From Streptomyces sp. PsTaAH-137 (GTDB lineage: Bacteria; Actinomycetota; Actinomycetes; Streptomycetales; Streptomycetaceae), in assembly GCF_003259365.1 (NCBI RefSeq), contig NZ_QLLY01000007.1:310001-374000 (forward strand): 64,000 nt of DNA. Reading direction: 5' to 3'. The notes under the pieces were generated by a model, which made no database searches, was not told the DNA's origin, and saw only the letters and a list, made by a program, of their open reading frames with translations. Each line of letters begins with the position of its first letter. Within the stretch, counting starts at the first letter, position 1. Both the position numbers and the translations under genes were made by a program. Positions 1 through 64,000 of the stretch are shown in pieces.

Positions 1-353
1 ACGCGCAGACCGACTCCCCCGACGAGCCGCACGCGGAGCCGGGCCTGGTGCTCGGGCTGCGCACGGTCCACGAGCACGAACCACCGACCGACCCGGACGT
101 CTCGGGTCGTCTGCTCGGTGTGCAGGCCCAGTTGTGGACCGAGTACGCCCCCACGGTCGGCCACATCGACCGCAGGGTCTTCCCCCGTCTGTCCGCGCTC
201 GCCGACCGCGCCTGGCACGGCTCCCCGTCGTGGGAGGACTTCCGTGTCCGTCTCGGCGTGCACGGCGCCCGGCTCGCCGCGCTCGGCGTGCGGCACGGGC
301 CGCTCGACCCGTACGTCCCCGACCCCCACCGTTCCGGAAGGGAACAGTCATGA
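1..353 (+). CDS. C-terminal end of a family 20 beta-N-acetylhexosaminidase (5' part outside window)
   Basis: Only the last ~117 residues are present; the frame is open from the window edge. The segment LLGVQAQLWTEY matches the conserved W-T-E region at the end of the GH20 (beta/alpha)8 barrel, where the Trp and Glu contact the N-acetylglucosamine ring, and it is followed by the usual helical tail (FPRLSALADRAW). GH20 enzymes remove terminal GlcNAc from chitin oligomers or glycans. Its TGA overlaps the ATG of the next secreted hydrolase (ATGA at 350-353), so the two are probably co-transcribed. Signal peptide and catalytic Asp-Glu pair lie upstream and cannot be checked. Confidence 0.85.
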   Translation, partial: AQTDSPDEPHAEPGLVLGLRTVHEHEPPTDPDVSGRLLGVQAQLWTEYAPTVGHIDRRVFPRLSALADRAWHGSPSWEDFRVRLGVHGARLAALGVRHGPLDPYVPDPHRSGREQS

Positions 354-1807
354 GAAGGACCCCCAGAGCGACCAGGACGACCGCGTCTCCCCGGACGCGC
401 ACGGCGCTCGCCTGCGCCGTCGCCGCCGCGCTCGGCTGCGCGAGCCTGCTCGCGCTCCCGCAGGGCGCCGCGGCCGCCGACAGCGGGCTGAGCGTGCAGT
501 ACCACACGGGCAGCACCGGCAGCGATCAGGCGGAGCCCTGGCTGAAGGTGCGCAACACCGGCTCCTCGGCCGTCGCCCTGAGCGATGTCAAGATCCGCTA
601 CTACTTCAAGTCCGACTCGGCGAGCGCGAGTTACCGCTTCGCCTGCTCGTGGGCGGTCAAGGGCTGTGCCCGCATCACCGGCACCTTCGGCACGCTCGCC
701 CATCCGACCGCGACGGCCGACCGGTATCTGGAGATCGGGTTCACGTCCGACGCGGGGACGCTCGCGGCCGGCGCCGACACGGGCGACATGCAGCTGCGCT
801 TCTACCGCGCCGACTGGCAGCCGCTCAACCAGGCCGACGACTACTCGTTCGGCGCCACGCAAGCCGCGTACGGGAACTGGTCGAAGGTGACGGCACAGCT
901 CAAGGGCGCCACCGTGTGGGGCACGGCGCCGGAGGGCAACGACCCGACGGATCCGACCGATCCCACGGACCCGACCGACCCCACCGACCCGCCCGGGAGC
1001 GGCGCGACCCTCTTCGACGACTTCTCCTACACGGCGTACAACGACCCGCGGATCGCGGCCAACGGCTGGAGCGTGCGCTCCAACTCGGGCGGGCCCGGGG
1101 TGCCGGGGGCGACCTGGGCGCCGGAGAAGGTGACCTTCCCGGTCGTGTCGGGGAACTCCGTGATGAACCTGGAGACGTCGACCTCGGGCACGGGCGAGAG
1201 CACGAAGCAGACCGAAGTGCTCACCAAGGCGACCAAGTTCAAGAACGGCACCTACGCGGCGCGGGTGAAGTTCGCGGACGCGCCGAAGAGCGGGCCCGAC
1301 GGGGACCACCTCGTCCAGACGTTCTTCACCATCAACGACCTGAAGGCGCCGATGGCAGACGACTACGCCGAGTACGACTTCGAGTACCTGCCCAACGGCG
1401 GCTGGGGCGAGCCGTCGAACATCCTCTACACGACGTCCTGGGAGACGTACAACCCGGATCCGTGGCAGGCGGTGAACCAGCACACAGAGGGCCGCCAGAG
1501 CTACGCCGGCTGGCACGACCTGGTGCTCACCATCGACAACAGCTCCATCCACTACTACGTCGACGGTCAGCTGTTCGGCACGCACGACGCCGCGTACCTG
1601 CCCGAGCGGCCGATGTCGATCAACTTCAACCAGTGGCTGATCGACCTGGCCGGGAACACGAGCACCAGTGCGCGCGCCTACGACCAGCAGGTCGACTACG
1701 TGCTGCACGTCAAGGACCAGGTCCTCACTCCGGCCCAGGTGGCGGCGAAGGTGGCCGCCTACCGCTCGGCGGGCACGGCGTTCGAGGACACGGTGCCGTC
1801 GTCCTGA
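350..1807 (+). CDS. Secreted CBM3 / GH16-like endoglucanase
   Basis: 485 residues. Residues 1-~43 form a signal peptide with an Arg-rich n-region and an AAA-AD cleavage region. Residues ~45-190 look like a family 3 cellulose-binding module (segments like VKIRYYFKSD and DYSFGAT). A (D-P-T) repeat linker follows, then a GH16-like jelly roll from ~225. The motif E341-Y-D343-F-E345 fits the GH16 ExDxE signature (nucleophile, assisting Asp, acid/base). A beta-1,3/1,4-glucan or similar plant or fungal polysaccharide is a plausible substrate, but the subfamily is not resolved. The ATG at 350 overlaps the previous stop and starts a good signal peptide; upstream in-frame starts would lie inside the GH20 gene. 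Confidence 0.88.
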   Translation: MRRTPRATRTTASPRTRTALACAVAAALGCASLLALPQGAAAADSGLSVQYHTGSTGSDQAEPWLKVRNTGSSAVALSDVKIRYYFKSDSASASYRFACSWAVKGCARITGTFGTLAHPTATADRYLEIGFTSDAGTLAAGADTGDMQLRFYRADWQPLNQADDYSFGATQAAYGNWSKVTAQLKGATVWGTAPEGNDPTDPTDPTDPTDPTDPPGSGATLFDDFSYTAYNDPRIAANGWSVRSNSGGPGVPGATWAPEKVTFPVVSGNSVMNLETSTSGTGESTKQTEVLTKATKFKNGTYAARVKFADAPKSGPDGDHLVQTFFTINDLKAPMADDYAEYDFEYLPNGGWGEPSNILYTTSWETYNPDPWQAVNQHTEGRQSYAGWHDLVLTIDNSSIHYYVDGQLFGTHDAAYLPERPMSINFNQWLIDLAGNTSTSARAYDQQVDYVLHVKDQVLTPAQVAAKVAAYRSAGTAFEDTVPSS

Positions 1808-1825
1808 GGTGATCCGCCCGGGGGC

Positions 1826-1860
1826 GGGGAGTCCGCGCGCCCCACACGCCCGGACTCCCC
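1826..1860 (+). terminator. Hairpin after the CBM3-GH16 gene
   Basis: A 10-bp perfect stem GGGGAGTCCG / CGGACTCCCC (1826-1835 with 1851-1860) around a 15-nt loop, 19 bp after the stop codon. There is no T-tract, which is common for actinobacterial terminators. The rest of the gap to 2083 shows nothing I can support. Confidence 0.6.
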
Positions 1861-2083
1861 GGTGGTGCTCCCCCACCTCTGACGGCCGGCCCGGGAGTCG
1901 GCAGCGGCCGCCGCGGGCCAGAGTCTGCCGCGCGGCGGCCGGGATCTCATCCCGCACCCCCGGCTTTAGGTAACCTTGTGTGTTGAATCAGTGGCGAGAA
2001 GTGACGGAGGCGGGGCGTCAAGACCCTTGCGGCGCCAAGGAGTTGCTGTCGCGAAGAGGCCCGTCTGGCGTGAACGCCCCGCT

Positions 2084-2593
2084 TCAAGCAAGGCCTGAAG
2101 TCCGCCCCTGGTCCTGTCCGGGCAAGCGCTTGCCGCACCAGGCGCAGTATCCCGCGGCCGCGTCGTCGGTGACCCGGCCGCACTCCGCGCAGACACGCGG
2201 CAGCAGACAGGGTGCCTCGCCGCCCTCCGCGGTGACCGGTGCGACGGCCCGGCCGATGGTCATGCCGGGGCGCCTGCGGTGCGCGGTGAGGTAGACGAGC
2301 CCGTCGTCGCCCGCGCTGACGGCGCGCTCCTCGCCGCGCGGCACGAACAGCAGGGTGCCCGGCGCCAGTTCCTCCTCCGCGCCCGCCCGCCACAGGGTGC
2401 CGCCGCCCTCGGCGATGAAGAGCAGCACGTCGAGGTCGGGCTCGACGTGCGGCGTGCCGCGGGTGCCCGGCCGGAGCCGGATGACGTTGGCGTCCAGTTG
2501 CCGGGCCGCGCCGTCCAGGCGCCACAGCGCTCCGGTGGCGCCGGTGTCCGCGGCGGTAAGGACGTCGGCGAGGGTGACGTGAGCGGCGGGCAT
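2084..2593 (-). CDS. Cupin-domain protein with C-terminal zinc-ribbon-like tail
   Basis: 169 residues. Residues ~30-115 form a single cupin barrel (HVEPDLDVLLFIAEGGG, then LAPGTLLFVPRGEERAV). The C-terminus carries two CxxC pairs (CAECG ... CAWCG), which is a zinc-ribbon pattern. No specific reaction can be assigned; sensing or small-molecule binding is as likely as catalysis. It lies 74 bp downstream of the alpha/beta hydrolase on the same strand and may share its transcript. Confidence 0.75.
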   Translation of the reverse strand: MPAAHVTLADVLTAADTGATGALWRLDGAARQLDANVIRLRPGTRGTPHVEPDLDVLLFIAEGGGTLWRAGAEEELAPGTLLFVPRGEERAVSAGDDGLVYLTAHRRRPGMTIGRAVAPVTAEGGEAPCLLPRVCAECGRVTDDAAAGYCAWCGKRLPGQDQGRTSGLA

Positions 2594-2667
2594 GATGTCG
2601 TACTCCTCCGTGATGTTCGGGCCATCGGCAGCCTACGGAGTCCGCCGTCGGGCGGCATCCGGTGCCC

Positions 2668-3450
2668 TCAGGAGCCTTCGAGGAACGTGGTCACCAGGGG
2701 TGTGGCCGTGTCGGCGAACTCCTCGAAGTAGGCGTGGCGGCCGCCGGGGATCAGGCTCAGCCGGGCGCCGGGGATGCGTTCGGCCAGCAGCGGCGCGTTG
2801 GCCGCCGGGTTGAAGTCGTCGTCGGTGCCGTGCACCACGAGGGTGGGCGCGGCGATCCGCGGCAGCGCGTCCCAGGCGTCGTGCCGGGCGCTGGCGCGCA
2901 GATGGCGGCGGCGGGCGTGCGGGGGCATCGCCGGGTCGCCGAGGGTGTGGAACGGGCCGGGACGCGTGGCGGTGTACGCGGGGGTGTACATCAAGTCGAG
3001 AAGAGCCGCGCGGGCCAGGTCCGGGTCGGGATCGGCGAGGGCCTTGCGGACGGCGGGGCCGCGCTCGACGCCGTGCGGCGCGCCCGGTGACGTACAGCCG
3101 AGGACGAGGCGGTCGACGCGGCCGGGGTGGTCGGCGGCCAGCCACTGGGCGACGCGGCCGCCCATCGACGTCCCGTACACATGGGCGCGCTCGACACCGG
3201 CGGCATCGAGGACCGCGACGGCGTCCCGGGCGAAATTCCGGGTGCTGTACGTGTCGGTGTCCGGGGCGTCACTTTCGCCGGTGCCGCGCCAGTCCATGAC
3301 GACGGTGGTGAAGCGCGCGGCGAACCGGTCGCGCACCGAATCCCACCAGCGGTGATGGTTCGACTGGCCGGCCAGCAGCAGCAACGGGGCGCCGCTGCCC
3401 AGGACGTCGTAGAAGAGGGCGGATCCGTCGGACGCCTGTGCGTGGGGCAT
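2668..3450 (-). CDS. Alpha/beta hydrolase
   Basis: 260 residues, normal length for the fold. The nucleophile elbow is GTSMGG (G-x-S-x-G), the acid is in HGTDDDF and the His is in PGGRHAYF, so the Ser-Asp-His triad is complete. The oxyanion-side motif is not the usual HGxP, so the substrate (ester, lactone, amide) cannot be told. I chose the ATG at 3450 (MPHAQASDGS), where the domain begins; an in-frame ATG at 3489 would add an unusual Arg-rich leader. Transcribed away from the large GH87-like gene, with the cupin gene downstream. Confidence 0.85.
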   Translation of the reverse strand: MPHAQASDGSALFYDVLGSGAPLLLLAGQSNHHRWWDSVRDRFAARFTTVVMDWRGTGESDAPDTDTYSTRNFARDAVAVLDAAGVERAHVYGTSMGGRVAQWLAADHPGRVDRLVLGCTSPGAPHGVERGPAVRKALADPDPDLARAALLDLMYTPAYTATRPGPFHTLGDPAMPPHARRRHLRASARHDAWDALPRIAAPTLVVHGTDDDFNPAANAPLLAERIPGARLSLIPGGRHAYFEEFADTATPLVTTFLEGS

Positions 3451-3623
3451 GGTCCTGGATTCTCTCTCATCGCAACTCCCTCTGCGCAAACGGTGGACTC
3501 CACAACATCACTCTGCAATTCTCCAACAACTGAATGCAAGAACACGATGGCAATCCTTCGCGTCACTCACCCAGCTCACCTCATTCGCTTCACCGCGCCG
3601 ACGGGCGCGGGGACAGGGGAGTC

Positions 3624-6600
3624 ATGATCGGACAGTTCGTGCCGGGATCCGGCAGACGGAGAGCGGGGGGTGGGTGGCGCGGCCTCGCGGTGGCGCTGCT
3701 CGCCCTCACCCTGGCGTTCCTCGGTCTTCCGGCGGTTTCGGCGCAGGCCGCGGGCGGGCCGAACCTCGCCGCGGGTGCCGCCGCCAAGGCGAGCAGCTCC
3801 AACGCGGAGTACGTCGCGGGGAACGTCTCGGACGGCAACGCCTCGACCTACTGGGAGAGTTCGGGCTCCAGCTTCCCGCAGTGGGTGCAGGTCGACCTGG
3901 GCACGGCGGCCCGCGTCGACGAGGTCGTGCTGCGCCTTCCGGCCGCGTGGGAGAGCCGCACGCAGACGCTGTCGGTGCAGGGCAGCGCGGACGGACAGAC
4001 CTTCGACACCCTGAAGGCGTCGGCCCAGTACTCCTTCGCGCAAGGATCGTCGAACACCGTGACGGTGTCCTTCGGCGCGACGCAGACCCGTTATGTGCGG
4101 GTCGTGATCACGGCCAACTCCGGCTGGCAGGCGGGCCAGTTGTCGGAGCTGGAGGTGCACGGCAGCAGCGACTCCTCGGCGAACCTGGCGCGCGGGCGCA
4201 CCTTCACGGCGAGCTCGACGACGCAGACGTACCTGGCGGCGAACGCCGGTGACGGCAACGCCGCCACCTACTGGGAGAGCCAGAACAACGCGCTGCCGCA
4301 GTGGGTCCAGGTCGACCTGGGCGCATCCGTGCAGGTGAACCGGGTGGTGCTGCGGCTGCCGTCGACGTGGGAGACCCGGTCGCAGACGCTGACGCTGCAG
4401 AGCAGCACGAACGGCAGCGACTTCTCGGATCTCGTCGCGTCGAAGGCGTACGAGTTCAACTCGGCGAACGGGCAGGCCCAGACGCTGACGTTCAACACGG
4501 TGACGACGCGCTACGTGCGGGTGAAGGTCACCGGGAACACCGTGCAACAGGCCGGTCAGCTCTCTGAGTTGGAGGTGTACGGGCCGACGAGCGGGGACAC
4601 GACGGCACCGTCCGCGCCCGGCTCGCTCGCGTACACCGAGCCCGCGACCGGGCAGATCAAGCTGACGTGGAAGGCGGCGACCGACAACGTCAAGGTCACC
4701 GGCTACGACATCTACGCCAACAACCAGCTGCGCGCCTCGGTCGACGGCGACACGCTCACGTACACGGACAACCAGCCCGCGTCGGCGACCCTCACCTACT
4801 ACGTGCGCGCCAAGGACGCGGCGGGCAACCAGTCCGCGAACAGCAACTCCGTGACGCGGACGGGTGCTTCGGGCGACACGCAGGCGCCCACCGCGCCGTC
4901 GAACCTCGCCTTCACGGAGGCCACGGCGGGCCAGGTCAAGCTGACCTGGGGCGCCTCGACCGACAACGTGAAGGTCACGGGCTACGACATCTACGCGAAC
5001 GGTTCGCTGCTGAAGTCGGTGGCCGGTGACGTCACGACGTACACCGACACCCAGCCGCAGTCGGCGACCGTCACCTACACCGTGCGGGCGAAGGACGCCG
5101 CGGGCAACGCGTCGGCCGCCAGCAACTCCGTGACCCGCAAAGGCTCGACGTCCAACGACGCGAACCTGGCCGTGGGCAAGCCGGTGTCGGCCTCGTCCTC
5201 GACCTTCACCTACGTCGCCGAGAACGCGGTGGACGACGACACCAGCACCTACTGGGAGGGCGCCGCCGGGGCGTATCCGGGGACGCTGACGGTCAAGCTC
5301 GGCTCCAACGCGGACCTGTCGTCGGTCGTAGTCAAGCTCAACCCGGACGCGGCCTGGTCGGCGCGGACGCAGAAGATCGAGGTGCTCGGCCGGGAACAGA
5401 AGGCGTCGGGCTTCACGACGCTGGTCGCCGCGAAGGACTACTCCTTCTCCCCCGCGAGCGGCAACAAGGTGAGCATCCCGGTGAGCGGCCGCGTCGCGGA
5501 CGTGCGCCTCTCGATCACCGCCAACTCCGGTTCCTCGGGCGCCCAAGTGGCGGAGTTCCAGGTGCTCGGCGCTCCGGCGCCCAACCCGGACCTGGTGGTC
5601 ACGGGCATCACGTCGAAGCCGGACGCGCCGGTCGAGTCGGACAAGATCACGCTGTCGGCGACGGTCCGCAACGCGGGCACGCAGGCCGCCGACGCCACCG
5701 ACCTCGACTTCCTGATCGGTTCGCAGAAGGTCGGCACCGCCTCCGTGGGCGCGCTCGCGGCGGGCGCCACGGCGACCGTCAGCGCGGACATCGGGGCGCG
5801 CGACGCGGGCACGTACACGGTCGGCGCGGTCGTCGACCCGAGCGGGCTCGTGATCGAGCAGAACGAGGGCAACAACAGCTACACGAGTCCGACGTCGCTG
5901 GTCGTCAAGCCGGTGACGAGCGCGGACCTGGTGGCCTCGCCGGTGGCCTGGTCGCCGAGCGCGCCCGCCGAGGGCGACACGGTCAACTTCACGGTCGCCA
6001 TCAAGAACCAGGGCAACCAGGCCAGTTCGAGCAGCGCGCACGGGGTCACGCTGACGGTGACCGACTCCGACGGCACGGTCGTCAAGACGCTCACGGGTTC
6101 GGCGAGCGGCGCGATCGCGGCCGGGAGCACCACGGACCCGGTCAAACTGGGCAGCTGGACGGCGGGCAAGGGCAAGTTCACGGTGAAGACGGTGATCGCC
6201 GACGACGCCAACGAGCTGGCCGTGAAGCGCGCCAACAACACGTCGTCGCAGCCGCTGTTCGTGGGGCGTGGCGCGAGCATGCCGTACGACATGTACGAGG
6301 CGGAGGACGGCACGGCGGGCGGCGGCGCGAAGTCCGTCGGCCCGAACCGCACCGTCGGTGACCTGGCGGGCGAGGCGTCCGGCCGCAAGGCCGTCACCCT
6401 CGGCTCGACCGGTTCGTACGTCGAGTGGACGACGAAGGCACCGACCAACACCCTCGTCACCCGCTTCTCGATGCCGGACTCGACCGGTGGCGGCGGGACC
6501 AACTCCACGCTGAACGTCTACGTCGACGGCACGTTCCTCAAGGCCATCGATCTGACGTCGAAGTACGCGTGGCTGTACGGCAACGAGACCGGGCCCGGCA

Positions 6601-7946
6601 ACACGCCGAGCGCGGGCGGGCCGCGGCACATCTACGACGAGGCGAACCTGCTGCTCGGCACGACCGTGCCCAAGGGCAGCAAGATCCGGCTCCAGAAGGA
6701 CGCCGCGAACGGATCCACGTACACCATCGACTACGTCAACCTGGAGGAGGCCACTCAGCTCGCGAACCCGGACCCGGCGACGTACGCCGTGCCGACCGGC
6801 TTCTCGCAGCAGGCGGTGCAGGACGCGCTGGACAAGGTGCGGATGGACACGACGGGCAAGCTCGTCGGCGTCTACCTGCCGGCCGGTGACTACGAGACGT
6901 CGAACAAGTTCCAGGTGTACGGCAAGGCCGTGAAGGTGGTCGGCGCCGGTCCCTGGTTCACCCGGTTCCACACGCCGTCGTCGCAGGAGAACACCGACGC
7001 GGGCTTCCGCGCGGACGCCACGGCCAACGGATCGACGTTCGCGCACTTCTCGTTCTTCGGGAACTACACCTCGCGCATCGACGGCCCCGGCAAGGTGTTC
7101 GACTTCGCCAACGTCGCCGACATCACCATCGACGACATCTGGAACGAGCACACGGTGTGCCTGTACTGGGGCGCCAACACCGACCGGGTCACCATCAAGA
7201 ACTCCCGGATCCGGGACACGTTCGCCGACGGCGTCAACATGACGAACGGCTCGACGGACAACCACGTCGTGAACAACGAGGCGCGCTCGACCGGTGACGA
7301 CAGCTTCGCGCTGTTCTCGGCGATCGACGCGGGCGGCGCGGACGAGAAGAACAACGTGTTCGAGAACCTGACCTCGCTGCTCACCTGGCGGGCCGCCGGT
7401 ATCGCGGTCTACGGCGGGTACGACAACACGTTCCGCAACATGCTCGTCGCGGACACCCTCGTCTACTCCGGCATCACGATCAGCTCGCTGGACTTCGGCT
7501 ACCCGATGAACGGCTTCGGCACGGGCCCGACGAAGGTCGAGAACACCTCGATCGTCCGCTCCGGCGGGCACTTCTGGGGCGGGCAGACCTTCCCCGGGAT
7601 CTGGATGTTCTCGGCGTCCAAGGTGTTCCAGGGCATCCGCGTCAACGACGTCGACATCCTCGACCCGACGTACAGCGGCATCATGTTCCAGACCAACTAC
7701 GTGGGAGGCCAGCCGCAGTTCCCGATCAAGGACACGATCCTCACCGACGTCACGATCTCGGGCGCGCACAAGAGCGGCGACGCCTACGACGCCAAGTCCG
7801 GATTCGGACTGTGGGCGAACGAGATGCCGGAGTCCGGACAGGGTCCGGCGGTCGGTGAAGTGACCTTCCACAACCTCAAGTTGAGCGACAACGCGGTGGA
7901 CGTCCGCAACACGACGTCCACGTTCAAGATCAACCAGCTGCCGTAG
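3624..7946 (+). CDS. Secreted multidomain GH87-like alpha-1,3-glucanase (mycodextranase/mutanase type)
   Basis: 1440 residues. Order: signal peptide (~1-43), F5/8-type C (discoidin-like) modules (~45-180 and ~186-319), two FN3 domains (~326-413, ~418-507), a third F5/8-C module (~511-650), two CARDB-like domains (~654-756, ~766-882), a CBM35/6-like module (~886-1044) and a right-handed beta-helix from ~1060 to the end. The helix has FADGVN (D1202) and TGDDSF (D1225, D1226). The 23/24-residue spacing equals that of the three catalytic Asp I recall for GH87 alpha-1,3-glucanases (D1045, D1068, D1069 in the Paenibacillus enzyme). It likely degrades fungal-wall alpha-1,3-glucan. The ATG at 3624 has AGGGGAG just upstream and leads straight into the signal peptide. 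Confidence 0.85.
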   Translation: MIGQFVPGSGRRRAGGGWRGLAVALLALTLAFLGLPAVSAQAAGGPNLAAGAAAKASSSNAEYVAGNVSDGNASTYWESSGSSFPQWVQVDLGTAARVDEVVLRLPAAWESRTQTLSVQGSADGQTFDTLKASAQYSFAQGSSNTVTVSFGATQTRYVRVVITANSGWQAGQLSELEVHGSSDSSANLARGRTFTASSTTQTYLAANAGDGNAATYWESQNNALPQWVQVDLGASVQVNRVVLRLPSTWETRSQTLTLQSSTNGSDFSDLVASKAYEFNSANGQAQTLTFNTVTTRYVRVKVTGNTVQQAGQLSELEVYGPTSGDTTAPSAPGSLAYTEPATGQIKLTWKAATDNVKVTGYDIYANNQLRASVDGDTLTYTDNQPASATLTYYVRAKDAAGNQSANSNSVTRTGASGDTQAPTAPSNLAFTEATAGQVKLTWGASTDNVKVTGYDIYANGSLLKSVAGDVTTYTDTQPQSATVTYTVRAKDAAGNASAASNSVTRKGSTSNDANLAVGKPVSASSSTFTYVAENAVDDDTSTYWEGAAGAYPGTLTVKLGSNADLSSVVVKLNPDAAWSARTQKIEVLGREQKASGFTTLVAAKDYSFSPASGNKVSIPVSGRVADVRLSITANSGSSGAQVAEFQVLGAPAPNPDLVVTGITSKPDAPVESDKITLSATVRNAGTQAADATDLDFLIGSQKVGTASVGALAAGATATVSADIGARDAGTYTVGAVVDPSGLVIEQNEGNNSYTSPTSLVVKPVTSADLVASPVAWSPSAPAEGDTVNFTVAIKNQGNQASSSSAHGVTLTVTDSDGTVVKTLTGSASGAIAAGSTTDPVKLGSWTAGKGKFTVKTVIADDANELAVKRANNTSSQPLFVGRGASMPYDMYEAEDGTAGGGAKSVGPNRTVGDLAGEASGRKAVTLGSTGSYVEWTTKAPTNTLVTRFSMPDSTGGGGTNSTLNVYVDGTFLKAIDLTSKYAWLYGNETGPGNTPSAGGPRHIYDEANLLLGTTVPKGSKIRLQKDAANGSTYTIDYVNLEEATQLANPDPATYAVPTGFSQQAVQDALDKVRMDTTGKLVGVYLPAGDYETSNKFQVYGKAVKVVGAGPWFTRFHTPSSQENTDAGFRADATANGSTFAHFSFFGNYTSRIDGPGKVFDFANVADITIDDIWNEHTVCLYWGANTDRVTIKNSRIRDTFADGVNMTNGSTDNHVVNNEARSTGDDSFALFSAIDAGGADEKNNVFENLTSLLTWRAAGIAVYGGYDNTFRNMLVADTLVYSGITISSLDFGYPMNGFGTGPTKVENTSIVRSGGHFWGGQTFPGIWMFSASKVFQGIRVNDVDILDPTYSGIMFQTNYVGGQPQFPIKDTILTDVTISGAHKSGDAYDAKSGFGLWANEMPESGQGPAVGEVTFHNLKLSDNAVDVRNTTSTFKINQLP

Positions 7947-7966
7947 CGAGGCGGCACGGTACGACG

Positions 7967-7997
7967 GGGTGGCCGGGCCTGTGCCCGGCCACCCTTT
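7967..7997 (+). terminator. Strong hairpin terminator after the GH87-like gene
   Basis: A 12-bp perfect stem GGGTGGCCGGGC / GCCCGGCCACCC with a 4-nt CTGT loop (7967-7994), followed by TTT, 20 bp after the stop codon. Confidence 0.85.
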
Positions 7998-8130
7998 CCG
8001 TGCGCGCGCGATCACCGGGACGCCCCTCCGACGCCACTAAAGGAACCGGGGTTTCATTACCCCTCTCGCCGTGCTAGCTTTGCGTCACGCCTTAACGGAA
8101 CGGCAGCACCTTTAAGCAGGAGGGGTCGAC

Positions 8131-9165
8131 ATGGAGTACCGACAGCTGGGGGCGTCCGGCCTGAAGGTTCCCGCGCTGAGCTTCGGAGCGGGGACCTTCG
8201 GCGGGCGCGGACCGCTCTTCTCGGCCTGGGGCGACGCGGGGGTCGACGAGGCACGACGGATGGTCGACCTCAGCCTGGAGGCCGGCGTCACCCTGTTCGA
8301 CACGGCCGACGTGTACAGCGACGGCGCCTCGGAGGAGGTGCTCGGCGCGGCCCTGAAGGGACGCCGCGACCGGGCCCTGATCTCGACGAAGGCGGCGCTG
8401 CCCACCGGCGACGGGCCGAACGAGGCCGGGGTCTCGCGCTCGCGCCTGATCACGTCCGTCGACGCGGCCCTGCGCCGGCTGGACACCGACTACATCGACC
8501 TCTTCCAGCTGCACGCCTACGACGCGAGCACCCCCGTCGAGGAAGTGCTCGCCACGCTGGACGACCTGGTGAAGGCGGGCAAGATCCGCTACACCGGGGT
8601 CTCCAACTATTCGGGCTGGCAGCTGATGAAGGGGCTCACGGAGGCGGAGCGGCACGGGCGCCCGCGGTTCGCCGCGCACCAGGTGTACTACTCGCTCGTC
8701 GGCCGGGACTACGAGTGGGAGCTGATGCCGCTCGGACAGGACCAGGGTGTCGGCGCGGTGGTGTGGAGCCCTCTCGGCTGGGGCCGACTCACCGGGAAGA
8801 TCCGGCGCGGGCAGCCGCTGCCCGCGGACAGCCGGCTGCACAGGACCGCTCAGTTCGGGCCGCCGATCGAGGACGAGCAGCTGTACCGGGTGGTCGACGC
8901 GCTCGACGACATCGCCGAGGAGACGGGGAAGGCGGTTCCGCAGATCGCCATCAACTGGCTCCTGCGCAGGCCCACCGTCTCCTCGGTGCTCATCGGGGCC
9001 CGCAACGAGGTGCAGCTCCGGCAGAATCTCGGCGCCGTGGGCTGGGAGCTGACCGCGGACCAGGTGGAGAGGCTGGACGCGGCGAGCGCGGTGAAGGTGC
9101 CGTATCCCTATTACCCGTACCGGACGCAGGCCGGGTTCGCCCGGCTCAATCCGCCCGCCGTCTGA
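8131..9165 (+). CDS. Aldo/keto reductase
   Basis: 344 residues, an NADPH-dependent (beta/alpha)8 oxidoreductase of the Kv-beta/YajO-like branch. The tetrad is visible as Asp and Tyr in FDTADVYSDG, Lys in LISTKAAL and His in LFQLHAYD. SVLIGARNEVQLRQNL near the C-terminus is the NADP-binding segment. AGGAGGGG at 8118-8125 lies 5 nt before the ATG, a very good ribosome binding site. It stands alone between two units, and the physiological aldehyde or ketone is unknown. Confidence 0.9.
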   Translation: MEYRQLGASGLKVPALSFGAGTFGGRGPLFSAWGDAGVDEARRMVDLSLEAGVTLFDTADVYSDGASEEVLGAALKGRRDRALISTKAALPTGDGPNEAGVSRSRLITSVDAALRRLDTDYIDLFQLHAYDASTPVEEVLATLDDLVKAGKIRYTGVSNYSGWQLMKGLTEAERHGRPRFAAHQVYYSLVGRDYEWELMPLGQDQGVGAVVWSPLGWGRLTGKIRRGQPLPADSRLHRTAQFGPPIEDEQLYRVVDALDDIAEETGKAVPQIAINWLLRRPTVSSVLIGARNEVQLRQNLGAVGWELTADQVERLDAASAVKVPYPYYPYRTQAGFARLNPPAV

Positions 9166-9194
9166 GCCGCCCGGACCGACACCCGGTCCGGGCG

Positions 9195-10037
9195 CTACCC
9201 GAGCGCGAGCATCGCCGCGGCGACCTCGTCGGCCGCCGCGGCGGGGAGCGCGGTGGCGGCGTCCTCCAGGACGAGCAGCCGCGCACCGGGGATCTCGCGG
9301 GCGAGCGCCTCGCCGTTGCCGACAGGGAAGAACCTGTCACGGCGGCCGTGCACGACGAGCGCCGGAATCCCGATGCCGGACAGGCGCTCGCGCCATCGGG
9401 GCGCACAGTCGAGCCGGGAGAACACCATGCCCAGGTGGTTCGCCGTCCGGAGCGCGGGCGCGGTGCCGGGTGTGCGGTCCCAGACGCGCGCGGCGACCTC
9501 GCGGGCGGCGACGGGATCGTCGCCCAGGATCTCCGCGCCGGCGCCCGCGAAGTCGGCCACCGCCTCGCGGTCTGACCAGTCGGGCATCGGGTGCCCGAAC
9601 AGCCGGCTCATCGTCGGCCCGTCGTGGTCGGGGAGATCGTCGTCGACCGGTCCCGGGGCGACGGCACGGGTGCCGACCAGGGTGAGCGCCGAGAACGCGT
9701 CCGGATGGTCGAGGGCCGCCACCTGCGCCACCATCCCGCCGACGCCGATCCCGGCGAGGTGTGCGGGTGCGCCCCCGAGCACGTCGGCCAGCGCCGCCAC
9801 GTCGGCGGCGAGGTCGCGCAGGGTGTAGGCGGGCGCCTCCGGATCCACCGTCGTCGACTCCCCGCTGTCGCGCAGGTCGTAGCGCACGACGCGGCGCCCG
9901 CCGGCGGCGAGGCGCTCGCACAGGGCGTCGGGCCAGGAGAGCATCGTCGTCCCGCCCACGAGCAGGACGAGCGGGGCGTCGTCGGCCCCGAACGACTGGA
10001 CGCCCAGGGCGATCCCCTTGACATCGACTGTGGTCAT
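9195..10037 (-). CDS. Alpha/beta hydrolase fold protein lacking nucleophile and His (probable pseudoenzyme)
   Basis: 280 residues with a clear alpha/beta hydrolase fold (LVLLVGGTTMLSWPDAL, RYDLRDSGES, VVHGRRDRFFPVG). At the nucleophile elbow the sequence is AGIGVGG, so the Ser of G-x-S-x-G is Gly, and the C-terminal GxGH-type motif is EDAATALP, with no His. The acid-position Asp (GRRD) remains. Classical hydrolysis is therefore unlikely; binding, a cofactor-free reaction, or regulation are possible. Start ATG 10037 has AGGAGAG upstream on the minus strand and overlaps the stop of the DHFR-like gene by 4 bp (ATGA), so they form one operon. Confidence 0.82.
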   Translation of the reverse strand: MTTVDVKGIALGVQSFGADDAPLVLLVGGTTMLSWPDALCERLAAGGRRVVRYDLRDSGESTTVDPEAPAYTLRDLAADVAALADVLGGAPAHLAGIGVGGMVAQVAALDHPDAFSALTLVGTRAVAPGPVDDDLPDHDGPTMSRLFGHPMPDWSDREAVADFAGAGAEILGDDPVAAREVAARVWDRTPGTAPALRTANHLGMVFSRLDCAPRWRERLSGIGIPALVVHGRRDRFFPVGNGEALAREIPGARLLVLEDAATALPAAAADEVAAAMLALG

Positions 10038-10660
10038 GCGGCTCTCCTGTGAAGGTCGTAGGTCAGGTGGGTCGTGGTCGACGTCGGTGTCACGCTCCGC
10101 CGGACCAGATCGCGCGGCACCGCGCCGCTGAACAGGGGTGTTCCCGCGCCGAGCACGACGGGCGCGAGATGCAGCACCAGGACGTCGGCCAGGCCGGCGT
10201 CGATCGCCGAGCGGACCGTGGCTCCGCCGCCCATGAGAACGACGTCGAGGTCCCTCCCACTCTGCGCCGACGTCACCACCGCACGCTCGCGGGCGACGGC
10301 GACGGCGTCGGGCAGGCCGGTGGTGACGAAGGTCCAGTCGAGGCCGGAGAGCCGCACCGAGGCGGGCGGCGAGCTCGTCACCACGACGAACGCGGGCGTA
10401 CCCGCCTCGGCGGCGCCGTAGCCCACCGTGTCGCTCCAGCCGTGCGGCCCGTCCACCACGTCGAACAGTCGGCGGCCGAGGACGACGGCGCCCGAGCGGG
10501 CGGTCGCCTCCCGCAGGATCCGGCGGTCGTCGGGGTCGTCGGAGAAGGCCCAGGTGTGCAGAGCCTCGCCGCCGGTGCCCAGGCCGTTGTCCGGACCGGG
10601 GTCGGGGCCGGTGACGAACCCGTCGAGGGAGACCGAGATGTCGGCGATGATGCGCGTCAT
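10034..10660 (-). CDS. Dihydrofolate reductase family (RibD C-terminal-like) protein
   Basis: 208 residues: ADISVSLDGFVTGPD at the N-terminus, AVVLGRRLFDVVDGP, and VVLMGGGATVRSAIDAGLAD near the C-terminus, all typical of the RibD-C/YwjB-like reductases. NADPH binding is likely; these are generally not the housekeeping DHFR. I placed the start at the ATG giving MTRIIADISVSLDG; an in-frame ATG 11 codons earlier would prepend a Gly-rich leader. First gene of the pair with the degenerate hydrolase, divergent from the Clp-N regulator. Confidence 0.85.
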   Translation of the reverse strand: MTRIIADISVSLDGFVTGPDPGPDNGLGTGGEALHTWAFSDDPDDRRILREATARSGAVVLGRRLFDVVDGPHGWSDTVGYGAAEAGTPAFVVVTSSPPASVRLSGLDWTFVTTGLPDAVAVARERAVVTSAQSGRDLDVVLMGGGATVRSAIDAGLADVLVLHLAPVVLGAGTPLFSGAVPRDLVRRSVTPTSTTTHLTYDLHRRAA

Positions 10661-10743
10661 GCACGGCAGACCGGATCCGCCGCCGGGACTCATCGATCAC
10701 GCACGAAATCTCCGTTCCCCGAGGAGTCAGGGCACCTCACATC

Positions 10744-10770
10744 GGGGTGTCAACCGAAGGTTGACACCCC
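10744..10770. promoter_or_regulatory. Operator 1: perfect 12-bp-arm inverted repeat
   Basis: Arm GGGGTGTCAACC (10744-10755) and its exact complement (10759-10770) around GAA. The right arm contains TTGACA, the -35 of the promoter for the Clp-N gene, so a bound protein would block RNA polymerase. Also 84 bp upstream of the divergent DHFR-like start. Confidence 0.75.
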
Positions 10771-10789
10771 TGCACTGTCAACCTACGGT
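10761..10789 (+). promoter_or_regulatory. Promoter of the Clp-N regulator, probably leaderless
   Basis: TTGACA (10761-10766), 17-bp spacer, TACGGT (10784-10789): a near-consensus housekeeping sigma promoter. The -10 ends 6 nt before the A of the ATG at 10796, so transcription should begin at or next to the start codon. No ribosome binding site is visible. Confidence 0.7.
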
Positions 10790-10793
10790 TGCC
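10777..10793. promoter_or_regulatory. Operator 2: CAACC-N3-GGTTG repeat over the -10
   Basis: GTCAACC, TAC, GGTTGCC: arms match at 6 of 7 positions and share the CAACC/GGTTG core of operator 1, with centres 28 bp apart. It covers the -10 element. Confidence 0.65.
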
Positions 10794-10795
10794 TC

Positions 10796-11539
10796 ATGAC
10801 GAATCCATCGGATGCCGTGGACACCACGGGCATGACCTCGTCCGTCCGCCTCGACGACCTCATCGACGCCATCAAGAAGGTCCACACCGACGCCCTGGAC
10901 CAGCTCCAGGACGCGGTCCTCGCAGCGGACCACCTCGGCGACGTCGCCGACCACCTCATCGGCCACTTCGTGGACCAGGCCCGCCGCTCCGGCGCCTCCT
11001 GGACCGACATCGGCAGGAGCATGGGCGTCACGCGCCAGGCGGCGCAGAAGCGCTTCGTGCCGAAGGGCTCGGAGAGCGACCTCGACCCCAGCCAGGGCTT
11101 CAGCCGCTACACCGAGCGCGCGCGGAACGTCGTGGTGAGCGCCCAGCAGGAGTCGCACGCCGCGAAGAACACCTCGATCGGCACCGCGCACCTGGTCCTC
11201 GGACTGCTCCACGAGCCGGACGGCTTGGGCGCCCGGGCGATCGTGGCGCAGAACGTGCCGCTCGACACCGTGCGGCAGGCCGCCGCGGACCGGCTGCCGG
11301 CGGCGGCCGACGAGTCCCCGGCGCTGATCCCGTTCGACGCGGAGGCCAAGAAGGCCCTGGAGCTGACGTTCCGTGAGGCCCTGCGCCTGGGCCACAACTA
11401 CATCGGCACCGAGCACATCCTGCTCGCGCTCCTCGAGCAGGAGAACGGCACGGGGGTGCTCTCGGAGCTCGGCATCACCAAGGAGGCGTCCGAGGCGGAC
11501 ATCACCGCGGCCCTCGCCGAGCTGACGAAGAACGCCTGA
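10796..11539 (+). CDS. HTH / Clp N-terminal-repeat protein (likely autoregulated regulator)
   Basis: 247 residues. Residues ~65-85 (WTDIGRSMGVTRQAAQKRF) form a helix-turn-helix, and residues ~105-240 hold two Clp-N repeats (RARNVVVSAQQES ... IGTAHLVLGLL and AKKALELTFREAL ... IGTEHILLALLEQ). There is no AAA+ ATPase or Walker motif, so it is not a chaperone; Clp-N domains bind peptides or adaptor proteins. A DNA-binding head on a substrate-recognition body suggests a regulator that senses proteotoxic or peptide signals. Two matching inverted repeats cover its own promoter, which fits autorepression (inference). The ATG at 10796 follows the -10 by 6 nt; ATG 10832 is a possible alternative. Confidence 0.82.
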   Translation: MTNPSDAVDTTGMTSSVRLDDLIDAIKKVHTDALDQLQDAVLAADHLGDVADHLIGHFVDQARRSGASWTDIGRSMGVTRQAAQKRFVPKGSESDLDPSQGFSRYTERARNVVVSAQQESHAAKNTSIGTAHLVLGLLHEPDGLGARAIVAQNVPLDTVRQAAADRLPAAADESPALIPFDAEAKKALELTFREALRLGHNYIGTEHILLALLEQENGTGVLSELGITKEASEADITAALAELTKNA

Positions 11540-11602
11540 ACCCACAGGAAAAAGCGAGGTGGTCCGGCCGGGCCTCAAGGCCACAAGTGGGAAACTGCTC
11601 CC

Positions 11603-13231
11603 ATGACTGACCGCTCAGGAACCCCCGCCCGGCCGGACGACCTCGTCGACATCGACGCCCTGGTCGACGCCTACTACACGAGGGAGCCCGACCCCACGCG
11701 CCCCGAGCAGCGTGTCGTCTTCGGCACGAGTGGCCATCGCGGCTCCAGCCTCGACGGCGCCTTCAACGAAAAGCACATCGCCGCGATCACCCAGGCCATC
11801 GTGGAGCACCGCACGGCCGAGGGCATCACCGGCCCGCTGTTCATCGGCCCCGACACGCACGCCCTGTCCGCACCCGCCCTCAAGACGGCGCTCGGGGTGC
11901 TCGCGGCGCACGGCGTGCGCGTCATGGCCGACGCGCACGGCGACTTCGTGCCGACGCCGGCGCTCAGCCACGCGATCCTGCGCTGGAACCGCACCGCGGG
12001 CGGCGGACCGGACCGCGCCGACGGCATCGTGATCACTCCGAGCCACAATCCGCCGCGCGACGGCGGCTTCAAGTACAACCCGCCGCACGGCGGTCCGGCC
12101 GACTCGACGACGACGGCATGGATCGCCGAGCGAGCCAACGAGCTTCTGGAGGACACCGGTTGGCAGGCGGCCACCGGTGACGACTCCGCCTGGGAGCCGT
12201 ACGACTTCCGCGAGGCCTACGTCGAGGACCTGAAGGACATCATCGACGTGGACGCCATCCGGTCCGCGGGCGTGCGGGTCGGCGCGGACCCGCTGGGCGG
12301 GGCGAGCGTCCACTACTGGTCGCGGATCGCCGAGCTGTACGGCCTCGATCTGACGGTGGTGAACCCGAAGACCGATCCCACCTGGCGGTTCATGACGCTG
12401 GACTGGGACGGCAAGATCCGGATGGACCCCTCCTCGGCGCCCGCGATGGCCTCCGTGCTCGCCCGCCGCCACGACTACGACCTGCTGACCGGCAACGACG
12501 CCGACGCGGACCGGCACGGCATCGTCACGCCCGACGCGGGTCTGATGAACCCGAACCACTATCTCGCCGTCGCCATCCACTACCTCTTCAGCCACCGCCC
12601 GCAGTGGTCGGCGTCCGCCGCGATCGGCAAGACCCTCGTCTCCAGCGCCGTGATCGACCGGATCGCCGCCTCCCTCGGCCGGCAACTCGTCGAAGTCCCC
12701 GTCGGCTTCAAGTGGTTCGTGCCGGGACTCGTCGACGGGTCCGTGGCCTTCGGTGGCGAGGAGAGCGCCGGAGCCAGCTTCGTCCGCAAGGACGGCAGCG
12801 TGTGGACCACCGACAAGGACGGCATCCTGCTCGCGCTGCTCGCCGCCGAGATCCTCGCGGTGACCGGGAAGACGCCGTCGGTGTACTACGCCGAACTCGC
12901 CGCCGAGCACGGCGCGTCGGGCGCCGCCTACGCGCGGATCGACGCCAAGGCGACCAAGGAGCAGAAAGCCCGCCTGGCGAAGCTCACCGGCGACGCGATC
13001 ACGGCGGACACCCTCGCGGGCGAACCGATCACGGCCCGGCTCTCCGAGGCGCCGGGCAACGGCGCGGCGATCGGCGGCGTGAAGGTGACCACCGAGAACG
13101 CGTGGTTCGCGGCGCGGCCCAGCGGCACGGAGGACGTGTACAAGATCTACGCCGAGTCGTTCCGCGGACCGGAGCACCTCGCCCAGGTGCAGAGCGAGGC
13201 CCAGGCGATCGTCGACGCGGCGCTCAGCTAG
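11603..13231 (+). CDS. pgm: Phosphoglucomutase (alpha-D-glucose specific)
   Basis: 542 residues, normal length for bacterial Pgm. Interconverts glucose-1-phosphate and glucose-6-phosphate, linking glycogen, trehalose and cell-wall sugar metabolism to glycolysis. Visible motifs: TPSHNPP with the phosphoserine S147, the metal loop DADADRHG, the sugar loop GGEESAG and the C-terminal phosphate loop [10 protein letters not shown]. Its 3' end overlaps the convergent HAD gene by 8 bp. Confidence 0.95.
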
Positions 13232-13910
13232 CGGAGGCCTCGGGCAGGCCCGGGACGTCTGCGACGCTGTCCACGACGTGGGTGTGCGGGTGGGCTTCGA
13301 GCTGCTCACGGGTCAGCTGGCCCGTGAGCACGCCCACGACGACACCCGCGCCCGCGTGCGTCCCGGCCTCCAGGTCGACGACCGTGTCACCGGCGACGAG
13401 CACCGTGCGCACGTCGAACACCCCGCACTTCTCCATCGCCCGGTGGATCATGTACGGGGCGGGACGGCCCCGGCGCACCTCGTCGGCGGTGACGACGGCG
13501 TCGAGATTGCCGCCCTCCTCGGCGGACCAGCCGAGCGAGGCGAGCAGCGGGAGCGCCACGTCGGCACTGAATCCGGTGGTCAGCGCGATCTTGACGCCGC
13601 GGGCGCGCAGTTCGTCGAAGGTCTTGTCGGCGTGGGCGATCGGCTCCGGCGGCACCTCCTCGTACCGCCGCTTGAGGTAGGTACGGAAGACCTCGTACTG
13701 CCGCTCCACGAGGTCCGCGTCGGGCGTGCCGCCGCCGATGCGGACGAGTGCGGCGATGGCCTCCCGCTTGTCGGTGCCCATCCAGGTCTGGAGGTCGGCC
13801 GGGTCGACGGTGACGCCCGTCGCCTCAACGGCGTGGCGCAGCGCCTCGTAGACGGCGCCGTGCTCCTCGATCGTCGTTCCTGCCATGTCGAAGACGGCGA
13901 GTTCGATCAC
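13224..13910 (-). CDS. Phosphonatase-like HAD hydrolase (PhnX-like)
   Basis: 228 residues. The nucleophile motif is D8-M-A-G-T-T, the DxAGT variant typical of phosphonoacetaldehyde hydrolase and its sister family TIGR03351, not the ordinary DxDx(T/V). K48 in [10 protein letters not shown] sits where the cap-domain Schiff-base lysine of PhnX is found. [10 protein letters not shown] has Arg/Arg where HADs usually carry Lys, also a phosphonatase trait. [14 protein letters not shown] is the C-terminal metal loop. C-P bond cleavage of a phosphono-aldehyde is the best hypothesis. The GTG start overlaps the stop of the GntR gene (GTGA), so they are translationally coupled. Confidence 0.85.
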
Positions 13911-14716
13911 TGGGTGTCCTTAAGCGTGTGGTGAGCCTGCGTGGGATGAAGTGACGTGTCGTCGGTGCGTTCCCGGGCCGCGACGGTGCGGCCCCCGACG
14001 GTGTTCTCGATGGTGAAGGTGGCCATCGAGGGCAGATAGCGGTCGTCGGCGTACTCGACGGGCGTGCCGTCGCGGGTGAACGCCAACCGTCGTACGCGCA
14101 GCAGGGGTTGGCTGGCCGCGATGCCGAGGAGGTCGGCGTCCTCCGGGTCCGCGGCGATGGCGTCGATGGTGTGGCGGGCGTGGTGGAGGTCGACGCCCCG
14201 GGCGGTGAGGGCCTCGTAGACGGAGCCCGCGTCGGGGTCGACAGCGAAGAGGTGGACTCCCGCGTCGAGCAGGAACGTCGAGCGCTCGACCATCGCCGGT
14301 ACGCCGTCCAGCTTGCGCAGCCGGATCAGGTCGACGACCGCCTCGCCCTCGTCGAGACCGAGGCGGGCCGCCGCCTCCGCGCCCGCCCGGCGGCGGGCCA
14401 CCTCGACGGTGAACTGGCCCGGAGTGCGGCCGATGGAGCGCGCCCACTGGGTGAACGACATGAGGGAGGCGAACGGCTGGGACGGGGTGACCCTGCGGGC
14501 CACGGGCGGCTTGCCCCGGCCGCCCACGAGGTGTCCTTCCGCGCGCAGCTGGGCCAGTGCCTGACGCACCGGACCGCGCGAGGTGCCGAACTCCTCGCAC
14601 AGCTGGGACTCACTGGGCACGGGCTGCCCCTCGGGCCACTCCCCCGCCTCGATCCGGCGCCGGAACTCGGCGCCGAGCCGCTGGTGCAGCGGCCCGCTCT
14701 CCGCACTTGTCTTCAC
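13907..14716 (-). CDS. GntR/HutC-family regulator (UTRA domain)
   Basis: 269 residues from a GTG at 14716. Winged HTH at ~10-75 (PSESQLCEEFGTSRGPVRQALAQL), then a UTRA effector domain (~90-255) ending SMATFTIENTVGG. HutC-type regulators bind small acids, amino acids, sugars or phosphonates. It is co-transcribed with the PhnX-like gene and divergent from the FAD oxidoreductase. A GTxTAxAC-type operator lies between them, and a perfect palindrome covers the start codon itself, so self-repression and control of the FAD gene are likely. No ATG fits: the HTH begins right after the GTG. Confidence 0.88.
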   Translation of the reverse strand: MKTSAESGPLHQRLGAEFRRRIEAGEWPEGQPVPSESQLCEEFGTSRGPVRQALAQLRAEGHLVGGRGKPPVARRVTPSQPFASLMSFTQWARSIGRTPGQFTVEVARRRAGAEAAARLGLDEGEAVVDLIRLRKLDGVPAMVERSTFLLDAGVHLFAVDPDAGSVYEALTARGVDLHHARHTIDAIAADPEDADLLGIAASQPLLRVRRLAFTRDGTPVEYADDRYLPSMATFTIENTVGGRTVAARERTDDTSLHPTQAHHTLKDTQ

Positions 14717-14720
14717 AAGT
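14705..14720. promoter_or_regulatory. Perfect palindrome over the gntR start codon
   Basis: ACTTGT, CTTC, ACAAGT: 6-bp perfect arms. It shares ACTTGT with the second site at 14790-14803 and overlaps the GTG start. Confidence 0.55.
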
Positions 14721-14790
14721 CGAGTTTTACAGTTCCGCCCCGAACAGGACAAGGTCCCGATTGATCGACAGCTGGTAAACACTCGGGAAA

Positions 14791-14803
14791 CTTGTATAGA
14801 CAG
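14791..14803. promoter_or_regulatory. HutC-type operator GTATAGAC
   Basis: CTTGTATAGACAG contains GTATAGAC (14794-14801), matching the GTxTAxAC core known for HutC-subfamily GntR regulators, within an imperfect TGT...ACA inverted repeat. It is 41 bp upstream of the FAD oxidoreductase ATG and 75 bp from the gntR start. Confidence 0.7.
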
Positions 14804-14843
14804 CCCTTGCTGGGAGCGGGCCGCGCTCCGCAGGCTGGTCATC

Positions 14844-16019
14844 ATGAGCATCGCAACAGCACTCTCCCCCGCCGCGGAGCTGCCGCGCGGCCACAGCGAC
14901 CTCGTCGTCGTCGGCGCCGGCATCGTCGGGCTCGCCCACGCCGTCGAGGCGGTGCGGCGCGGCCTCAGCGTCACCGTCGTCGAGCGGGACCGGCGTCCGG
15001 TGGGCGCGTCCGTGCGGAACTTCGGGCACTGCTGCGTCACCGCGCAGGAGGGCGATCTGCTCGGCCTGGCCGAGCGGTCGCGCACCGGCTGGCTGGACGC
15101 CGCGGGGAGGGCGGGGCTGTGGGCGCCGGAGGCGGGTGCCCTGGTGGTGGCCCGTTCGGCGACGGAGCTGGCGGTCCTGGAGGAACTGCGCCGGACGCGC
15201 GGCGCGGACGCGGTGCGGATGCGCACCCGGGACGAGGTGGCGGACACGCTCGGCCGGGCCGCGGACGCGCGCGACGACCTGGTGGGCGGCGCCCTGCTCC
15301 CGGCCGACCTGCGGGTGAACCCGCGCGAGGCGGCGCCACGGCTCGCGGCCTGGCTGGCGGAGCAGCCCGGGGCGACGGTGGTGTGGGGCACGAACGTGAC
15401 GGGGGTCGAGGAGGGCATCGTGCACACGGCCCGCGGCGACCTCCACGGCGAGCGGATCCTGCTCTGCGTCGGCCACGACCTGGACCGGCTGCACCCGGCC
15501 GAGGCGGAGGCGCACGGGATCGAGCGGTGCCGACTGTCGATGGCGCGGATCGCGGCACCGGAGGCGTTCCGCACGGACGCGGCGGTGCTCACCGCGACCT
15601 CGATGCTGCGCTACGACGCGTTCACGGCGACGCCGTCCGCGGCCGCGCTGCGCGCCGAGGTGACCGCGCACAGCCCCGAGTTGCTGGACGTGGTGGCCAA
15701 TGTGATGTTCACGCGGCTGCCCGACGGCACGGTCCTGGTCGGCGATTCGCACGCGTACGACGCGACCGAGATCCCCTTCCAGGACGAGGCGGTCTCGGCA
15801 CTGCTGCTGCGCGAGGCGGCCCGGGTCCTGGGCGTGCGCGAGGTGCGGGTCACCGAGCGCTGGCAGGGCGTGTACGCGAGCAGCCCGCGCGGACCGCTGC
15901 TCGTCCGGGACGTCGCGGCGGGCGTGCGGGCCATCTCGGTCACCTCCGGGGTCGGGATGACCCTGTCCTTCGGCCTGGCGGCCGCGACCTTCGACGGGGA
16001 CCTCAAGACCACCGACTGA
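14844..16019 (+). CDS. FAD-dependent oxidoreductase (DAO fold; resembles TIGR03364 phosphonate-linked family)
   Basis: 391 residues. Residues ~18-50 form a dinucleotide-binding beta-alpha-beta (DLVVVGAGIVGLAHAVEAVRRG ends with VVERD, so FAD). NFGHC near residue 60 and a C-terminal ISVTSGVGMTLSFGLA cofactor loop follow. Glycine/D-amino-acid-oxidase-type enzymes oxidise amines. Genes of family TIGR03364 are typically found beside PhnX-like hydrolases, as here. An aminophosphonate (2-aminoethylphosphonate or an N-methyl form) oxidised to phosphonoacetaldehyde would feed the neighbouring HAD enzyme; that link is inference. Divergent from the HutC regulator with an operator between. Confidence 0.85.
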   Translation: MSIATALSPAAELPRGHSDLVVVGAGIVGLAHAVEAVRRGLSVTVVERDRRPVGASVRNFGHCCVTAQEGDLLGLAERSRTGWLDAAGRAGLWAPEAGALVVARSATELAVLEELRRTRGADAVRMRTRDEVADTLGRAADARDDLVGGALLPADLRVNPREAAPRLAAWLAEQPGATVVWGTNVTGVEEGIVHTARGDLHGERILLCVGHDLDRLHPAEAEAHGIERCRLSMARIAAPEAFRTDAAVLTATSMLRYDAFTATPSAAALRAEVTAHSPELLDVVANVMFTRLPDGTVLVGDSHAYDATEIPFQDEAVSALLLREAARVLGVREVRVTERWQGVYASSPRGPLLVRDVAAGVRAISVTSGVGMTLSFGLAAATFDGDLKTTD

Positions 16020-16029
16020 CACGGCCCCT

Positions 16030-16064
16030 GGGGGCCCGGCGAGGAAACTCTCCCGGGCCCCTTT
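16030..16064 (+). terminator. Hairpin terminator after the FAD oxidoreductase
   Basis: GGGGCCCGG (16031-16039) pairs with CCGGGCCCC (16053-16061), followed by TTT; 11 bp after the stop codon. Confidence 0.8.
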
Positions 16065-16400
16065 CGCGCGCCCGGCCCCGGATCGAGGGTTGATCAAATC
16101 TTTGCCGTTGGCCGGATCTATCCGGTTGCCCGAGGCGACCATCACCCAGGACTCCGCACACGGCGGATTTGCTATGGGGATCAGTCGCTTTACCTTTTTG
16201 ACGCACGGCCGAAACCGACGGGGTGACCCCGTTCGCCGCGTTACGGGCGCATTGACCGACCCCGCCGCCATGACACACGCTCGACACATAGATGCCGTGT
16301 ACAACCGGTTCGGGTCCGATGGCACTCACCCCTGCTTTCTCGCAGGTCACACCGGCCGCACCGGTTGCGACACGACGGAACGGCAAGCGGGAGGAAGCAT
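16065..16400. other. Long upstream region of the asparagine synthetase gene
   Basis: 336 bp with lower GC than its surroundings. I see no convincing ORF, strong hairpin or clear promoter. GGGAGGAA at 16389-16396 is the ribosome binding site of the gene at 16401. The length suggests the promoter and any regulation lie here. Confidence 0.4.
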
Positions 16401-18242
16401 ATGTGCGGCATCACCGGCTGGGTCTCCTTCGACCGTGACCTGCGGACCTCGCACGACACATTGGATGCGATGACGGCCACCATGGAGTGCCGTGGCCCGG
16501 ACGACCGCGGCACCTGGATCGACGGCCCCGCGGGGCTCGGCCACCGCCGGCTCGCCATCATCGACCTGCCGGGCGGACGGCAGCCGATGACCGTGGAGAC
16601 ACCGGGCGGCACGGTCGCGATGGTGTACTCCGGCGAGACGTACAACTACACCGAGCTGCGCGCCGAACTGGCCGCCAAGGGGCACCGGTTCAGGACCGAC
16701 TCGGACACCGAGGTCGTCCTGCGCGGCTACCTGGAGTGGGGCGAGGAGCTGCCCCGGCGGCTCAACGGCATGTACGCCTTCGCCATCTGGGACGGCCGCA
16801 CCGACAAGCTCGTCATGATCCGCGACCGGATGGGCATCAAGCCCTTCTACTTCTACGAGACCCCGGACGGCGTGCTGTTCGGCTCCGAGCCCAAGGCGAT
16901 CCTCGCCAACCCGCTCGCCCGGGGCCGGGTCTCCCTGGAGGGGCTGCGTGAACTCTTCACGTTCGTGAAGACTCCGGGGCAGGCGGTGTGGGAGGGGATG
17001 CACGAGGTCGAGCCGGGCACGGTCGTCACCGTGGACCGGTCCGGGCTGCGGGCACGCGCGTACTGGACGCTGGAGACGAAGGCGCACACCGACCACAAGG
17101 ACACGACGATCGCCACGGTGCGCGAGCTGCTCGACGACATCGTGCGCCGCCAGCTCGTCTCGGACGTCCCGCGCTGCACGCTGCTCTCGGGCGGTCTGGA
17201 CTCCTCGGCGATGACCGCGATCGCCGCTCAGCAGCTGGCCGGGCGGGGCGAGACGGTGCGCAGCTTCGCCGTCGACTTCCTCGGGCAGGCGGAGAACTTC
17301 GTCGCCGACGAACTGCGCGGCACGCCCGACACCCCCTTCGTGCACGACGTGGCGAAGGCGTCCGGCACCGACCACCGCGACATCGTGCTGGACTCGCACG
17401 CGCTGGCCGACCCCGAGGTCCGCGCCAAGGTCATCCGGGCCCGTGACCTCCCGGCCGGCTTCGGTGACCTGGACGCCTCGCTGTACCTGCTGTTCAAGGC
17501 GATCCGCGAGCACTCGACCGTCGCGCTCTCCGGCGAGTCCGCGGACGAGGTGTTCGGCGGCTACCTCCAGTTCTTCGACGAGGAGGCGCGCGCCGCGAAC
17601 ACCTTCCCGTGGCTGGTGAACATGGGCCGGCACATGGGTGACGACGCGGACGTGCTCCGCCCGGACCTCGCGCGCCGTCTCGACCTGGGCGGCTATGTCG
17701 CCGACAACTACGCGGGCGCCGTGCGCGGCATCCAGCGGCTCGACGGCGAGAGCGACTTCGAGTACCGGATGCGGCGGATCTGCCATCTGCACCTGACCCG
17801 CTTCGTCCGGGTGCTGCTCGACCGCAAGGACCGGGCGAGCATGGCGGTGGGCCTGGAGGTGCGGGTGCCGTTCTGCGACCACCGGCTCGTCGAGTACGTG
17901 TACAACACGCCCTGGGCGCTGAAGTCCTTCGACGGCCGGGAGAAGTCCCTGCTGCGGGAGGCGACCGCGGATGTGCTGCCGAAGTCGGTGTACGACCGGG
18001 TGAAGAGCCCGTACCCCTCGACGCAGGACCCGAAGTACGCGGTCGCGCTCCAGGACCACACCAAGGATCTGCTGGCGCGCCCCTCGCACCGGGTCTTCGA
18101 CATCGTCGACCGCGACCGGGTGCACCGGGCCGCGCACCGCGAGGCCCCGCAGATCACCCAGGCGTCGCGGCGCGGCCTGGAGCGCACGCTCGACCTGGCG
18201 CTCTGGCTGGACATGTACAACCCGGAACTGGCACTGGACTGA
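16401..18242 (+). CDS. asnB: Asparagine synthetase, glutamine-hydrolysing
   Basis: 613 residues. Makes asparagine from aspartate, glutamine and ATP. The N-terminal class II amidotransferase domain starts MCGITGW, with Cys2 as the nucleophile after Met removal; RLAIIDL and the glutaminase residues follow. The C-terminal synthetase domain has the PP-loop SGGLDSS at 263-269 and the GESADEVFGGY segment. ATG 16401 is certain because Cys2 must be N-terminal, and GGGAGGAA precedes it. It is single and has no biosynthetic partner genes nearby, so a housekeeping role is favoured over an antibiotic amidotransferase. Confidence 0.93.
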   Translation: MCGITGWVSFDRDLRTSHDTLDAMTATMECRGPDDRGTWIDGPAGLGHRRLAIIDLPGGRQPMTVETPGGTVAMVYSGETYNYTELRAELAAKGHRFRTDSDTEVVLRGYLEWGEELPRRLNGMYAFAIWDGRTDKLVMIRDRMGIKPFYFYETPDGVLFGSEPKAILANPLARGRVSLEGLRELFTFVKTPGQAVWEGMHEVEPGTVVTVDRSGLRARAYWTLETKAHTDHKDTTIATVRELLDDIVRRQLVSDVPRCTLLSGGLDSSAMTAIAAQQLAGRGETVRSFAVDFLGQAENFVADELRGTPDTPFVHDVAKASGTDHRDIVLDSHALADPEVRAKVIRARDLPAGFGDLDASLYLLFKAIREHSTVALSGESADEVFGGYLQFFDEEARAANTFPWLVNMGRHMGDDADVLRPDLARRLDLGGYVADNYAGAVRGIQRLDGESDFEYRMRRICHLHLTRFVRVLLDRKDRASMAVGLEVRVPFCDHRLVEYVYNTPWALKSFDGREKSLLREATADVLPKSVYDRVKSPYPSTQDPKYAVALQDHTKDLLARPSHRVFDIVDRDRVHRAAHREAPQITQASRRGLERTLDLALWLDMYNPELALD

Positions 18243-18284
18243 CCTTCCCGGCTTGTTCGGTGGCCGGTCGCGCAGGGATGTGCC

Positions 18285-18290
18285 TATACT
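18285..18290 (+). promoter_or_regulatory. -10-like hexamer upstream of the VOC gene
   Basis: TATACT preceded by TGCC, resembling an extended -10; no good -35 at 17-18 bp. It lies 77 bp before the ATG of the VOC gene. Confidence 0.4.
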
Positions 18291-18367
18291 CCCGGCCGCA
18301 TCGCGTGCCGGTCACCGACCCGGTGAGGCATGGAGGTGCCGGAGTTGCCTTCTGGAGGCAATCCAGT

Positions 18368-18760
18368 ATGTCTGTCCAGCTCAATCACACGATCGTCCAC
18401 GCCCGGGACAACCGGGAGTCGGCGGAGTTCCTCGCCCACATCCTCGGTCTCAAGGTGGGCGCCGAGTGGGGCCCGTTCGTCGCCCTCGACCTCAGCAACG
18501 GCGTCACCCTCGACTTCGCGTCCGTCCCCGCCGGATCCATCGTGACCCAGCACTACGCCTTCCTCGTCACCGAGGAGGAGTTCGACGGCGTCTTCCAGCG
18601 CATCAAGGACGCCGGAATCACCTACTACGCCGATCCGCACGGCGCGCGGCCGGGCGAGATCAACCACAACGACGGCGGTCGTGGCGTGTACTTCATGGAT
18701 CCCGCACGCCACGGCATGGAGGTCATCACCCGCCCCTACGGGGGCGGCGACGGCGCCTGA
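18368..18760 (+). CDS. VOC-family (glyoxalase/bleomycin-resistance fold) protein
   Basis: 130 residues, a single VOC domain. N-terminal His in LNHTIVHARD, the central QHYAFLV with His, and a C-terminal GVYFMDPARHGMEVITRPY with the conserved Glu give the usual metal ligands, so it is probably a metal-dependent lyase, dioxygenase or binding protein. Substrate unknown. GGAGGCA at 18353-18359 lies 8 nt before ATG 18368. Separated from asnB by 125 bp with its own -10-like element. Confidence 0.85.
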   Translation: MSVQLNHTIVHARDNRESAEFLAHILGLKVGAEWGPFVALDLSNGVTLDFASVPAGSIVTQHYAFLVTEEEFDGVFQRIKDAGITYYADPHGARPGEINHNDGGRGVYFMDPARHGMEVITRPYGGGDGA

Positions 18761-18779
18761 CGCCGACCGGAACACATCC

Positions 18780-18812
18780 CCCTTCGGGCCGTCCGTGCGG
18801 CGGCCCGAAGGG
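18780..18812. terminator. Hairpin between the VOC gene and the minus-strand membrane gene
   Basis: An 11-bp perfect stem CCCTTCGGGCC / GGCCCGAAGGG (18780-18790 with 18802-18812) between two convergent stops; likely bidirectional. Confidence 0.65.
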
Positions 18813-18814
18813 TC

Positions 18815-19051
18815 TCAGCCGAAGTCGGTGACGGCGAACACCAGCAGCACCGTACCGACCACGACCGCCGACACCGCCAGCGCTCCGAGGCCCAGCGCCA
18901 GGCGCCGGGCGGGGCGACAGACAAGTTCGGCATCCTCCTGGCGGACCGTCGCCGAACACGGCAAGGTCGCCAGACCGTAGGTCACCAGGCCCGCCACACC
19001 GACCGTCAGGCCCAGTCCCAGCCACGTCACACCCGCGGACATAAAGGACAT
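18815..19051 (-). CDS. Small two-helix membrane protein
   Basis: 78 residues with two hydrophobic segments (~8-29, VTWLGLGLTVGVAGLVTYGL; and ~50-73, ALGLGALAVSAVVVGTVLLV) joined by a charged loop with two Cys. I do not recognise the family. It lies 58 bp downstream of the P450-reductase fusion on the same strand and could be co-transcribed. ATG 19042 is an alternative start; neither start has a strong ribosome binding site. Confidence 0.55.
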   Translation of the reverse strand: MSFMSAGVTWLGLGLTVGVAGLVTYGLATLPCSATVRQEDAELVCRPARRLALGLGALAVSAVVVGTVLLVFAVTDFG

Positions 19052-19109
19052 GTATCTGATTCTGGGCCCTGTGTGACGATCCCGCTACGGCAGGCTCCGG
19101 CCAAGGTCC

Positions 19110-22100
19110 TCAGCCGGCGTAGACGTCCTCCACGTAGCGCCCCTCGGCCACGAGTCCGGCGAGCCATGCCTCGGCCGCGCTCTCGTCCGCGCCGGGCGTG
19201 CGCTCCCGGTACAGCGCCCGGAACGCGGCCCGTACCCCGGGCGCCATGCGGGCGCCGTCGCCGCAGACGTAGACCCGGGCCCCGGCGTCGAGGAGCCGGC
19301 CCACTTCGGCGGCCTCGGCGGCGATGCGGTGCTGCACGAACGCGTGCCCGTCGACCGGTGCCTCGCTGAAGACGGGCCGCAGCGAGATCGTCCCCGCGGC
19401 GTCCGCGGCGCGCAGTTCGCCGGCGTGCAGGAAGTCCCGGTCGGGGTGGTCGCAGCCGAAGTAGACGAGGGCGGGCGGGAGCCCGGCACCGCGTTCGGCG
19501 ACCGCGCCGCGGAAGGGGGCGAGGCCCGTCCCGGCCGCGATCATGATGACCGGTTCGGGCGCCTCGGGCGCGATGCGGAAGACGTCGCGGCACGGCTGGA
19601 CGCGGCCGAGGACCACCGCTCCGGGCCGCAGTCCGGCGAGATGGGTGGAGCCGGTGCCCCGGTGGCGGCCGCGGCCGGAAGCGGCCGGTGCGTCGAGGAC
19701 GGACACCATCAGGTCGATGTGGCCGGGTTCGCCCGTCGCGGAACTGGAGGAGATCGAGTAGTGGCGCGGCCGCAGGGGCGGAAGCACCTCGAGGAGGGCC
19801 GGCCAGGTGAGCGCTCCGCGCAGCGCCGGGTGGTCCTCGACCAGTTCGACGAAGGTGCGCGGGTCGTCGGCCGGGAGCGCCTTCAGGGCGGCTGCCTCGG
19901 GCGGGCAGGGGTTGGCCGCGGCCAGCACGGCCACCGCGTCGGCGGTGGGACGGTGCCGCAACTCGACGTGCCGGGTGAGGAGTTCGCGTACGGTCAGCGG
20001 CCGGTCGACGGCGAGCGCGGTCCGTCCGGGCCGGTGGTCGCGCAGGTCGAGCAGGGTGTCCGGGTCGAGGCCGAGCGCCGCCGTCGCCCGGTCCACGAGG
20101 GCCGCGTCGTGGGCGGGGAGCACGGCGAGGTGGTCGCCGGTGCGGTACGTCGTTCCCTCGGGCAGGGCAAGCCGCAGGAACCGCTTGGCGCGGGGGTGCC
20201 CGGGCGCCGTGAGGTCGTAGGACTCGGTGACGGTCAGCTCGCCGAGGCCGTGCCGGGTGGCGGCGGCGTCGAGCGGGCCGCCGGTCAGGACTCGGATCTC
20301 GTACGGCGTCGAGGACGCGGGCGCGGCGCCGGTGGCGTCCGGGTCGCCGTAGCGCTCCAGGAGGGCGGCGCGCAGCCGGGCGGTGAAGGTGCGCACGGTG
20401 CCGTTCAGGTCGCCGGAGGCGTCGGCGGCGGCGCGCTCGCACAGACGGTCGGAGCCCGCCGCGGCGAGGCGCTCGTCGATGCGGGTGGGGACGTGCTGGT
20501 AGGTGGCGGCCCAGTTGCGGTCGCCGACGCCGAGGACGGCGTACACGACCCCGTCGGGAATGTCGCCGGGGATGTCGTCGAGGGCGGCGGCGAACTCCCG
20601 TGCGTCGTCGGTGGGCCGGCCGTTGTAGGAGGCGGCGACGATGATCACCGGCCGGTCCGTGGGCAGGGCGCCCGCGTAGGCGTCGAGCGGGGCGACCTCG
20701 GTGGTGCAGCCCAGGGTGGCGGCCTCGTCGGCGAGTTGCCGGGCGAGTCCCGAGCAGGTGCCGTAGTTGCTGCCGTGCAGGAACAGCGCGCTCGTGCCGG
20801 GGCGCACGCGCACCGGCAACTCGGCGGTTTCCACGCCCCGTTCGGATCCGGTGGTGGTGCCCGAGCCGGGCAGTGGGCCGCGGCGGCGGTCGGCCGGGGT
20901 GCGCGGGGCGAGGGTGAGGGTGAAGCCGTCCGGTTTCATGGTGAGGGTCTCCTTCACCGTGAGCCGGTAGTCGGCGTGGTCGCGCAGCCGGTAGCGGTGC
21001 ACCAGCATCGCGAGCAGCATGGTGGCCTCGTGCAGGGCGAACTGCCGCCCGATGCAGGCTCGTTCGCCGGTGCCGAACGGCTTGAAGGCGTGCACGGAGC
21101 GGGCCGCCTCGGCCTCGGGGGTGAACCGGCCGGGGTCGAAGCGCTCGGGGTTGTCGCCCCAGACGGGCTGTCGGTGGAGCATCGGCGCGAGGACGGTGAC
21201 GCCCTGTCCGGCGCGCAGCGGGATGCGTCCGCCGAGGAGGGTGTCCTCGCGGGCCTGCCGGCTGAAGGCGGCGGCCGTCGGCCACAGCCGCAGCGCCTCG
21301 TTGAGGACCTGCCGGGTGTAGGTGAGGCGGCCGATGTCGTCGAAGCCGGGCTCGGGATCCGCGGTGTCGCCCCACAGGTCGTCGACCTCGCGGCGTACGA
21401 GGTCGAGGGCGGCGGGGTTCTTGGCGAGGTAGTACAGGGCGAAGGACATCGCGCCGGACGTCGTCTCGTGTCCGGCGATGAGGAAGGTGATGACCTGGTT
21501 GCGGATGTTCGCAGTGTCCAGCGTCGAACCGTCGCGGGGGTGTTCGGCGGTCAGCATGAGGCCGAGCAGATCGTCACCGGCCGCCTCCGTCCCCCGTACG
21601 CGGGCGGTGATGACGTCGTCGACGACCTGCGCGAGGTGGTCGGCGTCGGTGCGGAACGCCGCGTCGACGGCCGTGTGATCGCCGCCGGGGACGCGGGCGA
21701 GGCGCTTCATGCTCCATTCCAGGCAGCGCACCATCGATTCGACGAAGGGGTGGGGCTCCGCGCTGTCGAAGGACCCGAAGTCGTAGCCGAATCCGGCGAG
21801 TCCGATGGTGTCGAGGGTCATCCGGGTCATGTCGGCGGGGACGTCGACGGGGCTGCCGTCGCGGGCCGCGCGGTCCCAGCTGTCGATGACGCGGCGGGCG
21901 ACGCGGTACATCACCGGGTGGTACGTGCGCATGGAGCCGAGCGCGAAGGCGGGCATCAGGATGTCGTGGGCGCGGGCCCAGTTCGGCTCGTCGTTGTAGG
22001 CGGTGAACAGGCCGTCGGCGGCGAACTCCCGGACGTTCTGCAGGGCCGGGCCGACGTGTTTGGCGAAGCGGTCCTCGTCGGCGAGTTCGGTGACCAGGCC

Positions 22101-22277
22101 GAGATCGGCGACGAACAGGGCGTCGCGGCCGTGCAGCCGACGCACGAGGGCCGGGCCGTGCTCCCGCATCAGGCCCATGACCTGCTGGAGCGGGGCCGCG
22201 CCGGGGCCGGTGGCGGAGATGTCGATGAGCGGAAGGCCGTCGGTGGGGGGCGGCGGGAGCAGCGCGTTGTGCGGCAT
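19110..22277 (-). CDS. Self-sufficient cytochrome P450 / NADPH-P450 reductase fusion (CYP102 type)
   Basis: 1055 residues, the length of P450 BM3. Heme domain ~1-465: AGHETTSG I-helix and FKPFGTGERACIG with heme ligand Cys408. Flavodoxin-like FMN domain from ~495 (FLHGSNYGTCSGLA, AASYNGRP). FAD domain with RHYSISSSS near 837, NADPH site IAAGTGLAPFRG near 910, and VYVCGDGARMAPGV near 1002. It likely hydroxylates medium or long fatty acids or amides at subterminal positions, drawing electrons from NADPH without a partner. Divergent from a PAS-LuxR regulator, with an inverted repeat between. Confidence 0.93.
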   Translation of the reverse strand: MPHNALLPPPPTDGLPLIDISATGPGAAPLQQVMGLMREHGPALVRRLHGRDALFVADLGLVTELADEDRFAKHVGPALQNVREFAADGLFTAYNDEPNWARAHDILMPAFALGSMRTYHPVMYRVARRVIDSWDRAARDGSPVDVPADMTRMTLDTIGLAGFGYDFGSFDSAEPHPFVESMVRCLEWSMKRLARVPGGDHTAVDAAFRTDADHLAQVVDDVITARVRGTEAAGDDLLGLMLTAEHPRDGSTLDTANIRNQVITFLIAGHETTSGAMSFALYYLAKNPAALDLVRREVDDLWGDTADPEPGFDDIGRLTYTRQVLNEALRLWPTAAAFSRQAREDTLLGGRIPLRAGQGVTVLAPMLHRQPVWGDNPERFDPGRFTPEAEAARSVHAFKPFGTGERACIGRQFALHEATMLLAMLVHRYRLRDHADYRLTVKETLTMKPDGFTLTLAPRTPADRRRGPLPGSGTTTGSERGVETAELPVRVRPGTSALFLHGSNYGTCSGLARQLADEAATLGCTTEVAPLDAYAGALPTDRPVIIVAASYNGRPTDDAREFAAALDDIPGDIPDGVVYAVLGVGDRNWAATYQHVPTRIDERLAAAGSDRLCERAAADASGDLNGTVRTFTARLRAALLERYGDPDATGAAPASSTPYEIRVLTGGPLDAAATRHGLGELTVTESYDLTAPGHPRAKRFLRLALPEGTTYRTGDHLAVLPAHDAALVDRATAALGLDPDTLLDLRDHRPGRTALAVDRPLTVRELLTRHVELRHRPTADAVAVLAAANPCPPEAAALKALPADDPRTFVELVEDHPALRGALTWPALLEVLPPLRPRHYSISSSSATGEPGHIDLMVSVLDAPAASGRGRHRGTGSTHLAGLRPGAVVLGRVQPCRDVFRIAPEAPEPVIMIAAGTGLAPFRGAVAERGAGLPPALVYFGCDHPDRDFLHAGELRAADAAGTISLRPVFSEAPVDGHAFVQHRIAAEAAEVGRLLDAGARVYVCGDGARMAPGVRAAFRALYRERTPGADESAAEAWLAGLVAEGRYVEDVYAG

Positions 22278-22356
22278 GGTGCGACAACTGCCTTTCGCGA
22301 AGCGGTGGATCGGAGCTTCCAGCTTGCTGCCGCTCCCCCGCCGGTCGCCGCAGGTC

Positions 22357-22376
22357 CACTACATGATTGTGTAGTG
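22357..22376. promoter_or_regulatory. Inverted repeat between the P450 fusion and the PAS-LuxR gene
   Basis: CACTACA (22357-22363) and TGTAGTG (22370-22376) with a 6-nt spacer: 7-bp perfect arms in an otherwise GC-rich 165-bp divergent gap, 80 bp from the P450 ATG and 67 bp from the regulator. Probable operator for the divergent pair. Confidence 0.65.
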
Positions 22377-22442
22377 ACCGGCGGCGCGCCGGGGTTGTGC
22401 CGGACGCCGGTCCGTGACATGCCCGGCGGGAGGTGAGGGTCC

Positions 22443-23108
22443 GTGGACGCGGTGGTGTGGCGCAATCGCGCGATGGTGCTGTTCGACCGGATCCCGATGC
22501 CGGTCGCGGTGTGCGATCCGTACGGCACCGTGCGGCTGGCGAACGCGGCGCTGGCCGCCGAGTGGGGCACCACGCCGGGCCGGCTGAAGGGCCGGGACAT
22601 GCTGGATCTGTTCCCGCCGCTGGACGCGGCGCAGGTGGAGCGGATCGCCGAGGCCCTGAAGCTGCGCCGCCGTTCCCGTTACACGGTGTCGGTGACCTGG
22701 CGGGACACGCACGACGCGCGGCGGCACGGCGAGCTGATCGTCGACCCGGTGAGCGACGCGCCGAACGCGCTGCCCGATCTGCTGGTGATGCTGCGTACCG
22801 CTCCCGCCCCGGCGGCGGACCGGGACGAGCCGTCGACCGACGCGCTGCACCCGAACGAGAAGCGGATCCTGGCGCTGCTCGCGGCGGGCGCGACGACCGC
22901 GCAGGCAGCGCGCGAGACGGGCCTGACGACGGACGGCGTCACGTACCACCTGCGGCGGCTGTCCAGCCGCTGGGGCGCGGCGAACCGTACGGAACTGGTG
23001 GCCCGCGCCTATGCGTCGGGGGTTCTGGTGCCCGGGGTGTGGCCGCCTCAGCCGGCGTCGTCCAGGCCGGGGACCGGCGCGCCCGAGGGGAACTCCGCCA
23101 GGACGTAG
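22443..23108 (+). CDS. PAS domain / LuxR-type HTH regulator
   Basis: 221 residues from GTG 22443 with an AGGTGAGG-type ribosome binding site. Residues ~10-120 form a PAS fold (FDRIPMPVAVCDPYGTVRLANAAL, LKGRDMLDLFPPL). Residues ~140-200 form a LuxR HTH (LHPNEKRILALLAAGATT ... VTYHLRRLSSRWG). PAS-LuxR proteins usually sense a small ligand or redox state. Its position suggests it controls the divergent P450 fusion (inference). Its 3' end overlaps the convergent SRPBCC gene by 61 bp. Confidence 0.85.
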   Translation: MDAVVWRNRAMVLFDRIPMPVAVCDPYGTVRLANAALAAEWGTTPGRLKGRDMLDLFPPLDAAQVERIAEALKLRRRSRYTVSVTWRDTHDARRHGELIVDPVSDAPNALPDLLVMLRTAPAPAADRDEPSTDALHPNEKRILALLAAGATTAQAARETGLTTDGVTYHLRRLSSRWGAANRTELVARAYASGVLVPGVWPPQPASSRPGTGAPEGNSART

Positions 23109-23572
23109 GCGTCGTACAGCTCTTTCCAGGCGGGCCCTGACGACGCCTCCGCCTCGCCCCGGTCGGCCGCGTCGAGGGCGTGCAGGCAGACCTCCCAGCC
23201 CGCGGCGTTGCGGGCCGCGGTATCGGCGCTCTCGAGGACGTTCGTCAGGGTGAGCCGGGTGCTGCCGTCGCCGAGCGGTGCGACGTCGAGCCGGAGTTCG
23301 TCGCCGCCCCAGGTGTAGGCGAGGTGGTGCGGGGCGTCGGCGGTGAGGACGGTGCCGGTGGACTCCGGCATGTGGGGGTCGTCGAAGAAGCGGATCGTGG
23401 CTCCGGGGCGCAGTTCGTCCACCTCGAACGCCGAGGGGAACCAGCGGGCCAGTTCGGCGGGGTCGCTCGCGTAGCTCCAGACCTGTTCGACCGGGCGCCG
23501 GTAGGTGCGGGTGAGGCGGACGGCGGGGCGGCCGTCGTCCAGGGTCAGGTAGTCGCCGGTCAGGATCGTCAT
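23048..23572 (-). CDS. SRPBCC / AHSA1-type START-like protein
   Basis: 174 residues. Typical AHSA1 pattern: VRLTRTYRRPVEQVWSYASDPAELARWFP at the N-terminus, then PGATIRFFDDPHMPESTGTV and LAYTWGGDELRLDVAPLGDG, and a C-terminal helix GWEVCLHALDAA. These proteins bind hydrophobic ligands or act as chaperone-associated factors; no reaction is known. It runs 61 bp into the end of the PAS-LuxR gene on the other strand, an unusually long tail-to-tail overlap. Confidence 0.82.
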   Translation of the reverse strand: MTILTGDYLTLDDGRPAVRLTRTYRRPVEQVWSYASDPAELARWFPSAFEVDELRPGATIRFFDDPHMPESTGTVLTADAPHHLAYTWGGDELRLDVAPLGDGSTRLTLTNVLESADTAARNAAGWEVCLHALDAADRGEAEASSGPAWKELYDAYVLAEFPSGAPVPGLDDAG

Positions 23573-23765
23573 GCGCGCGCACCTTCCGCGGTCCGAAGCG
23601 ATCTGGAGTGACCTCGGGGACAGGGAGGGTTCTCGGGCGTCCCGTGAGTCGATTCCAGCCTCTCACCGCACACGAAGCGCCGCCTCCCGCGGTAGCGGTG
23701 GTACGTCCCGCGTTTCCCGGGCAGGCTCGTGGACGTCCGTATCCGGTTTTTCAGGGAGATGTCTC

Positions 23766-24737
23766 ATGGACGGCAACGCCTCGCTCGGCAAGAAGGGCTT
23801 CAAGCGCTCCCGCAGTCACTTCGCCGACCGGATCACGGCCGACGGCCGGGACGGCTGGCCGGTGGAGGCCGGCCGGTACCGGCTCGTCGTCAGCCTGGCC
23901 TGCCCCTGGGCGAGCCGGGCGCTCGTGGTGCGGCGGCTGCTCGGCCTGGAGGACGCCCTGCCGCTCGCGGTCACCGACCCGATCCAGGACGACCGCAGCT
24001 GGCGGTTCACGCTCGACCCGGACGGCCGCGACCCGGTGCTCGGCATCCGCTACCTCAGTGAGGCCTACGACGCCCGCGAGACGGGCTATCCGGGCGGGGT
24101 CAGCGTGCCGGCGATCGTCGACGTACCGTCCGGCAAGCTCGTGACCAACGACTACCAGCAGCTCACCCTCGATCTGGCGACCGAGTGGACGGCGCTGCAC
24201 CGCCCCGGCGCCCCCGATCTGTACCCGGAGCCGCTGCGCGACGAGATCGACGACGTCATGGAGGGGATCTACCAGGACGTCAACAACGGCGTGTACCGCG
24301 CCGGGTTCGCGACGAAGCAGAGCGAGTACGAGGCCGCGTACGGCGATGTGTTCGGCCGGCTCGACCTCGTGTCGCGGCGGCTGGCCGGGCAGCGGTATCT
24401 GGTCGGGGACACGATCACGGAGGCCGACGTCCGGCTGTTCACGACGCTGGTGCGGTTCGACGCCGTCTATCACGGTCACTTCAAGTGCAATCGCAACAAG
24501 CTGACGGAGGACCCGGTGCTGTGGGCCTACGCGCGGGATCTGTTCCAGACGCCGGGCTTCGGCGACACGGTCGACTTCGACCACATCAAGCGGCACTACT
24601 ACCAGGTGCACACCGGGATCAACCCGACCGGGATCGTGCCGCTCGGCCCCGACCCGTCGGGCTGGTCGGCCCCGCACGGGCGGGAGCGGCTCGGCGGCCG
24701 GCCCTTCGGTGACGGGACGCCGCCGGCTCCTCGGTAG
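23766..24737 (+). CDS. Glutathionyl-hydroquinone reductase-like protein (ECM4/YqjG family)
   Basis: 323 residues, the normal length for the family. Thioredoxin-like N-terminal domain with the diagnostic LACPWASRAL (catalytic Cys, C-P-W-A), then VPAIVDVPSGKLVTNDYQQL and an all-helical C-terminal GST domain with HFKCNRNKLTEDPVLW, a family signature. These enzymes reduce S-glutathionylated hydroquinones. Streptomyces makes mycothiol rather than glutathione, so the true substrate is probably a mycothiol adduct (inference). AGGGAG at 23753-23758 precedes ATG 23766. Confidence 0.88.
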   Translation: MDGNASLGKKGFKRSRSHFADRITADGRDGWPVEAGRYRLVVSLACPWASRALVVRRLLGLEDALPLAVTDPIQDDRSWRFTLDPDGRDPVLGIRYLSEAYDARETGYPGGVSVPAIVDVPSGKLVTNDYQQLTLDLATEWTALHRPGAPDLYPEPLRDEIDDVMEGIYQDVNNGVYRAGFATKQSEYEAAYGDVFGRLDLVSRRLAGQRYLVGDTITEADVRLFTTLVRFDAVYHGHFKCNRNKLTEDPVLWAYARDLFQTPGFGDTVDFDHIKRHYYQVHTGINPTGIVPLGPDPSGWSAPHGRERLGGRPFGDGTPPAPR

Positions 24738-24774
24738 GGTCGGGGTGTTCGTTCCTCCTGGTCACGGAGTCGCC

Positions 24775-25926
24775 ATGCCCCGCCCTCATGTGCTGTTGTC
24801 CGCCGCCGTGTCGCTCGACGGGTGCCTCGACGACACCGGGGAGGGGCGGCTGCTCCTCTCCGGTGCGGAGGACTTCGACCGGGTCGACGCGATCCGCGCG
24901 GAGAGCGACGCGATCCTGGTCGGCGCGGGCACCCTGCGGGCCGACCGGCCCCGGCTGCTGGTCAACTCCGCGGCGCGGCGCGCCGAGCGGGTCGCCGGCG
25001 GGCGGCCCGCGTATCCGCTGAAGGTGACGGTCAGCGGGTCCGGGGAGCTCGATCCCGGCGATCCGTTCTGGACGACGGGCGGCGAGCGCCTCGTCTACTC
25101 CACGGACCGGGGCGCCGCCGTCGCCCGCGCCCGGCTCGGCGACGCGGCGCACGTGGTGGGGCTCGGGGCGGCTGTCGGCTGGGCGGCGCTCCTGGACGAT
25201 CTGGGCGGGCGTGGTGTGCGGCGGCTGATGGTCGAGGGCGGGGCGCGGGTGCACACCCAGTTGCTCCAGGAGGGCCTCGCGGACGAACTGCGGCTCGCCG
25301 TCGCCCCGTTGGTGGTCGGCGAGCCGGACGCGCCGCGCTTGTTCGGTCCCGGCGCCTATCCGGGCGGGCCGCGCAGCCGGATGCGGGTCCTGGACACGGA
25401 GCGGGTCGGCGACGTGATCGTCACGCGGTACGCGCCGACGGTGCCCGGGACCACGGACAAGCCCACGGCGGCGGACCGGCACTGGCTGCGGCTCGCCTGC
25501 GACCTGGCCGCCGACTGCCCGCCCTCGGAGACGGCGTTCAGCGTGGGCGCGGTGGTGGTCGCGGCCGACGGCACGGAGCTGGCGCGGGGGCACTCCCGGG
25601 AGGGCGGCGACCCGGTCGTGCACGCCGAGGAGGCCGCGCTCGCCAAACTTCCCGTCGACGACCCGCGTCTGGCGACGGCCACCGTCTACAGCAGCCTGGA
25701 GCCGTGCGCCCGCCGCGCCTCACGGCCGAAGCCGTGCGCGCGGCTGATCGTCGACGCGGGGGTGCGGCGCGTCGTGACGGCCTGGCGCGAGCCGGACACC
25801 TTCGTACCGGGCGCCGACGGGATCGGCGTCCTGGCGCAGGCGGGTGTCGTCGTCGCCGAGCTCCCGGAGTTCGCCGAGGCGGCGATCCTCCCCAACCGCC
25901 ACCTGGTCACGCCGCCGCTCTCCTAG
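24775..25926 (+). CDS. RibD-like bifunctional protein with reversed domain order (reductase-deaminase)
   Basis: 383 residues. Residues ~1-215 are a RibD-C/DHFR-like reductase (VLLSAAVSLDGCLDD, ILVGAGTLRADRPRLL, RLMVEGGARVHTQLL). Residues ~235-383 are a cytidine-deaminase-like zinc domain with H283-A-E285 and E309-P-C311 ... C321, the expected zinc ligands and proton shuttle. In canonical RibD the deaminase comes first and the reductase second; here the order is swapped. Both sites look complete. Riboflavin or another pyrimidine/deazaflavin-type pathway is possible, but no rib genes are nearby. ATG 24775 is chosen because the reductase begins at once; an upstream in-frame ATG (24709) overlaps the preceding gene. 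Its stop TAG is part of the CTAG flanking the MITE. Confidence 0.85.
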   Translation: MPRPHVLLSAAVSLDGCLDDTGEGRLLLSGAEDFDRVDAIRAESDAILVGAGTLRADRPRLLVNSAARRAERVAGGRPAYPLKVTVSGSGELDPGDPFWTTGGERLVYSTDRGAAVARARLGDAAHVVGLGAAVGWAALLDDLGGRGVRRLMVEGGARVHTQLLQEGLADELRLAVAPLVVGEPDAPRLFGPGAYPGGPRSRMRVLDTERVGDVIVTRYAPTVPGTTDKPTAADRHWLRLACDLAADCPPSETAFSVGAVVVAADGTELARGHSREGGDPVVHAEEAALAKLPVDDPRLATATVYSSLEPCARRASRPKPCARLIVDAGVRRVVTAWREPDTFVPGADGIGVLAQAGVVVAELPEFAEAAILPNRHLVTPPLS

Positions 25927-26946
25927 GGCCTGTCTCTCAGATCCCTCCGTCCGCCCGGAGGGCGGGTCCTGCGGCGGCTGGTGCGTGCTCTCGGCGCGCC
26001 GGGTGCACGGCCTCGTACTGGACGTACTCGGCCTTGTGCCCGGTGCGGCGAGAGCGCGTGCCAGGCGTCGCGGGGCAGGAGGGATCTGGGAGACGGGCCC
26101 TAGCCGTACGACGACGACAGCGGCGAGCCCGAGGGCCAGGCCCAGCGCGGTCCGCACCCCGAAGGGCTCGCCGAACATCAGGGCGCCCCACACGGCGGTC
26201 ACCGGCGCCATCAGGAACATCAGCGTGTTCACGCGGGTGAGGCCGTCGCGGCGCAGCACGACCCAGTACAGGCCGTAGCCGCCGAAGGTGGACAGGCCGA
26301 CGAGCCAGGCGAGGGAGAGCCAGAAGGACGGCGCGGCGGGCGGCGTCGCCTGTCCGGTCACCACGGCGAGGAGCGTGAAGACGACGGCGCTCGTCGCGCA
26401 GTGCACGCCGAGTCCGACCATCGGCTCCACGCGGGTGGTCGAGCGGCTCTCCACGAAGGTGGCCGCGACCAGCGACATCATGCCGAGGAAGGGGATCCCG
26501 TACGCCCACGGGGGCACGCCCGTCACGGCGGTCGCGTCGGCCGTGGTGACGACCAGGACACCGGCCAGACCGAGGCAGAGCCCGGCCCACTGGCGCGCGG
26601 TGACGTACTGGCGCAGCAGCGGCCCGGCGAGGGCGCCCGCGACCAGGGGCTGGGTGCCGTCGATGAGAGCGGTGGTTCCGCTGGAGACGCCGAGCTGGAT
26701 GGCGTAGTAGACGGTCAGGAGATAGCCGCTCTGCGAGAGGGCGCCGACGGCGATCTGCCGCGCGAGGCCGCGCACCGTCAGCTCGCGGGCGGCCCGGCGC
26801 CCCACGACGGCGGCGAGCACGAGCGCCAGTGGCAGGAACCGCCACATGAGCGTGGTCACGGCGCTCGCCTCCGCGGCGCCGAGCTTGGCCCCGATGAAAC
26901 CGGAGCTCCAGGTGAGGACGAAGCCGATGGACAGCAGCACGTTCAT
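25720..26946 (-). CDS. DMT-superfamily (EamA) transporter with MITE-derived C-terminal extension
   Basis: 408 residues as read, but the EamA body (two repeats, ten predicted helices, MNVLLSIGFVLTWSSGFIGA to AAVVVVRLG) ends after ~282 residues at the CTAG. The frame then passes through the 177-bp MITE plus duplication (exactly 59 codons) and ~67 further codons antisense to the RibD-like gene before a stop at 25720. The tail is polar and Arg/Pro-rich with no domain. Such carriers export amino acids, nucleosides or drugs. It is divergent from a TetR gene with two operators between. Start ATG 26946 precedes the first helix. Confidence 0.85.
   Translation of the reverse strand: MNVLLSIGFVLTWSSGFIGAKLGAAEASAVTTLMWRFLPLALVLAAVVGRRAARELTVRGLARQIAVGALSQSGYLLTVYYAIQLGVSSGTTALIDGTQPLVAGALAGPLLRQYVTARQWAGLCLGLAGVLVVTTADATAVTGVPPWAYGIPFLGMMSLVAATFVESRSTTRVEPMVGLGVHCATSAVVFTLLAVVTGQATPPAAPSFWLSLAWLVGLSTFGGYGLYWVVLRRDGLTRVNTLMFLMAPVTAVWGALMFGEPFGVRTALGLALGLAAVVVVRLGPVSQIPPAPRRLARALAAPGTRPSTSSTRPCTRRAESTHQPPQDPPSGRTEGSERQALGERRRDQVAVGEDRRLGELRELGDDDTRLRQDADPVGARYEGVRLAPGRHDAPHPRVDDQPRARLRP
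25927..26099. mobile_element. MITE-like element with 22-bp terminal inverted repeats and CTAG flanks
   Basis: The element begins GGCCTGTCTCTCAGATCCCT and ends in the complement of GGCCCGTCTCCCAGATCCCT; the 22-bp ends match at 20 positions. CTAG occurs on both sides (25923-25926 and 26100-26103), consistent with a 4-bp duplication of the YTAR type used by IS5-group transposases. The interior is one long near-perfect hairpin centred near 26020 (left GTGCTCTCGG..., right CGAGAGCGCG). It has no coding capacity. It sits between two convergent genes, where it may also act as a bidirectional terminator. Confidence 0.8.
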
Positions 26947-26993
26947 GGTGGGAACACCACCTCGGGACGACAGCGGTCGGAACAGGAAGCGCG

Positions 26994-27013
26994 AGTAGAC
27001 AGATCTGTTTACT
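26994..27013. promoter_or_regulatory. TetR operator 1 between DMT and TetR genes
   Basis: AGTAGACAGATCTGTTTACT: a 20-bp inverted repeat with ACAGATCTGT at its centre and one mismatched pair. It starts 48 bp upstream of the DMT ATG and shares the ACAGATC core and outer TA steps with the second site. Confidence 0.75.
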
Positions 27014-27030
27014 CTGCGGCCACGACCGCC

Positions 27031-27050
27031 ACTATACAGATCGGTATAGT
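27031..27050. promoter_or_regulatory. TetR operator 2, overlapping the tetR -10
   Basis: ACTATACAGATCGGTATAGT: 7-bp perfect arms. The right arm contains TATAGT (27045-27050), a -10 hexamer ending 8 nt before the TetR ATG, so the regulator mRNA is probably leaderless and self-repressed. Confidence 0.75.
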
Positions 27051-27058
27051 CTTGCGGT

Positions 27059-27682
27059 ATGGCTGCCTCTTCCGCCCCGCACGTCACCCCCGCCGTCGAC
27101 CCGGACCGGCCCGATCTCACACCCGCCGCACGGCGGGTCCTGGAGACCGCCTCACGGCTGTTCTACGAGCGCGGGATCCACGCCGTGGGCGTGGATCTGA
27201 TCGCCGCCGAGGCGGGGGTCACGAAGAAGACGCTCTACGACCGGTTCGGCTCCAAGGAGAGAATCGTCGTCGACTACCTGGCCACCCGGGACGCCCGCTG
27301 GCGCGCCTTCCTGGCCGCGCACCACGATCCGGCGACCCTCACGCCCACAGAGCGGGTGCTGGCGGTGTTCGACGCCTCGCAGGAGTGGATGGCCGCGCAC
27401 AGCGGCAAGGGCTGCAGCATGGTCAACGCGCACGCCGAGATCAGCGATCCGGCCCACCCCGCGTACGCCGTCATCACCGGACAGAAGCAGTGGATGCTGG
27501 AGCTGTTCACCGGCCTCGCGCACGAGGTGTCGCCCGACGCGGCACGGGAGTTGGGGCGTTCGCTGATGCTGCTGCACGAGGGCGCCCTCGTCTCGGACGG
27601 TCTCGACGTGTTCCCCGACGCGTTCGGGCGGGCCCGCAGGCTGGCGGCGTTCCTGCTCTCGGCCGCACAGGAAGCACGGTGA
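27059..27682 (+). CDS. TetR-family regulator
   Basis: 207 residues. HTH at ~38-66 (AVGVDLIAAEAGVTKKTLYDRFGSKE). The C-terminal domain with GCSMVNAHAEISDPAHPAY is typical of the TetR subgroup that controls efflux genes and includes a conserved Cys that could sense electrophiles. Two 20-bp operators lie between this gene and the divergent DMT exporter, so it most likely represses both. Its TGA overlaps the GTG of a tyrosine-phosphatase gene (GTGA at 27679-27682). Confidence 0.88.
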   Translation: MAASSAPHVTPAVDPDRPDLTPAARRVLETASRLFYERGIHAVGVDLIAAEAGVTKKTLYDRFGSKERIVVDYLATRDARWRAFLAAHHDPATLTPTERVLAVFDASQEWMAAHSGKGCSMVNAHAEISDPAHPAYAVITGQKQWMLELFTGLAHEVSPDAARELGRSLMLLHEGALVSDGLDVFPDAFGRARRLAAFLLSAAQEAR

Positions 27683-28113
27683 CCTGGGACCCGGACGCGC
27701 CGGGCGTCCTGCGGCTGCCGTCGGGGCGGCTGGTACGGGGGCGTGGGCTGCGCGCGCCGCTGCCGCCCGGCCCGCACCCCTCGTACGGCCTCTATCTGCT
27801 GGGGCAGCAACCCCCGCCCTTCGACTGGGAGTTCACCTGGCTGCGCTGGCCGGACTTCCGGCTGCCCGCGGACCGGCGGCGGGCCCGCGAGGTACTGGCC
27901 GACGTGTGGCGGCGCAGCGCGGACGAACGGGTGGAGGTGGCGTGCGCGGGCGGGCGCGGCAGGACCGGGACGGCGCTCGCGTGCCTCGCGGTGCTCGACG
28001 GCGTCCCCGCGGCCGACGCGGTGGCGTACGTGCGCCGCCACTACGGCCCGCACGCGGTGGAGACCCCGTGGCAGAAGCGGTACGTGCGCCGGTTCGCGCC
28101 GCCGGGAAAATGA
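27679..28113 (+). CDS. Small protein-tyrosine phosphatase-like protein
   Basis: 144 residues from a GTG overlapping the TetR stop. The P-loop is C89-A-G-G-R-G-R95-T, the C-x5-R signature of cysteine-dependent protein phosphatases. The residue before Cys is Ala where His is usual. An Asp in LRWPDFRLP at ~57 could be the general acid. Short, single-domain, cytoplasmic. Coupling to a TetR gene suggests a shared signal, but the target (protein, inositol or nucleotide phosphate) is unknown. Confidence 0.8.
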   Translation: MTWDPDAPGVLRLPSGRLVRGRGLRAPLPPGPHPSYGLYLLGQQPPPFDWEFTWLRWPDFRLPADRRRAREVLADVWRRSADERVEVACAGGRGRTGTALACLAVLDGVPAADAVAYVRRHYGPHAVETPWQKRYVRRFAPPGK

Positions 28114-28181
28114 GTTGCGCCGCTCCCTGACCCGCTGCGCACCATAGCCGGGTCACAGCCCTCACGGAGCAGGAGAACGGA

Positions 28182-28310
28182 ATGCGCCGATTCCTCGAAG
28201 CAGTTCAGCGCCCACGCCGGACGATTCTCGAGGACTCGACCTTCCATGCAGACCCCGCAGTTTCGCACCACCCTGAACATCGGCATTCTCGCCCACGTCG
28301 ACGCCGGTAA
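28182..28310 (+). CDS. Putative 42-residue leader peptide overlapping the ribosomal-protection gene start
   Basis: ATG 28182 has AGGAG at 28171-28175, 6 nt away, the best ribosome binding site in the region. The frame MRRFLEAVQRPRRTILEDST... continues into the next gene in another frame and stops at TAA 28308-28310, 62 bp past the start of the GTPase gene. The C-terminal part is His/Arg-rich. A leader ORF before a ribosome-protection gene is a known design (tet(M)) for antibiotic-responsive attenuation; here the function is inference. It could also be fortuitous. Confidence 0.4.
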   Translation: MRRFLEAVQRPRRTILEDSTFHADPAVSHHPEHRHSRPRRRR

Positions 28311-30135
28311 GACCAGCCTCACCGAGCGGCTCCTGTTCGACACCGGGGCCATCGCCCGTCTCGGCAGCGTCGACGCCGGTGACACCCGCACCGACACCGG
28401 CGCCATCGAGCGGCGGCGCGGCATCACGATCCGCTCGGCCGTCGCCGCGTTCACCGTCGGCGACACCCAGATCAATCTCATCGACACCCCGGGCCACAGC
28501 GACTTCATCGCCGAGGTGGAGCGGGCCCTCGACGTGCTCGACGGGGCCGTCCTGCTGATCTCCGCGGTGGAGGGCGTGCAGGCGCAGACGCGTGTGCTGC
28601 TCAAGACGCTGCGGCGGCTCGGGCTGCCCACGCTCGTGTTCGTCAACAAGGTCGACCGGGCGGGCGCGCGCACCGGCCCGCTGCTCGACGACATCCGCCG
28701 CAGGCTCACCCCGTACGTGGTCCCGGTGTCCCGGGTCCGCCGCGCGGGCACCCCGCAGGCCGAGGTCATCGCCCGGGGCCTGGACGACGCGGCGGCCCGG
28801 ACCCTCGCGGAGGTGGACGACACGGTTCTCGCCGCGCTGGTCGACGGACCGCCGCCGACCTCCGGCACGCTGCGGCGGGCGCTGGCCGCCCGGACGGCCG
28901 AGGGCCGGGCGCATCCCGTCCTGTACGGGTCCGCGCTCGGCGGCCAGGGGGTGCGGCAACTCGTCGACACGATCGTCGAGTTCCTGCCCCCGGCGGGCGG
29001 GGCGGACGCGTCGGCGCCGCCCGCCGCGACCGTCTTCGCGGTGCGGCGCGGGCCCGCCGGTGAACGGGTCGGATCCCTGCGGGTGTACGACGGTGAGCTG
29101 CGGGCGCGGCAGAAGGTGACGTTCCTGCGCCGGGACGCCGACGGCGGCACCCAGTCGGTACCGGCGCGCCTCACCGGGCTGCGGGTCGTCGGGGCGGAGG
29201 GCGAGGTCGCGGGGCCCGGCCGGATCGCCGAGGTACGGGGCGTCGCGGGCATCCGGGTCGGCGACCGGCTCGGCCGTACGGACGACGGCCGCACCCGGTT
29301 CGCGCCGCCCACGCTGGAGACCGTGGCCCGGGCCGTGCGGCCCGGGCAGGGTGCGGCGCTGCGCGCGGCCCTGCTCGACCTCGCCGACCAGGATCCGCTG
29401 ATCCACGCCCGTCCGGCCGCCGCCGGAGCCACGGGGCTGCTGCTGTACGGGGAGGTGCAGAAGGAGGTTCTGGGGGCCACGCTGGCTGAGGAGTTCGGCA
29501 TCGAGGCGGTGTTCGAGCCGAGCCGGATCCGGTGCGTGGAGCGTCCGGTGGGCATCGGCGAGGACGTCGAGGAGATGGGGCACCGCAGTACGACCGGGCT
29601 GCCCGCGACCGTCGGCCTGCGGGTCGCGCCCGGGCCGCCCGGTTCCGGCCGGGTCTTCTCGTACGAGACCGAGCTGGGCGCCCTGCCGCGGGCGTTCCAC
29701 CAGGCCGTCGAGGACACGGTGCTGGGCGCGCTCGTCGCGGGCGGGCTGCACGGCTGGCCGGTGACGGACTGTCATGTCACCCTGATCCGATCGGGGTTCG
29801 ACTCGCCGGTCAGCGTGGCGGGTGACTTCCGCACGGTGACGGCGCTCGTGCTGCGGCGGGCCCTGGAGCGGGCCCGCACCCGGGTCTTCGAGCCCGTGCA
29901 CACCTTCGAGGCCGAGGTTCCCCTGGACTCGCTCGCCCCGGTGAGCGCGCGTCTTGCCTCCCTGGGGGCCGAGTTCGGGCGGACCTCGGGCGGCGACACG
30001 TCGTGGCTGATCACCGGGGAGCTGACGGCGCGTGCGGTGCGGGAGATCGAGGTGGCTCTGGCGGGGCTCACGCGCGGGGAGGGGGTGTGGTGGTCTCGGG
30101 TGTCGGGGGATCGGCCCGTGCGGGGGGCTGTGTGA
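28246..30135 (+). CDS. Tet(M)/OtrA-like ribosomal protection GTPase (EF-G homologue)
   Basis: 629 residues, close to Tet(M) (~639) and shorter than EF-G (~700). GTPase motifs: AHVDAGKT ending at residue 23, switch II DTPGH at 80-84, NKVD near 132. EF-G-like domains II-V follow, ending with the C-terminal RRALERARTRVFEPVHTFEAEVP and LTRGEGVWWSRVSG segments. These proteins use GTP to dislodge tetracycline-class drugs from the 30S subunit. The weak GAGGA (28230-28234) is 11 nt from the ATG, while a stronger site drives an overlapping leader ORF, suggesting translational control. No tetracycline biosynthesis genes are in view. The substrate drug is inferred from family only. Confidence 0.88.
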   Translation: MQTPQFRTTLNIGILAHVDAGKTSLTERLLFDTGAIARLGSVDAGDTRTDTGAIERRRGITIRSAVAAFTVGDTQINLIDTPGHSDFIAEVERALDVLDGAVLLISAVEGVQAQTRVLLKTLRRLGLPTLVFVNKVDRAGARTGPLLDDIRRRLTPYVVPVSRVRRAGTPQAEVIARGLDDAAARTLAEVDDTVLAALVDGPPPTSGTLRRALAARTAEGRAHPVLYGSALGGQGVRQLVDTIVEFLPPAGGADASAPPAATVFAVRRGPAGERVGSLRVYDGELRARQKVTFLRRDADGGTQSVPARLTGLRVVGAEGEVAGPGRIAEVRGVAGIRVGDRLGRTDDGRTRFAPPTLETVARAVRPGQGAALRAALLDLADQDPLIHARPAAAGATGLLLYGEVQKEVLGATLAEEFGIEAVFEPSRIRCVERPVGIGEDVEEMGHRSTTGLPATVGLRVAPGPPGSGRVFSYETELGALPRAFHQAVEDTVLGALVAGGLHGWPVTDCHVTLIRSGFDSPVSVAGDFRTVTALVLRRALERARTRVFEPVHTFEAEVPLDSLAPVSARLASLGAEFGRTSGGDTSWLITGELTARAVREIEVALAGLTRGEGVWWSRVSGDRPVRGAV

Positions 30136-30173
30136 CGCTTCGTGGCCGGGGGCCGGTTCGGTGGGGGCTGGTG

Positions 30174-30508
30174 GCGCAGTTCCCCGCGCCCCTGGAAGAT
30201 CCGCGTCTGCCTCGCGGAGGGCTCGTCGCCATCTGACGGCCGGTGGCCGCTTCTCGCGCAGTTCCCCGCGCCCCTCAAAGACCCGCGTCTGCCCCGCCAA
30301 GGGCTCGTCGCCATCTGACGGCCGGTGGCCGCTTCTCGCGCAGTTCCCCGCGCCCCTCAACCCTGCCAAGGTCTCGTCGCTACCTGACGGCCGGTGGCCC
30401 TGCCTCGCGTAGTTCCCCGCGACCCTGGGATGCGGCTTCCCGCGGTGAGCGCAGCCTTGAGGGGAAGCTGCGCGTCAGCGCAAGCCTCAGGGGCGCGGGG
30501 AACTGCGC
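30174..30508. repeat. 82-bp tandem repeats built on GCGCAGTTCCCCGCGCCCCT
   Basis: Exact copies of GCGCAGTTCCCCGCGCCCCT start at 30174, 30256 and 30338 (period 82 bp), a degenerate copy is at 30407, and an inverted copy lies at 30489-30508. The units also share CTCGTCGCC-ATCTGACGGCC and CGGTGGCCGCTTCTC. The inverted copy could pair with any direct copy in a large hairpin. This fills the 403-bp gap between the GTPase and LysR genes; I see no gene in it. Confidence 0.8.
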
Positions 30509-30538
30509 GACCAGCCACGACGGTGGCGCGCTTGACGG

Positions 30539-31474
30539 CTATGGCGGCGTCGGGGACGCCGTGGCGACGGCGAGTGCTTCGGTGTGCAGGGCGGCCGCGA
30601 CGCGGGTCACGGCCGGGGCCGCTGCGTGCGGGAGCCGGGCCAGGAGGAGGCGGCGCTGTTCCTGGGGGCCGCCGCGCACGGGCAGGATGCGGACCCCGGG
30701 CGGCGCCACGGCGGCCAGCGTGGCCGGGACCGTGGTCAGGCCGCAGCCCGCGGCGACGAGGTGCAGCTTGGCCAGCCAGTCGCGGGCGGTGAGGACGATC
30801 TCGGGCCGTTCGTCCAGGCCCGGCCACACCCCCATCAGCCGGTCCTCCCCCGAGGACGAACCGGCGATCCACCGCTGTCCGCGCAGATCGGCCACGTCCA
30901 CGTACGCGCCCCTGGCCAGCGGGTGGGTGGCGGGCACGGCGAGGCACAGGGCGCGTTCGGTCAGCGTCCGCAGGGCGAGCGGGGGCGACTCGGTGTCCGG
31001 TGCGCGGAACGGCGGGCCGGAGGCGAGGAGGGCAAGGTCGATGCTGCCGGCGCGCAGGGCGCGGGCCAGGGCGGGGGTGCCGCCCTCGCGCCCTACAACC
31101 CGCAGTCCGGGGTCGGTGCGGCGCAGTTCGGCGAGGGCCCGGGGCACGAGGACGGCGCCCGCGCTCGGCACCCATCCCAGACGGACCGTCCCGCCCTGCT
31201 CCGGCAGCCCGGACAACTCGCGCGCGGTGGCGTCGATCTCGTCGAGGACGGTCGTGGCGCGGCGCATGACGATGCGGCCCGCGTCGGTGAGCCGGACGCC
31301 GTCACGGCGCCGCTCCAGAAGTTCCGCGCCCGCCGCGCGCTCGATGGCGGCGATCTGCCGGGAGACCGCCGACTGGGTGTAGCCGAGGGAGGCGGCGGCT
31401 GCCGTGAAGGTGCCCTGCTCCGCCACGGCACGCAGCACGCGCAGCGCGGTCAGCGACACATCGGTGAAGTCCAT
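30539..31474 (-). CDS. LysR-family regulator
   Basis: 311 residues. N-terminal winged HTH (LTALRVLRAVAEQGTFTAAA, then LGYTQSAVSRQIAAIE) and a periplasmic-binding-like effector domain (~90-300; VRLGWVPSAGAVLVPRAL, GSIDLALLASGP). ATG 31474 starts directly at the HTH; an in-frame ATG six codons upstream is possible. Divergent from two short-chain dehydrogenases and likely their activator or repressor. The 70-bp gap is enough for a LysR site, but I cannot single one out. Confidence 0.88.
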   Translation of the reverse strand: MDFTDVSLTALRVLRAVAEQGTFTAAAASLGYTQSAVSRQIAAIERAAGAELLERRRDGVRLTDAGRIVMRRATTVLDEIDATARELSGLPEQGGTVRLGWVPSAGAVLVPRALAELRRTDPGLRVVGREGGTPALARALRAGSIDLALLASGPPFRAPDTESPPLALRTLTERALCLAVPATHPLARGAYVDVADLRGQRWIAGSSSGEDRLMGVWPGLDERPEIVLTARDWLAKLHLVAAGCGLTTVPATLAAVAPPGVRILPVRGGPQEQRRLLLARLPHAAAPAVTRVAAALHTEALAVATASPTPP

Positions 31475-31544
31475 GACGTTTACGCATACCACGAGTGCCG
31501 AACTTTCGTTGGACTCATGGAGGCAGGCTTTCTAGCGTGGAGCC

Positions 31545-32432
31545 ATGACCGCTTCTCGAATCGCCCTCGTCACGGGCGCCAACCAAGGTCTCGGCCGGGC
31601 CCTCGCCGAAGGACTCGCCGCCGGTCTGAACCCCGACGATCTGGTGCTGCTCACCGGCCGCGACCGGCAGCGGGTGGCGGACGCCGCGCGGGAGGTCGCC
31701 GCGGCGCCCGCGACCCGGGCCCGCGTGAGCGGTGAGGTCCTGGACGTCACCGACACCGACGCCGTCGCCCGGCTCGCGGAGGAGCTGCGGGTCCGGCACG
31801 GCGGGGTCGACATCGTCGTGTCGAACGCGGTGGCCCGGCTGCTGCCCGGTGAGTCGCAGGCCGAGCGGGCCGACGAGTACATCGACGTCTCCAACACGGC
31901 CACCCACGCGGTCCTGCGCTCCTTCGGGCCCGTCCTGCGCCCCGGCGGCCGTCTCCTCGTGGTGGCCAGCAGCCTGGGCACCCTCGGGCATCTGCCGAAG
32001 CGCCTGCACCACCTCTTCGACGGCGCGGACCTCGACCAGGTCGAGTACGCCGTCGAGTCCTGGCGCAGCGCCGTCCACCAGGGGACGGCGGCGGAGGACG
32101 GCTGGCCGCTGTGGCTGAACGTGCCGTCGAAGGTGGCCCAGGTGGCGGCCGTGCGCGCGGTCGCCGCCGAGCGCCGCGACGGGGACCTGGCCGCCGGCAC
32201 CCTGATCGCCGCCGTGTGCCCCGGCATGGTCGACACCGCCACCTCACGCCCGTGGTTCGAGGACTTCAGCCACGCCCAGTCGCCCGCGCGGGCGGCCGAG
32301 GCCGTGCTGAGCCTGCTCCTCTCCGAGCGGGTCGATCCCGCCCACTACGGCGAACTGGTCCGGTTCGGCACGGCGTTGGACTGGCACTCCGGCACCCCGT
32401 CGACGGAGCAGGACCATCTGCTCACCCCCTGA
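31545..32432 (+). CDS. Short-chain dehydrogenase/reductase lacking the catalytic Tyr
   Basis: 295 residues, carbonyl-reductase-like. Cofactor loop TGANQGLG and VVSNAVARLL are present, and the Ser of VVASSLG too. Where Y-x3-K is expected the sequence is N-V-P-S-K (LWLNVPSKVA), so Tyr is replaced by Asn. Activity may be lost or altered. NADPH preference is suggested by GRDRQR after beta-2. First of two SDR genes divergent from the LysR regulator. Confidence 0.83.
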   Translation: MTASRIALVTGANQGLGRALAEGLAAGLNPDDLVLLTGRDRQRVADAAREVAAAPATRARVSGEVLDVTDTDAVARLAEELRVRHGGVDIVVSNAVARLLPGESQAERADEYIDVSNTATHAVLRSFGPVLRPGGRLLVVASSLGTLGHLPKRLHHLFDGADLDQVEYAVESWRSAVHQGTAAEDGWPLWLNVPSKVAQVAAVRAVAAERRDGDLAAGTLIAAVCPGMVDTATSRPWFEDFSHAQSPARAAEAVLSLLLSERVDPAHYGELVRFGTALDWHSGTPSTEQDHLLTP

Positions 32433-32454
32433 CCGCATCCGCAGGAGTACGCAC

Positions 32455-33414
32455 ATGAACACCCTCACCACCCCGTTCGGATTCGCCAGCACCGCGGCCG
32501 AGGTGTCGGACGGGATCGATCTGACCGGCCGCCGCGCCGTCGTCACCGGCGCCTCGTCGGGGCTCGGCGCGGAGACGGCCCGCGCCCTGGCCGCGACCGG
32601 CGCCGAGGTCACGCTCGCGGTGCGCGACACGGCGGCGGGCGACCGCGTCGCCGGGGAGATCACCGCCGCGACCGGCAACCGAGCGGTGCGCGCGGCACCG
32701 CTCGACCTCACGGACCCCGCCTCGATCACGGCGTTCACCGACGCCTGGCAGGGACCGCTGCACCTCCTCGTGAACAACGCCGGCGTCATGGCCTGCCCGG
32801 AGCGGTACACCGAGCAGGGCTGGGAATGGCAGTTCGCCACCAACCACCTGGGGCACTTCGCCCTCGCCACCGGACTGCACCGGGCGCTGGCCGCCGACGG
32901 CAACGCCCGTGTAGTGGCGGTCAGTTCCTCGGGGCACCAGCTGTCGCCGATCGTGTGGGACGACCCGCACTTCGCCTTCCGCCGCTACGACCCCTGGCTC
33001 GCCTACGGTCAGTCGAAGACGGCCAACGCGCTCTTCGCGGTGGAGGCGAGCCGCCGCTGGGCCGACGACAACATCACCGCCAACGCGCTGATGCCGGGGG
33101 CCATTTACACGAATCTCCAGCGCCACACCGACGGCCGGGGCAGCGGCCGGATCCCCGCCGAACGGATCAAGACCGTGGAACAGGGCGCCGCGACATCAGT
33201 ACTCCTCGCCGTCTCACCGCTCCTGGAGGGCGTCGGCGGACGGTACTTCGCCGACTGCCAGGAGGCGGAGGTCGTCGACCGCAGGACCGGCACACTGAAC
33301 GACGTGGCCCGCTACGCCGTCGACCCGAAGGGGGCGCGCCGCCTTTGGGACCTCTCGGACGAACTGCTCCGGCAGGGAAACGACTTGGGCACGGCGGCAT
33401 CGCGGCAGGCGTGA
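32455..33414 (+). CDS. Short-chain dehydrogenase/reductase (retinol-dehydrogenase-like)
   Basis: 319 residues. TGASSGLG cofactor motif, NNAGVM, Ser in VVAVSSSGHQ and an intact Y-G-Q-S-K catalytic motif (AYGQSKTANALF). The FATNHLGHFAL segment is typical of the WWOX/retinol dehydrogenase-like SDR branch. GCAGGAG lies 10 nt before ATG 32455. Follows the Tyr-less SDR by 22 bp in the same unit. Confidence 0.87.
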   Translation: MNTLTTPFGFASTAAEVSDGIDLTGRRAVVTGASSGLGAETARALAATGAEVTLAVRDTAAGDRVAGEITAATGNRAVRAAPLDLTDPASITAFTDAWQGPLHLLVNNAGVMACPERYTEQGWEWQFATNHLGHFALATGLHRALAADGNARVVAVSSSGHQLSPIVWDDPHFAFRRYDPWLAYGQSKTANALFAVEASRRWADDNITANALMPGAIYTNLQRHTDGRGSGRIPAERIKTVEQGAATSVLLAVSPLLEGVGGRYFADCQEAEVVDRRTGTLNDVARYAVDPKGARRLWDLSDELLRQGNDLGTAASRQA

Positions 33415-33464
33415 TCTGAGCACGGCGCGGGAACTCGGGCTCCATGGGTAAGGAGGTTTCCCAC

Positions 33465-34112
33465 ATGAAGCCCAGGGCTGTTGCTGCGCTCCCCCCGTGG
33501 GCGAAGATCGCCGTCGTGGTCGTCGTCGTGGTGGCGCTGGTCGCCACCGGGCTGCGCCTGATGAACCGTCTCGACGGTTTCTTCGGCACGGAGACCCACG
33601 ACCGGTCGGGCCCCGCGCTGCTCAAGTCGGTGCGTGACATGAGCCGTTACGACGCCGCATCGGGGAACTTCCAGGTCGTCGTCGATCTGGAGAAGGACAC
33701 GAAGTACCTGCCGGACGCGATCCGCGGGACCCGGACCCTGTACATCGGGGCGGGAACCGTCGACGCGTACGTCGATCTCGGAAAGGTGGACCCCGGAGAC
33801 GTCCAGGTGAACAAGGACCGCACGTCGGCGACGCTGCATCTGCCGCACGCGAAGCTCGGCAAGCCCGCCCTGGACACGGACCGCTCCTACGCGGTGTCGA
33901 AGCAGCGCGGGCTCCTCGACCGGCTCGGCGATCTGTTCTCGGACAACCCCAACGACGAGCAGGCGGTGCGCAAGCTGGCCGCCCGCCACATCGGGGACGC
34001 CGCGAAGGACAGCGGACTCACGGGGCGCGCCGAGGGCAACACCACCGACATGCTGGAGGGGCTGCTGCACTCACTGGGGTTCGAGAAGGTGAAGGTCACC
34101 TACGGGACCTGA
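33465..34112 (+). CDS. DUF4230 membrane-anchored protein
   Basis: 215 residues. A single N-terminal transmembrane helix (~10-30, IAVVVVVVVALVATGL) is followed by an extracytoplasmic DUF4230 domain (SVRDMSRYDAASGNFQVVVDLEKD, LYIGAGTVDAYVDLG, AKLGKPALDTDRSYAVSKQRGLL). The function of this family is unknown. ATG 33465 has AAGGAGGT at 33450-33457, 7 nt upstream. An in-frame ATG at 33444 lies before that site and is less likely. Confidence 0.82.
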   Translation: MKPRAVAALPPWAKIAVVVVVVVALVATGLRLMNRLDGFFGTETHDRSGPALLKSVRDMSRYDAASGNFQVVVDLEKDTKYLPDAIRGTRTLYIGAGTVDAYVDLGKVDPGDVQVNKDRTSATLHLPHAKLGKPALDTDRSYAVSKQRGLLDRLGDLFSDNPNDEQAVRKLAARHIGDAAKDSGLTGRAEGNTTDMLEGLLHSLGFEKVKVTYGT

Positions 34113-34150
34113 CCGCTCGGGCCGGGACGTGAAGTCCCCGCCTTCCCACC

Positions 34151-34190
34151 GTGGTCCCGGTGTCCGGAGTACTCCGGACACCGGGACCAC
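34151..34190. terminator. 40-bp perfect palindrome between convergent genes
   Basis: The left half GTGGTCCCGGTGTCCGGAGT (34151-34170) is followed directly by its exact complement (34171-34190). It lies between the DUF4230 stop (34112) and the methyltransferase stop (34209), so a bidirectional terminator is the simplest reading; cruciform extrusion is possible. Confidence 0.75.
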
Positions 34191-34208
34191 TCCTGTGCGC
34201 GGAGCCCG

Positions 34209-35006
34209 TCAGCGTGCCGTACGGGTGCCGACGACGACCGTGGCGTACAGGTCGTCGTCCTCGACCAGGCGGGCCGCGAGGCCCGCGGCGCGTACCGCCG
34301 CCAGCGCGGTGTCGGCCTGCCGCTCACTGGTCTCCACGAAGAGCCGGCCGCCCGGCGCGAGCCAGCGCGGCGCCTGCTCCGCCACCCGGCGCAGCACGTC
34401 GAGGCCGTCCTTGCCGCCGTCGAGGGCGAGCTGCCGCTCGTGGTCGCGGGCCTCGGACGGGAGCAGCGGCAGGTCGCCGGTGGGGACGTAGGGGCCGTTG
34501 GCGATGAGGATGTCGACGCGGCCCGCGAGATCCGCGGGCAGCGGGTCGTACAGGTCGCCCTCGTGCACCTCGCCGCCCAGCGGGGCGAGGTTGCGGCGGG
34601 CGCACGCCACGGCGGCCGGGTCCAGGTCGGCGGCGTGCAGCCGTCCCGGGGCGCGTGCGGCGAGGACGGCGGCGACGGCGCCGGTGCCGCAGCACAGGTC
34701 GACGACGGTGGCGCCGGGCCGCGTGCGGGCAAGGGCCTGGCGGGCCAGGAACTCGGTGCGGCGGCGCGGCACGAAGACCCCGGGGTCGACGGCGATCCGC
34801 AGCCCGCAGAACTCGGCCCAGCCGACGACGTGCTCCAGCGGAAGACCCGCGGTCCGCCGCTCGACCATCGCGGCCAGTTCGGCGGGGTCGCGGGCGGAGG
34901 CGTGCAGGACCCGGGCCTCGTCCTCGGCGAAGACACAGCCGGCGGCGCGCAGCGCCGAGACGAGGAAGGCGGGCGGGGGCGGTACGGGTGACGGGGACAG
35001 CGACAT
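34209..35006 (-). CDS. PrmC-related protein N5-glutamine methyltransferase
   Basis: 265 residues. The N-terminal helical part includes VERRTAGLPLEHVVGWAEFCG, as in HemK/PrmC. The SAM motif is VVDLCCGTGAVAAVLA. The catalytic loop, normally NPPY, reads NGPYVP here. This fits the PrmC paralogue group (TIGR03704) rather than the release-factor methylase itself. Target protein unknown. ATG 35006 has GAGAGG upstream. Confidence 0.83.
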   Translation of the reverse strand: MSLSPSPVPPPPAFLVSALRAAGCVFAEDEARVLHASARDPAELAAMVERRTAGLPLEHVVGWAEFCGLRIAVDPGVFVPRRRTEFLARQALARTRPGATVVDLCCGTGAVAAVLAARAPGRLHAADLDPAAVACARRNLAPLGGEVHEGDLYDPLPADLAGRVDILIANGPYVPTGDLPLLPSEARDHERQLALDGGKDGLDVLRRVAEQAPRWLAPGGRLFVETSERQADTALAAVRAAGLAARLVEDDDLYATVVVGTRTAR

Positions 35007-35046
35007 GGGTGTGGTGTGACCTCTCGGGACGCCGACGGGGCTCCCG

Positions 35047-35070
35047 GCCGTCGCGCGGTCGCGCGACGGC
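35047..35070. promoter_or_regulatory. 24-bp palindrome upstream of the methyltransferase
   Basis: GCCGTCGCGCG, GT, and its complement CGCGCGACGGC: 11-bp perfect arms, 40 bp upstream of the methyltransferase start. Could be an operator or a 5'-leader hairpin; in such a CpG-rich stretch chance palindromes are easier. Confidence 0.4.
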
Positions 35071-35273
35071 TCAGCGCGAGCGGTCGTGGCGCGCGGCGCG
35101 AGCAGGGAGCTCCTGACCTGGTACAGCGAAGATCGGGCTCACCTCCTCGTTCCCTCGTGGCGCTGTGGGGCCCGGTCACACTACCGCACCGCACCCGGCA
35201 CCGGACTGATCCCTCCGCTTCCCCGCTACTGTGGCGCGCGACGGGACGGCGGGAGCGACACCGGGAGCAGCGT

Positions 35274-35690
35274 ATGGACAGCGAGAGCGCCGAGGTCGCC
35301 GCGCGGCGGTTCGTCGACGTGTGGCAGGACGGCTGGGCGCAGCACGACGTGGAGGCGCTGCTCGCCCTGTACGCGCCGGACTGCGTGCACCGGTCGATGC
35401 CGTTCCGGGAGCCGCATCGCGGGCGGGACGCGCTGGCCGCGTATCTGCGGTGGTCGTTCGCGCAGGAGCGGCCGGTGGACGTGCGGTTCGCGGCGCCGGT
35501 GGTGGGTCCCGGGCCGGTGGCGGTGGCCGAGTTCCGGGTGCTGGCCGAGGAGGACGGCAGGCCCACGACGCTGGCCGGGTGTGTGTTCGTACGGTTCCGG
35601 GCGGACGGCCTCGCGGTGGAGACACGCGACTACTGGCATCAGGCGGACGGACATCAGGAGCCCGCGGGCGATCTGTTCTTCACCGGGTGA
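35274..35690 (+). CDS. SnoaL-like / NTF2-fold protein
   Basis: 138 residues, single NTF2-like cone fold (FVDVWQDGWAQHDVEALLALYAPDCVHRSMPFREPHRGRDAL ... YLRWSFAQERPVDVRF, VETRDYWHQADG). Members act as small cyclases, hydrolases or ligand carriers. GGGAGCAG lies just upstream of ATG 35274. The 183 bp before it are without a clear promoter. Convergent with the MFS gene. Confidence 0.82.
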   Translation: MDSESAEVAARRFVDVWQDGWAQHDVEALLALYAPDCVHRSMPFREPHRGRDALAAYLRWSFAQERPVDVRFAAPVVGPGPVAVAEFRVLAEEDGRPTTLAGCVFVRFRADGLAVETRDYWHQADGHQEPAGDLFFTG

Positions 35691-35708
35691 CGAAGAGGCC
35701 GAAGGGAC

Positions 35709-37109
35709 TCAGCGCTGCCTGCGCAGGGCCCGGTCCGTCACGGTCAGGGCGACGAGCAGGACGCCGAGGACGGCGGAGACCGTCGCCATCAGGTGCAGTC
35801 CCGCGTCGTCGGCGCGCTGCCCGTAGGCGAGGGCGATCAGGCTCGACGCGGTGATGGCGCCGATGTACTGGGCGGTGCGCTGGAGCCCCGCGGCGGCGCC
35901 GATGTCGGCGGCGGGCGCGTACTCCTGGACCGCCGCCTGGTTGCTGGTGCCGATGAGGCCCTGCGGGATGCCGAAGCAGGCGCCCGCGAGGAGCAGCACG
36001 GCCAGCGGTGTGGAGCCGGAGACGAAGGCGAGCAGGGCCGCTCCCCCGGTCAGCAGCGCGCTCGCGACGATCAGCGGGGCGCGGATGCCCTTGGTGCGGG
36101 CGCCGATCAGGGAGCAGGACAGCGCGGCCAGTGACATGGGCAGCATCAGCAGCCCGGTGTGCCCGGAGGAGTAGCCGCGGCCCTCCTCCAGCCACTGGGT
36201 GAAGCCGTACATGACGCAGTAGATGAGCAGATAGCTCAGGCCGTGCCGGAGGTAGGTGCGGGCGAGGGGACCGTTCCCGGCGAGCATCCGTACGTCGATG
36301 AAGGGCGTCCGGCAGCGCAGTTGCCACCACAGCAGGGCGGCGGTGAGCACGGCGAACGGGGCGAGCAGCCACCACAGGGGGTGGGACAGGTCGAGGAGGA
36401 AGAAGACCAGGACGGTCAGGGCCGTGGAGAACAGGCCGATGCCGAGCGGGTCGAGGGCGAGCCTGGGGGCCGGTTCGCCGGACGTGCCGCGCGGCGGATC
36501 GGCGGGGATCCACAGCACGGCGCAGCAGAACGCGATCACGGACACCGGCACGTTCACGGCGAAGATGCCGCGCCAGCCGACGACCGTGACGAGCAGTCCG
36601 CCGAGTGTGGGGCCGACGGCGGCGCTGCCGAGCGCCGCGAAGGAGAGCCGGGCCATGACGGGCCGCGGCGGGCGGCGGCCGACCCGGCGGCCCTCGTCGC
36701 GCAGGACGGCCATCGCCGCGGGGTACGCGGCCGAGGTACCGATGCCGAGCAGCAGCCGGGAGACGACGAGCCAGCCGAAGGCGGAGGCGAACATGCCGAC
36801 GAGGCCCGAGGCGCAGACCACGACGAGGCCGACGAGGAACACCCGGCGCGGGCCGAGCGCGTCGGCGAGCTTGCCGAGCACGGGCTGGGCGACGGCGCTG
36901 GCGAGGTAGAGCACGGAGATGAGCCAGGCGGTGTCGGCGGCGCCCACGCCGAAGTGGTGCCCGATCGCCACCAGGCCGGTGGAGATCATCGTGGTGTTGA
37001 GCGGGTTGAGGACCGAGCCCAGCAGGAGCGGTGCGGTGAGGCGGGCGCGGAAGCCTCCGCCCGTGGGGGCGGGTGCGGTGGTGACCGTCTCCGCTATGTC
37101 CCCGCTCAC
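35709..37109 (-). CDS. MFS transporter (DHA2-like, 14-helix type)
   Basis: 466 residues with about 13-14 hydrophobic segments. N-terminal LLLGSVLNPLNTTMISTGLV, loop GKLADALGPRRVFLVG (motif A) and GPTLGGLLVTVVGWRGIFAVNVP (motif C) place it with drug/H+ antiporters. The MarR gene upstream overlaps it by 4 bp (ATGA at 37106-37109), so they form an operon: a typical drug-responsive efflux unit. Confidence 0.9.
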   Translation of the reverse strand: MSGDIAETVTTAPAPTGGGFRARLTAPLLLGSVLNPLNTTMISTGLVAIGHHFGVGAADTAWLISVLYLASAVAQPVLGKLADALGPRRVFLVGLVVVCASGLVGMFASAFGWLVVSRLLLGIGTSAAYPAAMAVLRDEGRRVGRRPPRPVMARLSFAALGSAAVGPTLGGLLVTVVGWRGIFAVNVPVSVIAFCCAVLWIPADPPRGTSGEPAPRLALDPLGIGLFSTALTVLVFFLLDLSHPLWWLLAPFAVLTAALLWWQLRCRTPFIDVRMLAGNGPLARTYLRHGLSYLLIYCVMYGFTQWLEEGRGYSSGHTGLLMLPMSLAALSCSLIGARTKGIRAPLIVASALLTGGAALLAFVSGSTPLAVLLLAGACFGIPQGLIGTSNQAAVQEYAPAADIGAAAGLQRTAQYIGAITASSLIALAYGQRADDAGLHLMATVSAVLGVLLVALTVTDRALRRQR

Positions 37110-37561
37110 CGCTCCACCAGCCGTCCGAGCAGCACGGTCGCCTCGGCGACGAGACGGCGCTCGGCGGGGTCGAACTCGGCGTCGATGGCCTGGGCGAGCC
37201 AGCTGTGCTTGGCCGCGCGGACGGCGACGAGGGTGGCGCGGCCGTCGTCGGTGATGGAGACGACGGACTGCCGCCCGTCGTTCGGGTCCGGGGTGCGGGC
37301 GACGAAGCCGCGCTCCTCCAGGGCGCCCAGGGTGAGTCGCATCGACTGCGGTTTCACGTACTCGGAGCGGGCGAGCGCCGCCGTGGTGGCCGGGCCCTCC
37401 GTGTCGAGGCGGGCGAGCACGGTGCGCTGGGTCGGGGTGAGCAGGCTGTCCGGCGACGCGGTGCGCAGCCTGCGGGAGAGCCGGCCGACGACGGTGGCGA
37501 GGTCGGCGGCGACGCGCTCGCCGTGCGGCTCGGGGGCTGCGGATCCCTGCGTTCCTGACAT
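37106..37561 (-). CDS. MarR-family regulator of the adjacent MFS gene
   Basis: 151 residues. Winged HTH of MarR type: LTPTQRTVLARLDTEGPATTAALARSEYVKPQSMRLTLGALEERGFVARTPDPNDGRQ, ending with the beta-wing D-x-R. ATG 37561 is preferred: a TACGGT -10 ends 6 nt before it, so the transcript is nearly leaderless. A palindrome overlaps the -35, which suggests autorepression together with the MFS gene. Confidence 0.88.
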   Translation of the reverse strand: MSGTQGSAAPEPHGERVAADLATVVGRLSRRLRTASPDSLLTPTQRTVLARLDTEGPATTAALARSEYVKPQSMRLTLGALEERGFVARTPDPNDGRQSVVSITDDGRATLVAVRAAKHSWLAQAIDAEFDPAERRLVAEATVLLGRLVER

Positions 37562-37567
37562 GCCTCC

Positions 37568-37604
37568 ACCGTAGGAGATAGACAGGAAGCCTTGCAAGTT
37601 TTCC
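37568..37604 (-). promoter_or_regulatory. MarR promoter and overlapping palindrome
   Basis: On the minus strand TTGCAA, 18-bp spacer, TACGGT, then GGAGGC and the ATG. The imperfect palindrome GGAAGCCTTGCAAGTTTTCC (37585-37604, centre CTTGCAAG perfect) covers the -35. Confidence 0.6.
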
Positions 37605-37631
37605 TTACCACCTCAGGCCGGGCAGGCCCTC

Positions 37632-38240
37632 CTATGACTGGCCGGAGAGCGCCCCGAGAAGTGCTCGCGCGCACAGATCGCGCACCTGCTCGCGGGTGAG
37701 TTCCGGTTCATCGAGCCAGTCCAGGCAGACGGCGACGAGGAAGGCGAGCCAGCCGCGTACGGCAAGGCGCAGCGCGGCCGGTTCCGGGAGCGTGCCGGTG
37801 ATCTCGGGGTCGGCGGCGAGGGCGGCCAGGATCTGCTGCTCCTGCGCGGCGAGCCCGTCGCGGTAGACGGCGCGCACGGTCGGGTCGCCCGCGGACTCGG
37901 CGCGGTGGAAGGCGCGGAAGCCCTCGGCGTGCGCGGCGACATAGCCGAGAAAGGTGTCGAGCCCCGCGCCGAGCTGCTCGCGCACCGGGATGCCCGGGAC
38001 CGCGGCGGTGAGCCGCAGCATCCGCTCGCTCTCACGGCGCACGACCGCGGAGAAGAAGTCCCGTTTGTTCGGAAAGTAGTGGTAGAGGAGCCCGCGGGAG
38101 ACGCCCGCGATCTCGGCGACCCGCTCGATCCACACATCGTCGTACGGACTCTGCGCGAACAACGAGGCGCCCACGGAGAGGAGTTGTTCCCTGCGCTGCT
38201 CCGTGCTCATTCTGCGCCGGGTCGTCCGCTCTGCCGTCAT
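37632..38240 (-). CDS. TetR-family regulator divergent from the stand-alone P450
   Basis: 202 residues. HTH ~32-60 (VWIERVAEIAGVSRGLLYHYFPNKRDFF). C-terminal ligand domain with AVRGWLAFLVAVCLDWL. A related arrangement, TetR-type repressor next to CYP102-type P450, is known (Bm3R1 in Bacillus megaterium), so fatty-acid-like ligands are plausible (inference). A mirrored pair of half-sites lies in the 141-bp gap to the P450 gene. Confidence 0.87.
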   Translation of the reverse strand: MTAERTTRRRMSTEQRREQLLSVGASLFAQSPYDDVWIERVAEIAGVSRGLLYHYFPNKRDFFSAVVRRESERMLRLTAAVPGIPVREQLGAGLDTFLGYVAAHAEGFRAFHRAESAGDPTVRAVYRDGLAAQEQQILAALAADPEITGTLPEPAALRLAVRGWLAFLVAVCLDWLDEPELTREQVRDLCARALLGALSGQS

Positions 38241-38274
38241 GGCCGCACCCTACTGGACGAACGCCTCCTTACTT

Positions 38275-38326
38275 GACGTGAGTTCAATAACAGCCGCACA
38301 CTGAGGCGCATTATTGAATCCACGTC
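38275..38326. promoter_or_regulatory. Divergent inverted repeat between TetR and P450 genes
   Basis: GACGTGAGTTCAATAA (38275-38290) and TTATTGAATCCACGTC (38311-38326) match as inverted copies at 14 of 16 positions, 20 bp apart and nearly symmetric between the two genes. Likely paired operators. Confidence 0.7.
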
Positions 38327-38381
38327 TAACAAGCTGCCTTCGGTGCCTCAATCCATCGGTGGCGCAGGGGAGATGGGCTCG

Positions 38382-39824
38382 ATGGCTCAGATGACACAGC
38401 TGGCCGGCGCCACGCTGCCGCGGGGCTTTCGCAGTGCGGAGCAGGGCTGGCCGCGCCTGGACCGGATCCCGCACCCGCCGCGCCGGGTGCCGCTGATCGG
38501 TGATGTCGTGGGCGCCAATGTCCGTACGCCGTTGCAGGACTCCATGCGGATCGCCGCCGACCTGGGGCCGATCTTCCGCCGCAAGGCGTTCGGCAAGGAG
38601 ATCGTGTTCGTGTGGGGTGCGGAGCTCGCGGCGGAGCTGGCCGACGAGTCGCGGTTCGCCAAGCACGTGGGGCTCGGCGTCGCCAATCTGCGTCCGGTCG
38701 CCGGGGACGGCCTGTTCACCGCGTACAACCACGAGCCCAACTGGCAGCTGGCGCACGACATCCTGGCGCCCGGGTTCAGCCGGGAGGCGATGGAGGGCTA
38801 TCACCCGCTGATGCTGGACGTGGCGGGGCAGCTGACCCAGGCGTGGGACGCGAGCGAGGCCGCGGGCCGCTCGGTGGACGTACCCGGCGACATGACCAAG
38901 CTGACCCTGGAGACGATCGCGCGCACCGGGTTCGGGCACGACTTCGGGTCCTTCGAGCGGGAGCGGCTGCATCCGTTCGTGACGGCCATGGTGGGCGCGC
39001 TGTCGTTCGCGCAGCGCCGCAACGTGGTGCCGCCGCTGCTCGCGTCGCTCCAGCGCGGCGCCGAGAGGCGCAACGCGGCGGACCGCGCCTTCCTGAACCG
39101 CACCGTCGACGACGTCATCGCCGCGCGCCGCGCCTCCGGCGACGGCCCCGGTGATCTGCTCGACCGGATGCTGGAGGTGGCGCACCCGGAGACGGGTGAA
39201 CGGCTCGCGCCCGAGAACATCCGCCGCCAGGTCATCACGTTCCTGGTGGCCGGCCACGAGACGACGTCCGGGGCACTCTCCTTCGCCCTGCACTACCTCG
39301 CCCAGAACCCCGCCGTGCTGGCGGCGGCGCAGGAGGAGGTCGACCGTGTCTGGGGCGATGTGGACGTCCCCGCGTACGAGCAGGTCGCCAAGCTCCGCTA
39401 TCTGCGGCGGGTGCTCGACGAGTCGCTGCGGCTGTGGCCGACGGCCCCCGCGTTCGCGCGCGAGGCGATCACCGACACGACGCTCGGCGGGACGCACCCG
39501 ATGCGGCGCGGCGCCTGGGCGCTGGTCCTGACGACGATGCTGCACCGCGACCCGGTGGCGTGGGGCGACGATCCGGAGTCCTTCGACCCGGACCGGTTCG
39601 CGCCGCAGGCGGTACGGGCCCGGCCCGGCCATGTCTTCAAGCCGTTCGGGACGGGCGCGCGGGCCTGCATCGGGCGCCAGTTCGCCCTGCACGAGGCCAC
39701 GCTGGTGCTCGGTCTGCTGCTGCGCCGCTACGACCTGCGGCCCGAGCCCGCCTACCGGCTGAAGGTGACGGAGCGGCTGACGCTGATGCCGCACGGGCTG
39801 CGGCTGCACCTCACCCGGCGGTAG
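38382..39824 (+). CDS. Stand-alone CYP102-type cytochrome P450 (heme domain only)
   Basis: 480 residues from ATG 38382, with AGGGGAG 9 nt before it (ATGs at 38373 and GTG 38343 are in frame but poorly spaced). It closely resembles the heme half of the fusion at 19110-22277: GLFTAYNHEPNWQLAHDIL, AGHETTSGAL, and FKPFGTGARACIG with the heme Cys. No FMN/FAD domain follows; the frame ends with the heme domain. I recall CYP102B1 of S. coelicolor as such a reductase-less fatty-acid hydroxylase. It needs external ferredoxin or flavodoxin partners, none of which are adjacent. Divergent from a TetR gene. Confidence 0.9.
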   Translation: MAQMTQLAGATLPRGFRSAEQGWPRLDRIPHPPRRVPLIGDVVGANVRTPLQDSMRIAADLGPIFRRKAFGKEIVFVWGAELAAELADESRFAKHVGLGVANLRPVAGDGLFTAYNHEPNWQLAHDILAPGFSREAMEGYHPLMLDVAGQLTQAWDASEAAGRSVDVPGDMTKLTLETIARTGFGHDFGSFERERLHPFVTAMVGALSFAQRRNVVPPLLASLQRGAERRNAADRAFLNRTVDDVIAARRASGDGPGDLLDRMLEVAHPETGERLAPENIRRQVITFLVAGHETTSGALSFALHYLAQNPAVLAAAQEEVDRVWGDVDVPAYEQVAKLRYLRRVLDESLRLWPTAPAFAREAITDTTLGGTHPMRRGAWALVLTTMLHRDPVAWGDDPESFDPDRFAPQAVRARPGHVFKPFGTGARACIGRQFALHEATLVLGLLLRRYDLRPEPAYRLKVTERLTLMPHGLRLHLTRR

Positions 39825-39852
39825 CCCGCGCGTACCTGGTTAGGGTGCGCAC

Positions 39853-41655
39853 ATGAGTGACCCTGACACGTATCCGGGCGCCGGTGACGGCGAGGTCCCC
39901 TTCGGAGGTCCTCCAGGTACACCGGATCTGCGCGGCCCGCTGCGCTATCTGTGGTGGCTGATGGCCCGGCAGCGCGGGCGGGTCGCGGCGGGCGCGCTGC
40001 TCGGCAGCGCGTGGATGGTGGCGCTGACGCTGCCTCCGTACGTGCTGTCGCGGACGATCGACGAGGGGCTGCTGACCGGCGACTCCGGTGCTCTGTACGG
40101 CTGGTGCGGTGTGCTGCTCGGGGTCGGCGCCGTCACCGCCTGGCTGGCGATCATGCGGCATCGCACCATGACCCGGGTCCGGCTCGACGCCACGTTCCGC
40201 ACGACACGGCTGCTGACCCGGCACGCGACCGTCCTGGGCGCGGTGCTGCCGCGCCGGGTCGCGGCCGGGGAGGCCGTCGCCCTCGGCGTCGGCGACGTGG
40301 CCCGGATCAGCCAGACCCTGACGATGGCCGGCCCCGGCGTCGGCGCGGTCGTCGCGTACGTCGTGGTGGCCGTACTGCTGCTGTCGATATCAGGGCTGCT
40401 CGCGGCGGTGATCCTGCTCGGAGTGCCGCTGCTCGCCTGCTGCCTCGGGCCGCTCCTGACGCGTCTCCAGGGCGCCGAGTCGGGGTACCGCGAGCAGCAG
40501 GGCGTGCTGGCGGCGAGGCTCGCCGATCTCGTGGGCGGGCTCGGGGTGCTCGGCGGGCTCGGCGGCAAGGACGTGTACGCGCGGCGCCTGCGCCGGGACA
40601 CGGTCCTGCTGCGCGACGAGGGCTATCGGGTGGCCCGGGTGAGCAGTTGGATCCAGGCTCTGGCCGTCGGGCTGCCCGCGCTCTTCCTCGCCTGTGTCAC
40701 CTGGCTCGGCGCGCGGATGGCGGCCCGGGGCGAGATCTCCGTGGGGCAGTTGGTCGCCGTGTACGGCTATGTGGCGATGCTGGTGATCCCGGTGGAGTTC
40801 TTCATCGAGGGCGGCTACGACCTGGGGCGCGGTCTCGTCGCCACGCGTCGCGTGCTGCGGTTCCTGACGCTCGCGCCGCAGTCGCCGGAGCACCGCTCCC
40901 CCGTCGTCGGGCCGCCCGTCGGCGCGCCGCTGCACGATCCGGTCTCCGGGGTGCGGGTGGCGCCGGGCCGGCTGACGGTCCTGGCGACGGCCCGGCCCGG
41001 GGACGCGGCGGCGGTCGTGGACCGGCTCGGCCGGTTCGCGCCGTCGACGGCCACGTGGGGCGGGGTCCCCCTGGACACGATCGAGGCGGCGGAGGTGCGG
41101 CGCCGGGTGCTCGTGGCCGACGCCGAGGCGGACCTGTTCTCCGGAACGGTCCGGGAGAGCGTCGCGGGACGGCACACGCCGGACGACGACACGGTGACCC
41201 GGGCCCTGCACGCCGCTGCCGCCGACGACGTGATCGCGGGTCTGCCCGGCGGCGCCGACGCCGAACTGTTCGCCCAGGGACGCAATCTGTCGGGCGGCCA
41301 GCGCCAGCGGATACGTCTGGCGCGGGCTCTGCTCGCCGATCCGGAGGTGCTGCTCGCCGTCGAGCCGACCTCGGCCCTGGACGCCCACACCGAGGCGCGA
41401 GTCGCCGAGCGGCTGCGGTCCGCCCGGCAGGGCCGCACCACCCTGGTCACCGGCACGTCCCCGCTGCTGCTCGACCGGGCCGACATGGTGTGCTTCCTCG
41501 TCGACGGGACGGTCCGCGCCGTGGGCCCGCACCGTGAACTGCTCGCCCGCGACGCCGAGTACCGCGCGCTGGTGGCCCGCGACGCGGGCGAGACCGGGCC
41601 GGACGGCCCCGCCCCGGACGACGACACCGTGCCCGCACAAGGAGGCGCCGCGTGA
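39853..41655 (+). CDS. ABC exporter subunit A (degenerate ATP site, intact signature)
   Basis: 600 residues: six-helix membrane domain (~30-330) and ATPase domain (~350-585). The P-loop region reads VLATARPGDAAA (~376-387), without GxxGxGK(S/T). LSGGQRQR (479-486) is perfect. Walker B is VLLAVEP, with Val where the Asp is expected, and the H-loop His is missing (VTGTSPLLLD). So this subunit cannot hydrolyse ATP itself but supplies the signature to its partner's site. GTGA overlap with subunit B at 41652-41655. Confidence 0.9.
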   Translation: MSDPDTYPGAGDGEVPFGGPPGTPDLRGPLRYLWWLMARQRGRVAAGALLGSAWMVALTLPPYVLSRTIDEGLLTGDSGALYGWCGVLLGVGAVTAWLAIMRHRTMTRVRLDATFRTTRLLTRHATVLGAVLPRRVAAGEAVALGVGDVARISQTLTMAGPGVGAVVAYVVVAVLLLSISGLLAAVILLGVPLLACCLGPLLTRLQGAESGYREQQGVLAARLADLVGGLGVLGGLGGKDVYARRLRRDTVLLRDEGYRVARVSSWIQALAVGLPALFLACVTWLGARMAARGEISVGQLVAVYGYVAMLVIPVEFFIEGGYDLGRGLVATRRVLRFLTLAPQSPEHRSPVVGPPVGAPLHDPVSGVRVAPGRLTVLATARPGDAAAVVDRLGRFAPSTATWGGVPLDTIEAAEVRRRVLVADAEADLFSGTVRESVAGRHTPDDDTVTRALHAAAADDVIAGLPGGADAELFAQGRNLSGGQRQRIRLARALLADPEVLLAVEPTSALDAHTEARVAERLRSARQGRTTLVTGTSPLLLDRADMVCFLVDGTVRAVGPHRELLARDAEYRALVARDAGETGPDGPAPDDDTVPAQGGAA

Positions 41656-43397
41656 GTACCTCTTCCCCGCTCCCCGTCGCGGGACGGGCCGCCGTTCGCC
41701 GCGCCGCTCTGGACCTCGTACGGGCCGATCGTGGCGCCTTCGCGGGCGTCGTGGTGCTGAACTGCCTCGCCGCGGGCGCCGGAACCGTGGGCCCGTATCT
41801 GCTCGGCCGGATCATCGACGACGTGCGGGCGGGCACCACGGTCACCCACGTCGACCGGGCGGCCCTCGCCATCCTCTGCTTCGCCGTGGCGCAACTCCTG
41901 TGCGCGCGCTGGGCCCGGCTGGTCGGGCACCGGTTCGGGGAGCGGGCGGCGGCCCGGATCCGGGACCGGTTCGTGGAGCGGGCGCTGGCCCTGCCCGCTT
42001 CCGTGGTGGACCGGGTGGGACCCGGCGACCTCACCAACCGCGGCACGGAGGACATCGCCATCGTCGCGACGACCCTGCGCGACGCGGGGCCCGACGTGTC
42101 CGTGTCCCTCGCGCAGGCGCTGATCCTGACGGGCGCGGTGTGGGTGGTCGCCCCGTCGCTCGGCGCGGTCGCGCTGCTCGCGCTCGCCGGCATCCCGGTC
42201 GCGGTGCGCTGGTATCTGCGGCGGGCCCGCACCGCGTATCTGGCGCAGGGCGAGGCGGACTCGCACCGCGCCGAGCAGTTCGCGGCGACCGCCGCCGGGG
42301 CCCGCACCGTGGAGGCGTTCGGACTCCAGGACCGGCGGGTCGCGGCCTCCGAGCGGGCGATCCGGCACAGCCACCGCACCCGGATGCACACCCTGCACCT
42401 GCGCAGCGTGCTGTTCCCTTCGGTGGACTTCTCCTACGTGCTCCCGGTCGTCGCCGTCCTCCTGGTGGGCGGCACCCTGCACGCCCACGGGGTGCTCAGC
42501 GTCGGCGCGGTCGTCACCTGCGCCCTGTATCTGCGCCAGTTGTCGGCGCCGCTGGACACGATCCTGCTGTGGGTGGAGCAACTGCAGAGCAGCGGCGCCT
42601 CGTTCGCCCGCGTGGAGGGCATCGGCACAGCCGCGTCCGCGCCGTCGTACGACCCCGTTGAGCCGGCCGGTGACGCCGTCGAGCTGCGCGGGGTGCACTA
42701 CGCGTACGAGGGCGGGCGCGACGTGGTGCGGGGCGTCGACCTGAAGGTGCGGCCCGGCGAACGGCTCGCGCTGGTCGGGCCTTCGGGAGCGGGCAAGACC
42801 ACGCTGAGCAAGCTGCTCGCGGGGATCGACGCACCGCACTCCGGGACGGTCGCCGTGGGCGGCGTCCCGGTTACCTCGCTCGGGCCCGAACGGCTGCGCC
42901 GGCACATCGTCCTCGTCACGCAGGAGCACCATGTGTTCCTCGGCTCCGTCCGCGACAACCTGCGCCTGGCGGCGCCGGACGCCGACGACGGCCGGCTGAT
43001 GTCCGCGCTCACCGCGGTCGGCGCGCACTGGGCGGACACCCTGCCGCAGGGCCTTGACACCGAGCTCGGAGCGGGCGGCCTGCGCCTCGACGGACCGCAG
43101 TCGCAGCAGCTGGCGCTGGCCCGCGTCGTGCTCGCCGATCCGCACACCGTCGTCCTGGACGAGGCCACCGCGCTACTCGACCCGGCCACGGCCCGGCACA
43201 CCGAACGCGCTCTCGCCGCCGTCCTGCGCGGCCGCACCGTCATAGCGGTGGCCCACCGGCTGCACACGGCGCACGACGCCGACCGGGTCGCCGTGATGGA
43301 GGACGGCCGCCTCACCGAACTCGGGCCGCACGACGATCTGGTGGCGGCCGACGGGGCGTACGCGGCGCTGTGGCGCTCGTGGCACGGAGGGGTCTGA
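41652..43397 (+). CDS. ABC exporter subunit B (intact Walker motifs, degenerate signature)
   Basis: 581 residues, GTG start. Six-helix domain (~20-320), then ATPase domain: Walker A GPSGAGKTT at 376-384, Walker B VVLDEA near 500, H-loop AHRLH. The signature reads LDGPQSQQ (479-486) instead of LSGGQRQ. Together with subunit A this gives one complete composite ATP site (Walker from B, signature from A) and one dead site, as in heterodimeric exporters of the TM287/288 or BmrCD type. Lipid, peptide or drug export is plausible. Confidence 0.92.
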   Translation: MSTSSPLPVAGRAAVRRAALDLVRADRGAFAGVVVLNCLAAGAGTVGPYLLGRIIDDVRAGTTVTHVDRAALAILCFAVAQLLCARWARLVGHRFGERAAARIRDRFVERALALPASVVDRVGPGDLTNRGTEDIAIVATTLRDAGPDVSVSLAQALILTGAVWVVAPSLGAVALLALAGIPVAVRWYLRRARTAYLAQGEADSHRAEQFAATAAGARTVEAFGLQDRRVAASERAIRHSHRTRMHTLHLRSVLFPSVDFSYVLPVVAVLLVGGTLHAHGVLSVGAVVTCALYLRQLSAPLDTILLWVEQLQSSGASFARVEGIGTAASAPSYDPVEPAGDAVELRGVHYAYEGGRDVVRGVDLKVRPGERLALVGPSGAGKTTLSKLLAGIDAPHSGTVAVGGVPVTSLGPERLRRHIVLVTQEHHVFLGSVRDNLRLAAPDADDGRLMSALTAVGAHWADTLPQGLDTELGAGGLRLDGPQSQQLALARVVLADPHTVVLDEATALLDPATARHTERALAAVLRGRTVIAVAHRLHTAHDADRVAVMEDGRLTELGPHDDLVAADGAYAALWRSWHGGV

Positions 43398-43427
43398 CGG
43401 CTCCGGAGGTCCGGGCGCGGGGGCCCG

Positions 43428-44174
43428 CTACTCGTCCGCCGCGGTCTCCAGCGACGCGACGTCGAGCACCCCGTCCAACTCGGCGAGCACCGCCACGAGT
43501 CCGGGCACCTCCGCCGCGCCCTCGATCTCCATCCGGACGGCGATGGTGCCGCGCCGGCCCGACGACCCGCCGTCCCAGTCGGTGCGGTCGGTACGCACTT
43601 CGAGGACGCGGAAACCCCGGCCCGTGCACTCCTCCAGAACACGCGTCAGGACGCTGCCGCCGACCTCGTACGCGAGATGCAGGCCCGTGCGCCGCTCGGT
43701 CGCCAGGGCGGGGATCCGGCGGCTCACCCAGGGATAGCCCCGGACCACGAGGAAGTGACAGACCGTCGCGGCGATCGCGAGCAGCGGCAGTCCGCCGCCG
43801 CAGGCCATCCCTATGGCGCAGGTCAGCCAGACGGTCGCGGCCGTGGTCAGGCCCCGGACGGCGTCCCGGCGCACGAAGATCAGGCCGCCGCCGATGAATC
43901 CGATGCCCGACACGATCTGCGCCGCGACCCGGGACGGGTCGAGGGCGACTCCGTCCATGCCCAGGACGGAGTTGAAACCGTGCTGGGAGACTTCCATGAA
44001 CAGGGCGCTGCCCACGCCGACGAGCGTGTGCGTGCGCAGGCCCGCGCTCTTCTGCTGCACGGCGCGCTCGGCGCCGATCAGCGTCGACAGGACGAGCGCG
44101 AGCGCCAACTCGGCGAACTGCCGGGCGCCTTGCCCCGCCGCGGGATCGAACAGCGGCAGTGCCTGCGATGACAC
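43428..44174 (-). CDS. MgtC/SapB-family membrane protein
   Basis: 248 residues. N-terminal hydrophobic domain with the family motif GLRTHTLVGVGSALFMEVS and SGIGFIGGGLIFVRR, then four or five helices, then a soluble ACT-like C-terminal domain (~165-248). Linked to Mg2+ homeostasis and ATP-synthase control in other bacteria. GTG 44174 has AAGGAGG (44184-44190) 9 nt upstream; the in-frame TTG/ATG farther upstream has no such site. Confidence 0.88.
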   Translation of the reverse strand: MSSQALPLFDPAAGQGARQFAELALALVLSTLIGAERAVQQKSAGLRTHTLVGVGSALFMEVSQHGFNSVLGMDGVALDPSRVAAQIVSGIGFIGGGLIFVRRDAVRGLTTAATVWLTCAIGMACGGGLPLLAIAATVCHFLVVRGYPWVSRRIPALATERRTGLHLAYEVGGSVLTRVLEECTGRGFRVLEVRTDRTDWDGGSSGRRGTIAVRMEIEGAAEVPGLVAVLAELDGVLDVASLETAADE

Positions 44175-44285
44175 GAGTGCGTTCCTCCTTGCCCGGTCGG
44201 TTCCCGATGGACTCTTCAACCGTGTACGAGCCTAGTCCCGCCCCATTGGCGAGGGATTGTCAGACCCCTGCGCAAGAGTGGTGTC

Positions 44286-44543
44286 ATGCAGGGAACCTGG
44301 AATCTCGACACACACGACCGGCCGACGAAGCACCACGAGCTGGCGGCGGCCCAAGCCTGTCTGCGGCTGCTGCACACGGCGCGCGCCGCGCTGTCCGGCA
44401 CGGAGCCACCCGGGACCGCCTCGGTCCTCGCCGTGCCGATCGCCGAGGCGGACGAGGCGCTCGCGAGGGCGGGCCTCGCGGGCAACGAGGCGTGGCTGCT
44501 GGAGCGGATCTACGACCTGGGGCCGGACGACACCTCCCCTTGA
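44286..44543 (+). CDS. Small hypothetical protein
   Basis: 85 residues, mostly alpha-helical by sequence (HHELAAAQACLRLLHTARAAL, EADEALARAGLAGNEAWLLERIYDLG). I do not recognise a family. Codon use is like the neighbours. It ends 15 bp before the arylamine N-acetyltransferase ATG and is likely in the same transcript. Confidence 0.6.
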   Translation: MQGTWNLDTHDRPTKHHELAAAQACLRLLHTARAALSGTEPPGTASVLAVPIAEADEALARAGLAGNEAWLLERIYDLGPDDTSP

Positions 44544-44558
44544 CGTCACACTGGGCTC

Positions 44559-45347
44559 ATGGATCACAGCCGGGTCGATGCCTACCTCCACCGCATCGGG
44601 GCCGAGCGCCCCGCCGCGCCGACCGCCGAGGCGCTGCGCGCGCTGCACCGGGCGCATCTTGGGTCGGTGCCGTTCGAGAACCTGTCGGTGCACCTGGGTG
44701 AGGACGTCGTGCTCGAACCGGCGGCGCTCGTCTCCAAGGTGGTCGACCGGCGCCGCGGCGGCTTCTGCTACGAACTGAACGGGGCGTTCGCGGCGCTCCT
44801 CGAAGCCCTCGGCTTCGCGGTGACCCTGCTTCAGGCGCGCGTGGTCGGCAAGGACGGCCGGCCCGGCATCCCCTACGACCACATGGCGCTGCGCGTGGGC
44901 ACCGCGGACGGCGCGGAGCTGCTGGCGGACGTCGGCTTCGGCGCGTTCTGCGCCGAGCCGCTGGGGTACGGCGAGCGGGGCGAGCAGCGGGATCCGGGCG
45001 GTGTCTTCCGGGTCGAGGAGGCCGCGCACGGCGATCTGCTCGTGCTCCAGGACGGCAGCCCGCAGTACCTCCTCGACCAGCGGCCGCGCGAGCTGCGGGA
45101 CTTCGAGGCGGGCTCCTGGTACCACCGCACCTCGCCCGCCTCGCACTTCACCCAGTCCCTGGTCTGCTCGCTCCCCACCGACGACGGACGGATCACCTTG
45201 AGCGGTCATACGCTCACGACGACGGCCGCCGGTGCGCGCACGCAGACCGTCCTCGACACCGACGCCGCCGTGCTCGCCGCGTACGACCAGCGCTTCGGCA
45301 TCGTTCTCGACACCCTCCCGCCGGAACCCGAGTCCGCCGAAGGCTGA
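44559..45347 (+). CDS. nat: Arylamine N-acetyltransferase
   Basis: 262 residues, normal length. The catalytic triad is C70 (RRGGFCYELNG), H108 (YDHMAL) and D124 (LLADVGFG), in order and spacing typical of NATs. It transfers acetyl (or another acyl) from CoA to aromatic amines or hydrazines; in actinomycetes NAT relatives also take part in ansamycin release. No ansamycin cluster is seen, so xenobiotic or endogenous amine acetylation is favoured. Confidence 0.92.
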   Translation: MDHSRVDAYLHRIGAERPAAPTAEALRALHRAHLGSVPFENLSVHLGEDVVLEPAALVSKVVDRRRGGFCYELNGAFAALLEALGFAVTLLQARVVGKDGRPGIPYDHMALRVGTADGAELLADVGFGAFCAEPLGYGERGEQRDPGGVFRVEEAAHGDLLVLQDGSPQYLLDQRPRELRDFEAGSWYHRTSPASHFTQSLVCSLPTDDGRITLSGHTLTTTAAGARTQTVLDTDAAVLAAYDQRFGIVLDTLPPEPESAEG

Positions 45348-45393
45348 CCCTGCCTCCGGTCCGCTGGTTATGCTGCCGCCGAACCGTTCAGGA

Positions 45394-45402
45394 AAACGCT
45401 CA
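45394..45402. promoter_or_regulatory. Operator half-site candidate TGAGCGTTT, upstream of the DeoR/LacI gene
   Basis: The minus-strand nonamer TGAGCGTTT (plus AAACGCTCA) occurs 33 bp upstream of the regulator ATG and again at 46548-46556, just upstream of the lipoprotein gene. The nonamer is identical, but the orientation is opposite and flanks differ. Confidence 0.5.
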
Positions 45403-45434
45403 AACGAACAGCGGGTTGCGAGGGGGCCATCAGC

Positions 45435-46550
45435 ATGCGCGAACCGGTCGATCTCAGGCGGCAACGGATCCTCGCCGTGGTGCAGTCGCGCGGCGCGACA
45501 CGGGTCAGTGATCTCGCCGCGGAACTCGCGGTGTCGGTGGTGACGCTCCGCCGCGACGTGGAGGAACTCGCCCGCGAGGGCAAGCTGCGCCGCGGCCACG
45601 GCGTCGCGCGCCCGATGCTGCCGGAGACCGCGCAGGCCGCCCCGCCGGCCGACCCGCCGTCCGACGGCGGGCCGGTCGCCGTGGTGGTGCCGGAGCGGCA
45701 CGCGTATCTGTACGAGATGCTGCACGGCGCCCGCACCACGTTCGAGGAAGCCGGCATCCGGATCGGCCTGCACATCGCGCCGCCCGTCGCGGGAGCCGAA
45801 CAGCCCATCGTGGAGCGGGCGTTGGCGGACGGCGCGCGCGGCCTGCTGATCGCCCCGCGCTGGCGCAGCCGGGCCACGGAAGAGGCCGACTACACGTGGC
45901 TGGCACGGCTGTCCGTGCCCGCGGTCCTGATGGAGCGCAGGCCCCGGGCGGGCAGCGCGCTGCATGCCGTCGACACCGTGTGCACGGATCACTGGTACGG
46001 CGTCCATCTCGCGCTCGACCACCTCACCGGTCTCGGCCACCGGCGGATCGTGCTCGCCGCGCGCGACGACAGTCCGACCGCGCGCGCCCTGCGCTCGGCA
46101 TTCACCGAGATCGCCGCCGCGCACCCGGACATCGACCGGTGGGCCGTGGCGCTCAGCACCCCGGCGGCGGCGCCCGACCCGGACACGGCCGCGGCCGAAC
46201 AGCCCGTCGAACTCCCCTCTCTACTGGCGGAGTTGGATGCGACAGCCGCACTCCTGCACGGCGACGTGGACGCGCTGATGCTCGTACAGAAGCTGCGGGA
46301 CAGCGGGGTGCGGGTGCCGGAGGACTGTTCGGCGATCGCGTACGACGACGTGGTCGCCGGGCTCGGCAGCACGCCGTTGACGGCCGTGTCGCCGCCCAAG
46401 GCGGAGATCGGCCGGGCCGCGGCGGAGCTGTTGCTGCGCCGCCTGGAGCGGGGAGCGTCGTCGGGTCCGGCCCGGCGCATGGAGGTGCTGCCGGATCTGA
46501 AGGTGCGCGGTTCCACGCAGCAGGCCGCCACAACTGACCTTCAGCAATGA
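45435..46550 (+). CDS. DeoR-type HTH / LacI-type sugar-binding hybrid regulator
   Basis: 371 residues. Residues 1-~60 are a DeoR-type winged HTH (RRQRILAVVQSRGATRVSDLAAELAVSVVTLRRDVEELA). Residues ~75-355 are a periplasmic-binding-like effector domain as in LacI (VAVVVPERHAYLYEMLHGA, GLLIAPRW, AIAYDDVVAGLGSTPLTAV). The fusion is unusual but known in actinomycetes. It heads the sugar locus and probably senses the imported sugar. Its stop codon is inside the second TGAGCGTTT site, so it likely controls the downstream promoter. Confidence 0.87.
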   Translation: MREPVDLRRQRILAVVQSRGATRVSDLAAELAVSVVTLRRDVEELAREGKLRRGHGVARPMLPETAQAAPPADPPSDGGPVAVVVPERHAYLYEMLHGARTTFEEAGIRIGLHIAPPVAGAEQPIVERALADGARGLLIAPRWRSRATEEADYTWLARLSVPAVLMERRPRAGSALHAVDTVCTDHWYGVHLALDHLTGLGHRRIVLAARDDSPTARALRSAFTEIAAAHPDIDRWAVALSTPAAAPDPDTAAAEQPVELPSLLAELDATAALLHGDVDALMLVQKLRDSGVRVPEDCSAIAYDDVVAGLGSTPLTAVSPPKAEIGRAAAELLLRRLERGASSGPARRMEVLPDLKVRGSTQQAATTDLQQ

Positions 46551-46556
46551 GCGTTT
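46548..46556. promoter_or_regulatory. Operator half-site candidate TGAGCGTTT, upstream of the sugar-binding lipoprotein
   Basis: Identical nonamer to that at 45394-45402 (opposite strand). It overlaps the regulator's TGA and is followed by TTGACC (46555-46560), a possible -35. Confidence 0.5.
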
Positions 46557-46653
46557 GACCGCTTCATTTTCTTCTGATCGATCTATTGACCGAGACCGCT
46601 CAGCCGATCAGGATTCCCGTGACTCGAACACGCAGGAGCCGCGGGAGGCGCCC

Positions 46654-48006
46654 ATGCCTGGTCGACAGAGCCGTCGATCCATGCTCGCCGCGATCACCGC
46701 GCTGCCGCTGACGGGCGCCCTCGGCGCCTGCAGCGGATCGGACAGCGCGTCGCCGCAGAGCAGCAGCAAGACCGGTACCAAAGGCAGCAGAGGCACGACC
46801 ACCATCACCTTCTGGTCCGCGTTGCGCGGCAGCCAGGAAGTGGTGGACGAGTTCAACAGGACCCACGACCACATCCAGGTCCGCTTCGAGCAGATACCCT
46901 CCGGCAACGCGGGCGGCTATCTCAAGCTCAGCAACGCGGCGCGGGCGGGGAACGCCCCCGACGTCGCGACCATCGAGTACCCGCAGGTGCCGGGGTTCGC
47001 GATCGACGGTGTCGCCCGCGACATCACCTCGCTGATCAGCGACGACCTGCGGAAGAAGCTGCTGCCGCAGGCGCTCGGCCAGACCACGTTCGAAGGCCGC
47101 ACGTTCAGCGTGCCGCTCGACGTCGAGCCGACGGTGCTGCACTACCGCAAGGACCTGTTCGACAAGTACGGCTTCGAGGTGCCGGTCACCTGGGACGCGT
47201 ACGCGGACCTCGCCCGCGCCGTGCGCCGCACCGGCGGGAAGCGCAAGGTGTGCATCTTCTCCCTCGACATGGGCCTGTACTCGGGGCTCTGCTGGCAGGC
47301 CGGGGCCCAGTGGTTCGACACGTCGAAGGGCGCCTGGAACGTCTCGCTGGCCGACGCGCCCACCCGCCGCGTGTCGACGTACTGGCAGCGTCTCATCGAC
47401 GAGGACCTCGTCTACGCCAACAACCCCAACAGCCGCGCCAACGACGCCCAGATCGGCAACGGTCTGGTCCTCACCCGGCACAGCGGCGCCTGGGACGCGG
47501 GCGCGCAGATGAACGCCCGCCCCGAGCAGAAGGGGCTGTGGCGGATCGCCCCGCAGCCGCAGTGGGACCCCGACCGGCCCGCCCTCGGCACCAACGGCGG
47601 CTCGACCTTCGCCGTCACCAAGGACAGCGCGCACCCCGAGGCCGCCATGGAGTTCATCGAGTGGCAGGTCTCCAGCCCGGACGCGCTCAAGGCCCGGCTC
47701 TCCAGCGGCGCCAGCAGCCAGTACCCGGCTGTCTCCGAGCTGATCCCGGTCGGCCGCGCCGCGTTCGACCGCACGTACTACGGCGGCCAGGACATCTACA
47801 CGCTGTTCGAGCAGGAGGCCCACAAGATCCGCGACGGCTGGGTGTGGGGACCGCGGATGACCGCGACGGCGTCGGTCATGCAGGACGCCTTCACCCGCGC
47901 CGCGGCCGGCTCGGGAACGCTCGAATCGTCGATGCGCGCGACCCAGGTCGGCACGATGCCCGACCTGAAGGCGCTCGGCCTCAGGACCACCCAGCACACG
48001 ACATGA
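46654..48006 (+). CDS. ABC sugar-binding lipoprotein
   Basis: 450 residues. Twin-Arg-like n-region (RQSRRSML), hydrophobic stretch, and lipobox LGAC with Cys26, so a lipoprotein. The rest is a family-1 extracellular solute-binding fold (ITFWSALRGSQEVVDEFNR, PDVATIEYPQVPGFA, GTNGGSTFAVTKDS). GGGAGG (46643-46648) precedes ATG 46654. Binds an oligosaccharide or glycoside for the two permeases downstream. The ligand cannot be told from sequence. Confidence 0.9.
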   Translation: MPGRQSRRSMLAAITALPLTGALGACSGSDSASPQSSSKTGTKGSRGTTTITFWSALRGSQEVVDEFNRTHDHIQVRFEQIPSGNAGGYLKLSNAARAGNAPDVATIEYPQVPGFAIDGVARDITSLISDDLRKKLLPQALGQTTFEGRTFSVPLDVEPTVLHYRKDLFDKYGFEVPVTWDAYADLARAVRRTGGKRKVCIFSLDMGLYSGLCWQAGAQWFDTSKGAWNVSLADAPTRRVSTYWQRLIDEDLVYANNPNSRANDAQIGNGLVLTRHSGAWDAGAQMNARPEQKGLWRIAPQPQWDPDRPALGTNGGSTFAVTKDSAHPEAAMEFIEWQVSSPDALKARLSSGASSQYPAVSELIPVGRAAFDRTYYGGQDIYTLFEQEAHKIRDGWVWGPRMTATASVMQDAFTRAAAGSGTLESSMRATQVGTMPDLKALGLRTTQHTT

Positions 48007-48037
48007 ACGCCCGCACTCCGAAAGGCAGGTGACTCCC

Positions 48038-49021
48038 ATGACCGCGACCACCCATGCCCCCGCGACGGCGTCCGCACCGCCGCGCGACGAGGACGCCTCG
48101 GGGCGCCGGGCGCAGCGCACGGCGGGCCGCCGTCGAGGCGGCGCCGCGGGCGTCCTCATGGCCCCCTTCTTCGTCCTGCTCGTCCTGGTCTTCCTGATCC
48201 CGGTGGCCACGGCGGTGTGGCTGAGCTTCTTCAGCGACGACCAGCCCGGCCTCGGCTTCGGCCCGGAGCGCACGGTCTTCGTGGGCCTGCGCAGTTACGC
48301 GGCCGTGCTCACCGACCCGACGTTCCTGTCCGGGCTCGCCACCGTCGGCCTGTACTGCCTGATCTACATCCCGCTGATGGTGATCGGCTCGCTCGCGCTG
48401 GCGCTGCTGCTCGACTCGGGCGTCGTACGGCTGCGGGCCTGGGCCCAGCTGGGCCTTTTCCTGCCGCACGCGGTGCCCGGGATCATCGCCGCGCTGATCT
48501 GGCTGTACCTGTACACCCCGGGGATCAGCCCGATCATCGAGGCGTTCGCCAAGGGCGACATCACCGTCGACTTCCTCGGCCTGCACACCACGATCCCGTC
48601 GATCGTGAACATCGCCCTGTGGTCCAACCTCGGCTACAACATGGTCGTCTTCTACGCGGCTTTGCAGGCCGTCCCCCGTGAGGTCCTGGAGGCGTCGGTC
48701 GTCGACGGGGCCGGGCCGGTGCGTACCGCGCTCCAGGTCAAGACCCCGCTGGTGCGGTCGTCGATCGTCATGGTCGCGATGTTCACCCTGATCTGGGCGC
48801 TGCAACTGTTCACCGAACCGGCGCTGCTGCACCAGTCGTCGGCGATGGTCGGCGCCCGCTTCTCGCCGAGCATGTACATCTACGACGCGGCCTTCAGCCG
48901 GAACAACTACTCGCTCGCGGCGGCCGCCTCGGTGATCCTCCTCGTCATCACGATCGCCGTGTCCTACGGCGTCACCCGCTGGACCAACCGTGTCGAGGCC
49001 GCAGAGGAGAACGCCCGATGA
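48038..49021 (+). CDS. ABC sugar permease (MalF-like)
   Basis: 327 residues, six predicted helices, and the EAA-type loop (EASVVDGAGPVRTALQVKTPLVR) that docks on the ATPase. ATG 48038 has AGG 8 nt upstream; GTG 48029 is an alternative. Overlaps the next permease by 4 bp (ATGA at 49018). No ATPase gene lies in the locus, so a shared MsiK-type ATPase elsewhere is expected, as usual in Streptomyces. Confidence 0.9.
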   Translation: MTATTHAPATASAPPRDEDASGRRAQRTAGRRRGGAAGVLMAPFFVLLVLVFLIPVATAVWLSFFSDDQPGLGFGPERTVFVGLRSYAAVLTDPTFLSGLATVGLYCLIYIPLMVIGSLALALLLDSGVVRLRAWAQLGLFLPHAVPGIIAALIWLYLYTPGISPIIEAFAKGDITVDFLGLHTTIPSIVNIALWSNLGYNMVVFYAALQAVPREVLEASVVDGAGPVRTALQVKTPLVRSSIVMVAMFTLIWALQLFTEPALLHQSSAMVGARFSPSMYIYDAAFSRNNYSLAAAASVILLVITIAVSYGVTRWTNRVEAAEENAR

Positions 49022-49890
49022 GCACCGCCGAGTTGAGCCGTTCGTCCCTGCTGCGTCCGCGTTTCCTCGGCCGTGCCGTGGTCAACGTCGTCGTCGTGAT
49101 CTCCGTGATGTACACCGTGCTGCCCGCGCTGTGGCTGGTCCTCGCCTCGACCAAGACGCGGGACGCGCTCTTCCAGAGCAGCATCTTCTCCCTCAGCGAC
49201 TTCTCCCTGGTCCAGAACCTCAAGGAGCTGTTCGCGATGGACGGCGGCCTCTACAGCCGCTGGTACGGAAACAGTCTGCTGTACGCGGTGCTGGGCGCCG
49301 CGATCGGCTCGATGATCTCCGTCGCCTGCGGCTACGCCTTCGACAAGTACCACTTCCGGCACAAGGAGAAGCTGTTCGGCCTGGTCCTCGCGGCGGTGAT
49401 GGTGCCGCAGACCGTCCTCGCGCTGCCGCTGTACCTGATCGCGTCCGAGGTCGGCGTGGTGAACACTTTCTGGTCGGTGTTCATCCCGGTCCTCTTCAAC
49501 CCGTTCGGCGTGTATCTGGGCCGCATCTTCTCCCAGGGCTATGTGCCGAACGAGGTCCTGGAGGCGGCCCGCGTCGACGGCGCCGGCGAGCTGACCACGT
49601 ACGCGCGGGTCTCCCTGCGGATGCTCGCCCCGGGCCTGATCACGGTCTTCCTCTTCCAGCTCACCGCGATCTGGAACAACTTCTTCCTGCCGATGGTGAT
49701 GCTGTCCAATCAGAATCTGTACCCCGTCAGCCTCGGCCTGTTCCAGTGGAACAGCCAGGCGACCGTCTCTCCCGAGTACTACCCGGTGGTGATCATGGGC
49801 TCGCTCCTCGCGGTGCTCCCCCTTGTCCTCGCGTTCATCCTCCTCCAGCGGTTCTGGAAGGCCGGCCTGACGGCGGGGGCGGTCAAATGA
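49018..49890 (+). CDS. ABC sugar permease (MalG-like)
   Basis: 290 residues, six helices, EAA loop EAARVDGAGELTTYARVSLRMLAP. Standard carbohydrate permease partner of the upstream MalF-like subunit. ATGA overlaps at both ends (49018-49021 and 49887-49890), so it is tightly coupled to the permease before it and the dehydrogenase after it. Confidence 0.9.
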   Translation: MSTAELSRSSLLRPRFLGRAVVNVVVVISVMYTVLPALWLVLASTKTRDALFQSSIFSLSDFSLVQNLKELFAMDGGLYSRWYGNSLLYAVLGAAIGSMISVACGYAFDKYHFRHKEKLFGLVLAAVMVPQTVLALPLYLIASEVGVVNTFWSVFIPVLFNPFGVYLGRIFSQGYVPNEVLEAARVDGAGELTTYARVSLRMLAPGLITVFLFQLTAIWNNFFLPMVMLSNQNLYPVSLGLFQWNSQATVSPEYYPVVIMGSLLAVLPLVLAFILLQRFWKAGLTAGAVK

Positions 49891-50894
49891 CCCTGCCGCG
49901 CGTGGCGTTGGCCATGTCCCCCCAGGCCGCGGCGGCCGTCTTCTCGCCGCGGTCGCTGGCCGCGCTCACCGAGGTCGGCGATGTCGCGCCGCTGCCCGCC
50001 CTGTCCGACCTGTCAACCGCCCGGGCGACGGAGGTGCTGGCCGACACCGAGATCCTCGTCACCGGCTGGGGCTGCCCGAAGCTCGACGCGGACGTCCTCG
50101 CGCGGGCGCCGCGGCTCAGGGCGGTGGTGCACGCGGCCGGTTCGGTACGCGCTCATGTCACCGACGCCTGCTGGGAGCGGGGCATCGCGGTGTCGTCCGC
50201 GGCGGCGGCGAACGCGCTGCCGGTCGCCGAGTACACCCTCGCGATGATCCTGCTCCACGGCAAGCACGTCCTGGAGCGGGCCCGCGAGTTCCGTACGACA
50301 CGCGCCCGCGACAACTGGCTGCTCACGACGGGCCACGTCGGCAACTACCGCCGCACCGTGGGCATTCTGTCCGCTTCCTTGGTCGGACGCCGGGTCATCG
50401 AGCTGCTGAAGCCGTTCGACTTCGAGGTGCTGCTGCACGACCCGTACGTGTCCCCCGCCGAAGCCGCCGAGCTAGGCGTCACCTGGGTCGAACTGCCCGA
50501 ACTGTTCACCCGTAGCGACGTGTTGAGCGTGCACACGCCGCTGCTGCCCGCCACCCGCGGTCTCGTCAGCGGCCCGCTGCTCGGCTCGCTGCGCCAGGAC
50601 GCCGTCCTCATCAACACCGCGCGCGGCGCCGTCATCGACCAGGACGCGCTCACCGACGTGGTGCGCGCGGGCCGCATCCGGGCGGTCCTCGACGTGACCG
50701 ACCCCGAGGTGCTGCCCCCGGAGCACCCGCTCTGGGACTGCCCGAACGCCCTGATCACCCCGCACCTCGCCGGTTCCCAGGGCAGTGAGTGGGAGCGGCT
50801 GGCCGACACGGCCGTGGCAGAGGTGGCGCGCTGGGCCGCGGGCGACGGTTTCGCCCATCCCGTACGACGCGAGAGGCTGGCGTTCCTGGCATGA
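49887..50894 (+). CDS. D-isomer-specific 2-hydroxyacid dehydrogenase family
   Basis: 335 residues. NAD-binding segment RTVGILSASLVGRRVIELL is a variant of the family glycine motif (GILSASLVG in place of GxGxxG). Catalytic Arg in INTARGAVID, acidic residue in DVTDPEVLPPEHPL, and His in ITPHLAGSQG are all in place. Reduces a 2-keto acid or oxidises a hydroxyacid. Within a sugar-uptake operon it would act on a sugar-derived keto or uronic acid (inference). Coupled by ATGA to both neighbours. Confidence 0.87.
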   Translation: MTLPRVALAMSPQAAAAVFSPRSLAALTEVGDVAPLPALSDLSTARATEVLADTEILVTGWGCPKLDADVLARAPRLRAVVHAAGSVRAHVTDACWERGIAVSSAAAANALPVAEYTLAMILLHGKHVLERAREFRTTRARDNWLLTTGHVGNYRRTVGILSASLVGRRVIELLKPFDFEVLLHDPYVSPAEAAELGVTWVELPELFTRSDVLSVHTPLLPATRGLVSGPLLGSLRQDAVLINTARGAVIDQDALTDVVRAGRIRAVLDVTDPEVLPPEHPLWDCPNALITPHLAGSQGSEWERLADTAVAEVARWAAGDGFAHPVRRERLAFLA

Positions 50895-52768
50895 CCATTC
50901 CGTTCGAACTGCCCGACGAGAACCGCGAGCTGAGCCCGTTCACCGGCTTCACCCGCGCCCACTGGGAGGCCGTCGCGGACGGTCTTCTCGGCGCCGCCTG
51001 GCGCTGGGCGACGCCCGAGGGAGCCTTCCTCGACCTGCCGGGCCGGCCCTCCGCTTCCGGGGTCCGCTCGGACGGCCTGGAAGGGTACGCGCGGACGTTC
51101 CTCGCGGCCGGTTTCCGGGTCGCGGGCGCCGAGGGCAAGGACCCGCACCACTGGCTGGAGCGGTACGCGAGCGGACTGACCGCCGGGACCCGCACCCCCG
51201 GCGGGGACGACGCGGAGTCCTGGCCGCTGATCCTCGACCACCACGTGCAGGGCCAGCCGATGGTGGAGTCGGCGTCGGTGGCGCTCGGCCTGAAGCTGAC
51301 CCGGCCGTGGCTGTGGGACCGGCTCGACGACGCGACGCAGGACCGGGCGGAGAAGTGGCTGCGCGGCGCGATCGACCACACGCCCGCGCCGAACAACTGG
51401 TATCTCTTCCCCTTCATGGTGGCGTCGTTCCTGGAGGAGGTCGGCCGCGGCGACGCGGCGACGACCCGCGCCACGGACCGCGCCCTGGAGCTGATGGAGA
51501 CCTGGTACCGCGGTGACGGCTGGTACGCGGACGGCGACGGCCGGGCCTTCGACCACTACAACGGTTGGGCGCTGCACCTGTATCCGCTGCTGCACGCCCA
51601 TCTGTCGGGCGACGCGGCGCTGTCAGCGCGCTTCGGCCCGCGGCTGCGCGAGCACCTGGAGGGTTTCGCCCTGATGTTCGGCGGCGACGGCGCCCCGCTC
51701 CACTACGGCCGCTCGCTCGCCTACCGCTTCGCCGCGTCGGCGGCGGTCGGCCTGGGCGCGGTCACCGGGGACACGCCGCTGTCGCCGGGCGCGTCACGGC
51801 GTCTCATCAGCGGCAACCTGCGCTACTTCCTGGAACGCGGCGCGGTCACGGACGAGGGGCTGCTGAGCCTCGGCTGGCACGGCCCGCACGCCGCCACGCT
51901 CCAGCCGTACTCGGGCCCCGCGTCGCCGTACTGGGCGTCGAAGGGGTTCGTGGCGCTGCTCGCCCCGGAGGGCGACCCGCTATGGACGGCGCCGGAGGAG
52001 GCCCAGCCCGGCGAGGGCCCCGACCGGGTGCTCGCGCTGCCCGCGCCGGGGCTCCTCGTGCAGTCCACGCAGGCCGACGGGATCGTGCGGCTGCACAACC
52101 ACGGCAGCGACCATGTCCGGCCGCACGAGGGCGAGTTCGCCGCCCAGAACGACGCGCACTACGGCCGTCAGGCGTACTCCACGCACACCGGGCCGACGTC
52201 CCTCACGAACGTCGCGGACAACCATCTGTCCGTCGAGATCGGGGGCGTCGCCGGTGTGCGCAGGCGGCTCCATCCGCTCGGCGCCGGGCACGGTGACGGG
52301 TGGGGCTGGGCGGCGTCCTGGTTCCGGCCGACGTTCGCGTCGGGGCCGCCGATGCATCCGGGGCTGCGCGTCGAGAGCGTGACCGTGGCGCGGGGCGCCC
52401 ACGAGCTGCGGGTGCACCGGGTCGTCGGCGCGCCGCACGGCTCCCGGGTGACGCTGACCGGCTGGGCGACGGAGGCACTCCGCTCGGAGCTGACCGGGCT
52501 GCACGGCTGGGGCCCCGGGGACCGGGTCCGGGCGCCCGAAGGCACGGCGTACGAGCCCTGGGTGCGGGTGCCCCGGCTGTCGGCGCAGGTGGAGGGGACG
52601 GCGGTGTTCGCGGCGCTGGCCCTGCTCGGCGCGGCCGACTCCACCACCGAGCTCGACGGTGCCGTGGCCGGGACCACCGTCACGGACGGCGAGCTGACCG
52701 TGCGCTGGGCCGACGGGTTCGAGACCGTGGTGGAGTTCGGCGAGTCGCTGACCGTGCGCTGCGGCTGA
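50891..52768 (+). CDS. DUF2264 protein, probable glycoside-processing enzyme
   Basis: 625 residues, no signal peptide, so cytoplasmic. N-terminal alpha/alpha-toroid-like DUF2264 region (FTGFTRAHWEAVADGLL, DHHVQGQPMVESASVAL, NNWYLFPFMVASFLEEVG, GDGWYADGDGRAFDHYNGWALHLYPLL) with several conserved acidic residues in GDGWYADG and FDHYNGW, then a beta-rich C-terminal domain. The fold is shared with hydrolases or lyases acting on unsaturated or acidic sugars. Last gene of the coupled operon; it probably degrades the imported glycoside inside the cell. Two bp separate it from the convergent TetR gene. Confidence 0.83.
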   Translation: MTIPFELPDENRELSPFTGFTRAHWEAVADGLLGAAWRWATPEGAFLDLPGRPSASGVRSDGLEGYARTFLAAGFRVAGAEGKDPHHWLERYASGLTAGTRTPGGDDAESWPLILDHHVQGQPMVESASVALGLKLTRPWLWDRLDDATQDRAEKWLRGAIDHTPAPNNWYLFPFMVASFLEEVGRGDAATTRATDRALELMETWYRGDGWYADGDGRAFDHYNGWALHLYPLLHAHLSGDAALSARFGPRLREHLEGFALMFGGDGAPLHYGRSLAYRFAASAAVGLGAVTGDTPLSPGASRRLISGNLRYFLERGAVTDEGLLSLGWHGPHAATLQPYSGPASPYWASKGFVALLAPEGDPLWTAPEEAQPGEGPDRVLALPAPGLLVQSTQADGIVRLHNHGSDHVRPHEGEFAAQNDAHYGRQAYSTHTGPTSLTNVADNHLSVEIGGVAGVRRRLHPLGAGHGDGWGWAASWFRPTFASGPPMHPGLRVESVTVARGAHELRVHRVVGAPHGSRVTLTGWATEALRSELTGLHGWGPGDRVRAPEGTAYEPWVRVPRLSAQVEGTAVFAALALLGAADSTTELDGAVAGTTVTDGELTVRWADGFETVVEFGESLTVRCG

Positions 52769-52770
52769 CG

Positions 52771-53343
52771 TCACGACGGAGGGACCAGCTGCGCCTCGAC
52801 CGCCGGGGCGTAGCGGTCCACGACCGCCTCGATGTCCGCGGCCCGCACCTGCGGGCCGCGGGCGATGCCGTACATCACGCCGAGGCCGAGCAGCAGCGAC
52901 ACGGCGAGTTCCGCGCGCAGCCCGGCGTCCGAACCGGGCAGCCGGGCGGCCAGGCGTTCGCTGACCTGCGTACGGAAGTTGGCGCGCAGGATGTCGCCCT
53001 GCGCGCCGTGCAGCGGGGCGAACACGATGCGCAGGATCGGGTCGGCGCCCCGCTCGGACTGGCCGCTGAGGACGCAGCGGACCATGTGCCGGCCCAGGTC
53101 CTGAAGGGGTGCGTCGAGAAGGATGTCGACGTCGGCCTCGAAGTCCATGACGCTCGCGAAGAGCGCGTCCTTGTTGCCGAAGTACTTGAGGATCAGGGGC
53201 GGGCTGACACCGGCCCGGTCGGCGATCGCCCTGAGCGTGATGTCGCCGTGCGCATGCCGGGCCAGCAGATGCCGGGCCGCCTTCACGATGGCGGCCCTGC
53301 TCGCTTCCGCGTCGCGCCGGACGGCGGGCCGCGCCGTGGTCAT
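52771..53343 (-). CDS. TetR-family regulator (partner of the MFS exporter)
   Basis: 190 residues. HTH ~34-62 (DITLRAIADRAGVSPPLILKYFGNKDALF). Starts 4 bp after the MFS gene stop, so it is the second gene of an MFS-TetR operon, the reverse of the usual divergent layout. Operators near 54894-54943, upstream of the MFS gene, are its likely targets. The C-terminal ligand domain ends LLLGLGVMYGIARG. Confidence 0.86.
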   Translation of the reverse strand: MTTARPAVRRDAEASRAAIVKAARHLLARHAHGDITLRAIADRAGVSPPLILKYFGNKDALFASVMDFEADVDILLDAPLQDLGRHMVRCVLSGQSERGADPILRIVFAPLHGAQGDILRANFRTQVSERLAARLPGSDAGLRAELAVSLLLGLGVMYGIARGPQVRAADIEAVVDRYAPAVEAQLVPPS

Positions 53344-53347
53344 CGCC

Positions 53348-54823
53348 TCATGCTCCCTTCGCCGTCGCCAGCGGGGCCGGTGCGCCCGCGCCGGTCCGCT
53401 CGGCCCCATGGTCGGACGGTACGCACAGGGCGACGGCGGCGGCCACCAGCGCGACCGTACCGGCCATGACGAAGGCGAGCCGGTAGCCGTGCAGGGTCGA
53501 CACGTCGGTGCTCCCGAGGCGCATGGTGTGGTGGACGAGGACGGCGGTCACGGCGGCGCTGGAGACGGCCTGTCCGATGGTGCGCATCAGCACGTTGACG
53601 CCGTTGGCGGAGGCGGTGGCGGTGGGCGGGACGGCGCGCAGGATCAGGGTGGGCAGGGCGGAGTACGCCAGGGTCGTGCCGGTGGAGACGACGGCGGCGC
53701 CGACGAGGATCACCCACAGGTCGGTGCTGTCGACGACCCGGATCGCGTAGCCGAGGGCGAGGACGACACCGCCGACGGCGAGGGTGACGCGCGGGCCGCG
53801 GGCGGCGGAGATGCGGGCCGACACCGGGGAGAAGAACAGCATGATGACGCCGCTGGGCAGCATGCACAGACCGGTCGCCACGATCGACAGGCCGAGGCCG
53901 TAGCCGGTCTCCACGGGCGCCTGCACGAGCTGCGCGGTGACCAGCGAGTTGGCGTAGAACGCGAAGCCGGTGAAGAGCGCCGCGACGTGCGGGAGGCCGA
54001 CCCGGCGGCCGACGGCGAGCCGCAGGTCCACCAGGGGGCGGGCGGCGCGCAGTTGCTGCCAGGACCACAGGGCGAGGACCAGGACGGCGCCGGTGAACAG
54101 GCCGAGGATCCGGGTGCTGCCCCAGCCCCACTGCCCGCCCTGCGAGACGCCGAGCAGGAGACAGACCAGGCCGGTGGCGAGGCCCAGCGTGCCGAGGACG
54201 TCGAAGCGGCCGGGGTTGCGCACCGGCGACTCGCGGACGGCCCACCAGGCGGCGGCGAGTCCGAGGGCGCCGAGCGCGGCGGTCGCCCAGAACATCACGT
54301 GCCAGTTGGCGTACTGGACGATGAGCGCGGCGAGCGGCAGGCCGAGGGCGGCGCCGATGCCGACGGTGGAGCTCATCAGGGCGACGGCGGATCCGGTGCG
54401 GTGGGGCGGGAGTTCGTCGCGCAGGATGCTGATGGACAGCGGTACGACGGCCGCGGCGGCGCCCTGGAGCGCGCGGGCCGCGATGAGGACGCGGATGTCG
54501 GAGGTCAGCGCGCACAGTACGGAGCCGGTGGTCATCAGGGCGAGGGCGATCAGCAGGACGCGGCGTTTGCCGTACATGTCGCCGGCCCGGCCGAGTACGG
54601 GCGTGAGGACGGCGCCGGCGAGCAGGGTGGCGGTGACCATCCAGGAGACGGCCGAGGGCGACGCGCCGGTGAGCTTCGGCAGGTCGGGCAGGAGCGGGAC
54701 GACGACTGTCTGCATGACGGCCATGAGGATGCCGCCGAAGGCGAGGACGGGGATGGTGAGCCGTTCCGGCAGGCGGGGCCGGACGGCCTGCTCGGGCAGC
54801 GTCGGTATCGGTACGTGGTCCAT
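53348..54823 (-). CDS. MFS transporter (DHA2, 14-helix drug exporter type)
   Basis: 491 residues with about 14 helices. Motif A in GRAGDMYGKRRVLLIALALMTTGSV and motif C in GIGAALGLPLAALIVQYANWHVMFW place it with EmrB/QacA-like proton-driven exporters. ATG 54823 has AGGAG upstream; an in-frame ATG at 54913 lies inside operator 1 and is unlikely. TetR gene follows. Upstream operators are shared with the divergent Gfo/Idh gene. Confidence 0.9.
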   Translation of the reverse strand: MDHVPIPTLPEQAVRPRLPERLTIPVLAFGGILMAVMQTVVVPLLPDLPKLTGASPSAVSWMVTATLLAGAVLTPVLGRAGDMYGKRRVLLIALALMTTGSVLCALTSDIRVLIAARALQGAAAAVVPLSISILRDELPPHRTGSAVALMSSTVGIGAALGLPLAALIVQYANWHVMFWATAALGALGLAAAWWAVRESPVRNPGRFDVLGTLGLATGLVCLLLGVSQGGQWGWGSTRILGLFTGAVLVLALWSWQQLRAARPLVDLRLAVGRRVGLPHVAALFTGFAFYANSLVTAQLVQAPVETGYGLGLSIVATGLCMLPSGVIMLFFSPVSARISAARGPRVTLAVGGVVLALGYAIRVVDSTDLWVILVGAAVVSTGTTLAYSALPTLILRAVPPTATASANGVNVLMRTIGQAVSSAAVTAVLVHHTMRLGSTDVSTLHGYRLAFVMAGTVALVAAAVALCVPSDHGAERTGAGAPAPLATAKGA

Positions 54824-54893
54824 GGGGCTCCTGCGGGGTGCGCGGGCGCGGCGCGGGAGGCGCGGCGCCGGGCCGACGAGGCGGGTGAACGGG

Positions 54894-54943
54894 CCGGGTG
54901 AATGCTCATTCACCCGGCTGGTGAATCAGTATTCACCAGCCGG
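54894..54943. promoter_or_regulatory. Two overlapping GGTGAAT-N4-ATTCACC operators
   Basis: Site 1 (54894-54917): 10-bp perfect arms CCGGGTGAAT / ATTCACCCGG around GCTC. Site 2 (54914-54943): 13-bp perfect arms CCGGCTGGTGAAT / ATTCACCAGCCGG around CAGT. Centres are 23 bp apart and the core is identical. They lie 71 bp upstream of the MFS ATG and 62 bp upstream of the Gfo/Idh ATG, so one TetR dimer pair could control both directions. Confidence 0.8.
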
Positions 54944-55004
54944 TGCCCGCCTGTCGCCACCCCGCCCCCGCGCGGATCCGCCCCGGTCGCGCCATACTGC
55001 CGCA

Positions 55005-55934
55005 ATGACCTCACCAGACGTCCTGCGCTGCGGACTTGTCGGCACCGGCTCGTGGGCCGGCCGCACCCATGCCCCGGTCCTGAAGGACCACAAGAACACG
55101 GATTTCGTCGGCGTCTGGGGACGCAGGCCCGAGGCCGCGGCAGAGCTCGCCGCGGCGCAGGGGACGACGGCGTACGACGACGTGGACGCGCTGTTCGCGG
55201 CGTGCGACGCGGTGGCGTTCGCCGTGCCGCCGGACGTGCAGGCGCCGCTGGCGGCGCGGGCCGCCGCGGCGGGCTGTCATCTGCTGCTCGACAAGCCACT
55301 CGCCACGGAGCCGGTGGCGGCGCGCGCGGTCGTCGACGCCGTGGACGCCGCGGGGGTGGCGTCCGTGGTGTTCTGCACCATGCGCTACTCCCCCGCCACG
55401 GCGGCCTGGATCGCCGAACAGGCAGCCGTGGAAGGCTGGTTCACCGGTCGGGCCGACTGGTTCGGGGCGCTGTACACGCCGGGTGACGACGCGGAGATCC
55501 GGGCGACGACTCCGTGGCGTGCGGAGCGGGGCGCCCTGTGGGACGTGGGCCCGCACGCCCTGTCGGTGCTGCTGCCGCTGCTCGGCGACGTGACGTCGGT
55601 GACGGCCGGGCGGGGCCCCGGCGACACGGTGCACCTGGTGCTGCGGCACGACTCCGGCGCGTCGAGCAGCGCGGCGCTGAGCCTGACCGCTCCGCCGGAG
55701 GCGGCCGGGGTCACGGTCGAACTGCGGAGCACGGCAGGCGTGTCGACGATGCCGTCCGGTCGCGGCAATGCGCAGGAGTCCCTCGCCGTGGCGGTCGACG
55801 TCCTGCTGGAGTCGGCGCGCACCGGGGTGCCGGCCCCGTGCGACGCGCGGTTCGGGCTGCGGCTCACGGAGATCCTGAGCGCCGCCGAACGCGCGCTGCC
55901 GTCAGCCGGTGCCGAACCAGGTATCCGCGAGTGA
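55005..55934 (+). CDS. Gfo/Idh/MocA-family oxidoreductase
   Basis: 309 residues. N-terminal Rossmann fold (CGLVGTGSWAGRTHAPVL) and the LDKPLA motif where the family's E-K-P lysine sits. C-terminal alpha/beta substrate domain (~130-300; WDVGPHALSVLLPLLGDV). NAD(P)-dependent dehydrogenase of sugars or cyclitols. Divergent from the MFS/TetR pair behind shared operators. Its 3' end overlaps the convergent kinase-fold gene by 33 bp. Confidence 0.88.
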   Translation: MTSPDVLRCGLVGTGSWAGRTHAPVLKDHKNTDFVGVWGRRPEAAAELAAAQGTTAYDDVDALFAACDAVAFAVPPDVQAPLAARAAAAGCHLLLDKPLATEPVAARAVVDAVDAAGVASVVFCTMRYSPATAAWIAEQAAVEGWFTGRADWFGALYTPGDDAEIRATTPWRAERGALWDVGPHALSVLLPLLGDVTSVTAGRGPGDTVHLVLRHDSGASSSAALSLTAPPEAAGVTVELRSTAGVSTMPSGRGNAQESLAVAVDVLLESARTGVPAPCDARFGLRLTEILSAAERALPSAGAEPGIRE

Positions 55935-56837
55935 CGCGAGGTCGCGCACCCCGTCGGGCGGCGGCACCTCCCGCAGGTACCGGGGCAGATTGCTGTACAC
56001 GTGCAGGAGTGTGTACGCCATGACGGTGCGCGGGTCGGGCGTGCGGCCGTACGCCTTCGTGAAGCGGGTCATGAGGCGTCGGTCGCCGCGGGTCACGAAG
56101 AGTCCGACGGCGACGAGGTCGTAGTCCGGGTCGCCGGTCATCGCGGGCTCGAAGTCGAGCAGGCCGGTGAGCCGGGCCCGGCCGGCGCCGTCGGGGGCGA
56201 CGAGCAGGTGCTGCCGCATGAACTCCGTGTGCAGCAGCGCCCGCCGGTCGCCCGCCCGTGGCGCGGCGGCGTCGAGGAAGCCGTCGATCTGCGCGCACCA
56301 CTCCTTTGGCAGTTCCCGTGCGCGCTGCCGCCGTACGGCCCCGGCCCGCTGCGCGGCGACGAAGCCGTCCCAGTCGCCGGGCCCGATGGCGTCGGCGAGC
56401 GGCGCGGGGTCGAGGGCGTGCAGCGCGGCGAGGAGTTCACCCGCGGTGTCGACGAGCCGGTCCTGTTCGGCGGGCGTCAGGCCGGGCCAGGCGACGGCGA
56501 GGTCCCGGCCGGGCAGCCGGGACATGAGGACGTAGTGCCAGCCGTCCTCGTACGGGCCCGAGGCGAGCGGCTGCGGTGTGGCGACCGGCAGCCGGCCGTG
56601 CAGGAACTCCAGCGTCCGGGCCTCACGGAGCCCGTCCCCGGCGGCCATGGCCGGGAACAGCTTCAGGACGTGCGCGGCGTCGACCGCGTAGACCGGCTGG
56701 CTGCCCTCGGTGAAGCGCACGGGGTCCACGCCGGCGAACCCGAGCCGGGTGCAGAGGTCGAGCACGCCGGGGCGCAGCAGGGGCTCGTCCGGGACGATCC
56801 GGCTCCAGGCTTCGTCGGTGTCCACGCGCGGCAGCAT
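55902..56837 (-). CDS. Aminoglycoside-phosphotransferase-fold protein with altered catalytic loop
   Basis: 311 residues. Kinase-fold segments: VYAVDAAHVLKLFP (ATP-site Lys), LMSRLPGRDLAVAW (hinge), LLHTEFMRQHLLV (catalytic loop) and LLDFEPAMTGDPDYDLV (metal loop). APH enzymes have H-x-D-x4-N in the loop; here it is H-T-E-F-M-R-Q-H, so Asp is Glu and Asn is His. This variant is frequent in a family of unknown substrates, but antibiotic phosphorylation cannot be assumed. The ATG at 56837 begins the N-terminal lobe. Divergent from the DUF4032 gene, 54 bp away. Confidence 0.82.
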   Translation of the reverse strand: MLPRVDTDEAWSRIVPDEPLLRPGVLDLCTRLGFAGVDPVRFTEGSQPVYAVDAAHVLKLFPAMAAGDGLREARTLEFLHGRLPVATPQPLASGPYEDGWHYVLMSRLPGRDLAVAWPGLTPAEQDRLVDTAGELLAALHALDPAPLADAIGPGDWDGFVAAQRAGAVRRQRARELPKEWCAQIDGFLDAAAPRAGDRRALLHTEFMRQHLLVAPDGAGRARLTGLLDFEPAMTGDPDYDLVAVGLFVTRGDRRLMTRFTKAYGRTPDPRTVMAYTLLHVYSNLPRYLREVPPPDGVRDLASLADTWFGTG

Positions 56838-56891
56838 GATCGGCAGGGTAGGCCGCCGGGGCGCGCCCGACAATCGACTTACCCTGTGCGC

Positions 56892-58085
56892 ATGCCGCTC
56901 GAGATCAGCGCCACCAACCCCGAGCACCCGGTGCTCCTGCTCGCCCTTCCCTGGCACATTCCGCTGGAGGAATGGCCCGAGGAATACCTTGTGCCGCTTC
57001 CGCGCGGTATATCCCGGCACGTGGTGCGCTATGCGCGCGCCGGTGACGAGGTCGTCGCCGTGAAGGAGCTCGCCGAGCGCCCCGCGCTGCGCGAGTACGA
57101 GATGCTGCGCACCCTGGACCGCCTCGGCATACCCTCGGTGGACCCGCTGGCCGTGGTCACCGGGCGGGAGCAACCGGACGGCGCGCCCCTCGAACCGGTG
57201 CTGATCACTCGGCACCTGGGCGGCTCGCAGCCCTACCGTTCGATGTTCGAGACGACGATGCGCCCGACGACCGTGCACCGTCTGATGGACGCGCTCGCGG
57301 TCCTGCTGGTCCGGCTCCACCTCTCCGGGTTCGCCTGGGGCGACTGCTCCCTGTCCAACACGCTCTTCCGCCGGGACGCGGGCGCGTACGCCGCCTATCT
57401 CGTGGACGCCGAGACGGGCGAGCTGCACCCGAAACTGAGCCAGGGGCAGCGGGAGTACGACATCGAGCTGGCGCGGGTGAACATCAGCGGCGAGATGCTC
57501 GACCTGGAGGCCTCCGGGGCGCTGCACCCGTCGATCGACCCGATCGAGTTCGGCGCGGAGATCGAGCAGCGCTACACGAACCTGTGGAGCGAGCTGACCC
57601 GCACCTCGGTGTACCCGGCGGGCAAGCACCACTACATGGAACGGCGCATCCGGCGGCTGAACGATCTCGGGTTCGACGTGGCCGAGATGCAGATCTCGCG
57701 CTCCCCGCGCGGCGACGAGGTCACGTTCGTGCCCAAGGTCGTCGACGCGGGGCACCACCAGCGGCAACTGCTGCGGCTGACCGGCATGGACGCGGAGGAG
57801 AACCAGGCGCGGCGGCTCCTCAGCGATCTGGAGAGCTGGATGGCGACCCAGGACGACGCCCCGGACGCCCGGCCCGAGGTCCTGGCCCACCGCTGGGTGC
57901 GCGATGTGTTCCGGCCGACGGTCCGCGCGATCCGCGACCGGCTGCCCACCCCGATGGATCCGGCCGAGCTGTACCACGAACTCCTGGAGCACCGCTGGTA
58001 CATGTCCGAACGGGCGCAGCACGACATCGGTCTGGACGCGGCGGCGGAGGACTATGTCCGGCAGGTCGGCAAGCCGGAGGAGTGA
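56892..58085 (+). CDS. DUF4032 kinase-like protein
   Basis: 397 residues. N-terminal kinase-like half: VVAVKELAERPALREYEML (Lys and Glu), a hinge, GFAWGDCSLSNTLFRRD (catalytic Asp and Asn retained; the usual His is Trp) and YLVDAETGEL (metal Asp). The C-terminal ~180 residues carry DUF4032 proper (NLWSELTRTSVYPAGKHHYMERRIRRL, ELYHELLEHRWYMSERAQHDIGL). Likely a phosphotransferase of unknown substrate. Opposite-strand neighbour of another kinase-fold gene; the 54-bp gap between them is AT-richer than average. Confidence 0.82.
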   Translation: MPLEISATNPEHPVLLLALPWHIPLEEWPEEYLVPLPRGISRHVVRYARAGDEVVAVKELAERPALREYEMLRTLDRLGIPSVDPLAVVTGREQPDGAPLEPVLITRHLGGSQPYRSMFETTMRPTTVHRLMDALAVLLVRLHLSGFAWGDCSLSNTLFRRDAGAYAAYLVDAETGELHPKLSQGQREYDIELARVNISGEMLDLEASGALHPSIDPIEFGAEIEQRYTNLWSELTRTSVYPAGKHHYMERRIRRLNDLGFDVAEMQISRSPRGDEVTFVPKVVDAGHHQRQLLRLTGMDAEENQARRLLSDLESWMATQDDAPDARPEVLAHRWVRDVFRPTVRAIRDRLPTPMDPAELYHELLEHRWYMSERAQHDIGLDAAAEDYVRQVGKPEE

Positions 58086-58529
58086 GGGCGGGGCCGAAAA
58101 GCGCCGGGATGACCGGGCGCGGCCGGTGCCGTGGCCGCTACGTAATGGCGAGTGACGGCACCGGCCGCAGCCAGTGACCTCCGGATCCGTCTTCGGCCAA
58201 GTGCGGGACGTGCGTCGTGCAACGCATTTTCCGGCCACATCCGGCGAAATACGTGGCCCGGTCCAGCACTCTCTTCCTCAGGCGGCCCAGAGGCTCGCGG
58301 GTTACTCTCCGCCAGGAAATTTCGGCCATTCTCCAACCGCCCGGCACAGGTGCCGCATCACTGTGTCTACCTGCACACAGTCGATGAAACTGCCTGGTGA
58401 ACAACCCCGCACGGCCCATCATGACGGACCGTCTGATCGTTTTCTTCGGGCAATGTTTATTACCAAAGATGTTGGGAGTATTTAGACTGCTGACGCTCAA
58501 CTCAGCGTGTACGAAGAGGGATTACCCAC
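58086..58529. other. 444-bp gap with a weak promoter before the XRE/MmyB gene
   Basis: GC drops toward the right end. TTACCA (58460-58465), 17-bp spacer, TAGACT (58483-58488) is the best promoter candidate, 41 bp before the ATG. GAAGAGGGA at 58511-58519 is the ribosome binding site. I see no convincing gene in the rest; a 120-residue minus-strand frame has no codon bias or ribosome binding site. Confidence 0.4.
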
Positions 58530-59378
58530 ATGAACAAGAAGGCGCTCCGCGCCCTGCTCCGTGAACGGCGCGCCCTCATAGCCCCCGAGTCCCACGGCTT
58601 CACCCGCCCCACGGGCCAGGGCCGCCGCGCACCGGGCCTCTCCCAGCACCAGGTCGACCAGTTGCTGCACCGGACGCTGGGGACGTACCACCGGCTGGAG
58701 TCGGGGAGCTATCCGAACCCGCCCACCGTTCTGCTGCGCGATGTCGCCCTGCTCTTCGACCTGGACGAGCAGGAGTGGGTTTCCCTGTGCCGCTACGCCC
58801 TGCTTCAGGACCCGCCCGGACCGCTGCACCAGTCGTCGGGCAAGGAGATTCCGGGCTTCTGGCAGGACGCGCTGGACAGCATGAGTCACATGGCGTACAT
58901 CTCGGACGCCTCCTGGGACCTCATCGCCTACAACAGCGCGTTCGCCGCGCTGTTCCCCGACCTTCGCGTGCCGAGCAACACCATGCGGTGGATGCTCCTC
59001 GAGCCCCAGGGACGGGAGTTGCTCATCGACTGGCACAACGCGTGGGCGCCATGGGTACTGCCTCAACTTCGCGCCGCCCTCGCCACGCGCCCCGACGACG
59101 AGACGCTGCTGCAGATCGAGAAAGAGGTCCTCGCCGATCCGGAGACCTCGGCGACCTACGAGACGGGCGCGACCCTCATCCACGCGGACGGTCACGAGCG
59201 GCCGATCCAGCATGCGATCAACGGGCCGGGTTGGGTGTCGATCTGCGCGGCACAGCCCATGACCGCCCCCGGATCGCGGCTTTTCATCCTGGTCTTCCGG
59301 CCTGGGTACCAACGACCCGTCCACCACCGGCAACTGCTCCGCGCTCCCGCCTCGGTGATGGACGGCTCTGACCACTAG
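58530..59378 (+). CDS. XRE-family regulator with MmyB-like ligand domain
   Basis: 282 residues. N-terminal HTH (~35-85; GLSQHQVDQLLHRTLGTYHRLESG). The C-terminal MmyB-like domain (~105-270; FWQDALDSMSHMAYISDASWDLIAYNSAFAALFP) is known to bind fatty-acid-like ligands in some members. Next gene, 72 bp downstream on the same strand, is a type III polyketide synthase, so it may be its pathway-specific regulator. Confidence 0.87.
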   Translation: MNKKALRALLRERRALIAPESHGFTRPTGQGRRAPGLSQHQVDQLLHRTLGTYHRLESGSYPNPPTVLLRDVALLFDLDEQEWVSLCRYALLQDPPGPLHQSSGKEIPGFWQDALDSMSHMAYISDASWDLIAYNSAFAALFPDLRVPSNTMRWMLLEPQGRELLIDWHNAWAPWVLPQLRAALATRPDDETLLQIEKEVLADPETSATYETGATLIHADGHERPIQHAINGPGWVSICAAQPMTAPGSRLFILVFRPGYQRPVHHRQLLRAPASVMDGSDH

Positions 59379-59450
59379 ACGTATGACGCCGGGTGTCAAG
59401 TACCTTGAGCGCACCCCCCGCACTCCGCCCGGCACAGTGGGAGCAGTCGC

Positions 59451-60491
59451 ATGCCCGCCTACGTTTCACCACCTCGCTCCGTCCTCGGTACCCACAAGGT
59501 CACGACGGAGGAGATAGCAGACGACATACGGGCGCACCACCGCGAGCATCCACGCCTCGGCGCCTTCTTGCGCGTCGTCAACAACTGCGGTGTGCGCACC
59601 CGGTACTTCAGCCGACCGCTCGACTCGCCCACCGTCTCGGGGGAAGCCGATGTGCACACCCGCACTCAAGTGGCCTTCGACGACGCCGTCGACATGGCCG
59701 AGCGGGCGGCGCTCACCGCACTCGAGGCGGTGGACCTCGCTCCCGGGGACATCCATGCCATCGTCACGACCCACGCCACCGGCTATGCCGTCCCGAACCT
59801 CGACGTGCACCTCATTCACCGTCTGGGCCTGCGTCCCACCACTCGCCGCATCGCCCTGACCACCATGGCGTGCGCGGGCGGAGCGCACGCCCTGCTCCGT
59901 GCAGCAGACCTGGTGGCCCTGCGACCGAACGAGAAGGTCCTGGTCGTGGCCGCGGAGGTGCTGTCGACCGCGTACAACCACACTGCGTCGACCATCGAGG
60001 CCATGATCTACAAGGCGCTCTTCGCCGACGCGGCCGCAGCCACCGTGGTCAGCGCCGCCCCGCTCGCCGCCGGCCTCGCCATCGAGGACACCCTCGAATA
60101 CACGCTGCCCGAGAGCTTCGACCGGTACCGGGGGCGCCTGGACGCCCACGGCATGCACTTCGATTCCACGAAGCAGGCCCCGAAGGCACCGACAGCGACC
60201 TTCCCCGCACTGCTCAACTGGCTCGACGGGCGTCCCGTCGACTTCGCGGCGATCCACCCGGGCAGCCCGCGCATGGTGAGCGACACGGCGGACGCCCTGG
60301 AACTCGGTACGGAGCACACACGACATTCGATGGACACGCTGGCCGACGAGGGCAACATCGGCGGGGTCAGCATCCTCCGCGTCCTCGAACGTACGCACAC
60401 GGCACCGCCGCCCCCGGGAAGCCATGGCGTAGTCGTCGCCTACGGCCCCGGCTTCACCACCGCCGCTCTCCACGGCCACTGGCACGGCTGA
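59451..60491 (+). CDS. Type III polyketide synthase (chalcone/stilbene-synthase family)
   Basis: 346 residues. The catalytic triad is C141 (MACAGGAH), H269 (IHPGSP) and N302 (DEGNIGG). The H-N spacing of 33 equals that of plant chalcone synthase. LFADAAAATVV and the C-terminal AYGPGFTTAAL loop (GFGPG-like) are also typical. The homodimer would condense a CoA starter with malonyl-CoA units; starter and product cannot be read from sequence. It is compact for the family (usually 350-400). GGGAGC precedes ATG 59451. The gene follows an MmyB-like regulator, and no oxygenase or methyltransferase is adjacent. Confidence 0.9.
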   Translation: MPAYVSPPRSVLGTHKVTTEEIADDIRAHHREHPRLGAFLRVVNNCGVRTRYFSRPLDSPTVSGEADVHTRTQVAFDDAVDMAERAALTALEAVDLAPGDIHAIVTTHATGYAVPNLDVHLIHRLGLRPTTRRIALTTMACAGGAHALLRAADLVALRPNEKVLVVAAEVLSTAYNHTASTIEAMIYKALFADAAAATVVSAAPLAAGLAIEDTLEYTLPESFDRYRGRLDAHGMHFDSTKQAPKAPTATFPALLNWLDGRPVDFAAIHPGSPRMVSDTADALELGTEHTRHSMDTLADEGNIGGVSILRVLERTHTAPPPPGSHGVVVAYGPGFTTAALHGHWHG

Positions 60492-60535
60492 TCCACGGCT
60501 GACCCCCGGCCCACAAAAATGTCCCCCTGAGACTC

Positions 60536-60552
60536 GTGTCCCATCGGGACAC
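60536..60552. promoter_or_regulatory. TetR operator GTGTCCC-N3-GGGACAC
   Basis: GTGTCCC, ATC, GGGACAC: 7-bp perfect arms, 21 bp upstream of the TetR ATG (60573). Confidence 0.7.
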
Positions 60553-60572
60553 AAAGGTGTACCCTCGGAGGC

Positions 60573-61241
60573 ATGAAGGCGAACGAGCCCACCACCCCGC
60601 CCCCCGCGGACCGCCGGCAGCTGAAGGCCCGGCGGACGCGTGAGGCGCTGGCCGAGGCAGCCGTCGCGCTGGTGCTCGAGCGGGGCCTCGCGGAGGTCAC
60701 CGTCGAGGCGATCGCCGAGCGCGCCGACGTCACGCGCCGCACCTTCAGCCGGCACTTCTCCGGCAAGGAGGACGCGGCGCTCGACTTCACCCGAGCCGAC
60801 GGCGCCCGGATCAACGCGGCGCTGCGCGAGCGCCCCGCGGCCGAGCCCCCGCTGCTCGCCTACCGCAGGGCGGTCGCCGACTGGCTCGCCGACCGTGCGG
60901 CCGTCGGCTGGCACCACCGGCCCGAGCAGCGTCTGCTGTACGCGGCCGTGGACCGCGAGCCCACCCTGTTCGCCGCGTACGAGCGGATCCGGGTCGACGC
61001 CCAGGACGAGTCCGTACGCATCATCGCCGACCGGCTCGGCACCGATCCGGCCCGGGACCTGCGCCCCGAGGTCGTGGTCGGCGCCGCGGCCGGCGTGCTG
61101 ACCGCCGCGCTGCGCACCTGGGCGCGCGACGACAGCACGGACGCCGAAGACCTCGCCGACCTGGTGGCGCGGGCCTACGACGCCCTCATTGGGGAGGCCG
61201 CCCGATCGGCGGCGACCTCCGAGGAAGCAACCAGAGAGTGA
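60573..61241 (+). CDS. TetR-family regulator paired with an SDR
   Basis: 222 residues. HTH ~40-68 (AEVTVEAIAERADVTRRTFSRHFSGKEDAAL). The C-terminal half, with WHHRPEQRLLYAAV and ADLVARAYDALIG, fits the AcrR-like group. A perfect palindrome lies upstream. Its TGA overlaps GTG 61238 and is 8 bp from ATG 61250 of the SDR, so both form one unit; autorepression of the pair is likely. Confidence 0.87.
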   Translation: MKANEPTTPPPADRRQLKARRTREALAEAAVALVLERGLAEVTVEAIAERADVTRRTFSRHFSGKEDAALDFTRADGARINAALRERPAAEPPLLAYRRAVADWLADRAAVGWHHRPEQRLLYAAVDREPTLFAAYERIRVDAQDESVRIIADRLGTDPARDLRPEVVVGAAAGVLTAALRTWARDDSTDAEDLADLVARAYDALIGEAARSAATSEEATRE

Positions 61242-61249
61242 CACGCACC

Positions 61250-62038
61250 ATGAGCACCACCCCCGCCCCCGCATCGACCGACTACGCCACCGAGTTCGCC
61301 GGGAAGACCGCCCTGGTCACCGGCTCCGCCTCGGGCATCGGTCTGGCCACCGCCCGCCGTCTGGGCCGTGGCGGCGCCAATGTCGTCATCGCCGACTTCA
61401 ACGAGCAGGGCGCCAAGGAGGCCGCCGAGGCCCTGGCCGCCGAGGGCATCAAGGCGGCCGCCGTCGCCCTCGACGTCACGCAGGCCGCGTCCGTCGAGGC
61501 CGCCGTGAAGTTCACCGTCGACACCTTCGGCGGGCTCGACCTGGCCGTGAACAACGCCGGTATCGGCGGCCCCAGCGCCCCCACGGGCGCGTACGACATC
61601 GACGCGTACAACCGCGTGATCCGCACCAACCTGGACGGCGTCTTCTACTCCCTGCGCTACGAGCTGCCCGTCATCGAGGCCGCGGGCAAGGGCGGCGCGA
61701 TCGTGAACGTCGCGTCGATCCTCGGCTCGGTCGGCTTCGCCGGCTCCCCCGCGTACGTGGCGGCGAAGCACGGTGTCGTGGGCCTGACGAAGACGGCCGC
61801 GGCCGAGTACTCCGCCAAGGGCATCCGGGTCAACGCGGTGGGCCCGGGCTTCATCGAGACCCCGCTGCTCGCGCAGATGGACAAGGCCGCCCACGACGGC
61901 CTGGTCTCGCTGCACCCGGCGGGCCGCCTGGGCACGTCCGAGGAGGTCGCGGAGCTGATCGTGTTCCTGCTGTCGGACCGCGCCTCGTTCATCGCGGGCA
62001 GCTACCACCTGGTCGACGGCGCCTACACCGCCGTCTGA
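61250..62038 (+). CDS. Short-chain dehydrogenase/reductase
   Basis: 262 residues from ATG 61250. TGSASGIG cofactor loop, ADFNEQ (Asp at the end of beta-2, so NAD(H) is likely), NNAGIGG, Ser in VNVASILGS, and an intact Y-V-A-A-K motif (AYVAAKHGVVG). Classical SDR length. GTG 61238 in the same frame, with GAGGAAG 10 nt before it, is an alternative start coupled to the TetR stop. Substrate unknown. A strong terminator follows. Confidence 0.88.
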   Translation: MSTTPAPASTDYATEFAGKTALVTGSASGIGLATARRLGRGGANVVIADFNEQGAKEAAEALAAEGIKAAAVALDVTQAASVEAAVKFTVDTFGGLDLAVNNAGIGGPSAPTGAYDIDAYNRVIRTNLDGVFYSLRYELPVIEAAGKGGAIVNVASILGSVGFAGSPAYVAAKHGVVGLTKTAAAEYSAKGIRVNAVGPGFIETPLLAQMDKAAHDGLVSLHPAGRLGTSEEVAELIVFLLSDRASFIAGSYHLVDGAYTAV

Positions 62039-62051
62039 TCCCCTCCGGTCC

Positions 62052-62093
62052 AGGGCCCCCGGCGACGTTCCGTCTCTCGTCGCCGGGGGCCCT
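62052..62093 (+). terminator. Terminator after the SDR gene
   Basis: A 16-bp perfect stem: AGGGCCCCCGGCGACG (62052-62067) with its complement at 62078-62093 and a 10-nt loop; no T-tract. Confidence 0.85.
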
Positions 62094-62175
62094 CCCCATG
62101 CTCCGAGTCATGGAACGGCCCCGGCTGGGCAGGCGTGGGACTTGACCCATGCGGCAGGAGGGGCGCGGCATCGCC

Positions 62176-63270
62176 ATGCGACAGCAGGAAGCACAGGCCA
62201 CAGCCACCACGGGCAGGGCGCGCGAGTCGTACTTCGACAACGTGAAGTACCTGACGATCGTGCTCGTCGTGTGCGGGCACGCCTGGGAACCCCTGACCTA
62301 CGGCTCGCGCGCGGTGACGGCGCTCTATCTCACCGTGTACGCCTTCCACATGCCGGCGTTCGCCCTGATATCCGGCTACTTCTCGCGCAGCTTCGACATG
62401 GCGCCCCGGCGCCTGAAGCGGCTGCTCACCGGGGTCGTCGTGCCGTACGTCGTGTTCGAGGTGGCGTACACGCTGTTCTACCGGTGGGCGCAGGACGATC
62501 CCGGCTATCCGATCAGCCTGCTGGATCCCTGGTACCTGATGTGGTTCCTGGCCGCGCTGTTCGTCTGGCGGCTCTCGACGCCGCTCTGGCTGCAACTGCG
62601 CCATCCCGTACCGGTGGCGCTGGCCGTGGGGACGGCCGTGTCGATGTGGCCGGGGGCCGGCGGGGATCTGGCACTGCAACGCGTTTTGCAGTTCCTGCCG
62701 TTCTTCGTGGTGGGTCTGGTGCTGCGGCCCGAGCACTTCTCGTGGGTGCGCACCTGGCGGTTCCGGCTGGCCGCGCTGCCGGTGCTGCTCGCCGCCGTCG
62801 TGGCGGCGTACTGGGTGGCGCCCTGGTTCGACGCGGGCTGGTTCTACCACCGCGGCAGCGTGGTGGGGCGCGGGGTGCCGGCGTGGGCGGGCCTGTGGGC
62901 GACGCCCGCGCTGTTCGTCCTCGCGCTCGTCCTGACCGCCTGCTTCCTGGCCTGGGTACCGGGCCGGCGTCTGTGGTTCACGGCGCTGGGCACCGGGACG
63001 ATCTACGCCTATCTGCTGCACGGGTTCGTCATCAAGGCGTCCCGGTTCGGGGACTGGTACGCCCACCCGTGGCTGCACACTCCGTTGGGCGAGGTGGCCG
63101 TCACAGTGGCGGCCGTCGCCCTGATCACGGTGTTGTGCACGGAGCCGGTGCGGCGCGTGTTCCGTCCGGTCGTCGAGCCACGCATGGAGTGGGCGTTCCG
63201 CCGGCCCCGGCCGAGGACTCCGGCCGAGCCCCGGGCGCCCCGGGAGAAGGTCACCTCATCCGGCGGGTGA
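62176..63270 (+). CDS. Acyltransferase-3 family membrane protein
   Basis: 364 residues with about ten hydrophobic segments. The N-terminal YFDNVKYLTIVLVVCGHAWEP (D-x-K-x3, G-H) and YAFHMPAFALISGYFSR (H-x-P, S-G-Y) match the acyltransferase-3/OatA-like family, including the catalytic-type His. It likely moves acyl groups onto envelope or exported glycans. ATG 62176 has AGGAGGGG (62156-62163) 12 nt upstream; ATG 62149 is in frame with a poorer site. Its 3' end overlaps the convergent DUF2470 gene by 20 bp. Confidence 0.85.
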   Translation: MRQQEAQATATTGRARESYFDNVKYLTIVLVVCGHAWEPLTYGSRAVTALYLTVYAFHMPAFALISGYFSRSFDMAPRRLKRLLTGVVVPYVVFEVAYTLFYRWAQDDPGYPISLLDPWYLMWFLAALFVWRLSTPLWLQLRHPVPVALAVGTAVSMWPGAGGDLALQRVLQFLPFFVVGLVLRPEHFSWVRTWRFRLAALPVLLAAVVAAYWVAPWFDAGWFYHRGSVVGRGVPAWAGLWATPALFVLALVLTACFLAWVPGRRLWFTALGTGTIYAYLLHGFVIKASRFGDWYAHPWLHTPLGEVAVTVAAVALITVLCTEPVRRVFRPVVEPRMEWAFRRPRPRTPAEPRAPREKVTSSGG

Positions 63271-63949
63271 CGGACTGCGCGGAGGCGAGCAGGCAGTGCA
63301 TGCGCTCGGTGAGGGAGCCCAGGTCGTCGGCGGGGGTGTGGAAGGGGATGCGGACGTCCGCCTGGCCGCGCGTACGCTCCAGACGCAGTGTCAGCCCGTG
63401 CCGGTCGACGGCGAGGGGCTGGACGCGGACGACGCCGTGCAGGCTGTCGGGCGCGATCAGGCGGGTCAGTTGCTCGATGGCCTCGGGGTGCGCCTCGGCC
63501 AGATGGGTGAGCAGGCGCGACTCGGCGAGGGCGAGCGGGTCGGGGGCGGTCGCGGCGAGGTCGTCGAGGTCGATGCCGATCCGCTCGGTGCGGGTCTGGA
63601 GCACGGCCCGTTCGGGGATCAGCAGCAACTCCTCACCGTCCGGGACCAGCTCGCCGGAGAGCCACAGGCGGGCGCGGACCCGGTCGCGGACCGGGACGGG
63701 CGCCGCGTCGGCGAACTCCAGGAGGGTCGTGGGCCGTCCGTGCGGCGCGCACAGCACGGCCGCGGCGAGCACACTGTCCGGCGGCGGGCTGACGCGTACC
63801 GTGCCGTCCTCCGCGGCGACGCGATGGGCGCCGACGAGGTCGTCCTGCCCCACATCGGTGGTGACACCGCAGGTCCACGCGGCGGCGAGCACGGAGCGCG
63901 CGCGGGCCGCCGCGGTGGGGACGGCGGTAGCGATCTGTCGGACACCCAT
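63251..63949 (-). CDS. DUF2470-domain protein, iron-regulated
   Basis: 232 residues. The C-terminal ~85 residues form a DUF2470 domain (ALAESRLLTHLAEAHPEAIEQLTRLI ... VDRHGLTLRLER), found in heme-utilisation and pyridoxamine-oxidase-like proteins. The N-terminal part resembles a split-barrel flavin or heme fold (LCAPHGRPTTLLEFADAAPVPVRDRVRARLWLSGELV). A DmdR/IdeR-type iron box lies 12 bp upstream of the ATG, and GGGAGG precedes it. A role in heme or iron metabolism is inferred from both. Confidence 0.83.
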   Translation of the reverse strand: MGVRQIATAVPTAAARARSVLAAAWTCGVTTDVGQDDLVGAHRVAAEDGTVRVSPPPDSVLAAAVLCAPHGRPTTLLEFADAAPVPVRDRVRARLWLSGELVPDGEELLLIPERAVLQTRTERIGIDLDDLAATAPDPLALAESRLLTHLAEAHPEAIEQLTRLIAPDSLHGVVRVQPLAVDRHGLTLRLERTRGQADVRIPFHTPADDLGSLTERMHCLLASAQSVTRRMR

Positions 63950-63960
63950 CCGAACCTCCC

Positions 63961-63979
63961 TTAGGTAAGCCTCACCTAA
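63961..63979. promoter_or_regulatory. DmdR/IdeR-type iron box
   Basis: TTAGGTAAGCCTCACCTAA is a 19-bp match to the DtxR-family consensus (TTAGGTTAGGCTCACCTAA in Streptomyces), with perfect outer TTAGGT/ACCTAA arms. It lies 11-29 bp upstream of the DUF2470 ATG, where bound repressor would block transcription when iron is plentiful. Confidence 0.9.
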
Positions 63980-64000
63980 CTTAGCGGAGATCGTCGCCGA

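Follow-up and report, generated by a model that had tools for sequence, protein, structure and literature searches.

The window, a 64,000-nucleotide stretch of the Streptomyces sp. PsTaAH-137 genome, contains a rightwards-transcribed clpC2-type gene with two operator-like inverted repeats immediately upstream (Table 1). The first of these, O1, has arms at 10744-10755 and 10759-10770 that are separated by 3 nt and match without a mismatch, and the predicted -35 hexamer TTGACA lies inside it. A second copy, TGTCAACCTACGGTTG at 10776-10791, shares 88% identity with the first (10748-10763) at an offset of 28 bp and spans the predicted -10 hexamer TACGGT. The spacer between the two hexamers is 17 nt and the -10 element ends 6 nt before the ATG; the first-pass annotation had claimed a perfect 12-bp-arm repeat over the -35 element, a second copy over the -10 element and this 6 nt distance to the start codon, and each of these was recovered. 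A generic sigma-70 promoter scan reported no promoter in the region upstream of the gene, because TACGGT fits just three of the six positions of TATAAT. The looser actinobacterial form of the -10 element is TANNNT, with which TACGGT is compatible.

Table 1. Features of the clpC2-type locus, in window coordinates.
Feature	Coordinates	Strand	Description
Operator O1	10744..10770	.	Perfect 12-bp arms; core TGTCAACC-GAA-GGTTGACA at 10748-10766
-35 element TTGACA	10761..10766	+	Predicted; within O1
Operator O2	10776..10794	.	TGTCAACC-TAC-GGTTGCCT; O1 28 bp away; ends 1 nt ahead of the ATG
-10 element TACGGT	10784..10789	+	Predicted; at the O2 centre
clpC2-type gene	10796..11539	+	247 aa; ATG start; predicted leaderless
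N-terminal dimer/HTH domain	10847..11059	+	Residues ~18-88; predicted HTH helices 69-76 and 80-87; recognition helix within TRQAAQKRF
Clp_N sensor domain	11093..11530	+	Residues ~100-245; Q100, F102, F180 and E189 (cyclomarin contacts) retained

Pfam analysis of the protein identifies Clp_N in two stretches (E 6.5e-25), with no AAA family and no named HTH family at E<=0.001; in seven relatives, Pfam HTH families score below their curated cut-offs only. The HTH assignment is a prediction based on conservation and on the two helices seen in the structural model, and with that qualification the earlier description of an HTH joined to Clp repeats without an ATPase stands. The N-terminal domain matches PDB 8ADA, the Rv2667 N-domain (residues 4-72), with E 2.4e-31, the C-terminal domain matches ClpC2 C-domain structures with E values of 3.1e-49 to 3.6e-39, and the full model superposes on 8ad9 with Z 24.4 and 1.8 A over 149 residues. 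The matches listed for a fold search with the full model are all of the Clp_N type, so that the N-domain was hardly probed by it; the isolated N-domain model is weak (pLDDT 68.7), and a search with it placed Fis and other HTH proteins on top, none of them significant (best, Fis, E 0.58). Three PDB entries (9p2p, 9p39 and 9p4h) contain a ClpC2 C-domain chain that is near-identical by eye to the protein of another locus of the same genus (L058), and a literature search found no publication for 9p2p.

The mycobacterial ClpC2 (Rv2667) is an autorepressor that is released by cyclomarin, as reported from gel-shift (EMSA) and reporter assays and from a complex with cyclomarin, and it protects ClpC1 from cyclomarin (Taylor et al. 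2023, PMC10030653). In the parts of that paper cited here, the operators are given as CGTCAAC-N5-GTTGACG, located 1-2 nt ahead of the ORF and often repeated upstream; in many actinobacteria they are paired over a putative -35 and -10, and leaderless clpC2 transcripts are a sequence-based proposal of the same authors. Cyclomarin is contacted by Q94, F96, F172 and E181 (PMC10030653), which correspond to Q100, F102, F180 and E189 of the window protein. The window protein has an Rv2667-like N-domain followed by C-terminal Clp_N repeats without an AAA+ ATPase, and its operators can be written TGTCAAC-N5-GTTGACA and TGTCAAC-N5-GTTGCCT, the latter ending 1 nt from the ATG. Relative to the mycobacterial sequence, the outer C/G pair is T/A in O1, and the right arm of O2 carries two further changes. 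Rv2667 and the M. smegmatis ClpC2 share with the window locus the domain order, two pseudopalindromes over the -35 and -10, a predicted leaderless start and a Clp_N sensor whose contact residues agree, but they differ in the outer operator base (C there, T in the window) and in the degenerate right end of the window O2 (GTTGCCT). By these sequence features the gene is a textbook member of the ClpC2 family, of a design already described in mycobacteria, and we infer by analogy that the window protein behaves like its mycobacterial relatives. The idea of an HTH protein that acts on its own paired operators under ligand control through Clp_N was therefore right, and had already been published by Taylor et al.; the first-pass annotation gave no family name.

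Several other proteins resemble the window protein in part. The N-domain of the ClpC1 unfoldase has the same Clp_N sensor fold (Z ~18-23), but ClpC1 has a full AAA+ ATPase and no HTH, and none of the 15 clpC1 loci tested has an operator upstream of the match. The Streptomyces 'ClpC2' described in the cited part of PMC9765437 is a Clp-ATPase working with ClpP1P2 and shares only its name with the window protein. The RelI antitoxin (Rv2664) has a related HTH domain (PDB 9sdc, E 8.9e-07) but lacks Clp_N and partners the toxin RelS. Assignment of the window gene as a RelI-type antitoxin, a stand-alone HTH of ~85 aa beside a RelS toxin, was ruled out: the protein is 247 aa long, it contains Clp_N, and its neighbours are of the RibD_C and pgm types.

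The layout of the locus is well conserved. Strong ClpC2 matches (E 4.2e-90 or better) are listed in 48 of 61 genomes of the genus, one match being truncated where its contig ends, and in 12 of the 61 there is no match above the ClpC1 level among the matches listed; a further ClpC2 orthologue (G010:C2:63627-64321) is in two pieces in different frames, reflecting a frameshift or an assembly error. We compared the 59 best-scoring loci, comprising 30 of the 48 strong genus-search matches (window included) and 29 from a class search, and representing 58 different genes because one gene appears as two loci (L036 and L054). Both operators are present in 59/59 with at most three mismatches each, spaced by 28 bp (42 loci) or 29 bp (17 loci); in every case 17 or 18 nt separate the -35 from the -10 element, the end of the -10 element lies 6 nt (41) or 7 nt (18) from the start codon, and this codon is ATG throughout. 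A perfect YGTCA-N9-TGACR site is lacking in 5 of the 58 genes. The central bases of O2 start with TA in 59/59 loci and those of O1 in 0/59, which is the expected mark of a TANNNT -10 element embedded in O2, and this asymmetry is the best evidence for the predicted leaderless promoter.

Approximate copies of the repeat are not enriched: 16-mers with up to three mismatches occur 11 times in the window (11.4 expected), and those with up to two mismatches occur 53 times in the whole genome as against 72 for a reversed control. Across the 8.96-Mb genome, O1 is the sole exact YGTCAA-N7-TTGACR palindrome, and with the pair kept in 59/59 loci the operator pair exceeds chance expectation. Perfect inverted repeats can fold, and a site by itself does not reveal which protein binds it, and so the dyads could in principle form an RNA hairpin acting as an attenuator or terminator, or serve an unrelated regulator. 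We regard either as very improbable. The locus has no terminator-like site, Rfam gives nothing at its gathering threshold, and the predicted transcript start is downstream of both operators; dyads of this type precede HTH-carrying genes and not the Clp_N-only or ClpX genes tested, and the same motif is bound by the mycobacterial ClpC2 (PMC10030653).

A search of the window genome with the HTH domain gives a single match at E<=0.001, and this, together with the single exact palindrome, suggests that the window ClpC2 probably regulates its own gene only. A regulon beyond clpC2 itself was rejected, the operator pattern not being enriched over the reversed pattern. The neighbouring pgm and RibD_C genes were likewise rejected as co-regulated: among the flanks (mostly ~1.5 kb) of the 59 ClpC2 loci they are present at the window itself and at 0/58 others. 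A one-mismatch operator copy (G000:C6:504686-504701, locus L004) precedes a gene named by eye as GntR-type, and could be a second target or a chance occurrence. Elsewhere in the window, a leftwards-transcribed gene (13224-13910) encodes a PhnX-like phosphonatase-like hydrolase (TIGR03351) and a nearby rightwards-transcribed gene (14583-16019) encodes an HpnW-type FAD oxidoreductase (TIGR03364); on their family matches these look like part of a phosphonate-catabolism group.

The domain that reads the operator is a matter on which our analysis departs from the published account. Taylor et al. (PMC10030653) assign DNA contact to Clp_N arginines 185 and 189 and present the N-domain as a four-helix bundle that dimerises; applied to the window, Clp_N would read the operator through the equivalent residues R193 and R197, the N-domain would serve in dimerisation only, and ligand would block binding sterically or by rearrangement. 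The double arginine mutant shows weaker EMSA binding and 2.0-fold derepression, the conserved charged patch lies beside the cyclomarin site, and ClpC1 shows weak DNA binding of low specificity (PMC10030653); both arginines are conserved in the window protein. The N-domain dimer-interface mutant R57A gives 4.6-fold derepression, above that of the arginine mutant (PMC10030653). The 8ADA chain, in turn, ends at window residue 78, short of the predicted recognition helix at 80-87, so that the crystal could not have revealed this helix.

Four comparisons argue for the HTH as the reader. First, at two loci (L069 and L070) both proposed contact arginines are replaced, by D or E and by A, and each locus still has two operators. 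Second, YGTCA-N9-TGACR is absent within 330 nt upstream of Clp_N genes lacking an HTH (0/20, even allowing one mismatch), these being 15 clpC1 orthologues and five others from the window's genus and so not independent cases. Third, operators of this type are found with the ClpX-zinc-finger fusions described below. Fourth, operator position 7 follows the identity of helix residues 84-85: QK goes with C in 169/170 half-sites (53 loci) and WE with G in 106/106 half-sites (32 loci), although this covariation tracks one main family split and therefore reflects few evolutionary events. Operator positions 6-8 are outside the search pattern used for this tally, and divergent HTH+Clp_N relatives with a QQ helix show no single base at position 7 (C 11, T 5, G 4; six loci). 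The tallies of perfect sites and of position 7 omit L129 (short), the duplicates L086, L095, L106, L108 and L054, and also L177; L145 and L148 are still counted in addition to L115 and L122, which have identical listed sites. A perfect site is lacking in 6 of 12 divergent HTH+Clp_N relatives and in 16 of 19 distant relatives that are HTH-only or of other types; with a perfect site in 3/19, the HTH-only relatives were too divergent and were dropped as a test set.

By these comparisons the operator is associated with the HTH and not with Clp_N, and we infer that the HTH makes the base contacts; reading by the Clp_N arginines seems unlikely to us. Counting against the HTH is its relative RelI, for which the authors report no evidence of DNA binding in the cited part of their paper (PMC13284704). 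Since the published arginine mutant binds worse, the Clp_N domain matters for binding somehow, and it may contribute contacts of a non-specific kind or determine how the complex is arranged; a ligand could then act on this arrangement.

An HTH of the ClpC2 type is also found fused to a ClpX-type zinc finger. In three such proteins tested, Pfam identifies zf-C4_ClpX (E 6.2e-16, 4.3e-17 and 5.3e-11) and no Clp_N. Most of these genes (in L109-L128 and L139-L153) are preceded by paired sites resembling YGTCAGG-N5-CCTGACR, and a perfect YGTCA-N9-TGACR site is present at 32 of 41 loci and absent from nine. Upstream of ClpX-length genes there are 0/70 perfect and 1/70 one-mismatch sites (L163 and L202 dropped as short, L157 and L177 also excluded). 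A search of 197 genomes yielded 20 zinc-finger-HTH loci, 16 of them with a perfect site, although four of the 20 (L109, L111, L112 and L127) are genes from the fetch in which the motif was first noticed; one further match (G095:C27) falls outside this set. A count of dyads in 20 loci that made no use of the motif (L129 dropped as short) placed GTCAG-N7-CTGAC and the overlapping TCAGG-N5-CCTGA on top, at 12/20 each. A further 15 loci from named genomes (L139-L153) form an incomplete list, drawn from the 80 top-ranked of at least 594 candidate stretches. A perfect site lies within 200 nt at 14 of these 15 loci, and the remaining one carries two sites with one mismatch each; L145 and L148 are not independent, as they share sites with L115 and L122. 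The same scan at other positions in 19 loci gave 0/89,154 matches. Scanned but outside the 15 were L160, L177 and L214 (two ClpX genes and one without a clear start), and L157 was treated separately.

At L101 and L109 a distance of 27-28 bp separates the sites, and 2 nt lie between the end of the second site and the ATG; in other members the spacing ranges from ~20 to 38, and some have a longer gap to the start. The hosts of L139-L153 are Kribbella, Nonomuraea, Streptosporangium, Microbispora, Amycolatopsis, Arthrobacter, Mycobacterium sp. OAS707, two Phenylobacterium-labelled MAGs and two other actinobacterial MAGs. The Phenylobacterium-labelled MAGs (L149 and L152) place a zinc-finger-HTH gene with operators outside the Actinobacteria, which could be transfer or a binning error. 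Three members (L088, L082 and L085) have the reversed order, with the HTH first and the zinc finger last, and L088 has TGACAACCTAATGTTGTCG 2 nt ahead of its ATG. In Nocardia aurantia (L157) the zinc-finger protein has an altered recognition helix and an upstream operator was not found. The neighbours of seven of the 15 loci, inspected by eye on a crude ORF list, include nothing obvious. Among the papers listed by searches of an open-licence library, none describes such ClpX-zinc-finger regulators in its title or in the opening of its abstract. By analogy with ClpC2, the zinc-finger-HTH proteins may sense occupants of the ClpX N-domain.

We consider it very likely that the window gene encodes a ClpC2-type autorepressor whose HTH dimers act on the paired operators of its own predicted leaderless promoter and are released by ligand through Clp_N. 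A dimer would be bound at each operator through its N-terminal HTH, with the recognition helix (about residues 79-87) reading TGTCA-ACC half-sites, and the bound dimers would cover the -35 and -10 elements. The Clp_N domain would act as a copy of the ClpC1 substrate-recognition domain, such that a ligand lodged in it (cyclomarin in mycobacteria, here perhaps a peptide antibiotic or an unfolded protein) would release the DNA and induce clpC2, whose product would then soak up the ligand and protect ClpC1.

It is quite possible that, within the same circuit, the natural inducer is protein that has unfolded or been damaged, detected by a sensor of ClpC1 substrates, with cyclomarin-type antibiotics as chance ligands. 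Heat is also reported to induce the mycobacterial clpC2 (PMC10030653), and of three natural products compared in the cited part of PMC12913811, a cyclomarin analogue alone induced ClpC2 in M. tuberculosis, while ilamycin and ecumicin bind ClpC2 yet do not induce it. The retention of the cyclomarin-contact residues in the window protein speaks for the antibiotic, although a shared substrate pocket would explain it too.

Beyond the window, ClpC2 and the zinc-finger-HTH proteins probably belong to a wider class of autorepressors in which an HTH is joined to an ATPase-free Clp sensor, either Clp_N or a C4 zinc finger. Members with a canonical helix would read YGTCA-N9-TGACR pairs on their own promoters through the HTH, with QK and WE selecting ACC and GG as inner bases, and the ClpX-type proteins would be sensors of a kind not yet described, responding to ligands of ClpX or to compounds that target it, and perhaps acting as decoys for them. 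What is new here, and worth following, is that sequence comparison points to the HTH as the operator reader and to the joining of the same HTH to a ClpX-type sensor domain in a sister branch; the observation in the window already has an explanation. ClpC2 weakens the action of cyclomarin, an antibiotic whose target is ClpC1, and the way in which the switch is released depends on which domain reads the DNA; with this comparison, the published Clp_N assignment becomes open to a direct test. If the ClpX-type family is as proposed, protease sensor domains would have become self-inducing receptors more than once, and its members would be ready reporters for ClpX-binding compounds.
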